A stretch of 64,000 bases of DNA, from contig NC_030387.2 in assembly GCF_001625215.2 (NCBI RefSeq), positions 36,045,606 through 36,109,605 of the forward strand. The letters run 5' to 3'. Shown here piece after piece: positions 1 through 64,000 of the stretch; within the stretch, counting starts at the first letter, position 1, and each line of letters starts with the position of its first letter. The notes below the pieces were generated by a model, which saw only the letters and a program-made list of their open reading frames with translations, was not told the DNA's origin and ran no database searches. The translations under genes and the position numbers were made by a program. This DNA is from Daucus carota subsp. sativus. Taxonomy: Eukaryota > Streptophyta > Magnoliopsida > Apiales > Apiaceae.

Positions 1-3000
1 ATCGCCATACACAATTATATGTTCTTTATATGTGCGTAAGCGCCAACAACAGAAAAGAATAATAGATGAATATTATATAATTAAATATATCAATTTTAGT
101 CGACATCTTATTCCAATATTTTCATGTTTCTTGTGTCTCTTTAACATATCTGATCTTAGAAATATATATTTTATTCTAAAAACATTTCTTAAAAATTATG
201 AATAAAGTTGTGACCGGTGAATGCATTTATAGGAGTCGGGGAACAAAGATATAGAGGACGCTGGGTGAGCTTAAAATAGATGCTTTTTGATTAAAATAAA
301 AAATTGGAGGACATGATAGAGACAAGTTAAGAATAATAAGTAATTAAAGTGTTTTGGAAAGAAGCAGAGTTCCTAATATAAAATTAGTATTTCTGATTTT
401 TTATAAGTGTTTTCAGAATTTTTACACAAACTGTACAAATAAATGTTTTAATTTATAAATTCAGAACCCGGGCTGTAAACTAACGCCCCATGATGTGCTC
501 AGGAGTCAGGGATGGATGCATTTACAGAGTTTCCGCATTGATATGCCTGAGGCCTGAGGGAACCATTTATTGACATTCTACTGCTAGTTTAAGTACCCAA
601 AATATGCAACCATTTCCACCGCTCATTCCTAAAATTACGACATTGCGTACAGCCTATTGAATTTGGACCACCACTAGTTAAAGCTTCGTACAGACTTCTT
701 TATATTTGTAGAGTCATTTTTTGTACATATTTACTATAGAATTTATATCAACACTGCTATATTATCATTGAATGTGTGCATCTCGCTATCTCAGTTTTTC
801 CATTTCACTTTCTGACCGGAATGGCATGGGGTGTTAATTCTTAGGTCCACCTGCAACAACTCCACCACCTTTGAGTATTTCACGTATGATTTGTAGTTAA
901 GTTGGCTTGGACATGCATATAGATGTATGAGTGGGAGTATTCTTGAATGGACAACCTGGCTACAAAGATGGGAATCTAATGAAATTAGTATTTAATCATT
1001 AGCCTCCTCATACTTTCTATCCTTACTTTATGTGTTGGCAGCTTTATCGACCTCATTTTACAATATTTTAATAACAATGTATCATTCTATGAATAATATT
1101 TACAATATTTAATATAGAAACTATTATGTGTAATTTTATTATTTACATTAATAATACATTTATTATTATTTGTTATGTTGAGCTTGTATTCTCTTAAGAA
1201 TATATTTTTGGAATGGACAAGTTAGTGTTTATGCATTTAGTATTTTTGATAGTCGAAATCTCATATTAATAATAATTTGGTCATGTTTTATATTATAGAA
1301 AAGCTGAGCTTTTTTTGGAAAAAATATAATATGGTCGACTGGTTCTATGAAATATAAGAATAATATCCAGTTATTAATTCGAGAACGGGATTAATTTGAT
1401 CATATATTCTATTCACCCATACGAGGGGCGTGTACAAAATACAATGTCGACGGAGAAAAAACACCTATTCGGATTTGATTACGGGAGTGAAAGGGCGGAA
1501 ATTATTAGGTCGCACAATGAAATTAATCATAATCCAACTAATGATATCGCTTCGAGTGCGCAGTGGGCACCGATCTATGCTAGAGTGAATCATTTCAGGA
1601 TCAAGCTTGGCCTGTGAGCATTGACCAATGATGATGATAATATCCTTGAAATTTGAAATTATTTCACATACACTCCCAATTATTTAAGCGCATTATCAGA
1701 ATATAAGTAGCAACTTCAAGTGTCGGTCACTTCCAAAAGTATATATAGAGAAAAAGTTTCAATTTTTATTGATGAGCCTGCAAGCCTTGTCTATTGGTTT
1801 TGCGTTGTGGTGTACGTAGTGCATACTCTGGAGCAGTTCCTATCAGCATGCATGCTTCACGTTTAACAAATCGAAACATGTTATTTTTGAAGTTTTACAC
1901 ATTTTCATTTCAATTTCTTTTCGATTAACGGTATTTATGCAGGAGGGAACGGGAATCCGATTCTTCAATCTATATCTGTACCTTTTCATAATATATATTT
2001 ATCAAATAATTTTCACTATATTTTGGAACTTGAATTCTTTTATTTATTTAACCAAAAAATCCATTTATTTATTTTCTCGTGCAAAGACGTGGATACAGTG
2101 TAAAGTGGTGTCCTACTGTCCTATGTAGATTCAGCGCTTTTGTACTCCCTAGATTTTTTTTAAACAATCGTAAAATGAGTAGTACTAGTAGTAAAATTAA
2201 AAACTCACGCGACCCAAATAAATTGTCATCTTTACGCAATGAATAATTTACTCAGTAGAAAGCTGTAAGGCACTGAAATTTAATAAATACAGTGGGGGCA
2301 GTGGAATTTAATTTGGTCGAGATTAGCGAAGCATTAGATTTAAGTAGTACAGTACTACAGGGAGAAGTAGACGATAAATAAAATACTGTAAAAAACAATA
2401 TGGTATATTCCTGTGTGTATAAATAATCAGTGGTTAGTGGACATCTGGCCTATTGAACAAAGCTAAGCTAAGTGATGATCTGTAAGTGCATGTGCTTTGC
2501 AGTAAATTAATTAATCAGAGGATTTAGGAGTTGATTAGTGAGAGAATCAAATACTAATTGCCTCCCTAAGCTTCGGTATTCGCATTCTATCCCGTGGATA
2601 AAAAGACACGACTTGATACAAACCCTAACTTCCGTGTAAAGTCGATCGATATTTTATTACTGATGTTCAGGCTTTCGGTGCTGGAGAGTTTTTGTTCTTA
2701 CTATTCACATGCAGTATGTCTTTATATTACGTATAAAATTGCATGCTTGAGTGCAATTAGTGCAATTCTTTTTTACTTGCATACATAAATCGGAGAATTA
2801 TCGTCCACCTATAAACAAAACTAGTCATAAATTATTTAGTAAGAAAATGAAAGGAGAACGAAGAACTAGTACAACTGTACAAGGAAGGTGTTTGTTTGTC
2901 CTTGTTCGTTGAAAATGAGAACTTATTTCCAGATTTGCTTTACATTTATATATTAGCAGAAATAAATGAAAACAAATATATACTATTTCATGAATAAGTA

Positions 3001-4233
3001 AAATTTTCAGATAAATAAGATAAGTTTCAATATGTTATCGAAAAAGTTAGCAAGCAACTGCCACATGCACAACAATCGGTAATTTTGGGTACGCAGGCTA
3101 TAATTCAATATTTTCGCTAACTAATTTGAAGTAGAGATCCTGACGTGAGAAATTAAACACAAACAAATATTTTTTCTGTTTAATATTAGATATCCGCTCT
3201 AAAAAACATACAGTTTAGAAAAAATATTCACAAATTAATTGTATTAATTGACTATAATATATGAACTGAAATTGATAGGAAAATATAAATAAGACATATG
3301 TGAAATAAAATTGATTTTGAAAACATAAATTTATATTGAAGGCTGAAGTGAACAACTTATTTAAAATAATTTCTTTTCATAAAAATTGACCATATAAATT
3401 GAAACGAATTGAGTATTAAGATTAGACGAGACTTTAATTTACATGAGTCAGATGCATTGCTTCCGTCTATGGCAACTTATACACCGAAACTACCTTGTAG
3501 GTACGCACTCAAAGTCTCTGGATAGTGTATTAGTACAGTGAACAATACGCTAATGAACTTTGACTAATTATGCAACAACTCCGTGACGTTTTTCCAAGCA
3601 AACTTTAGAAAATGTTTGACTTTGAATACTTTTGCGTATAACATCTTTCGCGGCGAAGTTACATTTGTTAGCACTTAATTTTCGCCTTTGAATTTTAGGC
3701 AAGCAATTTAACCTATTACTGTACTTTTCTCTTGCAATATTTTCACTTCAAAAATATGGGTGAAGTGCATATCTGATTGCAACGTCAGGAGAAATCAGTT
3801 AATTTTCAAATTATGAGCATCACTATTGATCATAACACTTCAATTCAAAAATTTTATTGATGACAACATGTTAATAAGATTTATATACATTTAACATTTA
3901 ACCTTCTCCTGAGAACTGAGAAGAGTTTCATCTTTTCTCAGCTAAATTTATCTCTATTCAAAGTGTCCTCAACAGTTTTTTTATACATGCCACTATCAGC
4001 CTGATTATGACACTGAACCTCCGCTAAACTTGGATTACAAGAACTCAGAAACTGAACTTATATCTATCAAGGTCAGAAAGTAGTGAAATGATATGATGAC
4101 ACCAAGGGCAAGGATTTGGCATTTTCCAGCCTTCCAGCATCACAATCTAACAGATTTTACTAGTAACAACACCAGCCATACACATATGTAACTCTACAAT
4201 GATTCACCGTTTCTTTTCAACAAAGAAAAATGA
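1..4233. other. Intergenic DNA, no gene recognised; 3' flank of the oxidoreductase at its right end
   Basis: AT-rich sequence without a convincing coding region. About 230-490 looks like a decayed MITE-like segment: it shares phrases such as the ttttttataagtgtttt type with 16640-16860. A 73-codon open frame at 1396-1617 (plus) is somewhat more GC-rich than its surroundings, but I recognise no family in it. About 3900-4233 is probably the 3' untranslated and flanking region of the minus-strand oxidoreductase. Confidence 0.5.
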
Positions 4234-7200
4234 TCAACTCTTTCGCCTTCCAATAAATCTTGCAGGACTGAATTTTCCAAGATCAACAATAGTTGCATGA
4301 CCATCAATTACTAGCTCGGCAACAGCAGCCCCAGTGGCCGGGCCATTAAGAATACCCCAGCAATTATGCCCCGTTGCCACAAAACATCCTTTCACCCCTG
4401 GAACTTCACCGATGACTGGCGCACTGTCATCTGTACATGGCAAGAAGCAAGCTTGCTCTGCTTTCACTGTGGCTTCCCCTTCCGCCAAATGACTTGATAC
4501 ATTCTTGGCAACCTTTTTAAGGACTTCAATTGATTCTGGGTTTGGAAACACTTCTTCTGGATCATCTGGGACTTCAACCTCGGCTGACATTCCACATATA
4601 TATACCTCTCCTGTCATTAATATTTAATCAGTTGAACTCCAAAACATAGTAGTCTTTGTGAATTATGTGAGAGAAAATAATCATAGTACTTGATTCAAAA
4701 TAGTGGCCATGTTCAGCTCGCATCCCAACTTAATGAACAATTTAATGTTCACTACAGTTGGCTCCCCTGTATTAGATTAGTGCATTAACCAACAATGGAC
4801 CATACACTTCAAAGTAATCAGTCTTAAATCACAATGAAAGAAACCTTCTACAGCAGTTTGTCACAGTTCGCAGATACATATACTGTTACTATGTAGTGAA
4901 GGACAGATTTTCAACATGTATATTCATAGTATTATTTAAGAATAAGGTTGTGCAATCTTTTCCCCCCTTCTCTTTTAATATCTGCTTGCTTATATAATTA
5001 CGCCACCACCAGCAGGATCAGAAGGAGATTTGAATTTTCATTCTACAACAGAAAACTAATTGCTCAAATAATCACCCCACCACCTCCTAGATCAGAAGGA
5101 AATTCGAATTTTCAGTCTATGGAAGAACACTGATTAGTCTATCTCTTGTGAAAAGCAGTCTCAATTATAATTGTCATAGATGATCCTTCATGAACTTTCT
5201 AATATATATAATTGTCAGCATAATATACCCGCTCTATTCCAAAAAACAAGTCTCAATTAAAATTAGTTTTTGTATATGATAAAAGGAGTAGATCGTGGCT
5301 GATAGTAGAGAAATGATATTGGCTTTACAACTGGTGTGTTCATCTTTAGATGAACACTCGAAAAATTGATATAAAAATACGTGGAAGACTATAACATGTC
5401 TAACATCTTTCAAAGTCACTGAATGGACCATGTTTGTCTCAGTGCAAATGTCACTGATGCCAATGATATTTAAATAATTATGGTTACTATTCTTAAGTGT
5501 CAATTTCGCATTTGGCCTTTCTCATTATCAACATATAAACATTCTTCTGTCCCAAATAAATCATTATAAAATCTTCCGTCATATACCAGCAGTTGTGTTC
5601 TTCTTAGCATGTTGCCTCTGTTCCCACTTGTAATAAGTTGTCGATATAACATCTTTGTTGAGTTAGGTTCATTGTTTTATGGGTTGTGGGTTGAAAACTT
5701 GATATCCCTTGAATGTGCAATGTAAATGAGTCCCTCTAACAACACATGTACCATACAAATCCTGACATTCTTAAGTGAAGGATGTCCAATGTCATCTTAA
5801 GGAGTTTTCGTTCATGAATGGTCTTCGTATTCCAGTCTTCATAAATCACTCGATTTTAATATTCATATATTGTTATAAACAGCTTCCACTTAAAAGTCCT
5901 AATAATCTCTTCATATATTGTTATAAACAGCTTCCACTTAAGTCCTAATAATCTTTCTTACAGAATTGATCAGGAAATCTCTATCACGATCTTACTCTTC
6001 TTTCACACACACTATGCTATTTTACTCAGGTGTATATGGAATAGTCATTTCACGATGCACATCTTCCATTTCACATTTAAGGAGGCATAATTTGTCCAAT
6101 TATCACTTCACATTCTTGATTTAAAGTCCATCTTGACGTATTTAAATCAATTAAAAGTTCAAATACCTCCCAACTTTGTTTTGGTACACAAGTCATTCGA
6201 GAGTAGCCATCCCCAAACAAAAAGAACACTTAAGAAATATGTAAGGGGCCGAGTCGTGAGAGGTGCACACATCTATGTTCATCCCCTTTTATTTTTTTCA
6301 TAGAAAAAGCTTTACGTTTTAATTGAACAGTTCCTTCTTCTACCAATCTCTCTTCCTGAATTCGTAGTGATAAATAAGTTACTAACATAGTTAATTACAT
6401 GCAATCTTTATATTACTCTATCGCCACTAGATCGAAGTATTAGTTACAAACTTAAAATTTTCAATATTACTTTACATTGCATGATTTTCTCCATTATATA
6501 GGGTAATAACTTGTCTCTGAACCAGAAAAATTCATCCTTTTATTATTATTTCTTGACGTTGTGGGAATATCACATATTGGATTTGAAGATATTTGTGCAT
6601 ATAGTTCCTAGTTTACAAGAGAAAAGACAATAACATGTGTTAAAAATATATAACTCTTGTTTGCATAAAAAAACAGAATGTACTATTGGTTAAGATGCAC
6701 AATTAACTAAAATCCTACATTTTAAATTTGTTTTATTCATTAATAAAAGGTTTAATGAATCGGGAGTTTGCTAGGGCGCAAGTGATTCGCATTCCTACCT
6801 ACTAACTAGAAGCCTCCAAAAAATAAAATTTCCTATGAGTAAAACAATCATGATAATGGTGGAGCTTGAAGACACGAGGACAAAAGAGCTTAATAGTAAC
6901 TTTTGAAAGTTCAGCACTTAAAGAAAATGTCTATTGTTAAAACAAAATCGTTTGGAAATTAAAATCATTTTTAAAATTTCTTTTCGAGGCCACAGGCTAG
7001 AGCCTGATCAGCCCCCTTGCTTCTACCACAACTACTTTGGGCAATCCTAAACTAGATCACTTGGCCAGTTCTCGTAAAATGCAGTAACCTAACTCCTAGA
7101 AGTAGAAATCATGGAGGTTGTTTCAAATAAAACCCGGCTTCTTTGTCATCCCTTAATCATCATACTCAAGTGTTGAAATACTTATCAAATATAATTGCAA

Positions 7201-8155
7201 ATCACATAGTGAGCTCTTAAGCAAAAACATGTCTTACTTTAAATTAACATTTCCAAGGTAGTTGAAAATAGAGCAAAATACCTGTAGGACGAGGATACAC
7301 TTCAGGATCCATGGGCTTCCCACCACCAGCAGCATAATAACTCAAAAAAAGCGCATGTGGGCTAATAGCATCAGCTTCTTTAGGCTCCAAAACAATACTA
7401 TGGGCCTTAAGCCCATAAACTCTGAACAACTCATTTAACATCAACAGCTTACTTGTCCACGGCCCAAGCGCCAACACCACCGCATCAGCCTCAACAACCC
7501 TCCCTCCCTCCAACTCCACCGCCGTAACGCAACCCCCTTCCGCCACCACACTCTCCAACTTTCCGATCACTACCTCCACCCCGTGCTCCGCCACAGCCCT
7601 CGACAACAAAGTCCTCGTAAAGAGCTGCGGATGAACTTGGGCTGTAGTCTCAGGAGTCCCAATGGTCCTCACTTGCTTTGCAGGCCCATCGACCCATTGC
7701 GGAGCCCCTGGGCCTGGCCCAATACCAGATTTCGATTCAGTTACAGAAAGGCTGAGAGTCGTGAGAGGGCGATAGCCGTATGTGTTATAACCATCTAGCT
7801 CCTGAGCTAATGAACGGTGCAGATTGAAGCTCGCTCTAGCTAAGGACGAGAGGGGCCCACTGTCACACCAGTCAAGCGCTAAAAACCCGCCGGCTTTCCC
7901 GGAGGCTGCGCAGGCGATGGATGATTTCTCGACGAGAGTAACGGCGGCGCCTTTCTTGGAGAGATAGTAGGCGGCGCAGACTCCGATGACTCCGCCGCCG
8001 CAAACAACCACTTTCTTCGACGGTGAGTTTGTGGATTGAGGATTGTTATCCATAGTAGAAGATGCTTTAATTCGAGAGGCGGCGATAGTGGTCGTTTTTA
8101 CACTAAATAATGGGTTTGGTGGTACTGAGAAGTGTGCCGATGATGTCAGCGACAT
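4234..8155 (-). CDS. FAD-dependent oxidoreductase of the DAO/DadA fold, two exons, possibly organelle targeted
   Basis: Exon 1 is 8155-7282 and exon 2 is 4610-4234. The 2671-bp intron (7281-4611) has GT donor and AG acceptor, and joining in phase 1 gives 416 residues with a clean stop. A classic Rossmann dinucleotide-binding start is visible: VVVCGGGVIG at about residues 49-58, followed by an acidic residue in VTLVEK (E76). The C-terminal exon has the CFVATGHNCWGI stretch typical of the second FAD contact in D-amino-acid oxidase/glycine oxidase-type enzymes. The family oxidises amines or amino acids with FAD; the substrate is not readable here. Residues 1-34 are Ser/Thr-rich with few acidic residues, which suggests a plastid or mitochondrial transit peptide; a second Met at 35 could start a cytosolic form. 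The intron holds Copia-like debris and a 48-bp tandem duplication. Confidence 0.9.
5380..6170 (-). mobile_element. Decayed Ty1/Copia polyprotein fragments inside the oxidoreductase intron
   Basis: Minus-strand translation shows broken Copia-like pieces. Around 6080-6040 is an integrase-like HREMTIPYTPE stretch, then VEAVYNNI twice (about 5950-5860), then a GYQVFNP...NKDVI region (about 5720-5620), all in integrase order. Further 3', at about 5480-5400, is a protease-region phrase (GISDICTETN, TLKDVRHV). In intact Copia elements protease precedes integrase, so these are at least two fragments or a rearranged copy. Stops and frameshifts are frequent and no LTRs were identified. Confidence 0.55.
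5863..5954. repeat. 48-bp tandem duplication
   Basis: The phrase tcatatattgttataaacag followed by cttccactta and tcctaataatc occurs at 5863-5907 and again at 5911-5953, with a 2-bp difference. It lies in the Copia-derived integrase stretch. Confidence 0.85.
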
Positions 8156-8204
8156 TATTGGGGATTATTATCGTTGTCTGTCCAAGGATTTGCTGCCGTT
8201 AAAT

Positions 8205-8214
8205 GACACGTGTC
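8205..8214. promoter_or_regulatory. Palindromic G-box/ABRE core upstream of the oxidoreductase
   Basis: GACACGTGTC, a perfect 10-bp palindrome with an ACGT core, lies 50 bp upstream of the minus-strand start codon at 8155. Such sites bind bZIP and bHLH factors in plants. That it regulates this gene is inference from position only. Confidence 0.4.
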
Positions 8215-8376
8215 GTGCTAATTTGTTTTAGAATTTTCTTCTGGGCTTTTTGAAGTTTTGTTTGCTAACTAAACCTATACATGGGCTGTTTTTAGTTTAG
8301 GGCTTCCATTGAATTATTACCGTGTTGGAGCTTATATATGCTATTATGCTCAATGGCCCAGAAGGGTAGCTCCTTA

Positions 8377-8740
8377 GAGCAAGTGCAGTACCTCAAATTG
8401 TTGTCCTACGTCACAATTTAAAGCATTTGAATCAAATGAGTACTCCAACAATGTTCTATTGCTGCCTTTCTCAAATGCTTTATTTTTTAGGCACAAATAC
8501 GCATGCCTTAAATTATTTCTACTAATTAAAATTAGCTTTCTCTTATTTCAACACATCTCACTCCTCTCACCTTTTCATTTTCCTCCAACAATAATTCAAA
8601 TATATTAATATTTTAATAATAAAGCATAATAATAAGATATATTGTTGAAGTTGGTATATTAAAATGATGTCCTAAATCATTAGGACACTATTTTTTATTA
8701 TATTTATAAAGGAATTGCTAGGACATTGTTGGACTTGCTC
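8377..8740. mobile_element. Tourist-like MITE with gagcaagt/acttgctc ends
   Basis: Inverted ends (gagcaagtgca on the left, ttggacttgctc on the right) flank about 360 bp of AT-rich DNA with no ORF. Flanking triplets are TTA and TAA, close to the 3-bp target preference of PIF/Harbinger MITEs. The same ends recur at 15276-16044, and a half copy lies near 11935-12160. A related truncated copy seems to follow directly (about 8744-9070). Confidence 0.6.
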
Positions 8741-9083
8741 TAAGAGTAAGTCCTATGGATTACCTAAACTTGCTCCTAAACTCACATTTAGGTAATGTAC
8801 TAAAAAAAGCGCTCCAACACTCTCTTAGGGGTAGTTAAATCACTAGCACAACCTCAAATCTCCTAGCCAGAACTTATTTATAATGAACTCCTAACCATTA
8901 CCTATTTAATATTTATGAATAAAATAATCATTTCTCTCATTTTTTCTTTGTCTTTTCCCTCACTCTCTCAAATTTATAATTAAAATAATCTTAGGAAAAC
9001 AAATATAAGGATTGCTATTGGAGTTGACACTAAAAATAATTTACCTAAATCACCAAGACTCACTAGAGTCATTATTCTATATT

Positions 9084-10312
9084 GGGAAAATAGATTTTTT
9101 TGCCATCCAACTTATTATTTGTTTAGAAACCTACCACTGAACTATAATTTTTTTCCTTTTTGTCACTAATGTTAGGTTCGGACTTTTTTTTGTCACTGAT
9201 GTTAGGTTCGGATTTGATTATTAACACTATGTTATTTTTTTAGTATTATTAAAATATAGTGTTAGTCTGCAATATAATGGCGATCTGATATGTGTTTATA
9301 TCTTTATGTAGTGTCCTAGGTAGTTTACCTTGGAGGACGAGAGTTGGACATGCATTTTGAGACTCCAAAAAATTTCAAAAATTATTTTATTTTATTTTTT
9401 CTGAATAAAATTTAATGTTGGTTTTTTTTTCCTTAAAAAACGTTGGATTTTTTTTTTTGTCACTAACGTTATGTTTTGATTTGATTATTAACAATATGTT
9501 ATTTTTTTAGCATTATAAAAACATAGTGGTAGTCTGCAATATTATGGTAACATGATATGTGTCTGTAACATTATATACAGTCATCTATATGTCCCTTAGC
9601 TAGTTTACCTTGAAGTACGAGAGTTTAACAGGCATTTCAAGAACCTAAAAAATTTTGTTTTATGAATTATTTTAAGACTCCACAAAAATATAGTATCACT
9701 TGACTTTATAGTTCTTTACCACTACTGGTCACGTATTTTAAGGTTCCCACTTTTTATAAATATAGTTCCATAAGTTAATTTTGAGATTTCCTTTCTGAGT
9801 AAAAAAAATATGTATTCTCGTCCTCTAAGATAAACTACCTAGGACATATATGGAGTACTACATATAAAGATATAGACACAGATCACTATTATATTGCGGA
9901 AAACTGAAAAATAGATTTCCGAAAAATATCGTTTAGATGGTCGGAAAATTTAATAAAAGTCTGATTTTAATTAAATATAATAAAATTTCCCAAAATGCCC
10001 CTTCAAAAGTTAACGGGAACGGCAGAAGATAACGGAAAGGGTGCAAAGTGTCTACGTGTTAAAAGTAAGGGGCTGCATAGTGTTTATTCCAAAACTATTA
10101 GGTGCAATGTGCAACATATTGAAATCAAAGGGGTGCCAAATGCAATTAAATCTAAAAAGAATGACATAGTGTTAATAATCAAATCCGAACCTAACGTTAG
10201 TGACAAAAAAAAATCCGAACCTAACATTAGTGGCAAAAAAGAAAAAAATTATAGTTCAGTGGTAGGTTTCTAAACAAATAATAAGTTGGGTGGCAAAAAA
10301 GTCTATTTTCCC
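9084..10312. mobile_element. Mutator-like non-autonomous element with long inverted repeats
   Basis: The ends gggaaaataga (9084) and tctattttccc (ending 10312) begin long inverted repeats. The left arm (to about 9340) and the right arm (from about 9805) match over several hundred bases, including the phrases ttaggttcgga and accactgaactataattt. The 9 bp on each side are ttctatatt and tcctatatt (8 of 9 identical), the target-duplication length of Mutator-like elements. The right arm was itself invaded by half of the element family seen at 54073-54761 (about 9900-10160). No transposase was seen. Confidence 0.8.
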
Positions 10313-11825
10313 TCCTATATTATTAATAAGCAATGGTACATGTAATCTATTGTACTTACTCTAAACATCTTATGAAATATTTTTTGGAATTTGAATCCAA
10401 ATAAGCTTGTAATCAAATTATTCTCAAATCCATGCAGTTCTATTTTCGTTTCATTGTCATAGCTCATGCCCTACATTATTAAATCATCAGATAATTGCAT
10501 CTGTTTTCCTAAAAAGCCACGCCTATAGTCCTATATCCTCATTTCCTGTAAATTTTTTACTTAGAGAACATTATTATACAGATTGTACAGTAGCTTGATT
10601 AGTGCCCTGAACTCAATTTCAAATATAGGTGTCTTTAATGGTAACGTTAAAGTAGAATAATTCAATTGAAACAAGTGCCAACTTGACAAATACTTGTTTC
10701 ACTTCTGATAGATCTGTTATTACACTCTAAAACTACTACAAAAATATAAAACTTAGTGGCAACACCGCGAGCAAAGCTAAAATTAACGATTATAATATTA
10801 AAAAAGTCGCAAATCATAGTAGTTCCATTTGGGACAGTCAAGTGATAAGACCCCCAGTGGGATTAGCTCAAGAAAAAGTAGAAGCTGAAACTGATGTGCC
10901 AAATTACGAATCAAAGTTAATAGTAAGAATAATGACCCTGAACCTAACTATAAGAGAGATGGGCTCCATTGCAAATGGCGAACTCATTCATGGCATGCTT
11001 TCTTGGCCTTGAAATTTCACAAATAATTGGGTGTGTACGTACATGCAACTAAGCGTGGTGCGTGCTTTTTTTTCAACAAATATTCTTGTCAGTTTGCATA
11101 TCTCAACTGCCGCATTGAAGATCTGGCCCCTTGTGCTGCCTTTATTTATCGCTCGATTTTGTAGAATATAAGCGTTCCCAAATTTATCATCAGTCTACTA
11201 TATTGTGGCAAAAATATCTGATTCCCCATTTTTTTAAAGTTTTTTTTATTCTGGAATTAGAATGTGAGGAGAAAAAAGGTGAATCATGAATGTAATATTA
11301 AGTTTAAAAATGAATTATATTTTACACCCCCTTTCTTATGATGAAAAATCAATTTTATATATCTATTTTAAAAAATTGCACTTTGCATTTCACTAGTATC
11401 AAAATTTTATACAAATGACATTTTTTTATACTTGTCTGTCAAATTAGGTGCTTAACGTAATCGACTATTATATAGATATTTTCATGTATGTTAATTGTTT
11501 TTTTTTTTTTTTTGAGTTTATCGTAGCTAATCAGAATTGAGAGAGAGGTGTTAACATAAACCGAATTAGTCCGCTTTTTATCTAATAAAATTATTTGATT
11601 GGGTGGCCATGCTGAAGACAAATGTTTCTCCCAGGGTAGGTCTTTCCTGGAGTCGGTGTCTGCCAATCAAGATTAGCGAGCATAAATAAGCACATGCTAT
11701 TATTGTATTCAACGCAGTACATAAAGGGACTGCAAGTTGAATCAAGATTCAAGCCTATCACTCATGATGGTAATGTATTGAACTTAACGTCTTTTTTGTG
11801 TTGGTTAAGTAATGTTAATCGATAA
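10313..11825. other. Intergenic DNA, no gene recognised
   Basis: AT-rich sequence. I found no conserved coding phrase on either strand and no element that could be delimited. Confidence 0.5.
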
Positions 11826-14541
11826 CAGTGGCGGAACCAGAGGGGGCAGGGGATGCTGGAGCCCCCCTAATTTCGAAAAAACAGTGCATGTTTTTTTTCA
11901 GCTCCCGAATTATTGATGTCAGTATAATTCATGCACTTAAAACGTGTCCAGGAGATATATTATAACATGTCCTAAATCATAATTTAGGATATTTGATAAA
12001 AATGTTGATCCAACAATGTCTTAGTGATGCTTTATATCACTAGGACAACCTCTTCGAGCCTTATTTATAAAGGCACATCTCTCTCCTTGCTCTATACTAT
12101 ATTAATAAATTCTTTTACACACTCTCTTTTTTTTCTCTACTTTGGACTTGCTCTTAGTCTAGAGAGAGATTAACAAATACTCCCTTCATCCCAATTTGGA
12201 TGAGCTTTTTACTCATTTCACACATATTAAGGAGTATCAAAAGATTATTCTTTTTTCCATCTCTGCCCATATTTATTGTGTTGACTTTTTTTTTTTTGAC
12301 AGAAATGCACTTGCTCGTATCGAGAATACGCCAATACTCCGAGGAGTTTTTTTCATTTAAAAAGCTTATTATCTAACCGAAAGACAAGAAAATGTCTCCG
12401 GAAGTTTAGACAATAAAACTTAATGTCTGAAATAAAAAGTCCCAAGCTCCAAATCCACGCTACTTCCACCTCATTCCTGAAATAATACGATTCATTAATA
12501 ACAGGAAAATTATGAATTTAATTATTACAATAAAATATAAAACAGTTTATTAAAAGATGGTAAAGTTAATGAAAGATAAATATAATAATTTGTGAAAAAA
12601 AGGTGATAAATAAAATAAATACTAAAACAGAAAATATATATCTAACCAAAAGGAGACCCTTTGGCTAGATATATAACAAACTAAATAAATACTAAGAATA
12701 TAATTAGTAATATAAGAATTAAAATATAAAAGCTAAAATATAAAACTCTAATTTTCAAAATATATCTAAAATTTTAAAACTTAAATATAAAAAACGAGCC
12801 AACAAAATGGCACCGAATTGCCGTATACCAGGCCAATAATCTACGCCACCAATCATGGCCACCCATAAATGATACAAATAAAATCATAATCAAGACTTGC
12901 AAGTAATTATACATCTGTTAACAAATTACATAAAACTCTAATCAAAGAGGATTAAAGCATTTAAAGCATATTAATTAGCAATAACTCGAAAACAAAATTC
13001 GAAAGTTAGTAACAGTCAAGCAAAGTCAACTAGCCATTTAAAATAGCCAAAATTAAATCAACATTTACTACTAATAAAGTCAATTAAATAAAATAAATTT
13101 GGTAAGAAACTTACTAATTTTACAAGAAAAAACCTATAATCATGCAAGAAATTATCAATAATATTCTATTATCAAAATCACACCAAATGATATAATCATC
13201 TCATCACCGACATGGAAATAATCATAATCTCGTCATTGTCATTACAAACGATATACATTGTAACTCCTGCAAGCTCAAAACACAATTGCAAACGAACCTG
13301 CGACTCTGAATAAATTGTTAAAAAACAACATATCATACACATAATATACAAAACAAGTTTGACTGAAACTCACCAACTATCTCATCTACTGGATAAATCA
13401 AAAGACAAAATTAAAACAAAACACACCTCCAGAAATTGATTATCGTGCATAAGAACAAAAAAGTAAGAAAATATGAGATCTTACGACAAAACTCTTAAAA
13501 CATACGAAATTATATACACTAATAAAACAAATAATCACATAAACATGTTAAGAATTGGGCAGAGTACACCTTTATTTTGAAAGTCGAAATCTTGAATATA
13601 GATGAGCCAATAATTTGAGGACCACCATTTAGTGATGAATCGTTGAGCCGCCTCCACGTATAACCGATTCTCACTCGTTCACAACATCTGCGATTTATAT
13701 ACAGATGTTTTGTATGCATAGATTCTGATCACCGTCTATATGAAGTTCACCTTTTTGACGCCACTAGGATCCAGGAGCTCGAAAAAATCAGGAACACAGG
13801 GGACGCCTTTCTGGTTGTTTTTAACTCTGATGCTGCTTTGTTACCGATTTAAAACGGTGCAGAGATAAGAAAAGTAAAAAAGCAAGGTATAAATCATTTG
13901 AGCGAAAAAGATTAAGAAAAGGTAAGCCGCGGACTGGGCGGAGATCCACCGATCATGAACTAGAATCGGAGACGGCTTGAATCCTAGTGATTACGAAAAC
14001 TTTGAATCTGAATTCTCTCTTGTAATTAACAATGTGAAATGCTCGGAAATTTCAATTAGCCAAACGGATAAACGTTATTGTGTTGACTTTCAATAATATT
14101 AGTTAGATGGTACATTGGAAATGATAAATAAGAAAAGGTAAGAATGGAAGATTGTTGATAAATGTGCATTGAAAAGAAAGAGGCTTAACTATTTTGGAAT
14201 AAAAAAATTTCTCAAAAGGATCATCTAATTTGGGATTGAGGGAGTACATTCAAAAAATACACTCATAAGTCATACGCACTTACTTGACAATACCCTAATG
14301 ACAATACCCTAAGTCCCTAACTCAACATCTCACTCCGATAAATTCATTCAGTCGCGAACCCACGATAACCTGCTCAGCTGCGCTCTCCCTCCCAGCGGCC
14401 GGCTCTCGGTGCCCACTTCCCGCATGCCTGCAACCTTCTCTCGCGGACTCTCTCTCTAGATTCAAATCTCAATCGATCCTTTATAACCTCACTTGCTTTC
14501 GAATTTGAGCCCCCTAGGATTTAGTTCTGGTTCCGTTATTG
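11826..14541. mobile_element. hAT-like element (2.7 kb) with a nested Stowaway-like element
   Basis: The ends are cagtggcggaaccaga on the left and the imperfect inverse ttctggttccgttattg on the right. The flanking 8-mers are atcgataa (11818-11825) and atcaataa (14542-14549), 7 of 8 identical, fitting a hAT target duplication. Most of the interior is a separate Stowaway-like element (12180-14244). Near the left end (about 11935-12160) is half a copy of the gagcaagtcc MITE family. No hAT transposase frame is visible, so it is either non-autonomous or a composite. Confidence 0.65.
12180..14244. mobile_element. Unusually large Stowaway/mariner-type non-autonomous element
   Basis: It starts ctcccttcatcccaatttgg and ends with the inverse ccaatttgggattgagggag, with TA on both sides (12178-12179 and 14245-14246), the mariner target. 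At 2065 bp it is far longer than ordinary Stowaway MITEs of a few hundred bases. The interior is mostly AT-rich, but the right third (about 13560-14040) is clearly less so and holds a 66-codon minus-strand frame at 13519-13719 that I cannot assign. No transposase motif was recognised. Confidence 0.7.
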
Positions 14542-14549
14542 ATCAATAA

Positions 14550-15275
14550 TCACTTAAAAAATCACTTATGGACAAAGCTTTTCTTGTATATCGTTCTGGT
14601 TTTTCTTGCTTTACAACATATACTACTGAACAAAGATTGGTATGCATCCTGTATACGTGGTTTGACAAACAACTGTCATTTCGGATAAGATTTACTTCCT
14701 ATAATCTCACACGTCAATAAATTGTATCCGTAGACATAGGTTTAAAACATTTTTCATACATGACCCTATTCTGGTTTATCTTTAATTTAATTTTTGTTTA
14801 AATGTATATTATTTATAAAAACTACTTCAATTTCTTTACACTATATATCACATCAAAATGAGTATCTTATGCATAACTAAATATAATTATCTCTAAATTT
14901 TCAAAAAAAATATTTGTTATGATATAATAGAATATAAATGAGATATAGATGAAACTAATTTATTTTGTTAACAAACATAAGGGTGTCCTTGAATTTATAA
15001 AAAAATTCTAAAATGATATAAAAATTACATCAAATATATTTCATACCAAACATGATGTCAAAATATTCATTTACTATAACTTTTACACTACATTGAAATT
15101 AAATTAAAATAGTTTTACTCCAAAAATTACACTATTTTAGAATTTTAGTTTATGATCTCATATGTAACCACAACTTGTTTGAGTTTTATATTTTAACCCA
15201 TACCATAAAAGGAGCGAAAGGGCACAAGAGTAAAACTGGACATGAGTTGGATTCTCTTTTGTAGTCTGTAGATAA
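14550..15275. other. Intergenic DNA, nothing recognised
   Basis: AT-rich sequence without recognisable genes or delimitable elements. Confidence 0.5.
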
Positions 15276-15646
15276 GAGCGAGTCCAATAAGTGTGCTAAA
15301 TCAAGTCTTAAATCCAAAAATAGGGAATATGAGATAAAATTGCACTCCAACACTATGCTAATGATGTGCTAAATCACTAGCACAAGCATCCCCTTCCCTA
15401 TTTTTAGAATATGCTAGCCACTTCTAAACTATTTTTATCATTAAAATATTCATTTCCCTCTCTCCTCCACATCATTTCCCTCTCTCTTTTTTCCTCTTTC
15501 CCTCTTTTTTAATATTATTATAATAATAGGGAATGGATATAGGGAGTACTATTGGAGCTCATGTGCTAAATCTTGTGCTAAATCACTAAGACATATTATT
15601 TTATAATATTTTTAGGGAACCTCTTAGCATAGTGTTGGACTTGCTC
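15276..15646. mobile_element. Tourist-like MITE with TAA target duplication
   Basis: It begins gagcgagtccaa, ends ttggacttgctc, and is flanked by TAA on both sides. It is 371 bp long and AT-rich, with no ORF. Confidence 0.75.
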
Positions 15647-15649
15647 TAA

Positions 15650-16044
15650 GAGCAACTCCAATGCAATGCTATACTTGGTTCTATTGCTATATTATAGCAT
15701 CAAAAGTAAAAAAACTCAACTCCAAAGGGGTGCTATATTTGGATGCATCCATGCATAGATGCATCCTTGGTTCTATATTTGAAACCAAGGATGGATCCAT
15801 CCATGTTGCCACATCATCAATAAATAGAAATTGGAAACTAGTTAATGAGTTAATGAGTTAGGTAAAAGTTAAAAAGTTGGTTCTATATAGAAGTTATGTA
15901 AAAGTTAATGAGTTGGTTAAATTTGAAACAAGTTATAGAACTTAGCATTGGAGTGCAAGTTTTATTTTAGCACCAAAAAACACTTTTTGATGCTATATTA
16001 TAGCAATAGCAATAGATATATAGCATCTAGTATTGGACTTGCTC
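15650..16044. mobile_element. Second Tourist-like MITE, abutting the first
   Basis: It begins gagcaactccaa, ends ttggacttgctc, and is flanked by TAA (15647-15649 and 16045-16047). The TAA at 15647-15649 is shared with the previous MITE, so one inserted at the edge of the other. The open frame at 15661-15861 lies inside it and is not a gene. Confidence 0.75.
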
Positions 16045-17924
16045 TAAGAACTTCATTTTTGTATAAAAAATAAGGTGTGCATGGCCGTAACTATTGACTT
16101 TAATCACGTGAAAACGCGAACAACTCTGCCTATCCACCGTACAGTAGCAGGACGGTACAATTAAGCATCCACGCATTCAATTACTTATTTACCCCTGATA
16201 TCTATTTAGCTAGAGATAACTTAGAGGATATCATGGGGATTTCCACCTGGTTGGTTGCATTTGCTCCTGCAGAGGAAGACTGGATCCAAGGCCCACGTGT
16301 GTTTCCTCCTACTGCACGTGATAAAGTCACCTCCTCCACATGCTATCATAACCGTTCAATGTATAAACATGAAAGCCATTATGGAGGACGCAAAATAACA
16401 AGGACAGTTGGCCTTTTAACCGTTGCAGCACATGTACTTTCGTACGTATGTATGTTGTTTGAGAACGTACAGTTTACCATATCTCTTGTACTTTTTCTCT
16501 TTTCTTGTTGTGTCAAGTTACCATCGTGTTACAAATTTGGAGACACGTGTCAGTACTACAGTCTCAATTCGTTTGGGCTCCCGTGTCCAATTTCTCGCTG
16601 TTGTCTAGGCTCAAATTTAGAATTGCGGGGCTAAATGAATTTAAAATAAGTAATTTTTGTTAAAATAAAAGAAATAAAGTAGAAATAAGGTAAGATTTAT
16701 AAGTGATTAAAATATTTTTAGAAAAAAATAGAAGTTAAGATTCTTAATTTTCTTAATTTTTTATAAGTCTTCCTCGATTTTTTACCCAAACAGTACTAAA
16801 AAGAAATTTTAACATATAACTCTAGAAGCCGAGAGTAAAAACTCCACCCAAACACCCCCTTCCACTTTGTTTATAGATACACTTACATGCAAGGGTGCTC
16901 GATTCACATATTGGTCCGATTCGTAATTCATTTCTGACCCGCTTCCGATAGTCCGATCGCAATGGTGAGTTTAAAAAAAAATGTTTGTATTGGGAAAGAA
17001 AATTGTTTGTAAAATTGTCTGTTTGGATAATAAATTAAAAATAAATTTAAGAGATTATATTGAATTGATTTTTATTAAAAAATATTTATAAAAACAAAAA
17101 AATTCATTCATAAAAATATATCTTCCCAACTTTCGATTAAAATAATTTTTAATTTCATTAAAAAAAATCATTTTTAATTCATTTTATTTTAAATATTTTT
17201 TTAATTAAAAATCGAAATAAATTAAAGCTCAAGACCGTAAGCCTTCCCAGCCATACTCTTAATCATTCACTGACTCTCGATGGTTGTTTGTCTCAAGAGT
17301 TCAATCCCGTTCTAAATGGTCAATCTGAAGTAGATTCTTTGTCCAGAAATTTCATAATCACCTTATTTAACCATGAATCGTGAAATTTAATTTTACCCGA
17401 TTGAGTCCGTCTTCGGCCTTCATGCCATCTACAATCACATCGTAAAATATGCAGACTCAACGTAATCATACAACTCTTGTCATTAAAAAGTCTAATCATA
17501 CAATTGTAATCGTACCACAGAGAGAAAACATAAAGCCTTGTGTTTTTTATAGAAGTAAAATAAGAAATCAGTATTTTTTTTATAAAAGTTAAATAAGAAA
17601 TAGATGATGCTTAAAAAGAAAAGAGGATAAAGATAAAAAAGGCAGGCGCTACAACTGCAAGGAAGGTTACATAGACAGGCTGGACAATCTCTCTCCTTTG
17701 GAGTAGTCTCTTACACAAAAACCTAACCTCATGATTTTGTTTTCCCTCCCATCTACCGACTGCGACATCTTTTATCAACCAACTTTTACAAATTGCAAGA
17801 GTTATCTCATGTGCAAATTTAAAGTTCGCAGTACAAGGAAACAGAAAAAATATAATTCGAGATCTGCAATTTAAATGCTTAAAATACGAGTTTAATCCAT
17901 GTCTAGTCAAATACATGTGAAACG
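16045..17924. other. Intergenic DNA with promoter-like ACGT motifs
   Basis: 16290-16320 contains two CACGTG-type cores close together and another lies at about 16542, but no credible coding region follows. The 133-codon frame at 16233-16634 has no recognisable domain. About 16640-16860 is a decayed AT-rich MITE-like stretch ending accccct. Confidence 0.4.
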
Positions 17925-18477
17925 AAACTAGTTTTTTTTTTCTTTTTTTAAACAAAAATGTTAATCTAATAATAGAAAGCCATGCGGCAACTACACCAAT
18001 AATCGAGTCGAACAAAATGGAAATTGCAATGTTCTCATGAAGAGACAGTTAAACGATATTTTGAAGATAAAGTATATACAAATACAAATACCTTCTTCAT
18101 GCATCCTCGTTGAATCACCGGTACCTTCTTCATCATGCCCAAATAGAGCTATCGTTTGAGCTATCGACCAGAACTGCGATTCCATGCAAACTTTCGTCAT
18201 CAAATAAAGACACCCGCTTACGATGAAAAAGCGAAAACAAAACTCTCACGAGGGAGAGAAAACAATCTTAAATCTGGAGTGGAACCACAAAAACAAGATA
18301 AATCAGACTGAAAATCCACCCGATTGAAACAGTGAAGAAAGACAGCGAAATCTCCGATGGTTTTAGATCTAAGAATCTTCCCGAGAACAGATCTGGAATA
18401 GAACCACAAAAATAAGAGAAATCGGACCGAAAACCCACCCACTTGGAAGAGAGACAGCAAACTAGTTTTTTTTTCTT
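17925..18477 (-). mobile_element. Probable retroposed transcript bounded by 19-bp direct repeats
   Basis: Direct repeats aaactagttttttttttctt (17925-17944) and aaactagtttttttttctt (18459-18477) differ by one T. Read on the minus strand, the interval starts after one repeat, runs about 510 bp and ends in an A-run joined to the other repeat, as expected for LINE-mediated insertion. Inside is a CT-rich leader with an imperfect duplication of about 117-bp period (18265-18465), then a short open frame beginning near 18200 (MTKVCMESQFWSIAQT) that I cannot assign. It could be a piece of a host transcript or an unrecognised SINE. Confidence 0.4.
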
Positions 18478-19234
18478 ATTATGCATTTTTATTATTTTAT
18501 AACTTTACTTATGAAAACTTAATTATGTTTTTATAATATATCCATTGGTTTATATTATTTTTATTTTCTTTGTTTCCCAAAACAAACTGAGTGTATATAG
18601 GGGTCGTGTTCACTTTAAAACTATTATCCTAAGAACTCTTACAACACTTAACTTTATTTATAGTATTAATTAGGTTTCTACACCTGAATTATATATTAGC
18701 AGAATTACATATGAAAAATATGTCGTGTTTATGTATTATATTTAATTTTTTTTAAATACACACAATGAGATAAAAAAATATGTATATATATTTAGATTTT
18801 AAAAATCTATTCAAAATTTCCTGAGGACGACCCTATATAATATATACAGATATGCATAATACATATGCAGTTAATTTTTACGCTCCTAAAATAGTGTATA
18901 GACACATCGACATTTATTTTATGACTGTGAAATATGACATTATTTGTTCCATTGATTAGATATTCTGCGAGTGCTTTTCCCTTCATTTTGTCTTTACGAT
19001 TCATCATATCATTTATATTTTGTAATAAGCGAATTTCCAAATCATCTTTTTTATATATTCTCTACGCGATGCTCGTATTGATAAAGGAGATGTTTTGGAT
19101 CAACTACAATACTATATTTAATAATTATTTTTACTTAGTTAAAAGAATTAATAAATTATTTTAAAAATAGAGGATTAGAGATCGGGTCTCTATAGACATC
19201 AATAATTTTCCGCTCCATAAAACACAACTTTTTA
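18478..19234. other. Intergenic DNA, nothing recognised
   Basis: AT-rich; short frames on both strands around 18800-19160 overlap each other and show no domain. Confidence 0.5.
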
Positions 19235-19243
19235 TAAGAAACC

Positions 19244-20291
19244 GAGCTATTAACCAAAAAACCCAACGAACTTGTCATTTTTTTGCCAAAAAACCTTTAA
19301 ACTTTTCTCTTCACTAAGAACTCCAACAAACTTTATTAAAATCATATAAAAAAAATACAAAACAAACCATAGTTAAATATTCTAATCTGACTTGTCAAGT
19401 ATCTCTCCATGATTTGTATCTTTTTATACACGCGTGAGTCACATGACGCCTATTCATTACACGTGTCTGCCACGTCATGTCTATTCAGTAATAATTTGTC
19501 TTTTAATCATTTATAATATTTTAATTAATATAAACCCAAAGAAGATCCCAGGGTTTTCTCTGTCCTAGTCTATAGGTTTTTTGTCATCTGAATCAGGAGT
19601 TGTCTTTGCTGGGATTAGGGTTGGATAAAAATCTTCTACATACAAGAAATTGACCTTCTTTTTCTCTTCCCTATCAACCAAGATTCTTAATTCATTGTCG
19701 AGCTTCAAAATTATAGTGCACACTGGATTAATTTGTCAGACTAATTTGTCAGACGACACAGATGGTGGGAACTTAACATGATGCTCAACAAACTCTCTGG
19801 TCTTGGGGTTTTTACGCTTCAAAATGAAATGGACCTTGTTTGTAACTCGACATTTATGAGGGCCAAAACATAATAGAGTAAGGAGATTGATTGTCAAATC
19901 ATTTGGCTACTCAACTAGCCTCCTAAGGTCCTGACCAAATAAAATTGAGCTGTATCTGAAGCTTTACTACACAGAGGAACAGGAGGTCGTGGTGCGAATA
20001 TAATATCTGGACACCAAAATGCTACCTAGGTGATGTTTTGGCGGTTCTTTGGTCTTATGAGGCTTGAGTAAAAAATTTATTTATTTTTCTTGTTTTTTGA
20101 TTAATTGTAATCATATTTTCACATAAGATTTGTGATGATAATGGTTAGTCCAAGTCAACTATAATTAACTCTAGTTAATTTTTTTTTCAAAGATTGAGTA
20201 AAGTTTAATGGGTTGTTAAAGAAAAAAAAAGATTTAAAGGTTTGTTGGCAAAAAAATGACAAGTTAGTTAGAGTTTTTTGGTTAATAACTC
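19244..20291. mobile_element. Mutator-like non-autonomous element with perfect 9-bp target duplication
   Basis: The ends are gagctattaaccaaaaaac and the inverse gttttttggttaataactc (one mismatch in the outer 19). The flanking 9-mers are identical: taagaaacc at 19235-19243 and 20292-20300. The inverted homology continues inward through the cttgtcatttttttgcca phrase for about 90 bp. The 1048-bp element has no transposase frame; its interior (about 19550-20050) is less AT-rich and may be captured sequence, not identified. Confidence 0.85.
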
Positions 20292-20300
20292 TAAGAAACC

Positions 20301-20859
20301 TATATATAAACTTTTTTGTTTAGGACGAAAAGGAGTGCTCATTCCAATTTTGATATCAAAAATGGCTCTCGGATGCTGAACTAAAATGAAAGAGCCTTTT
20401 GGTTTCAATCGAATTTTTATATTTTTTCTTTGAGATTAGATATTTTAAAAATTAAAAAAATTACCATATAAAAACCGATCGTAAGCTCATAACCTTTACT
20501 TTTATGTACATTTTTCAAATTATTGACTAAATATTATTATATCCATCTTTCTTATATTTTCACATTTCTTTTGTGCACGTCTTTGTGGTTAATACTCATG
20601 AGTCATGACAACATAATACTGAATATCTTTTACCGAAAATTTTATTAAAAAATCGAAATCAATAAATCATTATTAACACATGTCTATCCTAAGACAATAT
20701 ATAGAAAAATCGTTTTATATAAACTTCTACGATCAATCACGGAATAGAACCGGCTGGTAAAATTACATACTTGCGAAATAAAACAACTGAAACATGGAAT
20801 TTCATATAAAACTATTACAGTGAAAATGTGTTTTTAGAAAATAAATAGGATACGATATT
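20301..20859. other. Intergenic DNA, nothing recognised
   Basis: AT-rich sequence between two transposons, with no coding or repeat signal I could support. Confidence 0.5.
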
Positions 20860-21567
20860 TAGGGATGGCAGAAAAAACCGATCCGAATGGATACCCGACC
20901 GTTTCGATCCGAATGGATCTTACCGAACCCGATATTTTGGATTTGGATTTGGATTTGGATTTTATTGTTAGACCCGAACGAGTTTTGATTTGGATTTGGA
21001 TACTAGGTATTCCGTATCGAAACCCGACCCGAAATCCGAATCCGGTCCAAACCCGAAAAAAAATCCAAATATATATATTATATTGTATATGTATATGTAT
21101 ACTAATATACTTATTTTCAATTTTAAATTTACTAAATTTTGTTTATATATATACACGTGTGTAGAGTGTGAATGTGTATATTCTTGGGTTATAGTAACTT
21201 TTTTTGTTTAACTAATGAGTTATTTTATAATTTCATACTCCATATATTGAAGATTTGTGTTTAGAAATTATTAAATACGGTTCAAAATTTTATTTATGTG
21301 TAATCCTTTATTATTAAAGTAGTTTAGTTTTAAATATAATGAAATTTAAGGGCGAAAAAATCAAAAATAATATTTTTACAATACTATATAAATTTCGGAA
21401 TTTAGGTTTTGGATAAACCCGAAGAAACCCAAACCCGAACCGAAACCCGTGGATTTGGATTTGATATGTGAAACCCGATTGAATTTAGATTTTAAAAATA
21501 ATTTGGATTTGAATTTGGATTTGGATATCTCAAATATCCGAATCGATCCAACCCGTTGCCATCCCTA
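20860..21567. mobile_element. Non-autonomous hAT element with perfect 8-bp target duplication
   Basis: It starts tagggatggca and ends tgccatcccta. The flanking 8-mers are both acgatatt (20852-20859, 21568-21575). Subterminal regions at both ends carry many short repeats of ggatttggatt and acccga types, as expected for transposase-binding clusters. The ends match those of the hAT element at 59246-62367 except for one base in the first dozen, so they belong to the same broad family. The short frames inside are repeat-derived, not genes. Confidence 0.88.
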
Positions 21568-21575
21568 ACGATATT

Positions 21576-23599
21576 CTATTACAAAGCAAAAAATCAAATC
21601 GACCGAGTGTTATGGAATTAAGAGTAACAATTGAAAGGAGAGAACATAGAAGGGAGAAAGAGATGATAAATAGACAAATAAGTAATAACTACCCATATTC
21701 TTTCTGGTCCGTCAACACGGAAGAGGGGGAATGCAATCCAGGCTGGATGGGGACCCAGTTTTGCAGCTGCTAACTTTCCTGGTCAAAGCTTGTCTCACAC
21801 CCTCAGCCGTTACTACTTATCTACCCCCTCCCACCTTTCCTTGTCACAGGACTCGTAACAAATTATTTAATGAGTTTCATCTGCTACCAAACATAACCCC
21901 CTCATTTTTTATTTTTTCCCCCGTTTAAAAAATTCTGTATTTATAAATTATTATTTACATTTAATAAACCTAACCTAAGTCGCCAAAAAATAAAATTTTT
22001 AGTTATTGTGATTTTTTTGAGGTATAACGTATAAGTGCTGTTTGACTCAAAAATGACCAGCTTCTTGGCTTATGAGTCAGAAACAATAAGTAAGATATTT
22101 TAATGTTTTTGGTGAATTTTTTTAATTTTTGATATTTGATTTTATAAAAATATAAAAGATCACTTAAAAAGATAATTTAAAATATTTTATTATAAAGTTA
22201 ATAATTCCATACCGAATAAGTTATAAATACAAAAAAAATATTCAAACATATTTATCAACAAATTCTTAATAATAAATAATAATAAACATTTTTTTAAAAT
22301 TAAACCAAACAATCCCCGCAAATTGTACTCCCAACTTCCATTAAAAATTAGTTTACGAATGAACTGTCAATCTGTTGCTAAGGCGTGTAGGTCGGAAAGA
22401 AGAATGGTGCTAAAACTAGATTAGTCAATCACACGCTTGCTAGTTGCTGCTGCCGGTTGATTAGAAAAGGAGAGTTGAGGAAATTAGTTATCCATCTATT
22501 TCTAAATAACTTGTATGTCTAGTTTGTGTACGAAGCAGTTAAATGATTAGCACAAGGCTCCGCGATTTCAAATTCGTACTAATATTTGCCACCATTTTCA
22601 TTCAATTTTCTATATCTGTACATCCAGAAATCTTTAATTTGTTATCGTGTTATTTCACTCGAAAGCAGCTTTTAATTTTGCAGTTGATATTTTTAAATGT
22701 TCTAGATGTTTTGTTTCTTTTAAAGCTCATGGCACGTTAGGTTGCATACCTGCTGAGACGGGTGGTTTAAGTTTGTTGTTCTGTTTGGTTAGATGACGGT
22801 TTCTAGTTGCTGTTTCATCCTTTTTATTTTTTATATTTTGTTTTTACACAATTGATCAAAATTTGATTGAAACTTGTTTAATATGATTTAAGTTATATTG
22901 ATAAAAAAATTTTAGTTATTATACAATATATTTTTCAATGTTTTTTATATATAAATAAGTCAATTTTAATTTGAATTAAATGTTTTGATTACATGATCGA
23001 ATAATTATTTTGATTATTAGATTGAATTAGTTATTTTAGATGAGGTTTGATAAGTAACCGTTTGATTAGTTTAGTTTTTATACTCCAACTTACATATATA
23101 ATCTTTGTTTAAAAACTCGTCTTAAATAATTTTTTCAAATTTAATTTTCTGAACTCAGAGTTATTTTAAATCGATGACTATCAAACATCAATGTAGATCA
23201 TTTACATAGGAAATCTTGCAAGATGGTTCGGTTCGTAAAGAGGTATGTGTCAGGTTTTTATCAGATCTTATCCAAAATTTATCAAATTTTTTTGATAAAT
23301 TAGAGGTTTTTAATTAAATAACAAAGTATTTATAGCCATAAATCAACTTTTTTTTAATAATTTTAAAAATGTTAGAACACGCCAAGAGAATCAAGGAATC
23401 CATGCAGTAGCAGTACGATAAATTAAAGTGATATTTACATGAAAATACAAGTCGAAATAAACCATGTACTAATACTATTCCGTGGACCCAAAACCTGAAA
23501 ACGAAAAAACCATATTAAATCTAAATAAAGAAAACATGATGCAAAATGAGAGGGGATAGTATATGTGTAAATCAGTGCAGGTCTAGGATGTGACGCGTG
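21576..23599. other. Intergenic DNA upstream of the MYB gene
   Basis: About 22027-22320 resembles a hAT-type MITE (left gtgctgtttgactcaaaa, right ttaaaccaaacaatcccc). The rest is AT-rich without recognisable genes. Confidence 0.45.
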
Positions 23600-23730
23600 T
23601 CCGTTTACAGCTGTAGTCCATATTATCTATCTTCCATATGTAACCGCTTCGCTGGAAGAAGCGGTGCCCATAACGCCTTCCTCCTCTTCATCTTTACCTC
23701 TCCAACCGGTCATATCTCTCTCCTCCCTCT

Positions 23731-23740
23731 CTTTATATAC
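23731..23740 (+). promoter_or_regulatory. Probable TATA box of the MYB gene
   Basis: ctttatatac lies about 120 bp upstream of the start codon at 23858, followed by a CT-rich leader typical of plant 5' untranslated regions. Confidence 0.5.
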
Positions 23741-23857
23741 TCTCTCCCACTCCATCTCCTTCTCTTCTCATATACACAACACATATATTCTCTCCAGCAT
23801 TTACACACTATAACTTTTAACAACTATAATCTCTCTCTTTACATGCTGTGAAAATTA

Positions 23858-24763
23858 ATGTCCAGGAGAGAGATGGATCGGATCAAAGGCCCGTGGAGCC
23901 CCGAGGAAGACGATATGCTGCAACAGCTGGTCCAGAAACACGGCCCACGAAACTGGTCGCTTATCAGCAAGTCCATTCCGGGGAGATCCGGGAAGTCTTG
24001 TAGGCTGAGATGGTGCAATCAGCTGTCTCCGCAAGTGGAACATCGGGCTTTTACTCCGGAAGAAGATGAGACGATTATTAGGGCCCATGCTAGGTTCGGT
24101 AACAAATGGGCCACTATAGCCCGGCTTCTCTCGGGTCGAACCGACAACGCGATAAAGAACCACTGGAACTCGACGTTGAAACGTAAGTGCTGTTCCATGA
24201 GCGCTGATGAAGCTGAGGACTTTCCTGATCCACGGCCGTTGAAAAGATCGGTTAGCGACGGGTCGGGTTTGCCGGGTTCGGGTCTTTACTTGAACCCGCC
24301 CAGTCCTGATGGATCTGATGTTAGTGAATCTAGCTTGCACGTTACGGCATCGACGTGCCACGTGTTCAAACCCACGCCAGGTCGGACTTGTGGTTTGTTT
24401 CCAGCTCAGATCGAAACGACGTCGGTTGGTAAAAACGATCCTCCAACTTCCCTGTCCCTTTCTCTCCCTGGAATCAGTTCCAGTCCAACCGAGTCGACTC
24501 AGTTGCCACCCAACTCGGTCCCTGTAATTCCCGCTCCGGCAGCAACCGTGAATCCAATTCCGGTGACTCAACAACCGCCGGCGGTGTCAGCGCCGATTGT
24601 GAATGCGGAGTTTTTGGCGGTGATGCAAGAGATGATAAGAACGGAAGTGAGGAATTACATGTCAGGGATGAGTATACAGGAAATGAATAATAATAATAAT
24701 AATAGTGTAGAAGGTTTTAGAAATGCTTTGGTGAAGCGAATCGGAATTAGTAAAATCGATTAG
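23858..24763 (+). CDS. R2R3-MYB transcription factor, subgroup 22 (MYB44/70/73/77-like)
   Basis: A single-exon protein of 301 residues. The R2 repeat spans about 9-60 (W13, W33, W52) and R3 about 61-111 (F65 replacing the first Trp, as usual in plants, W84, W103). It ends in the DNA-recognition helix [16 protein letters not shown]. Subgroup-22 marks follow: [18 protein letters not shown] at about 142-159 and [19 protein letters not shown] at 250-268. LSLSL at 199-203 fits an EAR-type LxLxL repression motif. Known relatives act in the nucleus in abscisic acid, jasmonate and stress responses. Lack of introns agrees with that subgroup. The start at 23858 precedes R2 by only a few residues; an in-frame ATG at 23873 is a possible alternative. 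A poly-Asn run lies near residues 277-284. Confidence 0.95.
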
Positions 24764-25299
24764 AGGTAATTTTGAAATTACCCAACAACAAAAGAAAGAA
24801 GGTAATTTTGTACAGTCGGTGAGGAGAGGTATCCAAGTTATGATGCAATCATAAAGATGATAAGATCAGTTGGTTAATTGAAGTAAGAATAATATTATTT
24901 ATTTTTGTTTGAATTTGAAAATCATAATTCAAAATCATTTGCAATTTTAGTGTTCAACCAGTGCACATCCGAAAGATTGCAAATCTGTTCTTACTATATC
25001 ATTCGTTTCAAGAATAATTATTTAGTTTTGATTATGAGAAGATCGTAAGTCGTAATGTTTATATTATTCGTTTCAATTTTGAATTCAAGAATAATTATTT
25101 AGTTTTGATTATGGAAAGATCGTAAATCGTAATGTTGTCGATATCAGTTGAAGTATGAATTTTATAAATTCAAATCAACTCCCCATAATAAAATAAGAAA
25201 ATTATTTATCATTTTTCTCCACGAATACATCTCCATTTTCCTTGCCAAATTTTTTCGATTCGGTTTAAAAACTAGATGTTCATCAAAACAATCAAATTC
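24764..25299. other. 3' flanks of two convergent genes
   Basis: AT-rich spacer between the MYB gene (plus) and the repeat peptide gene (minus). The phrase gaataattatttagttttga occurs twice (about 25012 and 25089) in an 80-bp tandem duplication. Confidence 0.5.
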
Positions 25300-25986
25300 T
25301 TAAAATAAAGCAGTAGGGGGTCCACCGCGTCCTTTACCACGAGGACTTGGACCTGAATCATCAACACTATCAGTCCAAACAAAATTCTGAATAGGAGGCG
25401 TTCCATGTCCTCCATGACTTGGACCTGAAGGGGGTGCAATACGTCCTTTACCAGCAAACTTCTGAATAGACGGAGGCTTTCTATTTCCTCCATGACTTGG
25501 ACCTGAAGGGGGCGCATCACGTCTTTTACCAGCAAACTTCTGAATTGAAGGAGGCGTTCCATGTCCTCCATGACTTGGACCTGAAGGGGGTGCATCACGT
25601 CCTTTACCAGCAAAATTCTGAATAGACGGAGGCGTTCCATGTCCTCCATGACTTGGACCTGAAGGGGGTGCATCACGTCCTTTACCAGCAAACTTCTGAA
25701 TCGAAGGAGGCGTTCCATGTCCTCCATGACTTGGACCTGAAGGGGGTGCATCACGTCCTTTATCAGCAAACTTCTGAATAGAAGGAGGCGTTCCATGTCC
25801 TCCATGGCTTGGACCTGAAGGGGGTGCATCACGTCTTTTACCAGCAAACTTCTGAATAGAAGGAGGCGTTCCATGTCCTCCATGACTTGGACCTGAAGGG
25901 GGTGCACCATTTGCTGCGTAGACGACAGAGATGATAATTATAGCTATTAAGAGAATGGAGCTAATATTTATTTTTGATCCACCCAT
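25300..25986 (-). CDS. Secreted tandem-repeat peptide precursor with SGPS (PIP/IDA-like) cores
   Basis: Predicted 228 residues from the Met at 25986. An upstream in-frame Met at 26031 lies so close to the TATA box (26049-26056) that it is unlikely to be in the mRNA. Residues 1-25 form a signal peptide (hydrophobic ISSILLIAIIIISVVYA). From residue 28 come six 26-residue units (28-183, 78 bp each at DNA level), each with APPSGPSHGGHGTPP, then SIQKF and a basic linker AGKGR or AGKRR. Unit 6 reads HGGNRK, unit 7 (184-) is degenerate, and the tail carries a last core, SGPSPRGKGRGG (211-222). SGPS followed by GxG resembles the PAMP-induced peptide (PIP/PIPL) core, and PPSGPS resembles the IDA/IDL core. 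Those hormones are cut from secreted precursors and sensed by leucine-rich-repeat receptor kinases. Family placement is my inference from motif; a proline/glycine-rich wall protein is the alternative. Confidence 0.8.
   Translation of the reverse strand: MGGSKINISSILLIAIIIISVVYAANGAPPSGPSHGGHGTPPSIQKFAGKRRDAPPSGPSHGGHGTPPSIQKFADKGRDAPPSGPSHGGHGTPPSIQKFAGKGRDAPPSGPSHGGHGTPPSIQNFAGKGRDAPPSGPSHGGHGTPPSIQKFAGKRRDAPPSGPSHGGNRKPPSIQKFAGKGRIAPPSGPSHGGHGTPPIQNFVWTDSVDDSGPSPRGKGRGGPPTALF
25381..25905 (-). repeat. 78-bp coding minisatellite
   Basis: Six complete 78-bp units (25905-25438) and part of a seventh encode the peptide repeats. Units 1-5 differ by only a few bases, while units 6 and 7 at the 3' end are more diverged. 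Because 78 is divisible by 3, another frame also stays open (25272-25910), but it is not a gene. Confidence 0.95.
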
Positions 25987-26036
25987 TATATTTAATTCAA
26001 TGACGAGTGAAAGTTTGTGATGTGAGTACATATTGT

Positions 26037-26560
26037 TTCTTACAAAAGCTTATATACAGGTAGTGTAGCAGTTTCTAATATCTATTAGCATTAATTCCTT
26101 TCATATAATATCAATGTAAAATCTTGTGGATCTTGTTATTATTAATGATATCTCATTAATTTTTAGTGTAGATTACACTATAAATAATTTATAATGTAAT
26201 TCTTTACAAAAAATTTATATACAGATATTGTCAGAGTTTCAAATATCTATTAGCATTATATCTTTTCATATAACAAGAATGCAAAATCCTGCGAATTTTG
26301 TTGTTATTAATGATATCTCATAATTTTTTAGTGTAGATTACACTATAAATATCTGTTTATAGTGTAAGCTACACTATAAATAGATATTTATATCGTTCTT
26401 TACAAAATCTTATATACATGGTTTTGGTAACAGTTTCAATATCCATTAGCATTGTATTTTTTCATATAATAAGAATGTAAAATTGTGTGAATTTTGTTGT
26501 TATTAATGATATCTCATATTTAGTGTAGATTGCACAATAAATATCTATTTATGTGACATG
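26037..26560 (-). promoter_or_regulatory. Triplicated core promoter of the repeat peptide gene
   Basis: Three tandem copies of a 165-195-bp unit lie directly upstream of the peptide gene (about 26037-26199, 26200-26395, 26396-26560). Read on the minus strand, each ends with a TATA-like element (TATATAAG at 26049-26056, TATATAAA at 26214-26221, TATATAAG at 26409-26416) followed by ttttgtaa. Each also has the phrases ctattagcatt, ttaatgatatctca and tagtgtaga. The nearest TATA sits about 65 bp before the chosen start codon. Confidence 0.8.
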
Positions 26561-27387
26561 AATATTAGATCACGTTGATTTTGTCTAGATATTATTGATA
26601 TCACGTGAATTCTTTATATGTTATGTACTATAACTGACACTAAAAAAAATATTATGTGATAATATATAATATCATATTGATTTTGTCTGGATGTTATTGA
26701 TACCTCGGGAATTCTCATTGTAAATATGATACACCTGAAAAGCAAAATTTAGCTTTTGAGATAATCTTAGTTAGTTAGTGGGCATGGATAAATATGATCT
26801 TTGAAAGTGTGAGATTTGTATTTGAAAGTGTAGCATATGTTAAAGTTAAGTAAATTTGAAATAAGATTTAGAACAATACATAATAATATTATTATATTTA
26901 AATATTAAAAATCAGTTTATGATGCGATACTCCATATGTTTTAGGACAATTAATACATGTTACAAGGAAATCCAACAATGTGCAAGCAAATATTCATAAG
27001 TAAATTAAAGATAGCATTCTAACAATCTAGAACATTGTTGTGGTATATGAACTGCAACATGTATAATTTTGTATAACAAAAAATTTTAAACCACGATTGG
27101 ATGGAAATGAAAATATTAGACAAGAGAAATGTGTCTAAATGTTTACGAGTTAATTTTTGTTCATAAAAATGGCATAGGATATTGTACACTGATGTCTTAA
27201 AAAAAAGGTACCGTTGAGATGTTGTAGGATTTCAAAAAAACATCGAGACTTTGTGGATTGCTCATCTATGCCCTTTATTAACAAAATACCGAAGTACCAA
27301 AATTTGATTATTATTATATAATTTATTATTTACTAGTAATAATAATTGTTATACTACTATGAAAATACTTCTATGTCGCTTACAAAT
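26561..27387. other. Intergenic DNA, nothing recognised
   Basis: AT-rich sequence between the peptide-gene promoter and the triplicated repeat block, with no coding signal. Confidence 0.5.
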
Positions 27388-28197
27388 TTATAATGTAACG
27401 ACTATCCCGCCAACTGAATTATATCACCAATAAAATAAAATAATTTAGTTATGAAAAAACTCTACAAAACTCCTATAATATTTTTGAATTCAAATATATA
27501 AGGAGTTCATATTGATATTATTAGCCAAATCCAATTAATACAAAATTTGAAAGAGAATCGGGTGATAACACTATCATGACACAACAAAATCTCTCAATAA
27601 CGATGTCAAAAAAAATTTGACGACAAATTGCATCTAAATAAAGTTATTTAACTTAAAGTTTTATACCCTTTATTAATAAGTGAAACCCCTATTAATGGAG
27701 CAAGAAGTATTAAATACCTAAATACTTAAATTTGGTTATCTATATATAATTTTCTTTTGTTTAGAATTTTATAATGTAACCACTTTCCACCAATATAATT
27801 AAATCACAAACAAAACTATTCAGTTTAATATTTAAAAATAAAAAAATAATTAATAAGATAACTCTATGAAATTCTTATGATGTTTTAGAATTCAAATAAA
27901 TAAGGAGTTCATATCAATATCATTAGTCAAATTCATATTAATACGACTATCATTAAAACAACTATCTATGTTGCGGTATTATTTAGTAAAAGGACAAAAG
28001 GATCGAAATACTATCACCGTCGATTTTCTTAATAATAAATTTGTTTCAAATTAAAATTATTAAAATTAAATTTATATTAATTTGTCAAATAATTATTGTC
28101 ACAGCTAGAACTACTAGCCGTACAACTAACGTTACACATTTAAATTTATCAATTATACTTCTAAAATAATTTAAATTTTATTAAACATTAAAGACCC

Positions 28198-28274
<77 letters not shown>
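28198..28274. repeat. (TTA)n microsatellite, about 25 units
   Basis: 77 bp of uninterrupted trinucleotide repeat. Confidence 0.98.
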
Positions 28275-28557
28275 TGAAAAGATTTTCTGAATTGTAATAT
28301 AACTACTATCCCACCAACAGAATTATATCGTTAATAAAATTATTTGTCTTAATTTCTAAAGCTCAAATATTGTAATTTATTAAACAATTCCACAAAATTC
28401 TTATCATGTTTTACAATTCAAATAAATAAGAATTTCATATCGATATTGTTAGCCAAATACATATTAATACAAAATTTAATTCGAGCACAACACTTCACAT
28501 GGTTGCGATAAAGACTAACAAAGAGGTGGTGGTAACAGTGTCAAGACAACATGTGAG

Positions 28558-28801
28558 GAGCCCGTTTGACCGGGTTTAAAACTTGGGTTTTATGTTATCT
28601 CCGACTTTAATCTGAAAAATGTGTATTTGTGTTATAAGTCAGAAGTCGGCTTAAAATCAGAAATAAGCCAGAAGTTAGTTTGAAGTACTTAATAAGTCAA
28701 AATTACTCAAAAGAACATTTTAAACTCTCAACTTATCAGATAAGTTACGTTAAGTCATAAGTCACGATAAGTCATAAGTATAAGTTCAGCAAAACGGGCT
28801 C
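28558..28801. mobile_element. hAT-like MITE
   Basis: The left end gagcccgtttgac and right end gcaaaacgggctc are near-perfect inverses. The interior is rich in ataagtcagaagt and ataagtcataagt phrases at both ends. It is 244 bp long with no ORF. I did not find a clean 8-bp flanking duplication. Confidence 0.65.
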
Positions 28802-29312
28802 GAGATCTCCTTATAATTTTGTCCTTGCGATTTGCGAATGCTATCATTAAAATCGTTGTCCATGTTACATTAATTAAATTTACTTATTAGATTTTTTAAA
28901 TAATTATTAATTAAAAAATTTAAAATTTATCATAGATTAAATATCCTACAAGCCAGCTGTATGTTTTTTTTATATCTTTAAATATCATAAATAACATAAT
29001 GATTTTATTAAAATAACATAGATCATTCTAAAACGAATTATCAACACAACATATATTTGGGAATAACTTCTTTTGAAAAAAAATATTTTAGATATGATTA
29101 GTTGTTAATACGTCGAAAGTCCTAAATTCAAAGAACGATTGTATATATAAGTATGTCAAGAAGATGATAGTGTAATCAAATTAAAAATATTATAATCATA
29201 ATAAATAATAAATTTTAAAAAATTATTCAAATTCGTACATCGACAGATCATATGTTAGTCTTTTTTAAACATAATAAATTTTGATTTAAAATATCAGTAT
29301 TTTAAAATATTA

Positions 29313-29571
29313 CTCCGCACATCCCTTTTTACATGTCCATTTTGATTTTTGACCAATTAAATTGGTTATATTTTGACTGAAATTTACATATATCATATAA
29401 CTGGAAAAAATAATAAAAATTATATCATTAAAAAGTATATTTAGTCTATTTTAATATGCCATTTTGAGATATTAAAAATAATAAAAAAAATAATTTGTGA
29501 TGTTTAATAAAAAATTAGTTCATTTAATTATTTGAAAATCAAAATGGGCATGTAAAAGAGAAGCGCGGGAA
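29313..29571. mobile_element. Stowaway-type MITE
   Basis: Inverted ends: ctccgcacatcccttttta on the left and, on the right, taaaagagaagcgcgggaa preceded by the inverse of catgtccattttgattttt. It is flanked by TA. About 260 bp, AT-rich, no ORF. Confidence 0.7.
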
Positions 29572-29574
29572 TAT

Positions 29575-30172
29575 AAGACTTGCCATGAGGAATGGTAAAG
29601 AAAGCACACCCCTAAATTTTGGATTAAACTTCTTGTCCAAACTGACTTGTATCAAGGAAGTCCTCTACGACATGTTTTAAGAATTTCTGTGCCACATCGA
29701 CAATATATCAATGCGGTGACCACATAGCCTGTTATGCTTGTTTGTACTACTAGTCTACTACTAGCAGTAGCATTGCTGCCCCTGTTTGCTTACTACGCTC
29801 CTTTCCGCAGATACTTGGGGACTTCTTGGCTTCAAGAGGAGGAAATACACTCCTTTCAAGCTTCAGTCGATTTATAATGCAACAGTTACGTTAAAAGATA
29901 TAAGGCGACCTGGTCACAAGTGCAATACACCATTTATTTTCTATATTTTTGACCTTTATATCGTTACTTGGTTTATCTGACATCTTAAGCCCTTGCTAAG
30001 AAGCTGCATAACCTTGTTCACAATCAAAATGCTAAAACTAAAACAACATTAATTATGTAAGCAACACTGCGTCAAGCAATGAAGTTCAGCCAAGAAACTG
30101 CATGACCTTATATGGAAGGCATAAATATATTAAAAAGATATCGCGAAAACAACCTTATTACGAACCATGGAT
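29575..30172. other. Intergenic DNA, 3' flank of the CrRLK1L gene
   Basis: Contains a 64-codon frame (29786-29980) with no recognisable domain. The right part is probably the 3' untranslated region of the minus-strand kinase. Confidence 0.5.
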
Positions 30173-32668
30173 TTATCTTGCATCATCTATCTTCAGTTGG
30201 GAGAAAACTTCAGATGCATCTGCATAGCTACTGTCAAGAACATCATCAATTCTTAGGTGCATTTCGTCTTCGTTGATTGTCAAGCTAGTGGAAGGTAATC
30301 GCTGAACAACAGGCAATGGCATCGCCCAGGAAACGTCTGTAGTGATGCTTTCCTCATGGGGCTTACATTGAAGTTGCAATGCATATTCCAAGTCCCAAAT
30401 TACATCAACCATACTGGGCCTATCCGCTCCTTCTTCCCTGAGACATTTTGCCGCGATTTCCCCAAATTTTCTTAAAGAATTAGGATTAATCTTTCCCACA
30501 AGCAAAGGATCAACTATCTTTTCAAGTTCCCCCTTCTGCTGCAAATATACACCCCAGTCAGCCAAATTGACTTGCTCCCGCGGAAGCAAATTATTTATAG
30601 CTGGCCTAGCAGAAAGCACTTCGAGAAGAACAACCCCAAAAGAGTAAACATCAGATTTTTGGGTTAACTGCATGCATCTAAAGTATTCAGGATCCAGATA
30701 ACCAAAGCTGCCTTTCACACCGGTGCTGATATGTGTTTGCTCGGGTAGACCAGACCTGGAAAGACCAAAATCAGATACTTTGGCTACAAAATCTTTGTCA
30801 AGCAATATGTTTGTTGACTTGACATCACGGTGTATGATTCCCCCACCCGAGCCCTCAGTGTGAAGGTAGTTCAGCCCCTTGGCTGCACCGATGCAAATAT
30901 CAAGCCTCTGATTCCAGGACAAGACAGGCATTGCACGTGATTTGGGATCGGTTCCTTTGTATAAATGATCTTGCAGTGTACCTTTCTCCATGAACTCGTA
31001 AACTAGTATCATCTCAGACATTTCATCACAATATCCAATTAAAGAAACAAGATGCCTATGTCGGATACTAGATAAGACCATGATTTCAGTCTGGAACTCC
31101 GGAAGACCTTGGCCATGTCCTGACTCACTTCTTTTTACAGCCACTTTGATGCCATTCCTAAGAGTTCCTTTATACACCTTCCCAAATCCCCCCTTACCAA
31201 TTATTGACTTGGAATCAAACTTGTTGGTTGCATACATAATTTCTGAGAAGGCCAACTTCAGCTCAAGATTCAGCGTCTGAAAGTTGGACTCATTTTTCAC
31301 AGCACTCTCAGTAAGCCCACTGTATGAATTTCCTCCATATAAATTCACCAATGGCCAATCCGACTTCTCAACTGCCTTCGCTTTCCTCCTCTTACGAATC
31401 ACGAAAATCACTAGCAAAACAAGTGCAAATGCCACCACTCCAACAACAGAACAAACTATAATAATTATCAAAAACTTCTTGCTTATCTTGTTTTCTCCTG
31501 AACTATCTCGGCTCTCATCATTCACCAATTCCATAATCTCGAGCCCATTCAAAAAGGCTGTTTGATTTTCTTCACGAGGACCAATAGAGATATTTATCCA
31601 ACCAAAAGTATCTGAATCTACCACAAAATCATTATAGAAAGGGGTTCTGACCTCGGAATTTTTGTCCCTAATCTCAGAACTAAACTTGCTAAAGATATAC
31701 AAGTTGAACTTATCTGAGTTTTCAGAGTCACTGAGAATATCACAGAAATGAACCCGCATAAAATGTTTCACATTTTTCGTCACATTAAACTGCCATGTTA
31801 TATTGAAGAAATTACTGGTCTTTTGGGGATCAATTTTCATTTCTTTCGCCGTCTGATAGACAGGATCAGGTGCACTATACTTAGTGGCTCCTCCTAGTGG
31901 ATAATTTGGCTTACTACCATAAGACCTAATATTCTTTGCAACTTCTTTATGATACAAAAAATTATCATCCGGTATCCAATTCCTCCACAGAGTATCATTA
32001 TCTGGGCTAAGTAACTCACCTCCAACATTAATTCTATAAACTGGACGTAAAATCTGAGTTAACAGATCATTGTAATCATCTTCGTCACTTCCTGACGGAG
32101 TCACATGAGGAGCTGAGCTTGGTATAAAATTTTCCGGAGCAAGAAATGTTTCAATTGCATTCACGAATGCAAAAGATGATTTATCAGGAGCAAAGATAAT
32201 TTCAAAAGTTCCAGAGTCTATAAAGAATATGAACTCTTCGATTACAGGTAATTTATCACTCTTATGGACTCTGAAATCTGACAACAAGGTATATCCAGAA
32301 GCTGAAACACTGAAATTAGAATCTAGGAGATTTCTTGCAGGAGACGAAAATGGATAGAAGTGAAGGCGTACCACGTAAGTGCCATTATTGACTAATGTAA
32401 GTTTGTACCTTGACAGGCTTGTAAAAACTTTTGCAGATTGATAAAGAGGCGGGATGGTGGCAGTTGATGTAGAGACCGCGCCATCTGAGCTGGAGTCTGC
32501 AATGAATTTCCGGCTGTTGAGCGTGGTGTCATTGTTTGAGCCACAGTTAATGAAGTGATTCTCTGGAGACGCGAAGTACTGTGACTGTACTAATAAGCAC
32601 TGCACGAGGAGGAGAGCAATAAACGCTCCTCCTGCGATGGAGGAGTTGAGAGAATTTGAGATATGCAT
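30173..32668 (-). CDS. CrRLK1L receptor-like kinase (malectin-like ectodomain)
   Basis: A single-exon protein of 831 residues, the usual length for Catharanthus roseus RLK1-like kinases (FERONIA/THESEUS group), closest in style to the At5g24010 type. A signal peptide covers about 1-29. A malectin-like extracellular region follows to about 395, with several NxS/T glycosylation sites and phrases typical of the family (INCGSNND, RVHFCD). The membrane helix is at about 397-422 (LIIIIVCSVVGVVAFALVLL) followed by a basic stop RKRRK. The kinase has GKGGFGKVYKG near 490, VAVKR, HRDVKSTN near 611 and DFGLS near 634, so it should be active. These proteins sit at the plasma membrane and sense wall integrity or RALF peptides; the ligand here is unknown. 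Intronless structure agrees with the family. Confidence 0.93.
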   Translation of the reverse strand: MHISNSLNSSIAGGAFIALLLVQCLLVQSQYFASPENHFINCGSNNDTTLNSRKFIADSSSDGAVSTSTATIPPLYQSAKVFTSLSRYKLTLVNNGTYVVRLHFYPFSSPARNLLDSNFSVSASGYTLLSDFRVHKSDKLPVIEEFIFFIDSGTFEIIFAPDKSSFAFVNAIETFLAPENFIPSSAPHVTPSGSDEDDYNDLLTQILRPVYRINVGGELLSPDNDTLWRNWIPDDNFLYHKEVAKNIRSYGSKPNYPLGGATKYSAPDPVYQTAKEMKIDPQKTSNFFNITWQFNVTKNVKHFMRVHFCDILSDSENSDKFNLYIFSKFSSEIRDKNSEVRTPFYNDFVVDSDTFGWINISIGPREENQTAFLNGLEIMELVNDESRDSSGENKISKKFLIIIIVCSVVGVVAFALVLLVIFVIRKRRKAKAVEKSDWPLVNLYGGNSYSGLTESAVKNESNFQTLNLELKLAFSEIMYATNKFDSKSIIGKGGFGKVYKGTLRNGIKVAVKRSESGHGQGLPEFQTEIMVLSSIRHRHLVSLIGYCDEMSEMILVYEFMEKGTLQDHLYKGTDPKSRAMPVLSWNQRLDICIGAAKGLNYLHTEGSGGGIIHRDVKSTNILLDKDFVAKVSDFGLSRSGLPEQTHISTGVKGSFGYLDPEYFRCMQLTQKSDVYSFGVVLLEVLSARPAINNLLPREQVNLADWGVYLQQKGELEKIVDPLLVGKINPNSLRKFGEIAAKCLREEGADRPSMVDVIWDLEYALQLQCKPHEESITTDVSWAMPLPVVQRLPSTSLTINEDEMHLRIDDVLDSSYADASEVFSQLKIDDAR

Positions 32669-33130
32669 TGCAGAGAACTAAATTTCGAAATGAAATATTT
32701 GTTTTGAAGATTAAGCTGAACGGTGTAGGATATATGGACGAATGATATTATGGGAAGAATACAAAACATGCATTAGCGTGGTTGACTTCAACTTGACTTG
32801 CTGTGAACAAGATGATATCTTCTATGCCAAATGAGTGACTCAAAAACGCTTTACTTTTCTTTGTCTTTGATTGTTTGGAAGTGAACAATTTTTTTCCCTG
32901 TCAAATCTCTTATACTTAACATATTTTGAAGTATAAGCACTCAGTTTCTAAATTGACTGCAGGAGAAGATTTTTAATCATAAATATATCATGCTTATCGA
33001 AACAATGTAAACCTGAATCTGTTGAAAATATTTTGGATAAACAAGTTTATAGAATGATTGAAGAAAGAAATTAACATCTGCTGCAGCAGACATATTCTAA
33101 TTTGGAGTTACAATTCACAACACATGTAGC
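32669..33130. other. Promoter region of the CrRLK1L gene and 3' flank of the P450
   Basis: A 460-bp spacer between head (kinase) and tail (P450) of two minus-strand genes; no further gene seen. Confidence 0.5.
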
Positions 33131-36100
33131 TCAAGTGTTGATTGTGTCCAAGACGTTGCGAGTCTTACACATAGCTTCCAGAGGCTCGGCTTTAGGCATC
33201 GTAAGTCCTTTTCCTTCAGCTAGATCAATTAGCTCATCACTAACTCGCTCCCATTCAAAGCATTGAATCAACGAGGCTAAAACCAAGCCAACCACACGAT
33301 GAGCTAGTCCACTTCCTGGGCAAGACCTCCTGCCCATTCCAAACGGCATCAATTTGTGTGTTTCAACTTCTATGCCTTCAAATCTCTCTGGTTTAAAGCT
33401 TGTAGGGTCATCCCACACCTTGGGATCCCTGTGAATTGACCAGGAATTAACCAAAACAAGTGTGCCAGCTGGAATATCGTAGCCACTAACCTTGCAGTCA
33501 GCTGATGCCTTGTGTGGCAGTAACAAGGGTGTAGCTGGGAATAACCGGAAACTCTCCAGGATGATATTATGGAGATACGGCAACTTAGATAGATCCGACT
33601 CTTCAACAAGGCGGTCTTGACCAATTACAATATCTATCTCGTCTCTAGCTTTCTTCAACACATGTGGATGATTCAGTAGAAGAGACATTGCCCATTCAAT
33701 TGTGACACCAGATGTATCCGATCCAGCAAATATCAAAACCTATTGCAACAAATAATATAGTGAGAAGAAGAAAATTCAATTCAATCAAGTAGCCCGTAAT
33801 TAGACACATATGGTTCTCCATGCACAATATTACTATGCTTAAAATTCTTTCACTGGGATACATTTATGATTTAACCCTTGCGCACAATGAACTAAAATAT
33901 ATGACATGTATCATTATACTCATGTCTATTCTCCGGAATTTCAAAACTACGTAGGCTCTAGAGAAGAATTCCCACACAAAAAGAAAGCAATGTCACCTCC
34001 AAGTTTTATATATTGTAGTTTAATACTTAGTATGATTTTAATTATTACAGATATATAATTTCTCTTAAAAAAAGGAAACTTAATATGAAACAGAGCTTGC
34101 TAAACCTACGATCTGCAGTGGAACAAGTCCCAGCAAGACAGGTGGCAGCTCTGCTAGCAGAATGCTTCACAAAAAAGGGGGCGTTTGGATGATAGGTGGG
34201 AATGAGAATTTTAAGAGCGTGGAAGGAATAGGTTCCCCTTCCATACAATAAATTGCTAATCCAAACATCAATAGGTTTGAGGTTCTGATTCCCGTTAACG
34301 AGGCTCATTAATCATGAACCAAACACCCCTAAAATGTAAACAAGTTCAACTCAGTCTTAAGCTCTTCACAATCCTGGACAAGCCAACCGAAAGCAAAAAA
34401 TTTTACCCCAGCACTGAAACCATAGTTACATGGATCGTGGATCGATTCGGTACGCGATACGAATTCGGGTACGCAGGACGTGAGTATGGATGAATCGGGT
34501 ACGAGGAGCCGTGAATCGGGTTCGCGGGTCGAATTAAGGATCCCGTAATTTTTATATTAAAAAAATATAAAAATCTTATTTTGGCAAAATTCATATTAAA
34601 AGGTGTAGTTTAGAGTAATAAATAAAAAATAATAAGAATTGTTTCTTATGTGAAACGAGGTGCATAATAAAATAAATTTTTATCCCTTTTGATCTTTAAA
34701 CGGGTTGACTGGATGGTAAAAGTTATTATATTTATTTATCATTTTTTTATAAATTAAATTTTCAGCACATATTTTTATTTATAAAATTAAAAAAAAAAAC
34801 AAAGCGTCAAAAAATAACGGAGAGAGTGCTGAAACTTTCCAACGTGGGCTCTTGGACAAGCAAATGCATTAGGTGGGCCTAGAAATGAATGCAGGGGTTA
34901 CACATTAAATAGACACACACAAAACTTATACATATATACAGTATATTATTATTATCCAGCACGATCTACCATAACTTTCACGAGTTATCACATTGGTATC
35001 TGTGTTGTCTTCTCCCCCACTTCGTTTTCTCCCCCGCTTCATCTTCTCCACAAACCACACATCACTTTCAGCTGCAAACAGTCATGTATACATATATCCA
35101 CATATATACATATCACAGGTCAGGTAAAACACCACTACTCGCCTCTTTCTTCTTAATTTCATCCTCGTTTTATAGTCGCCGGTAAGTGATCAGAGTTCGT
35201 CGGAAATGACGAACTGGAACGCGATCCCGAGTGTTCCGGGTCGACTTCGACCCGCGTTCCGGAACGACCGTACCAGTTCACGGTTCCCTAGGTCGACCCG
35301 CGAACCGGGTAACTATGACTGAAACTTTCTGAGAAACTGACATAACTCATCTTCTATTTGAAAGACAGGCAAGGTTCAGGCAGGACCTTCCTACCCTTAT
35401 ACTCACACTCACGTGCGCTGAGTCACAGACCGACATAATTCATCTTTTATTTGAAAGACAAGCAAGGTTCAGGCAGGAGCCTCCTACCCTTATTATACTC
35501 ACACCCATGTGCGCTAAGTCACAAGCCTTCAAGGCTCGATCCCCTGATACCAAGAGAAGACTAAAAAAAACTATTTTACAATACCACGGAATAGGGTTTC
35601 AATTACACAGTTGATGTACCTCTAAAATATGAAATAGTTTCTGATAAAGGTTGATGTATTTTTGACATTCTATTATCTATCTATCTACCTTGGTCAAGTT
35701 TAATTATAAGTTTTTGTTCATAAAACTGCCCTTCCCACCACAATCCCGGCTGCTCTAACCTGCAGAAACTAATTTAGCTCTACCGGACTTGGACAACATC
35801 AAGATTAAACAATTCTACTATTGTGTGATTTATTCTTGTTTTCCGATCTTATACCTCTCACCGGTTGGCTATTTAAAAGATTAGTATACGTACCGTGATG
35901 AGACCTTTAATAATGTTATCACTGTAATAATTAGGTTGTGATTGCTGAAGAGAAAGCAAATGATCAACCATAGAGTTCCTACTGTCACCATTTCTATGCT
36001 CTTCAATTATCCCTCGCAAAAGCTTATCCATTTTCTTAAACAAGAATAAAGCACGTTTTTGAAAATTCTTGTAATCAATCCATTCCAATATTGGCAGGAA

Positions 36101-36769
36101 ATCACCAGGATATGAAGCTCCGGCCATAGACAACACCTCCTCAATTATATCCCGCACGTGCTTAGCCTCCTCATCATCATCCACAATTTCTCCATAGTAT
36201 CTCTTTCCCGCAATCATTCTCATGATGACGTTAAATGATAGATCAGTCAAATGGGGTTTCAGCACTACTTTTCCAAACTCATGTCGCGTGTTTTGAGATA
36301 ATCTATGTAGCAACTGATTAACCTCATCACGTCGAATTGACAGAAAAGAGTCCAGCCGACTTGTGGAAAATATTTCAAGAGCAGAGAGACGACGGAGGTT
36401 CCTCCAGTGATCACCATAGGAGGCACCAGCCATGGTGGACCAGTTGTAGCCAATGGTCTCCCCCAAGGTGAGGCGGGGACGATCGGCTAAAACAACATCG
36501 TTTTTGGTGAAACATTCCTCAACTGCAGCTGGTGAAGACACGACAACAACTAGGAAAGAACCGAAACGAAGAGAAAAGACAGGGCCGATGGTTTTGGAGA
36601 GGCTGTCCAAGGTTCTGTGAAGTGGTTCCTTAATGAGGTGAAGGTGGCCTATTATCGGGAGTTTTGGAAAGGGACTAGGAGGTAGATGCTTTGATTTTTT
36701 GAATAATTTGGAAACAAAGAATATGAGCAGGAATGAGAGGGAGACATAAAATAACATATATGGATCCAT
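33131..36769 (-). CDS. Cytochrome P450, CYP81-like, two exons (complete copy)
   Basis: Exon 1 is 36769-35894 (292 residues) and exon 2 is 33739-33131 (202 residues). The phase-0 intron has donor ACG/GTACGT and acceptor AG/GTTTTG, giving 494 residues, normal for the family. It has an N-terminal membrane anchor (about 4-22) and the proline hinge [19 protein letters not shown] typical of CYP81. Further motifs are the I-helix AGSDTS (297-302), ExxR as ESFR (354-357), PERF (409-412) and the heme loop [10 protein letters not shown] (425-434, Cys432). CYP81 enzymes are ER monooxygenases that hydroxylate phenylpropanoids such as isoflavonoids and lignans or indole compounds; the substrate cannot be read here. 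The 2154-bp intron contains a hAT-like element (34421-35317) and a MITE. Two further first exons lie upstream without a second exon of their own. Confidence 0.93.
34176..34330. mobile_element. Short hAT-like MITE in the P450 intron
   Basis: Ends aggggggcgtttgg and the imperfect inverse ccaaacacccct, about 155 bp, no ORF. Confidence 0.55.
34421..35317. mobile_element. hAT-like non-autonomous element in the P450 intron, perfect 8-bp target duplication
   Basis: It starts catagttac and ends with the exact inverse gtaactatg. The flanking 8-mers are both actgaaac (34413-34420 and 35318-35325). Both subterminal zones are GC-rich and full of short repeats such as cgggtac, gaatcggg, gggtcga and cgaccc, unlike the AT-rich middle. 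The 897-bp element has no transposase frame. A CT-rich stretch at about 35005-35080 could be captured leader sequence. Confidence 0.8.
35338..35526. repeat. 94-bp tandem duplication in the P450 intron
   Basis: The phrases gacataactcatctt, caaggttcaggcagga, cctacccttat and gcgctgagtcaca occur twice in order, at 35338-35431 and 35432-35526. Confidence 0.85.
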
Positions 36770-37677
36770 GGTTTGAGTCTGGTGTTTGAAACTGTATTGC
36801 TACTTAGAAATCATATACTATACGCTCCACCTACTTGTATAAGATAAGACTTTCTTGGTCATGGATATCAGGGAGAGGGCTTGTTCCGTGTACCTCTATA
36901 TTGAAAATTCTTTTAAAAACTTAGGTATGTACGTATTTAGGAGCATCAACCCCAATTGATCATAAGGTAAAAGGCAGTAAAATCGGAATTGTGGCTCCTG
37001 TTCAATCAATCATGCTATGAATATATAGTCTGGTCCCTCCTTTTCTCTTACAAGTAATTTTTGTTTCTCTGGGAACTAATAGATCAGGTTCAGATTTTCA
37101 GATAAACTCCCGTTCTAAAACTTCAATAATACTAATTACTAGTTTACACATTACACCAAAGTGACCAAACTTTTGAGAAATCATATAAATCAACTATTTT
37201 CTGAAAGACAACAAGAATATTGTTGGGGCCGAGAGAATGGTATTGTTAGGGACCTCCTACCCTTAAACACACGTGCCTCCACGGAGTTACAAACCCTCAA
37301 GACACAGCCTCTTGTTACCAAGAAGATGACAGAACAGGGGAAACTGTTTTACAGTTTGCATGATATGATATAAGTGAGCAATAACTACCTTGTTAATGTA
37401 ACTCAGAAGTCTGAAACAGTTTCTGATGAGAGTTGATGTATTTTCAATACTCCCTTGTTTATTTACCTCGCGTTTATTTTAACATCTTCTGTTCATAAAC
37501 ATGACCCTCCCCCCAGTAGTCCCGGCGGCTCTATCTAGTTGATACTAATTTAGCTCTCCAGGACTCAGCATCTCAGTTAGACCAGTCTACTATTGTGTAG
37601 TGTTGGTTTCTAGAGTTTAAAAATAACAATATCTGTACTTCTCATTAATTGGATAATATGGGAATTAGTATACGTAC
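36770..37677. other. Promoter of the first P450 unit and residual intron of the second
   Basis: About 37190-37640 is homologous to intron sequence beside the other two donors (phrases ttgttaccaaga, gttgatgta, cccggc.gctct). No exon-2-like coding sequence. Confidence 0.6.
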
Positions 37678-38553
37678 CGTGATGAGACCTTTAATAATGA
37701 TATCACTGTAATAACTAGGCTGTGATTTCTGAAGAGAAAGCAAATGATCAACCATGGAGTTTCTACTCTCACCATTTCTATGCTCTTCAATTATCCCTTG
37801 CAAAAGCTTATCCATTTTCTTAAACAAATATAAGGCACGCGTTTGAAAATTCCTGTAATCAATCCATCTCAAGATTGGCAGGAAATCACCAGGATATGAA
37901 GCTCCGGCCATAGACAAAACCTCCTCAATAATATCTCGCACGTGCTTAGCCTCCTCCTCATCATCCACATCTTGCCCGTAGTATCGTTTCCCTGCAATCA
38001 TCCTCATTATGACGTTAAATGATAGATCATTCAAGTGGGTTTTCAGCACAACTTTTCCAAACTCGTATCGCGTTTTTTGAGACACTCTGTGTAGCAGCTG
38101 ATTCACCTCATCACGCCGAATTGACAGAAACGAGTCCAGCCGACTTGTGGAAAATATTTCAAGAGCAGAGAGACGACGGAGGTTCCTCCAGTGATCACCA
38201 TAGGAGGCACCTGCCATGGTGGACCAGTTGTAGCCGAGGTACTTCCCTATGGTAAGGCGGGGACGACCTGCTAAAACAACATCGTTTTTGGTGAAGCACT
38301 CCTGAACTGCGGCTGGTGAAGACACGACAATGACTAGGAAAGAACCAAAACGAAGAGAAAAGACGGGGCCAATAGTTTTAGAGAGGCTGTCCAAGGTTCT
38401 GTGAAGTGGTTCCTTAATGAGGTGAAGGTGGCCTATTATTGGAAGCTTTGGAAAGGGACTGGGAGGTAAGTGCATTGATTTTTTGAACAATTTGGAAACA
38501 AAGAATATGAGCAGGAATGAGAGGGAGGCATAAAGTAACATATATGGATCCAT
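37678..38553 (-). CDS. CYP81-like first exon, second copy, no second exon of its own
   Basis: 876 bp fully open, 292 residues, nearly the same as exon 1 of the complete gene, with the same start MDPYML, hinge [19 protein letters not shown] and end IIKGLIT. The donor ACG/GTACGTATACTAAT is identical to that of the complete copy. Between its donor (37677) and the next first exon (36769) I see no sequence encoding the I-helix, ExxR or heme loop. Its leader (caaacaccagactcaaacc before ATG) is also conserved. Either it is spliced to the exon 2 at 33739-33131, 3.9 kb downstream and in the same phase, or it is a truncated duplicate that has not yet decayed. Confidence 0.75.
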
Positions 38554-39572
38554 GGTTTGAGTCTGGTGTTTGGAAATGTAATGAATAATGCTAGATATGA
38601 AGTCTTACTTTACATGCTCTACTTGTATAAGATAAGAGTTTCTTGGTCATGGACTAATTGATTCTTAAATGGATGTCAGGCCAAAGAGTACTGGGTTATC
38701 TCAGGGACGGAGCTCTTTATGAGTACATCAATTTTGTATACAAAAATTTATACATAAATCATAACTAATAATTATGTAAAAGACAGTGAAACCAGACTAT
38801 ATGGTTTGGTCCACTTGTTTTAACCAGTAACCTTTGTTGCTTAGTGAACTAATGAACTATGTCTAAATTTCTGGATCAACTCTGGTTCGTGCCTCAATTG
38901 AGCCACAACTCTAAAGGCTCAACCCCTTGTTACCAAGAGAAGAGGGGCATCGTTTCTACAATACCGCGGATAAGATACAAATGAGGAATTATGTAGTTAA
39001 TGTACCTCTGAAATCTTGCTATTAAGGGTTGATGCGTGACATTTGTTTGTTTATCTACCTTGGTTAGGTTTTTAAGAGTCTTATGTCCATAAACCCGCCC
39101 TCCCCACCATGGCCCCATCAATCCTGGCTGCTCTAACCTTTCTGACGTTCAGTATTTAGCTCAACTGGACGTGAACATCATCTAAATTTAACCATTCTAT
39201 ACAGTAACATAAGACGATACTTGATCATTGATCCATACAAGGACGTCGAGCCAAAGATGATACTGTATCAGGGACAGAGCTATCTATAGGAATACATTAA
39301 ATTATACACATAAACACATACTTGTTTCTAAATAGACTGGGATCATTTTTGTTGTAGGGGGAGATCCGCTCTAACAATTCCGTCACCATCTACCAACACG
39401 ACTGGGAAGGTTTCAAAAAAGGTAGGCATACGACGTACAAAAAGTTCACGCCCTTTTAATGTTAATTGCTATGAATTCAACAATTTTTTTTTACATATAT
39501 ACTTCTATCAAGCAAATAACTCTGGAATTAGTACAAATTAGCTAGAGAAAAAGTGTGGATTAGTAAACTTAC
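38554..39572. other. Promoter of the second P450 unit and residual intron of the third
   Basis: About 38885-39200 is homologous to the intron segments at 35520-35860 and 37290-37600. No exon-2-like coding sequence on the minus strand. Confidence 0.6.
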
Positions 39573-40445
39573 CACCATGAGACCTTTAATTATGAAGTCA
39601 CTGTAAGAATCAGGCTGTGATTTCTGAAGCGAAAGCAAATGTCCAACCATGGAGTTTCTACTCTCACCATTTCTATGCTCCTCAATCACCCCTTGCAAAA
39701 TTCCATCCATTTCCTTGCTCAGCACCGCAGCACGTTTCTCATAATTCTTGTAATCAATCCATTTCAGAAATGGCAAGAAATCGCCAGGATATGAACTTAC
39801 TACAGACAGCACCTCCTCAATTATTCTTCGCACTTGTTTAGCCTTCTCTTGATCATCCACCACTTCTCCGAAGTACCGCTTACCTGCAATCATCCTCATC
39901 ACAATATTGAATGACAAAACATTCAAATTTGGTTTCAGCACTACTTTCTTAAACCCCTGCCCCGCATTTTGAGACAATGCGAGTAGCAGGTGATTAACCT
40001 CATCTCTGCGTATCGACAGAAATGAGTTGAGTCGGCTCGTGGAAAAGATCTCAAGGGAGGCGATACGACGAAGGTTTCGCCAATGGTCACCGTAGGAAGC
40101 ACCAGCCATAGTGGACCAGTTATAAGCCATGTACTTTCCCATGGTCATGCGGGGGCGGTTGGCTAAAACGATGTCGTTCTTGGTGAAGCATTCCTCGACA
40201 GCGGCTGGTGAAGACACGACAACGACGAGGCTGGAGCCGAATTGGAGAGACATGACGGGGCCAAAGGCTTTGGACAGGGTGTCTAAGGATCGATGAAGCG
40301 GTGACTTGATGAGGTGAAGGTGGCCTATTATTGGGAGCTTGGGGAAGGGACTTGGAGGCAAATTCATGGAGGTTCTGAACAACTTGGAAACAAAGATTAT
40401 GAGCAGCAGTGAGATGAAGGCATGAAATAACGTTATTTGTTCCAT
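39573..40445 (-). CDS. CYP81-like first exon, third copy, no second exon of its own
   Basis: 873 bp fully open, 291 residues, more diverged from the other two (start MEQITLFHAFISLLLI, end IIKGLMV), with the same hinge and the conserved [20 protein letters not shown] segment. The donor is GTG/GTAAGTTTACTAAT, again phase 0. No second exon lies between here and the next first exon at 38553. If it is used, it would have to splice 5.8 kb to the exon at 33739-33131. Intron sequence just after the donor is shared with the other two units, showing that exon 1 plus flanking intron was the duplicated unit. Confidence 0.72.
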
Positions 40446-41438
40446 GACTTGAGTCTGGTTACTGCTCTGTGCGGCTGCTACGAGTAAGATGAGAGTTTTA
40501 TAGGTGCTGAATGATAAAACATAGACAATTTAGTAAAATGTCAAAAAAGTGGAGTATTTTCTTATTCCGCCATTTAATTGAATTTGATATCCTTCGACAA
40601 TATCTTTAACGAATATTATCTTATACGGACTATTTCTAAATAAAGATGGCTCTGGCGGTCAAATATTCATCTAACGGCCGAAAACCGTAAGCCATTTAAA
40701 AGGTTTGCAACAATAAACTGTCGGGGATCAGGTTTCTAAAAAGAATAGTCCAGAATAAATTCTTCAGATACTCTACTCGTTAGGAGTGTTGATCTGAAAC
40801 TGGGGAATCATCGTAAAGGTTTGAACATGGAAGTTGTCTGAGATTGAACTACAATCATTTCAGGTCAAATCATTTCATAAATAACATTGAAATCTTTTCA
40901 TTCAGCTTCAAAGTTGTCAAAAATAGTGCTTAAATTTTTTTTTTATTCAACAGCGGAATAAAACCAGATAGTAAAATTATTATCAACGTGCTCTTGAAAC
41001 TTAATGCGCCAGCCCTTGACATGAAATCAGACACAAGTACAGTAGTACACTAGTACGCATATCAAAGGGATATAATCAATCTTCATTCAGATATCTCATG
41101 TGGATCGTCCGAAACTCTGTGACTTGTTTCTTCTCTGTCTTTTCTGTTGTAAAAAATTGCTACTGAAATGTAGAGTCACCTCTCCATAAACCGTCTCAAA
41201 AATTTGATCTCTCAGTGCCCACATTTTATTTGAAATGCTCAACATTTCTATGAAGTATTTGGCCTCGAATCCAAACCACAGTATCGACAAATTAGTATAC
41301 TCTTCTTGAACAACAAATAAAGCTGCAGCTGTTCAGCATTTTAAGGTTCTTAAAATATGAAACCAAACAACATAATAACATTCTCTTCATAAAACTATAG
41401 GCAAACGAACTGATATCCATCTCTCGTAATTACAATTG
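40446..41438. other. Promoter side of the P450 array and 3' flank of the GT47 gene
   Basis: A 64-codon minus-strand frame at 41096-41290 lies just downstream of the glycosyltransferase; it has no recognisable domain and is probably 3' flanking sequence. Confidence 0.45.
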
Positions 41439-42842
41439 TCATTGTTTCCTAAACCTCTCTAAAACCCCCTCAACTGCAATATCAAAAGCATCCTTATTAT
41501 TCGAGACACCCTCACCTGGAATTGCATATACAATTTTAGGTATCAACTCAATCACTCTCTCTTTCATTTCCGCGATTTTTGCTTTACTAAATCCCTCAAG
41601 CACCCTCTTCACTGACGTTCCCCTCATCACGTCGTTATGATCTATAAAAACAGAGAACTTATCTGGCTCAGCTGGCAAGAACCACTCGTACTGATTATGC
41701 ACGCTTCTTTTCCAGAAAAAAACCGGTATTGAACCTGCGATCATACAATCAAAAATTGACCTGCGAGTATAGCTATCGCCTCTAGGCTGCAAGCAGAAAT
41801 TCGAGTCCAAAAGTGCTTCCAAAATTGCTGTGCTACCGTTGGAACACTGAGTCACTGCGCAGTCAACTAAGCTACACGACTCGTTTTCATTCCTACATTG
41901 ATTCAGCAAATATCCTCGGAAGTCATTTTTTATGTCGACACGTGTAGCACCGACAAAGCTGGTGAGGCGACTACGGTTGAGACCGCGAATAAAGCTCTGC
42001 CATTCGAGGATTTGTGAGCGAGAGTGAGGGTGAAATCCAGTGGGGTAAGGTACACCAATGTCGTAGTAATCTGATGGCGCGCGTTCAATTGTGAGGCGAG
42101 TGATGTGCTGCATTGAAGGCATGTTGAGGAAGCTGGAGCCCCAAAGTTTTTTCGGTTCAGTTAACCGTCGAAAGTCCCAAGTGATCCGGCCTAGGACAAT
42201 GAAATGATCAGAGCCGTTGGATCTCTTCCAATACGGCTGATCTTGAAGCCACATTAACAAAATCTCGCAAAGAAAATCACGTTCTTGTACTTTATGATTG
42301 TCGAACAAATATTTTCCAACTGCAAGTCCTGCGTAAAATGGGATGTAGAAAGCCGTAGCTAATTCTGGCTCCAACGTTCTGCATTTGTGGTTCATGATTC
42401 TGTGGTGATACATAATTTCTAATGAAAATTGATTTGTACGGTACCAGGCCGGTGCTAGACTCGCTGGCAGGATTCGCTCAAACTCCCTAGCTCTCCGACC
42501 AAAGCCATTATTTGTTGCGATACCACACTGCCAATGCCAGGGGTCTAAATCGTCGCAATTGCTTAACAACTCTCTGTTAAACATTGGTGGCAATTGGTAC
42601 ACATATATCCTGCCAGAGTTACAGTCATCGGAAAGACCAGATTTAGGTAGAGATGCTGAGGGAGTACGTGTGAGGAAGAATACGAAGAAATGTATGGAGA
42701 GAATGAGGAAAATGAAGAGGCATTGGTGAGGGTGTAAAGAAATGTTGGGATGGAGTGAAGTGAAAGCATTTTTGACAAGGGTTTTGAATTTTTTGGGAGT
42801 TTGAGGTTGAGAGGACAAGGATTCAATGTTGCTTGGAAGCAT
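41439..42842 (-). CDS. GT47 exostosin-family xyloglucan galactosyltransferase-like protein (MUR3/XLT2 group)
   Basis: A single-exon protein of 467 residues. A short cytosolic N-terminus is followed by a signal anchor (about 40-58, CLFIFLILSIHFFVFFL) and a lumenal exostosin domain: RIYVYQLPPMFN near the start, WYRTNQFSLEIMYHHRI, HFIVLGRITWDFRR, and the C-terminal FCLQPRGDSYTRRSIFDCM followed by AGSIPVFFW, the nucleotide-sugar-binding half. This layout matches plant type II Golgi enzymes that add galactose to xyloglucan (XLT2, MUR3 and relatives). Which xylose position it modifies cannot be told from the sequence. The start at 42842 is the first Met and gives a normal-length N-terminus. Confidence 0.92.
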   Translation of the reverse strand: MLPSNIESLSSQPQTPKKFKTLVKNAFTSLHPNISLHPHQCLFIFLILSIHFFVFFLTRTPSASLPKSGLSDDCNSGRIYVYQLPPMFNRELLSNCDDLDPWHWQCGIATNNGFGRRAREFERILPASLAPAWYRTNQFSLEIMYHHRIMNHKCRTLEPELATAFYIPFYAGLAVGKYLFDNHKVQERDFLCEILLMWLQDQPYWKRSNGSDHFIVLGRITWDFRRLTEPKKLWGSSFLNMPSMQHITRLTIERAPSDYYDIGVPYPTGFHPHSRSQILEWQSFIRGLNRSRLTSFVGATRVDIKNDFRGYLLNQCRNENESCSLVDCAVTQCSNGSTAILEALLDSNFCLQPRGDSYTRRSIFDCMIAGSIPVFFWKRSVHNQYEWFLPAEPDKFSVFIDHNDVMRGTSVKRVLEGFSKAKIAEMKERVIELIPKIVYAIPGEGVSNNKDAFDIAVEGVLERFRKQ

Positions 42843-44026
42843 TGTCCAGGCTGAGAAATTAGAATGAAGCAGAGTTATGGGAGGTAGTGACTAGCGAAGC
42901 TGAGAAATTAGTTAGGTACCTATAGCATGGTACAACTGATAAAAATTAAAACAAGTAAAATTTGAGGGCACCGACAAATCTGATGGTTTGGTATTATTTT
43001 TTGCACTTTATTTTTAGTAGCTCAGTAACTTTTAACCTTGTGAGTTTTAACTTACAGAAGCAATTTGTGCATTTTTTTCAGAAATTGTTCAGTGAACAAG
43101 TATACAGTACTTGAAATTCATCTACTCTTGATTAAGATGAATAAATTGTTTGCGAGTCTCGTTCGATGTCATAATGAGCGAGTGAGTGAGATATCATGAC
43201 AAGAGCATGACTAAATTGCAAGTTAAAACTTCGTCTTTTGTGGAGAACATGGATAAATTGTGCGTGAGTCTCATCCTCTCTTGATCTCACGAGATATGTT
43301 TGGTTTGATTCGAGTTAACAACTTACTGTATCCTTGATTATATTCATGCAAAGAGCATAACACAGTACCACTTAAGCAAAGCAAGTGCCTATTTCCAAGT
43401 CTGTGAATATGTTGAACCAGTCAAAACGAATAATTATTATGTAGACTAATGATATTTGTTAAAGGGCATATAAACATAATACATCCATGATTCCAGGTAA
43501 AGTAGAAAGCAGAAAGAAAAGAAAAGAGCACAAATGCAGGATTGTAACCCGTAAATGATGGGGAGGGTTTAGTTACCGAGATTAAAGAAGGGACATGGGT
43601 CAGGGTCACGAGTAAAGTAAAGAGGGGTGTAAAAATATGAAGTGGAGCTGTGGAACATGGAGGAGTCAAAAAAGGGCATGGGTGTCTGCAGTGGAGGGTT
43701 AAAAATGGCTAAATGCATTGAAAGTAGATGTCGCCAATAAATATCGGGAGGCCAGTCTGAGTGAAGATAGGCAACAGAGCACTGAAACTGCATGTTCTGG
43801 GCCATCATCTTGTACTACAAACTGTAAAATGCATGGCCAAAAACTTCCTATTAAATTGAGATAACAAGTACAATTTCTTGCAGATAATTAGACTGGAATT
43901 ACTATTTCCACCGGATGGAAAGATAGACTTTCCACCACAGAAATATAATGCAGTAATGGAGTAGTTTGCTCGCTCACCACTCTTTTGAGCATTTTCAATG
44001 CTTTTAGACAAATTGATCGGCATATA
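42843..44026. other. Intergenic DNA upstream of the GT47 gene
   Basis: Several short overlapping minus-strand frames at 43421-44088 show no known domain. A 79-codon frame (43808-43569) is the longest, but I cannot support it as a gene. Confidence 0.45.
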
Positions 44027-44307
44027 CTCATTTCGTCCCATTCATTTTTATAAGATTTATAGGATGTCCCATTGTTATTTGTGTACATTCCAAAGATAAT
44101 AATTTTTAATAATATAAAACATTATTCTTCAAAAAAAAAATATAATATAAAACATTATTACACTTACTATTTTCCTCCACTCTCAAATCTTTTATTAAAT
44201 ATAAATTAGTTTCACCACTTTACCTCCTTTTTCATCTAAATTCACTCATTTTTTTAACATTTTCTTGGTCTCGTGTCCATTGGTCGGGACGGAGGGACTC
44301 GAGGGAG
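44027..44307. mobile_element. Stowaway-type MITE (mariner ends)
   Basis: Left ctcatttcgtcccattcat, right gggacggagggactcgagggag, with TA on both sides; about 280 bp and AT-rich inside. Confidence 0.6.
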
Positions 44308-44560
44308 TAATAATAGTTAGCTATAGCCTATATTATAGATTATTAAAAAATTATTTTGCTAAAACGCTATTAGCTGTAGTTGTTAACTATATCTCAAAAG
44401 TAATTTCTCATTATTATAAGAAAAATGCTAGATATCCAAAAAGTATTCTCAATTCTTTTCACAAATTTAGTTGACGGCATTTCATTGGAAATATAATTGA
44501 AAGAAATGATATGGACGTTATTTAGAATGGATCAAGAAATATAAAGATCAATAGTTAAAA

Positions 44561-45113
44561 GGGTTAATTATCAAGTTAGTCACTGAACTGAACTTAATGT
44601 ATCAAGTTGGTCACTGAACTCAAAACGGTATCAAGATGGTCACTAAAATCACTATAAATATCAAACAAGTACCTTGAAATATGAGTTCAAGTAATAAAAA
44701 TATTATTCATAAAGTTTTATACATTATTTTTAAATATTACCACAACCAACTATAAGGTTATGACTTCTAGTATTTAAAATAATATATTTATATTTTATCA
44801 AGTTTATTTATTATTTATAATTTATTGTATAGTTATTTTCTTTGTTTTATTTAAAAATAAATAATAAATAAACTTGATAAAATCTAAATATATTATCATA
44901 AATATTAGAAGTCATAACCTTTTACTTGGTTTTGATAACATTCAAAAATAATGTGTAAAACTTTATAAATAATATTTTTATTATTTGAATTCATATTTAA
45001 GGTACTTATTTGACCTTTATGACCACTTCAGTGATCATCTTGATACCGTTTTGAGTTCAGTGACCAACTTGATACATTATGCCCACTTCAGTGACCAATT
45101 AGATAATTAACCC
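44561..45113. mobile_element. Fold-back element, nearly complete palindrome
   Basis: It starts gggttaattatcaagttagt and ends with the near-inverse agataattaaccc. Almost the whole 553 bp forms two arms (phrases cactgaactcaaaacggtat, taaaactttat, ataaacttgat) meeting near 44845. The flanking 9-mers tagttaaaa and tgatttaaa match only 6 of 9, so the target duplication is weak. Long-arm Mutator-like MITEs have this form. Confidence 0.75.
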
Positions 45114-45202
45114 TGATTTAAAGTAACTTATTTGATAAGCTGAGAATTTAAAATGTTGGGTAATTTTGACTTATAAATAATTTATGAGTTATTAAAAATA
45201 TA

Positions 45203-45440
45203 ATCCTCCGTTCCACCAGGAAGTTTACGTTCACTGTTTGCACGCATTCTGAGACTCTTGTGAAACACGTGAGACTCTTATGAAATATAGTTCAGTAACG
45301 TTTTTTTTGAATAAAAGTTTAAACGTCAAACTTCTTTTCAGGATTTTTTATAAAAAAAAACATTATTGAACTATGCTTTATAGGAACCTCAAAATGCGTG
45401 CCGAAAAGTTGCGTAAAGAATCTGGTGGGATGGAGGGAGT
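45203..45440. mobile_element. Stowaway-type MITE
   Basis: Left aatcctccgttccaccagga, right tctggtgggatggagggagt; inverted ends of mariner type around about 240 bp. Confidence 0.6.
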
Positions 45441-45929
45441 AATAGTAATAATAATAAAATTGATTTATGAGTAACTTATGATTTAGGAATAATTTTTATC
45501 AAAAAAAAGTTAAAAAAAATTTAGCTACTGAAAAAAGACTCTGACTTATTACACAAACAGACATTTTTCAGCTTAAAGCCAAAGATAGCTTAAAGGCCGG
45601 GTTTTAAGCCCAAGCAAACACCCTCTGTAATATGCATTGCTAACTTTGTTCACCTATTCTGTTTGTTGTGTCATTTGTGATATCTGTTTGTTGTGCGTCA
45701 TATGTGATTGAGTCTCCATGGAATCAAGATATAAATAAACAAATAATGAATCCCAAAAGTAGTGTAAGATCCACTTAAATTAATGAACTGTGCTTACACA
45801 CAACTGCATTCGTTAAAATAAGCTACTCTGGTCTATGGTACTCAAATTAAATGGACCGGAAAGATGTTAAATAAGCGACTGAAATAATGTGGTATAAAAA
45901 TATACATGGTTGAAGGAAGTTAAGTTATT

Positions 45930-46156
45930 GGGGGTGTTTGTTTTTGAGAAGCAGAAGCTGCTTCTGGTTTCTGCTTTTCTTAACTCGTTTGTGTAAAAAA
46001 GCAGAAGCACTTTTAAGAAGCTGAGAATGCTAGCTTCTCTCTCACAGCTTCTGCTTCTTTTCCAAACACTTTATTAACTTTTTTACTTCTCACTTCTAAT
46101 CCACTTCTTCACTTTAAGCACGGAATCACTTTTTTTAAGCTTGGCCAAACGGCCCC
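45930..46156. mobile_element. hAT-like MITE in the lectin kinase promoter
   Basis: Left gggggtgtttg, right caaacggcccc, with subterminal inverted agcagaagc and gcttctgct repeats. It ends about 95 bp before the TATA box of the lectin receptor kinase. Confidence 0.6.
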
Positions 46157-46250
46157 ATTGTTACCAATATTTTTAGTTGCACGACTCCTGACTTTTTCTG
46201 TGCAACTGTTATGAATCTTCCTCCAGAGTCCAGGCTACAAATTAATCTGA

Positions 46251-46260
46251 TATATATAAA
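46251..46260 (+). promoter_or_regulatory. TATA box of the lectin receptor kinase
   Basis: tatatataaa lies 71-80 bp upstream of the ATG at 46331. An in-frame upstream ATG at 46211 precedes this TATA box, so it should not be in the transcript. Confidence 0.65.
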
Positions 46261-46330
46261 CCTCAGCGTGCAAAGTGTCTTGATATACAAGATTATCTAT
46301 TCAGTATCAAGTCCTGCTCTCTACTCTATA

Positions 46331-48247
46331 ATGGAAATAGCTCTCAGTCTCTTCCTTTTCCTGTGCCTTTTAGGTGCTCAGAGTTCAACTGATTTTCAAA
46401 TACATCAGTTTGGTCCTGATGATGCTCATATTTTCTATCAAGGAGATGCAATAGCTTCTGTTGGAGCAGTTGAAATGATCAATAGGAGGACGTACCAGTC
46501 TCGTGTTGGTCGAGTCACATATGCAGGGCACGTGAGGATATGGGATTCTGACACTGGAAAGCTTTCAGATTTCACTTGTCATTTTACCTTTACCATTGAC
46601 ACGGCGTCTCTTCCCTTTTATGGTCATGGTCTTGCATTCTTTCTTGCTCCTGTTGGTTCTCAGATCCCTCTCAACTCAGCAGGGGGATTTCTAGGACTCT
46701 TTAACACGAGTAACAGTGACTCTGGAGATGGTATCGTCGCGGTTGAGTTTGACTCTTACGCGAATCCTGAGTGGGATCCTCCATATGAGCATGTAGGAAT
46801 CAACAACAACTCAATTAATTCATCAGTAATCACCACTTGGAATGCTTCATTGCATAGTGGAGATACTGCTGATGTGTGGGTTTTGTATAATTCTACTAAC
46901 AAAACGCTGTCTGTCTTTTGGTCCTACAAAGAAAATCTTGATTTTCAGAAAAATTCTAGTCTTTCTTATCAAATTGACCTCAGAGAGGTTCTACCCGAGG
47001 TCACCACTGTCGGATTTTCATCCTCTACAGGTCAGAATGGGGAACGAGCTATCCTTAAATCGTGGGAGTTCAGTTCATCTTTAAGTATAAAAAGGAGGGA
47101 CACAGAGCAGGGCAAAGTTATAGTGTCTACAACAGTGACTGTTGGGGTGTTTCTCTCTCTGACAACATTAATACTCTTTATGTTTAGGCGAAAACAAAGG
47201 GCAAGAAAAGCAGCCGAGAATTTGACGTCATTCACCGGTGACTTTGACAAAGCAGGACCTAGAAAATTTTCATACCAATCTCTCGCTGTTGCTACCAACA
47301 ACTTCTCAGCTGAGCGTAAGTTAGGCCAGGGAGGCTTTGGCTGTGTTTACAAGGGATACCTCACGGATCTTCATATACCAATTGCTGTGAAAAAGATTTC
47401 AAGGGGATCTAGACAGGGCAAAAAAGAATATTTAACTGAGATCAAAATTATTAGCAGGTTAAGACATCGAAATATAGTTCAGCTCATAGGTTGGTGCCAT
47501 GATCAGGGTCAGTTCTTACTTGCTTATGAATTCATGCCAAATGGAAGCCTTGACGTTCACCTTTTTGGCAATAAGAGTTCTCTTGTCTGGCCTGTTAGAT
47601 ACAAGATAACACTTGGTCTTGCATCTGCTTTGCTCTATCTTCACGAGGAGTGTGAGCAATCTGTGGTGCATCGAGACATCAAATCCAGCAATATAATGCT
47701 GGATTTAAACTTCAACCTCAAGCTTGGAGATTTTGGCTTAGCTAGACTTATGGACAACGAGCTAGGGCTTCAGACGACCGGGTTGGCTGGAACTTTTGGT
47801 TACTTGGCACCAGAATATATAAGCAGTGGCAGAGCTAGTAAAGAGTCAGACATCTATAGCTTTGGTGTAGTTATTTTAGAAATTGTTACCGGAAGAAGGT
47901 CTAGGGATATACTCAAGAATGGAGAAAACGAATGGGGATTGTTGGAGTGGGTTTGGAATATATATGGAAGTTCAGGACTTCTTTCAGCTGTGGATGGAAG
48001 ATTAAATTCTGAGTTTGACGCGGCACAAGTGGAGTGTTTGATTGTTGTAGGACTATGGTGTGCTCATCCTGACCGGAATATGAGGCCATCAATTAGGCAG
48101 GCAATCCAAGTACTTAACTTTGAGGGGGAGATGCCAAGTCTTCCTACAACGATGCCCGTTGCCATTTATCATGCACCCTTAAATGTACCGGTGGCTAGCT
48201 CTACTAAAGCTTCTATTACTTGCACAAGCATTGATGTCGGGCGTTAA
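46331..48247 (+). CDS. L-type lectin-domain receptor kinase (LecRK, clade IX-like)
   Basis: 638 residues in one exon. A signal peptide covers about 1-19 (MEIALSLFLFLCLLGAQSS). The legume-lectin domain (about 20-255) has YGHGLAFFLAPVG and VAVEFDSYANPEWDPP, including the acidic metal-binding stretch, then HVGINNNS. The membrane helix is at about 263-285, followed by basic FRRKQRARK. The juxtamembrane AGPRKFSYQ leads into a kinase with GQGGFG near 333, [13 protein letters not shown] near 447-454 and DFGLA near 467, so all catalytic motifs are present. LecRKs are plasma-membrane receptors tied to extracellular nucleotide or pathogen sensing; clade IX members are linked to oomycete resistance in other plants. 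Intronless as usual. A decayed relative follows at 49752. Confidence 0.94.
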   Translation: MEIALSLFLFLCLLGAQSSTDFQIHQFGPDDAHIFYQGDAIASVGAVEMINRRTYQSRVGRVTYAGHVRIWDSDTGKLSDFTCHFTFTIDTASLPFYGHGLAFFLAPVGSQIPLNSAGGFLGLFNTSNSDSGDGIVAVEFDSYANPEWDPPYEHVGINNNSINSSVITTWNASLHSGDTADVWVLYNSTNKTLSVFWSYKENLDFQKNSSLSYQIDLREVLPEVTTVGFSSSTGQNGERAILKSWEFSSSLSIKRRDTEQGKVIVSTTVTVGVFLSLTTLILFMFRRKQRARKAAENLTSFTGDFDKAGPRKFSYQSLAVATNNFSAERKLGQGGFGCVYKGYLTDLHIPIAVKKISRGSRQGKKEYLTEIKIISRLRHRNIVQLIGWCHDQGQFLLAYEFMPNGSLDVHLFGNKSSLVWPVRYKITLGLASALLYLHEECEQSVVHRDIKSSNIMLDLNFNLKLGDFGLARLMDNELGLQTTGLAGTFGYLAPEYISSGRASKESDIYSFGVVILEIVTGRRSRDILKNGENEWGLLEWVWNIYGSSGLLSAVDGRLNSEFDAAQVECLIVVGLWCAHPDRNMRPSIRQAIQVLNFEGEMPSLPTTMPVAIYHAPLNVPVASSTKASITCTSIDVGR

Positions 48248-49189
48248 CAAATTAGTATGCAGATAGGCTTTGAGAGACAATTCCCCGCGGGGAACTCCTC
48301 CCGTGTCTAGATCAAGTTTGTTTTCTTTCACCTTCATGAAATGCTGGCTGATTAAATATATATTCTGCACAGGTGCTTGTGAGTTGTGTGTGTGTGTCTG
48401 CATGTATGTGTATCAGTTTATTCATATATGAATATTGTACTGCAAACTGTGTGCTTGTTGTCCTTAAAAGTATTCATATATTGGTTCAATTTTGAAACGA
48501 GCGATTAATTTGATTTTGATATTTATCCTGAAGTCATTACATGTTTCTTCTCACTTGGTTGGCGCCTCTTTATTTCGAGTTGTAAAACTAGCTGCAAGGA
48601 GCTTAGTAGCCCTTGTGATTCGCATGTTCAATTAATATCTTCTGCAGAATATTTTCAACTTATATCCGTTGCGTGTCACAGCTACATCGCGAGAATGGTT
48701 ACTTTCACATACGAATTTAATAATATCTGTATATGATGCATCTGATGGCCCATTCTACTCATCTATTGGTATTTTAAACCATTTAATATATAATATAAAA
48801 TTAGATAAATTGACATGTAGAAATACAACGGTACAAACCAGTTAATTAGGTTATACATAGTTTCCTCACCATTTCGTGTATGAAAATTTTACTAGTCAAA
48901 CCATTTAATATATAATATTAAATTAGGTAAATTGACACGTAGAGATACAACTTTAATTATGTTATACGTAGTTTCCTCACTATTTCATGTATGAATATTT
49001 TATTAGTCAACTTCTAATATGTGTATACAGAATTATTTATTTATTTAAACAAAAAGAAACATCTGAAAATATAATATAACATCCATGAAAATCCTTTGTT
49101 TAACAAGTCTGTGGAGAACTAATACTTGGTGTATCTTTATCTTATAACAGTAAATTTTATTTTATTTTGTTTTAAAAGAGTGACTATTC
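48248..49189. other. 3' flank of the lectin kinase with a tandem duplication
   Basis: About 48781-48902 and 48903-49013 are tandem copies (phrases ccatttaatatataatat, aattgacacgtag, tagtttcctcac, ttattagtca). No gene. Confidence 0.7.
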
Positions 49190-49392
49190 ACAGAGTTTCA
49201 CTTTGGCAACCGCAGGAGTACAGTACTGTTGTAACCATAGTAGTGCTGCTTTCTTTAATATATTGCTCATTATGGTTTGATTTTAGCAAAGAACGCGGGC
49301 TGCAAATAAATAAGCAGAAGAAGCACGCATCTCACCATTTAAAATCATTCAGTGATGACCATGAAAGAGCAGGGCCTTTTAATCTCTGGTAA
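49190..49392 (+). pseudogene. Relic of a lectin receptor kinase (membrane and juxtamembrane part only)
   Basis: The plus-strand translation contains VVTIVVLLSLIYCSLWF, then a charged stretch and FSDDHERAGPFNL. These line up with the membrane helix and juxtamembrane AGPRKFSYQ segment of the neighbouring LecRKs (ISDDLERAGPRKFSYQ in the broken copy). Lectin and kinase domains are absent. It shows that the locus once held a third copy. Confidence 0.6.
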
Positions 49393-49751
49393 CTTGACAA
49401 AAGGGATAGGATAAACAGATCATGGATTTGGCAACCATGGTAATAGTTATAATAACAACTGTGGTAACTTGACATGATCAAACCATGGAATATTTGGCCG
49501 ACCTATGTTATACAGAGTACAAGAATCAATTTTCTTTTTCACTGAAAGACTAATCAACAAGGCTACATCTATATTGCTTATCAGTTAATATGAAATTAGA
49601 GAAAATGGACAGGGGGGAAGTTGAGTCTTCGGGTATCGTATAGGTCATTCTTTACATTTTTACAACATTTTCGCAACAATTTCCTTATAATATGCACTGT
49701 AGTACTGGTTTCATGTTATATAGAATAATCTCAACCTTAAACTCTGTACTC

Positions 49752-51929
49752 ATGGCAATAGCTCTCAGTCTCTTATGTTTCTTGTGCCTTGTAGCCGTAA
49801 ATAGTTCTCTTTATTTTCAGGTATCTCATTTTAGTCGTCAGAGAACCGACATAATTAATTATCAAGGAGATGCTGTGGGAGCAGGTGAACAGGCTGAGTT
49901 GATCAACAAGGACAATCTCAATACACGCAAGACGCGTGTTGGCCGAGTCATTTATGCTGATCCTGTCCAGATATGGGATTCTGACTCGGGGAAACTTACA
50001 GATTTTACTTCTCATTTCACTTTTACCATTGACACCCAATCCAGAGCCAAATATGGTCATGGTCAGGGGCGGATCTAGGAAGAGGCACGGGGGTACACGT
50101 GCCCCCCCTAAAATTTTTTTTTACATTTTTTCACCATTCTAAATTTTACAAAATTATAGAAGTGCCCCCCCCAAATTTTGAAAATATATAGGTGTTTTCC
50201 TGAAAATTTGCTTGGTGCCCCCCTAAGATTATGGGTCTAGATCCGCCCCTGGTCATGGTATTGCATTCTTTCTGGCTCCTGTTGGCTACCAGATCCCTCC
50301 CAACTCAGTACCTGGATACTTAGGTCTCTTTAACGCGACTAGACCTGTTCCTTCTGGAAATCAGATTGTTGAGGTCGAGTTTGACTCTTACGTCAATGAA
50401 GACTGGGATCCTCCGTATGAGCATGTGGGAATCAACATTGACTCAATTATCTCAGCTCAGACCGCTCCTTGGGACGCTTCATTGCATAGTGGAGATACTG
50501 CTGATGTGTGGGTTATGTATAATGCTATTACCAAAAATTTGTCAGTCTTTTGGTCCTACAAGCAAAACCCCAGTTTTCAGATGAATTCCAGTCTATCAAA
50601 TTGACCTCAAGGATGTTCTACCTGAGGTCACTAGTATCGGATTTTCAGCCTCTATAGGTTATATGGCTCAGCAAACTTTTCTAAAATCTTGGGAGTTCAG
50701 TTCAACTTTATCTGAAAAAGATTCAAGTAACAGAGACAAGAAGGTTATATTTATAGTGTCCACAACAGTGTGCACCGTGGTGTTGCTCTCTCTAACTGTA
50801 TCACTCGCTATAGTTTGTAGGCGAAGACGGACTACTAGAAAAGCAGCAGAAGCAGCCCAAATGACATCAATCAGTGATGACCTTGAAAGAGCAGGGCCCA
50901 GAAAATTTTCCTACCAGGCTCTTGCTGTTGCTACTTACAATTTCTCAGATGAGCGAAAGCTAGGCGAGGGAGGTTTTGGCTGTGTCTACAAGGGATATCT
51001 CATAGACCTTGATCTACCAATTGCTGTTAAAAAGATATCAAGGAGCTCCAGACAAGGTAAGAAAGAGTATGTAACCGAGGTCAAGATTATTAGTATGTTG
51101 AGGCATCGCAATTTAGTCCAGCTCATAGGTTGGTGCCATGAAAAGAGTCAGTTCCTCCTTGCTTATGAATTCATGCCAAACCGAAGCCTTGATGTTCACC
51201 TATTTGGCGACAGGAGTTCTCTTGTTTGGCCAGTTAGATTCAAGATAACAATAGGACTTGCATCTGCTTTACTCTATCTTCACGAGGATTGTGAGCAGTG
51301 TGTACGTGGTGCATCGAGACATCAAGTCCAGCAATATAATGCTGGACTCAAACTTTAATACCAAGCTTGGAGATTTTGGCTTAGCTAAAGTTATGGACCA
51401 CGAGCTCGGTCACCAGACATCCGTGTTGGCTGGAACTTTCGGTTACATGGCGCCAGAATATGTATACAGCGGCAGAGCTAGTAAAGAGTCTGATATTTAT
51501 AGCTTTGGTGTAGTTCTATTGGAAATTGTTACAGGAAGAAGGTCAGGGGGATAGACTGCATGTTGGCCAATCTGAAAAGGGACTGGTCGAGTGGGTTTGG
51601 GATCAGTATGGAAGTGCCAGCTTCTTTCAGCTGTGGATGGAAGATTAAATTCTGAGTTTGACGCGGCACAAGCTGAGTGTTTGATCATTGTTGGACTATG
51701 GTGTGCTCACCCTGACCCCAATTTGAGGCCATTGATCAGGCAGGCAATTGAAGTGCTTAACTTTGAGGTGGCAATGCCAAGTCTTCCCACAACTATGCCG
51801 CTTTCTGTTTATCATGCACCCTTTAGTACCGTGACCGCGGTTAGCTCTTCACCAGCAGCAAGCTCAACAAGCGCGGCCAGCTCTAGTCAGGCTACTATTT
51901 CTTACACAAGCAAGAATTTTGGGCGTTAA
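49752..51929 (+). pseudogene. Broken L-type lectin receptor kinase, paralogue of the gene at 46331
   Basis: Start MAIALSLLCFLCLV at 49752 and end at 51929, alignable along its length to the intact neighbour. The lesions I can see are: a 188-bp hAT MITE in the lectin domain (50064-50251); a 5-nt deletion near 50598 (agtct/atcaaattg where the intact gene has five extra bases); a 4-nt insertion near 51303 just before HRD; a 1-nt gain in the G-run near 51546; and a 1-nt loss near 51619. The kinase motifs [19 protein letters not shown] and APEY remain readable in different frames. No single frame could give a full receptor; a truncated secreted lectin or a short kinase piece would be the most it could make. 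Confidence 0.92.
50064..50251. mobile_element. hAT MITE inserted in the lectin kinase pseudogene
   Basis: The ends caggggcggatctag and ctagatccgcccctg are exact inverses. The 8-mer gtcatggt flanks it on both sides (50056-50063, 50252-50259). Interior C-runs (gtgccccccctaa type) recur inverted. 188 bp, non-coding. Confidence 0.93.
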
Positions 51930-54063
51930 AACATGTATACTTAGAACTCCCTGCAGTGGCAAGCTCCTTCGATGTCTAGATATAATTTCTTTTTATGCTC
52001 GTTCATGAATTGTTATCTGCTGAACAGATATTCTGTATGGTAGATTTGCGTATTCGGTCAGCTGTGGCGATTAATAATAAGATGTCTCGTTATTGTTTTC
52101 ATTAAATTATATAAGATCTCCTTAATTGTCCTTGACACTTAAATATTTTTGATAAAATGCTGTAATGTAATGTATTTGCTGAATAATATAAGATTATTTC
52201 TCGCACCTTCGTTTTAGACATAATTTGTAATAACCACTAGATGCAGAGATTAATCGTGATTTTCATGAATTTGTAAGAACTAAGAGGGGAACGAGTAACG
52301 ACAGCGGGAAAAGAAGGAATCCACAAAGGCGGGACCGCATTCTTCTCAGACTCAGGTAAAATATGCAAGTTCCATTTCGCTGAATGTTAGTACTAGTAGA
52401 TTACTATAATTTGTATGTTAAGGTATAATCCATTATGCATTATGTATTTGCTTAATTACTTAATTTAAATTTTTGGTCTACTGAATATCCTTAACCATTA
52501 CTAAGCTATTGTGCAGTATGTCACATTGTCACTGTTACCCGAATAATTAAGCAGTCACTGGCTTAGGAGTCTGTTGGTATTATATACAATGCATAAACAT
52601 CATTAGCGGACAATTATATAGCTCCTTTGGATTAGTCTCTTGCTGATACATATTTCCTTGCAAGTGCCTGTAATAACACACTTTTTCTATATCACTTAAT
52701 TTTCTATGAAACCATCAAAATTGTTCCTTCCCTAACGAGTTAACTTTTCCCCGTCAAATTTAACAAACTTTAACCTTTATTGAATCTAAGAACAAGCCTA
52801 AAACATTAATAATAGAATTTTAGTTTCCTATTTATCGAAAATAAGTTTATCAAAAAATATTTAACATACAGATAAAATTTGTCAAAAGTAACTTAGATAT
52901 ATGTTTAATAGTAAAAATAACTTACAAATATATATTAAATATATATGTTTAATAGCAAAAAGAACCATTTTTTATAAAATATTTATTATTATTTTAATAC
53001 AATTAATTTTAAAATAAAAATGTTTAAAATTAACGTGCAGCAGCATAAATCTTAGATGATTAGTTTTCCCCAAGAAAGCTAATAGAAATTGGGACAATTG
53101 TGACAGGAGAAGACACTTATATATCAGATAGTTATATGAAATGCTAACAAGGATTTAACTAACATGTTTATATGAGTCGGACACACAATTGTAGATTGTG
53201 CACTAATTCGGATATTCACAAAAACAACCTCTTTACTCTCAGAATAAATATGTTCGGTTTGGTTTATATGAGTCGGACATCCGATGAATTCTATCACTTC
53301 ATATTAATGATAAAGGTCGTATATCCTGCAAAACTCTTAGTCTGTGTGCATTTGGATGGAAGGGAAGGAGGGAGAATGAAATGGAATTTAACTATGAATT
53401 GGGGGTGATTAGAGAAATTGTCTATAATTTTCATTCATTCAACTACTTGAACTACAAACTTAACCCACATGTTACGAAAGGAATGTCCATTCCATTTGTT
53501 CATCATGTTTCCTTATCATCTTCTTCATGAAAAGTTTGAACTCACTCATGTTTAATCATTATTGTCTCATACTTCTTTCTTTCTCCGTAAAACTTCTCTA
53601 TATATTTTCATTCCATTTTCCTCTCATTCCATTTCATCCAAGTGAACGCAATTTTAAAAATGTTAACAATCCATCAAATATTCTATATCAAAAGTAAAAT
53701 TTAAATATAAAATTTTCTTAGAATAATTTCATATTTTCACCTGATAATGGAGCTAAACATGACCTAAATTTGTATGCACCACAATATTCTGAATATAATT
53801 AATTCAAATCTTTTTTTCAAGATAAAATCTTTTTTAACAAAAATAATTTTATTAATATAAGCTAATTGAAATAAATAAAATAATTTCTAAAATTAAGATT
53901 TGTAATTTATTATTTATGAATTCGGGAGGGAATTCAATAAAAATTATTTAGCATTAGTTAATACAGGATATTATGATTTCCTTAAACGTATAAACAACCA
54001 TATGAAAATGTGGGTTTCTTTTCTGTTAAACGAAAACGGGGGAAGTTGTTTAAGTATTTGTAA
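51930..54063. other. Intergenic DNA with one probable MITE
   Basis: About 53345-53650 has inverted ends (tgtgtgcatttggatgga and ttcatccaagtgaacgca) of a hAT-type MITE; the short frame at 53172-53408 overlaps it and is not a gene. The rest is AT-rich without recognised content. Confidence 0.5.
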
Positions 54064-54072
54064 TAAAAATAT

Positions 54073-54761
54073 GAGTTAATTGCAATTGGCACCCCTTTGG
54101 TTTCGGCTTATTGTACATTGCATTTAATAGTTTTGGAAAATACACTTTGCAGCCCCAGACTTTTAAACCGTAGACACTTTGCACCCTTTCCGTTAAATTC
54201 TGCCGTTACCGTTAACTTTTGCATGGGCATTTTGGGAAATTTAATTATATTTAATTAAAATCAGATCTTTATTTAAATTTTTTGACCATCTAAACGATAT
54301 TTTTCGGAAAAATTTAAAGAACGAAAGTTGTAGAGAATAAAAAGATCTTTTTAGAAAAATAAGGTTCAAAATTTAAATAAGTATTTAAAAATGATTGTTC
54401 ATTTTTACAAGATTGCTAATTTTTGAATTTTTTAAAAATGATTATAAAAAGAATTACGAAAATATTGAACTTTATAGTTCTAAGAAGATCTTTTTATTCT
54501 CTACAACTTTCATTCTTTAAGTTTTTCCAAAAAATATCGTTTAGATGGTCAAAAAATTTAAATAAAAGTCTGATTTTAATTAAATATAATTTAATTTCCC
54601 AAAATGCCCCTGCAAAAGTTAACCGTAACGGCAGAATTTAACGAAAAGGGTGCAAAGTGTCTACGGTTTAAAAGTCTGGGGATGCAAAGTGTATTTTCTA
54701 AAACTATTAGGTGCAATGTGCAATAAGCCGAAACCAAAGGGGTGCTGATTGCAATTAACTC
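54073..54761. mobile_element. Mutator-like palindromic element with perfect 9-bp target duplication
   Basis: It starts gagttaattgca and ends tgcaattaactc. The two halves are inverted copies for most of the 689 bp (phrases cacccctttggtttcggctta, ctttgcaccctttccgtt, aaacgatattttt). Identical 9-mers taaaaatat flank it (54064-54072 and 54762-54770). A single arm of the same family sits inside the element at 9084-10312 (about 9900-10160). No transposase. Confidence 0.9.
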
Positions 54762-54966
54762 TAAAAATATTTGGATACATAAAAATCGAAAATTAAACCA
54801 CATTTATTTCACGGGCTCAAATTAGGATCAAGTTACATGGGCCGAGAGTGAAGTAAGCCCGGGATTCGTTTCACAGGTTCAAAAAAAAGACCCAAGCAAC
54901 AGTGAAGAATAAACAAAATCGGCGGAGAGCTGAAAACAAAACCCTGGTTACATTTTGACAAGAGAA

Positions 54967-55430
54967 ATGGCTTGGCGAAGCGCATCCAGGTCTCTGTTTT
55001 CCACCGCCAGAATTTCAATTTCTCGCTCCTCATCTTCTTCTCTACCGCGCCTTCGTTCGCAGCCCCATCTAATCGGCCAGCGCATCAACACTCGCCGCCT
55101 TCTATCAACTTCAAACCTAGGGTAAGTAAATGCTCTATTCATCTCTTATGCTTTTTCAAAATTGTATATCAGTAGTCATAGCTTTGCTGATTAGCTGCCT
55201 TTTGTTGTAATTTGTCGTAACAGCGCAATTGGATGCACTCAATCGTTGTTGCCACTCCACAGTGTGGTTGCTGCTACTCGTTTGACCTCTCATATCTCGG
55301 TCGAGGCTCGTGCCTGGTGTGAGCTTACTCAGGGTAATTATTCACGTTTTTGCCTCCGTAACCTGCATTTTGTTTTAATATAGTTATTTGGATGTTGTGT
55401 TGTATAGGACTCAGGACTGTGGTTGTTTGA
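54967..55430 (+). CDS. Small organelle-targeted protein, NUCLEAR FUSION DEFECTIVE 6-like, three exons
   Basis: Exons 54967-55121, 55224-55333 and 55408-55430 join with GT-AG introns (donors GG/GTAAGT and CAGG/GTAATT, acceptors AACAG/CGC and TATAG/GAC) into 95 residues. The N-terminus MAWRSASRSLFSTARISISR is Arg/Ser-rich with no acidic residue, a mitochondrial or plastid presequence. Exon 2 encodes GCTQSLLPLHSVVAATRLTS, then HISVEARAWCELTQG, the conserved core of NFD6-like plant proteins. Mutants of NFD6 in Arabidopsis fail in nuclear fusion during female gametophyte development; the biochemical role is unknown. The last exon is short (GLRTVVV), and other ends by alternative splicing are common in this family. 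Exon 3 is the least certain part. Confidence 0.82.
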
Positions 55431-56180
55431 TTCAGTCTGTTGTGATTTTCGAGATTCAGTTTAAGTTTATAATTTTTGGGTGATTGTGCAGTATATTGTT
55501 TGGTTTGGGTGGACAGAATGCAACGAGAAAGGAATGTAATGAAAGATGTGAAGTAAAATTAAAGGTAAAATGAAATTTTGTAAGATGAAAGAGTGTAAAG
55601 AGAATAGTCTAGCAAAATCTACTACCATCTTCAGCCCTTAAGGTTGTAAAGAAAAATGAGTAGGAATGGGAGGGGTGTTCAATCTTAGGGCGAGTTTTAT
55701 GTTGAAACAGTTGGGGAATGAGTTGGAGGAATGTATGATTATTTATGACACCAAGGATCATCCAATGATCACAACCGGTTAAAGGAATTCGTGAGGGAAG
55801 TGTTCTGGTGTTGTATAAGGTCAGTTGTTTCATCAACATAGATGAAACTCCTCGATACTCACTTTTCACCGGCTACTCTAGTATTTTAGGCATTTTCAAT
55901 TAATTTGTAATGTCAGACATGTTGTATAATTAATGAATCTCTATGTTTCTAACAATTTGTATGGATTTATAATACCATGTGAATTTATGTGATTTCGTAT
56001 GAACTTATTTGAATTTGTATGCATTTATGTGAGTTTAAGTGAAATTTTTGTGATTTTGTACAAAATTATTTCAATTTGTATGCATTTATGTGAATTTGTA
56101 TGCAGTTATTTGAATTTGTATGATTTTATTTGGATTTTTATGATTTTATTTGAATTTATATGAATTTGTATGGATTTGTA

Positions 56181-56230
<50 letters not shown>

Positions 56231-57584
56231 TTTGTATGGATTTATGTCAATTTATTTGATTGTGTATGATTTTATTTGGATTTATATGATTTTATTTGAA
56301 TTTATATGAATTTGTGAAGTTACGCGATTTTGCTGTATGGGAGCGGCCTAAACAGGTGAAACTTGCATGTGATTGTGTTGTGAATCGTGCCTAGACAAAA
56401 ACTTGTGGGGGCTTGTAAGAATCCTATTGGGCGTTTGGTGCTTTTTAAGCGCTAGACGCTAGAATTTGAATTTGCTATCCAGCGCTTACACATTAGCTAA
56501 CCAAATTGTGTTTCTATGCGTCTAACCCCTTGCTAATCAAGAACCAACCAAATGACTAGTTAACCAAATTGCAACCAGTTGTAAACATTTTACAACAAAT
56601 CAAAACACATACAACTACAAGTGCTCATAGTCAAAACTTTAACAAAACTACAACAATTAATTAAAACTTTAAAATGAATCCATAAACGTAACATGAAATA
56701 ATGGTCAAAACCTAAACGTAATATCATAGTCAAAACGTAACATGAATTTAGTGTAAACATGAATTCATTGTCAAAACTTGACTTCACTCAATATCAAAAT
56801 TGAAACAAAAACAATAATAACGGGAACGGAAATGGACATGGTTAATTAACAACCGATGTAAAATAAGGTTGAATTATATAAACAATAAACAACTGTACAA
56901 CAAGGTCAAAATCAAACTCAAATACTACAAAAACAACAAAAATTGTTCCTTTGAAGCATTCTCTAGCCTTTGCTTCATGAGAAAACTCGAGATCTGTTGC
57001 CTTGCCCTTCTGAATCTCACTGGCGATCCTACAGTGAAACGTCTAGATCCAGGTCATCGACTGAAAATGGAAGCTTGTAATAGGTAGTCCATGTACTTCA
57101 TGATATAAATCCCCATAAATCCGGCAGTCATTGTTGCTACTGCTTTGGCCTTCAATAGGTAGTCTATATACTTCAAGACATAAATCCTGCATTGTTGTAG
57201 TCCAAGAATGAAGGAGGCAGCTAGTACTGAAACACTTTGTAGCCCTCTATTTGGACCCCTCCAAATATCATCACTGACATGATATGAGTTATCTACTATA
57301 ATAACCCGTCTGCTTGGTATTGGTAATATATCCTCCATCCCTGCACTTGAAAGAAAAGTTTAGCATTAGTCTTATACGTGACTGATATTTGAAAGAAACA
57401 CGGGTCACTGATGAATGATGGTTGGTTGTTTTCAATGTATTTGAAAGCATGAAAAGCTCAATTGATTACTTATACTAATATATCCATAAATGAAACAGAC
57501 CAAGTAACTGACACCTTGCAAGTACTTGGTAATGGTTGTGGTCAGTTTTACAAACAACATACTCAACCCACTGAAAAAGAAGTT
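55431..57584. other. Repeat-rich intergenic DNA
   Basis: About 55505-55640 looks like part of a hAT-type MITE (ttgggtggacagaatgcaac). About 55960-56320 is a degenerate minisatellite with TA repeats. About 56430-56560 has a partial hAT-like palindrome. A 94-codon minus-strand frame at 57054-57338 contains an internal duplication (KYIDYLL and KYMDYLL) and is not recognised. Confidence 0.5.
55960..56320. repeat. Degenerate tgaatttgtatg-type minisatellite with (TA)n core
   Basis: Units of 15-22 bp built on gaatttgtatg, gatttatgtg and gattttattt recur about twenty times, interrupted by a pure TA run at about 56187-56227. Confidence 0.85.
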
Positions 57585-58690
57585 TGTACCGAGAGTACAA
57601 ATTGAGTACAAACCAAAACCATAATTTAAAAGTACAACTTCCAACTACAACCACTACAAGCCAGTATGCTACAAAAGAGAAACAGTGCTGATAATATACA
57701 TAGATAAGATAATCCACTGAACAAGAGCTGTAGACCACTATATATCTACAAGCCTAGCTCACTGGAACTGCAACTCAAACCTCAGAAAGCCATGATGAGG
57801 CTTGGCAATAGCACGGAGCTCAGACGTCATCCATGTGAAGAGATGAGAGACTCGCCCCAGCCTCTTAACCTCCTCGCTAGTAGATGGCATCTCGTAAAAC
57901 CTGAGACGTGCCACCTCCACAACAGCCCTCTCACGGACCCTAGCATCCTCGCTAGAGTGCTCCTGACGGACATACATTGGTCCACTAACTGAAGCCCTCC
58001 TCGGCTCACCATGCTGACTTAGAGCACTAAACTCTGCATTCTGGCCCTCAAGAAGCTCATAGTCCATCTGTAGCTCGGCATACCTGTGATATGGAACTGA
58101 GGCAGACCTCCTGAGTGATGCTCTGGATGCACAAGATGCCACTGATGAAGCAGGAGGTCTTGTGCATCCAGAGCATCACTCAGGAGGTCTGCCTCAGTTC
58201 ATTATCATAGGTATGCCGAGCTACAGATGGACTATGAGTTTCTTGGGGGCCAGAATGCAGAGCTTTGTGCTCTTACTCAGCATGGTGAACCGAGGAGGGT
58301 TTCAGTTAGTGGACTAGTGTTTGTCTGTTAGGAGCACTCTGGGGAGGATGGGGTCCGTGTGGGGGCTGTTGTGGAGGTGGCGCGTCTCGTGTTCCAGGAG
58401 ATGCCATTTACTAGCGAGGAGGTTAGGAGGCCGGGGCAAGTCTCTCGTCATCTTTACATGGATGATGTCTGAGCTCCTTGCTATTGCCAGGCCTCGTCAT
58501 GGCTAAAGTGTTTCCGAAGTTGGAGTTCCAGTGAGCTGGGCTTGTAGATATATAGTAGTCTATAGCTCTTATTCAGTGGATTATCTTATGTATATTATCA
58601 GCACTGTTTATCTTTTGTAGCATACTAGCTTGTAGTAGTTGGAAGTTGTACTTTCAACTTATGGTTTTGGCTTGTACTTCAGTTTGGTAC
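57585..58690. repeat. Large inverted repeat, arms ~540 bp, 21-bp loop
   Basis: The left arm (57585-58136) and right arm (58158-58690) are inverted copies meeting at ctctggatgcacaaga / tcttgtgcatccagag, with about 80-90 percent identity judged by eye. Each arm encodes the same protein-like sequence pointing outward from the centre. The left arm on the minus strand keeps a 127-codon frame; the right arm on the plus strand has stops. The right arm lies directly upstream of the gypsy gag. Confidence 0.88.
57759..58142 (-). CDS. Unassigned 127-residue frame in the inverted-repeat arm, probably retroelement-derived
   Basis: The frame includes YAELQMDYELLEGQNAEFSA, then VVEVARLRFYEMPSTSEEV, then HLFTWMTSELRAIAKPHHG. 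The broken copy in the other arm keeps many of the same residues (QMDYEFLGGQNAELCALTQH), so this reading frame rather than chance is the conserved one. I recognise no domain. Its position just upstream of a gypsy gag region in the right arm suggests an accessory or leader frame of that element; a captured host fragment is possible. Confidence 0.35.
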   Translation of the reverse strand: MASCASRASLRRSASVPYHRYAELQMDYELLEGQNAEFSALSQHGEPRRASVSGPMYVRQEHSSEDARVRERAVVEVARLRFYEMPSTSEEVKRLGRVSHLFTWMTSELRAIAKPHHGFLRFELQFQ

Positions 58691-59245
58691 TTTATGTTTC
58701 TTGTTGTGATGTTTTCTTTTATTTCAGTTACAGCAGTAGTTATCGTTGTTTTATTATCATGTGGCATTCTCATAGTGATGTGGTGGTTTATAAATCTGTG
58801 TGACAACATATAGCTTCGATAGTAAAAGAATTTATCAGGGACAAAACAAAACTTTGACAGGGAAATTAGTTTCCATATATGCATGTGTCGGATATATTCA
58901 GATATATCTTTTACATGTACCTGATTTCATTTTTAAGAGATTACTAAATAAGTTATTTGTATTGTCATCTGAGAGAACCTATAAAGATGGTGCCAGTGGT
59001 TATGGAACTGATGCGGATGCAAGCAGCCAATTTGAACCAACAACCGCGTTAAGTAGAGTCTGGGATAACTTATAAAGTATTTCAGTCAGTTCACCCTCCA
59101 GAATTCAGGGGATCAGCAGATCCAGCGGAAGCCCGAACTTGGTTGAAGGAAATAGAGAAAGCATTCGAATTGGTAAAGGTGGGGGAGGATCAGAAGACCA
59201 TTTTTGCTAGCTATTTTTCTCAAAGGGGAAGCGAACTATTGGTGG

Positions 59246-62200
59246 TAGGGGTGGCAACTTCGGGTTATGGGTCGGGTTCGTGTCGGGTTAGCATGACCCG
59301 ATTTTTTTTTTGGTATGACCCGAACACGACACGACCCGAAACAGGTGAAGAAATCTTAACCTGTACACGACCTGCTGAATACCCGAGTTACCCGAAGTTG
59401 ACCTGTTTTGACCTGAATTTAAATGGGTAGTTTTGACACGAACTGAAATGACCCGAAATGACCCGAAAATTGAAATAAATAATTAAACAAATATCCAACA
59501 AACTTAACTTGCAAATGTCAGTTTACTACAAACATAACACAAAATAATAATACGAAGTCTAAAAATTTTTAAAACTATTTTACTACATGTTCATTCATCA
59601 CTGAAGTGAAAATTCATAAGAAATTATAAATTCCAGGTGCATTTGATGTCACATGCCCACTGCCCAGTAAATGATTCCACCCACATGTCATGGTGCTTTC
59701 TTCTAGTCTTTATCCAGGTCCCATTTTAGAATATCTTCAGTCAAGTCTTCCGCTGCAGCCTCCGCCATTGCTGTAACAAAAGTAATAAATTAAATTGTTA
59801 GTGTGCTGAAATGTTGGTTTGCATGAATAGAATTTAAAGCTGAAACAACATCTTTATCTCCATATATCCAATCTCTTGCACAAATTAAACTCTCAGCATT
59901 TTCTGGTAGAAGTGAAGTGCGAAACTTGTTAATAACACATGCACCAGCACTAAAAGCAGCTTCTGAAGCGACGGTGGTAATCGGAATACTCAAAATATCG
60001 GGAGCCATTGCAGCAAGTTCAGGATATCTAAATTGATTTCCCTTCCAGAAATCTAAAACATCTAAATTGGATTTTCTATCAACTTTTGGCTCCTCCAAGT
60101 AAAGCTCCAGTTGTGTTTTTTTGGCACTTAAAACTGACACATTATTTTCATAGTCATCAAGCTCCTGCAATAGTTTGAAATTTGGATTAGGTACATTATT
60201 AAACCATAGATAGCATATACACCACTAATTGAAATATAGTAGCTTTGTTGATGATTCTGGATTAGGTACATAGTTACCTTCATAACATCTTCGGCCTCAT
60301 TAGCAAAGAGAGTTTCACATCTATCACGAGAACATCCTTGACTTGGAGTTGAATCTGCCCCTGAACTCAAATTTGCTTTAGCAACATATTCATTAGAAAG
60401 CAGGAAAAGCTTTCTTTTAAGATCAATAAATTGTTGTGACTGAGCCCCGTAGAATTTCCTATAGAAGAAGTCGACGCAACTGAGCTTGTACCTCGGGTCA
60501 AGAATGCAAGCAATGGCTAATATTGTGCTAAATTCAGCCCAATATTCTTGAAATTTCTAGTACATCTTAGTAGCCATTGAGCGTAAATACTCATCCTCAG
60601 AAATTAATTTATCAGTCGATGCTAGATGAGCAATAGCAAGCACTGGAAAATACAGATTCGCGGTAGGATACTTACTACCAGAGAATAGTTGCGTTATCTC
60701 ATGAAACACACCAAGAAACTTACATATCTTTTCTACTTTGTCCCATTCTTCCTTCGTAGGGCAGAATGTATTGTTTGAATCATAAAGTTCTAGATGACAC
60801 AATGCTCTACGATAATGTGTAGCACCATCAAGCATAACAAAAGTGGAATTCTATCTTGTAGGACAATCCTGCCTTGAACCTTTTCTACCAACAATTGCCA
60901 TATTTTTTACACATTCCTTAAACTTCTTTTTTCTCACTTGTGAGTTCTTCAAATACTTAATACTCTCTCTGATTTTTTCAATGCAATGATCAATATCTTT
61001 TAAATCTTTTTGAACTACAAGATTCAATATATGCGCGCAACAACGAATATGCATGTACTCACCATCACTGACCAACAAGTTCCTTATGTTTAGTTGAGAG
61101 ATCAGCAAATTAATAAAACATATATTAGAACTTGCATTATCCAAGGTCATTGCAAAAACCTTATGCTCAATACCCCATTCACAAAGTAACTCATATATCT
61201 TTTCACATAAATTCACACCTGTATGAGGAGGTGGCATAATTGTATAATTAAGAAGTCTCTTTTTTAAATTCCAGTGTTTATCAATGAAATGGGCTGTTAG
61301 GGACAAATAACCATCAGTTATCATTGAAGACCACAAATCAGACGTTAACGAAACTCTACCAGGGGCTGCTTGCAACATTTTTTTCACTTTTTCTTTCTCT
61401 TTGTTGTACAGCTTAAGCCTTAAGCACATCAGCTTTACAAGTATTTCGGGAAATACTTTGGACATTATTATTTAAATAATGGTGTAAAGCTCTAAACCCC
61501 TCATACTCCACAAACTGAAATGGTTGACTGTGCATAGTGATAGCAGCAGTATACAACTCTCTATACGTTTCTTGATCAAACTTATTATCACTTAAAGAAA
61601 TAGACCCTTGGCCACGAGATATAAGAAGCTGACCTATGTCTCTTGTAACTCTGTTCTTACATTTATTAATATGCTTGATTAAATTACCAGTACCATAACT
61701 ACTTGGACAAGCATAGGTAGTACCGCATTTCTTGCACTTACCTCTTTGTTTTTTATCCGGCCCGATAAATATTTCGAAGTGATCCCAGACGTGCGAATTG
61801 AGTTTCCTCTTTATTGTAGAAGCAGAGGCAGAAGCAGCTGGATCATTAGATATCTCCACAACATCGTCATCTTCAGCTCGATTCTCTGCCAGATTTTCTT
61901 CAAAACTTTCCGGTGGTGGATTTTGGTTTTCACTTTCACTTTCCATTTGTGAGATCTGCACCACACAAGCAGAAAATAAGAATAGATTAGCTATAAAGAA
62001 CAACAAAAAATCATAGATACACAATCCTATATATGAAATTACGAATAGATCTAGGCCCTAGGGTTACCTAATTGATATAGTTCTAGGGATTGAAGGTCGA
62101 AGGATTGAAGGAGAAAGAGGGTTGAGGGAGGCGGCTAAGAAAATAAAGTGAGGGAGGCGGATAAGAATATAAGATCTAGATACTAGGGTTGAATGTGTAG

Positions 62201-62367
62201 ATATATATATCGTATATACATTATTAAAATATACAGGTACGGATTTGGGTATTTCGGGTTAACCTGAAAATCACCCGATTTTTTCAGGTAGATATTTACC
62301 CGACCTGATACTTTTGCGAGTCGGGTTCATGTCGGGTTTCGGGTCGTGTCAGATTTTGCCACCCCTA
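59246..62367. mobile_element. hAT transposon, 3.1 kb, inserted in gypsy gag
   Basis: The ends taggggtggcaa and the inverse ttgccacccta-type end (ttttgccacccctа region closing at 62367) carry subterminal clusters of cgggtt/acccga repeats on both sides. The flanking 8-mers are attggtgg (59238-59245) and actggtag (62368-62375), 6 of 8 identical, so the insertion is not recent. The gag reading (NYWW / W-stop-ES) shows that the second copy of the target changed a Trp codon to TAG. The transposase lies inside on the minus strand. Confidence 0.9.
59790..61946 (-). pseudogene. hAT transposase, inactivated
   Basis: It starts MESESENQNPPPESF at 61946. A BED zinc finger (HVWDHFEIF, CKKCGTTYACPSSYGTGNLI, HINKC) is followed by the catalytic region (SLTSDLWSS, AMTLDNASSN, CCAHILNLVV) and the C-terminal hAT dimerisation domain (LSIPITTVASEAAFSAG, SLLPENAESLICARDWI). 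A 113-bp intron (60277-60165, GT-AG) precedes the last exon. The lesions are a 7-bp tandem duplication at 61412-61425 that shifts the frame, a TAG near 60851-60853 where the family has the Trp of RWNST, and another TAG at 60557-60559. In the intact family this enzyme cuts and pastes elements with these ends; this copy cannot make a full protein. Confidence 0.92.
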
Positions 62368-63426
62368 ACTGGTAGGAATCGAGAAAAGCGTTGGAAGGTG
62401 CTGGAGTGATCAAGTGGGAAAAATTCAATGAACTATTCCTCGAGAAGTATTTCCCGAGGTATGTCCGAGATCGAATGGAGATCAAATTTTTGGAGCTAAA
62501 GCAAGGGAATTTGAGTGTAGCTGAGTATGAGGCCAAATTCACTGAACTATCCAGGTTTGTGCCCAAATATGTGGATTCAGAAATAAAACGAGCTAAACGA
62601 TTTCAACAAGGATTAAAGCAATGGATTCGAAGTAGAGTTGCAATGTTTGAGCTAAGGGAATACCCCACAATGGTGTAGAAAGCTATGATAATAGAAGGTG
62701 AGAGTGATTTCTTAGTAAAAGAAAAGGATGATAAGAAGAGGAAAGCAGAGGTAACAGAAGGAACCGCATCTCAGAGGAGTTTCCAACCTCGTTTCAACCC
62801 AACGCCAGAATTTCAGCCAGGAAGGCGAGAGCCTGCTAAAAGGGCAAAAACGATAAGATTCCAACCTAATAACCGTTTCCAGGATCCAAATCAGTCAAGG
62901 CAAATAAATGCACCGGCACCAGATTGTAAGAGATGTGGAAAGAAGCATTTGGGTTTTTGTGCACCGACACATATAGTGTGTTTTAAATGCAACCAGGATG
63001 GTCACTACGCCAATACATGTCCAAATGTCAAGCCCAAATCTCTTGTAAACTGCTTTAAGTGCGGAAACTATGGACATTATGCCAAGGACTGCCGAGCTGA
63101 TGCTTCACGAGGTAATACCCAGCAAGCTACAAGAGCACCATCTACAAATCAACCCAAAGCCCGAACATTCTACATGTCAATGAAGAGTTGGAGTGCAAGA
63201 TGCTGATGTGATTGCAGGTATGCTTCATATAAATTCTGCTAGTGCCAAGGTGTTAATTGATTCAGGAGCTATGAAGTCTTTCATATCTTTAGACTTTCTT
63301 CATAAAGCGCATTGTGAGGTTCAATCATTAGATCAAACCTTAGCAATAGGGTTAGCAAATCAAGATCGTGTTCATTCTTCGTATTTTAATATTTGGACAA
63401 GCAAAAATGGAAATGTGCCATCATAA

Positions 63427-64000
63427 ATGGGACGAAAGGAGTATTTCATTCTTCGTATTCTAATATTTTACTTTTGATCAATATTTTATTAAAATTTACC
63501 TCTCTGTCCTATTTTCTTCATGTTTTTGTTCAATAGGTTTTCCTTATACATAATTACTATGATTTTTAAAGTGTGTGGATCCTGTGACGACCAACTATAA
63601 TAACTCCTTTAGTCTAATTATATATAAGATTTAATTAGTATGTTTTTCATTTCGATTATAAATTATAGATTTCATAGGTTTAGTACCTCACTATCAAAAC
63701 TTGTATATGATTTTATTAGAACTATGGAGGGGTTATTTTTCCTAATTTAAATATGGTTTGTATTGCAGGTACTTGATATGATTGGACTTATGGCAGATAT
63801 TGCTACATTGATCAGGGTTTGCAGTTCTTGATGGGATACCTTTGAAATCAAAGGGTGTAGGTTCTTTTTGTAGAGCACACAGCATTATGGATGAGTGAAA
63901 AATTGCATGCTGATAAACATTGATACACTCACTTACATATATGGTGATGACTGGCATACAATTAGTATATGTTGTTTTAGAAGTTTTTAACTTATCTTAT
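63427..64000. other. Unassigned AT-rich DNA at the window edge
   Basis: The phrase cattcttcgtatt.taatatt occurs at about 63373 and 63448, a short direct repeat around a Stowaway-like tggacaag...gggacgaaaggagta end. No further coding sequence is recognised. Confidence 0.4.

What the first reader, a model, noticed from the sequence alone, without database searches (positions are those of the whole stretch)
25300..25986. Multi-copy secreted precursor with eight SGPS peptide cores
A signal peptide is followed by six near-identical 26-residue units, a seventh degenerate unit and a terminal core. Each carries SGPS in the context APPSGPSHGGHG or DSGPSPRGKGR. PIP/PIPL and IDA/IDL hormones usually have one, sometimes two, such cores per precursor. 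Eight in series would be an amplified phytocytokine precursor able to release many copies, and the His/Gly-rich core differs from both known consensus forms. The sequence shows the repeats directly; the hormone identity is inferred.
Basis: partly seen in the sequence, partly recalled or inferred. Interest (0 to 1): 0.88.

Follow-up and report, generated by a model that had tools for sequence, protein, structure and literature searches.

The report
Eight-core secreted plant peptide precursor
A plant gene encodes a secreted-looking protein made almost entirely of repeated copies of a short peptide related to plant immune hormones called PIPs; several copies per precursor is common in this gene group, but this one has more copies than any relative seen here and has lost the usual end of the peptide.

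Summary
Window 25986-25300 (minus strand) is an intact 228-codon gene: hydrophobic leader, seven 26-residue units with SGPS cores, and a terminal core DDSGPSPRGKGR. Correction: unit 6, not 7, has the altered core.

It most likely descends from PIP2-type PAMP-induced secreted peptide precursors. Leader (P0001, P0004) and period and tail (also Heracleum P0005) match proteins with serial SGPS/GxGH-type cores. Fused gene models in Heracleum and Olea join such a precursor to relatives of the window's two next upstream genes.

"One, sometimes two cores" is too low for eudicots: 91 of 125 retrieved proteins have three or more SGPS, maximum six; the window has eight. All eight window cores lack the GxGH-type ending that 123 of the 125 have at least once, and the Arg and variable region after the leader are gone. 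The repeats read PPSGPSHGGH, with IDA-like spacing.

Verdict: a derived variant of a known kind, with a homogenised array. Expression, processing, activity and receptor are untested.

The parts
25300..25986 (-). Complete coding sequence, 228 aa plus stop
25906..25986 (-). Leader (putative signal peptide) MGGSKINISSILLIAIIIISVVYAANG
   Evidence: Best local scores among 125 retrieved proteins are P0001 (78) and P0004 (60), next 36; 0 of 2000 shuffles reach either. No signal-peptide predictor available.
25828..25905 (-). Unit 1, APPSGPSHGGHGTPPSIQKFAGKRRD
25750..25827 (-). Unit 2, APPSGPSHGGHGTPPSIQKFADKGRD
25672..25749 (-). Unit 3, APPSGPSHGGHGTPPSIQKFAGKGRD
25594..25671 (-). Unit 4, APPSGPSHGGHGTPPSIQNFAGKGRD
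25516..25593 (-). Unit 5, APPSGPSHGGHGTPPSIQKFAGKRRD
25438..25515 (-). Unit 6, core changed: APPSGPSHGGNRKPPSIQKFAGKGRI
25360..25437 (-). Unit 7, intact core with a linker like that of the relatives: APPSGPSHGGHGTPPIQNFVWTDSVD
25303..25359 (-). Terminal core and tail DSGPSPRGKGRGGPPTALF, similar to the tails of P0004 and P0005
26051..26056 (-). Nearest TATA-type element, about 70 nt upstream of the ATG (inferred promoter)

Best explanation
The gene is a lineage-specific, expanded descendant of a PIP2-type multi-core peptide precursor that still makes peptide signals. From the sequences compared here: relatives carry three or four units of about 26 residues with SGPS-type cores ending mostly in GxGH; in the window a modified unit, lacking two residues of that end and carrying basic residues (GK[GR]RD) in the linker, occurs in seven near-identical or similar copies, while the terminal unit keeps the older form except for its final His, now Arg. 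Inferred: the modified unit was amplified in front of the old end; the protein enters the secretory pathway, prolines of PPSGPS are hydroxylated, subtilase-type proteases cut near the basic linkers, and up to seven copies of a peptide around APPSGPSHGGH plus one PIP1-like DDSGPSPRGKGR are released into the apoplast and sensed by an LRR receptor kinase of the RLK7/HAESA/CEPR group.
For: Homology: the window protein alone finds P0001 at E 2.1e-8 and P0004 at 1.2e-2. Leader: scores 78 (P0001) and 60 (P0004) against 36 for the next best of 125 retrieved proteins; 0 of 2000 shuffles reach either. End after unit 7's core: scores 72, 67, 65 against P0004, P0005, P0001, 0 of 2000 shuffles each. Period: P0004 26,26,26; P0005 26,26; P0001 25,26; window 26 six times, then 24. 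Neighbourhood: 2 of 125 proteins hit the window outside the gene, both as models fused to other sequence: P0005 to the P450 exon at 33337-33158 (85% over 60 aa) and P0037 (Olea, 4 cores by the looser pattern) to the malectin-like receptor kinase at 30676-30500 (68% over 59 aa), the two next upstream genes on the same strand among ORFs of 130 aa or more. Bridges: unnamed 3-4 core precursors with LGG[IV]K linkers come in at E 1.6e-4 to 2.5e-3 with the first profile (P0006-P0009). Constraint: core changes in units 1-5 are 4 of 4 synonymous where 29% is expected (p 0.007).
Against: None of the eight cores has GxGH, which is described for all Arabidopsis PIP/PIPLs (PMC4526919, passages) and, as GxG[HN] after SGPS, occurs at least once in 123 of 125 retrieved proteins. 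The Arg after the leader and the variable region are absent. The receptor-facing end may therefore be lost. The tail alone separates less well than the leader: with 45 residues P0005, P0004, P0001 score 84, 82, 78, but P0095, P0090 and P0002 follow at 74, 70, 69. P0001 and P0004 were found by similarity to the window, so their top rank is not blind. Named PIP2 proteins are reached only through profiles that contain the window protein. Near-identity of units can reflect recent expansion or gene conversion; the constraint test rests on 8 changes. No transcript, peptide or activity evidence.
Confidence: 0.55

Rival explanations
1. A decaying PIP2 paralogue: the GxGH end is lost in every core and the minisatellite drifts and expands without a signalling role.
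For: GxGH absent in 8 of 8 cores; Arg and variable region lost; terminal His replaced; unit 6 core changed.
Against: Frame intact over 228 codons; core changes in units 1-5 all synonymous, 4 of 4; leader well kept.
Confidence: 0.25
2. A structural or metal-binding proline/glycine/histidine-rich wall protein with no hormone function.
For: Repetitive, Pro-, Gly- and His-rich, secreted-looking; some retrieved proteins are labelled glycine-rich protein (P0044, P0083, P0122).
Against: No wall-protein Pfam match at E 1 or better; the retrieved relatives are mostly PIP-type precursors with SGPS...GxG[HN], including those three labelled glycine-rich.
Confidence: 0.08
3. A multi-copy IDA/IDL-like precursor by descent.
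For: PPSGPSHGGH has the spacing, S to last residue, of IDA PIPPSAPSKRHN (PMC4627355, passage); P0002 (Nicotiana sylvestris) and P0003 carry PPSGPSHG cores in series and were the second and third hits of the window protein alone, E 1.1e-3 and 1.5e-3.
Against: No [RK][RK]HN; leader, linker, period and neighbourhood point to PIP-type precursors; P0002 and P0003 differ in leader and linker by inspection.
Confidence: 0.05

Closest known systems
P0001, P0004 (source tag lgn, organism not given) and P0005 (hypothetical protein POM88_039341, Heracleum sosnowskyi)
   Same: Unit of about 26 residues and tail; leader in P0001 and P0004 (the P0005 model lacks a leader); SGP cores in series; P0005 gene model joined to a P450 exon like the window's
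   Different: Two or three exact SGPS plus one variant core each, ends mostly GxGH; Arg and variable region before the array in P0001 and P0004; units not homogenised
Multi-core PAMP-induced secreted peptide 2 precursors of eudicots (e.g. P0023 Hibiscus trionum, 6 SGPS; P0034 Vigna unguiculata)
   Same: Leader plus serial SGPS cores separated by short linkers
   Different: GxG[HN] end kept; linker LGG[IVM]K in 108 of 125 retrieved proteins; at most 6 SGPS in 125
Arabidopsis PIP1/PIP2/PIP3/PIPL1
   Same: SGPS core; the terminal core SGPSPRGKG resembles AtPIP1 RLASGPSPRGRGH (sequence as printed in PMC10667265, passage)
   Different: One or two cores, C-terminal GxGH (PMC4526919, passages)
Pea CEP/PIP hybrid precursors PsCEP20, 22, 23 and MtPIP8
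   Same: Several SGP-type cores in one precursor (PMC9739355, passages)
   Different: Mixed CEP and PIP domains, one or two PIP-like in the pea proteins
IDA/IDL
   Same: PPS[A/G]PS register
   Different: [RK][RK]HN end (PMC4526919, passages); one core as a rule (recalled)

Membership tests
PIP/PIPL precursors | SGPS core | tested here: met
   8 occurrences
PIP/PIPL precursors | GxGH at the end of the core | tested here: not met
   0 of 8 cores; six repeats end HGGH, unit 6 HGGN, terminal core GKGR
PIP/PIPL precursors | N-terminal signal peptide | tested here: inconclusive
   Hydrophobic leader matching P0001/P0004 leaders; no predictor available
PIP/PIPL precursors | Conserved Arg after the leader | tested here: not met
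   Absent by sequence and by a rough pattern that 104 of 125 retrieved proteins match
PIP/PIPL precursors | Variable region between leader and cores | tested here: not met
   Leader runs straight into unit 1
PIP/PIPL precursors | Homology to named family members | tested here: inconclusive
   Direct only to unnamed multi-core relatives (P0001); named PIP2 proteins reached at E 0.25-0.78 or by a profile that already held one
PIP/PIPL precursors | Pathogen or PAMP induction, RLK7 dependence | not testable with these tools
   No expression or binding data available
IDA/IDL | Core PPS[AG]PS followed by [RK][RK]HN | tested here: not met
   PPSGPS present, followed by HGGH
IDA/IDL | HAESA/HSL2 dependence | not testable with these tools
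   Needs an experiment
CEP | SPG(I/V)GH end | tested here: not met
   Not in the sequence
Structural wall protein (PRP, GRP, HRGP) | Match to a described repeat family | tested here: not met
   Pfam at E 1 or better: only PGG, E 0.074, below its cut-off

The most novel reading that the evidence does not exclude
A PIP precursor has changed ligand class: by losing two residues from the GxGH end and gaining PP before SGPS, its amplified units took on the IDA register (PPSGPSxxxH), so that one gene now releases many IDA-like peptides and one PIP-like peptide and could act through HAESA/HSL receptors as well as RLK7, with dose set by minisatellite copy number that may differ between individuals.
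Probability: 0.1. Interest if true: 0.8.

Novelty: new variant of a known kind. Interest (0 to 1): 0.42.

Why it matters
It suggests that SGP-type plant peptide precursors can gain copies and change the receptor-facing end of the peptide in nearly all copies together, through spread of one modified unit. If the peptides are active, the gene is a natural test of which residues decide between RLK7 and HAESA-type receptors, and of whether core number sets signal dose. It also shows that PIP-type precursors with three or more cores are frequent in public eudicot protein sets, beyond the one or two described for Arabidopsis.

Tried and rejected
Searches of the window's own genome for paralogues did not complete each time (genome search busy), so paralogue number and source species are unknown. 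Pfam scans of P0001-P0004 found nothing useful (two hits for P0003, both below their cut-offs). Rfam found nothing in the window at gathering scores. Paper searches with no result: the Apiaceae search (0 papers) and the PPSGPS/IDA-like search (0 papers); one search was rejected for a two-letter term. Passages of PMC9191895, PMC11756074, PMC10515272 and PMC4526923 gave nothing decisive. A wall-protein reading and an IDA-by-descent reading were rejected for the reasons given under rivals. A first pattern let GGH pass as GxGH and counted 7 for the window; the strict pattern gives 0 and is the one used. No structure prediction was run.

Full report
Observation. The minus strand of 25986-25300 encodes 228 residues without interruption. 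After a 27-residue hydrophobic leader come seven units of 26 residues and a terminal segment DSGPSPRGKGRGGPPTALF. SGPS occurs eight times. TRF reports the array with score 923, the highest of its 27 rows. Units 1-5 are 94.9-98.7% identical as DNA, unit 6 is 88.5-91.0% identical to them. Six of the seven units carry APPSGPSHGGHGTPP; unit 6 reads APPSGPSHGGNRKPP, and unit 7 has a different linker. ATG 25986 and an upstream in-frame ATG 26031 are both possible starts; a TATA element at 26056 favours the former (inference).

Relatives. The protein alone finds four proteins at E 10 or better: P0001 (2.1e-8), P0002 (1.1e-3), P0003 (1.5e-3), P0004 (1.2e-2); the tool scored the 7993 candidates sharing most words. 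P0001 and P0004 share the leader (INISSILLI in P0001, IDISSILLI in P0004) and carry serial PIP-like cores. A profile of P0004, P0001 and the window protein adds P0005 of Heracleum sosnowskyi (Apiaceae) at 7.4e-25, four unnamed multi-core precursors at 1.6e-4 to 2.5e-3 (P0006-P0009), and weaker hits, among them proteins named PAMP-induced secreted peptide 2 at 0.25-0.78. A profile of 13 sequences, including one named PIP2, finds 387 proteins at E 0.001 or better, of which the tool lists 120. Both profiles contain the window protein, so I rest its descent on the direct hit, the leader, the unit, the tail and the neighbourhood.

Tests of descent. Among all 125 retrieved proteins (P0001-P0125) the leader scores best against P0001 (78) and P0004 (60), next 36; 0 of 2000 shuffles reach either. 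P0001 and P0004 were themselves found by similarity to the window, so the ranking is not blind; the shuffles are the test. The end from PPIQNF on scores 72, 67 and 65 against P0004, P0005 and P0001, 0 of 2000 shuffles each; but the last 45 residues rank P0005 (84), P0004 (82), P0001 (78) only a little above P0095 (74), P0090 (70) and P0002 (69), so the tail alone is weak. The core-to-core distance is 26 in P0004 (three times) and P0005 (twice), 25 and 26 in P0001. In the unit alignment repeats 1-7 lack two residues near the GxGH end that most relatives' units have, units 1-6 have two more in the linker, and unit 7 keeps a relative-like linker (IQNFVW...VD against AQKFNWAGID), which suggests that the modified unit was amplified in front of an older end (inference).

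Neighbourhood. Of 125 proteins, two hit the window outside the gene at E 0.001: P0005, whose gene model begins with a P450 exon 85% identical to 33337-33158, and P0037 (Olea, named CEP16-like), whose model contains a kinase fragment 68% identical to 30676-30500. These are the next two upstream genes on the same strand among ORFs of 130 aa or more: a malectin-like receptor kinase (30176-32668) and a P450 (33134-33736). Both belong to large families, so this is supporting, not conclusive, evidence for conserved position.

How unusual. SGPS counts in the 125 retrieved proteins: 1 in 9, 2 in 25, 3 in 62, 4 in 24, 5 in 3, 6 in 2; so 91 of 125 have three or more. The 125 are what the three searches returned, not all 387; they include P0002 and P0003, which are probably not PIP-type; and queries with several cores and the length limits favour multi-core proteins, so this is no estimate of the family at large. 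Eight is above the maximum seen. In print, Arabidopsis has three precursors with two cores and eight with one (PMC4154866 and PMC4526919, passages); wheat showed no multi-domain PIP (PMC9532867, passages); pea has CEP/PIP hybrids (PMC9739355, passages). PMC10704477 maps motifs in 128 PIP members of 23 species (section 22 and passages); its figures are not held, so multi-core members may be shown there. In the listings and the passages that I read I did not see a description of PIP precursors with three or more SGPS cores; I read none of those papers whole.

What is odd. The strict pattern SGPS-(1-3)-GxG[HN] occurs at least once in 123 of 125 retrieved proteins and not at all in the window; the other two without it are P0002 and P0003. 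The repeats read PPSGPSHGGH. IDA is PIPPSAPSKRHN (PMC4627355, passage); counted from the S of S[AG]PS both end at the eighth residue, while retrieved cores run 9 (174) or 10 (169) residues to H or N, with 1 of 11 and 1 of 12. Six were counted as 8: three are P0002's, and three (P0044, P0056, P0104) are GGNGH cores of length 10 cut short by the pattern. P0002 of Nicotiana sylvestris has PPSGPSHGGH in three copies but another leader and linker, so its resemblance is probably convergent (inference).

Constraint. In units 1-5, against the unit consensus, 4 of 4 changes in the 48-nt core are synonymous (29% expected, p 0.007) and 0 of 4 in the linker; with unit 6 included, 6 of 9 and 0 of 6. This suggests protection of the core but rests on few, possibly non-independent, events.

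Mechanism. Shown: architecture, similarity to PIP-type precursors, absence of GxGH, homogenised array. Inferred from PIP/IDA biology: secretion, proline hydroxylation, cleavage near basic linkers, perception by LRR receptor kinases. PIP1 acts through RLK7 (PMC4154866, passages). Whether the changed end still binds RLK7, has moved to another receptor, or binds none is open. I put descent at about 0.9, peptide activity at about 0.55-0.6, and the joint reading at 0.55.

Filing. Because GxGH was tested and not met, I do not file the gene as a canonical PIP; it is a derived variant of PIP2-type precursors.

Noticed in passing
26040-26560: Three tandem, diverged copies (about 165-196 bp) of the region just upstream of the gene, each with a TTATATACA element; possibly a duplicated promoter segment.
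   Followed up: partly
33134-40445 (-): Three tandem P450 first exons (second and third 91% and 73% identical to the first) but only one second exon found by tblastn at E 1e-5 (33736-33134), so copies may be incomplete.
   Followed up: partly
50663-51539 (+): A second kinase downstream of the lectin receptor kinase at 46211 has its kinase match split over two frames near 51300 (an intron or a frameshift); described only.
   Followed up: no
P0002 and P0003 (proteins, not in the window): Serial PPSGPSHG precursors with other leaders: P0002 (Nicotiana sylvestris) three copies, P0003 (source tag ena) five related copies, some in the context LPKN[VI]PIPPSGP; P0003 bears a precomputed PF27884 label that the Pfam copy used here did not report.
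   Followed up: partly
P0014, P0023, P0030, P0042, P0072 (proteins): PIP2-type precursors with five or six SGPS cores; P0023 (Hibiscus trionum) is named PAMP-induced secreted peptide 2.
   Followed up: partly
62685-63203 (+): CCHC zinc-knuckle ORF, probably a retroelement gag fragment.
   Followed up: no
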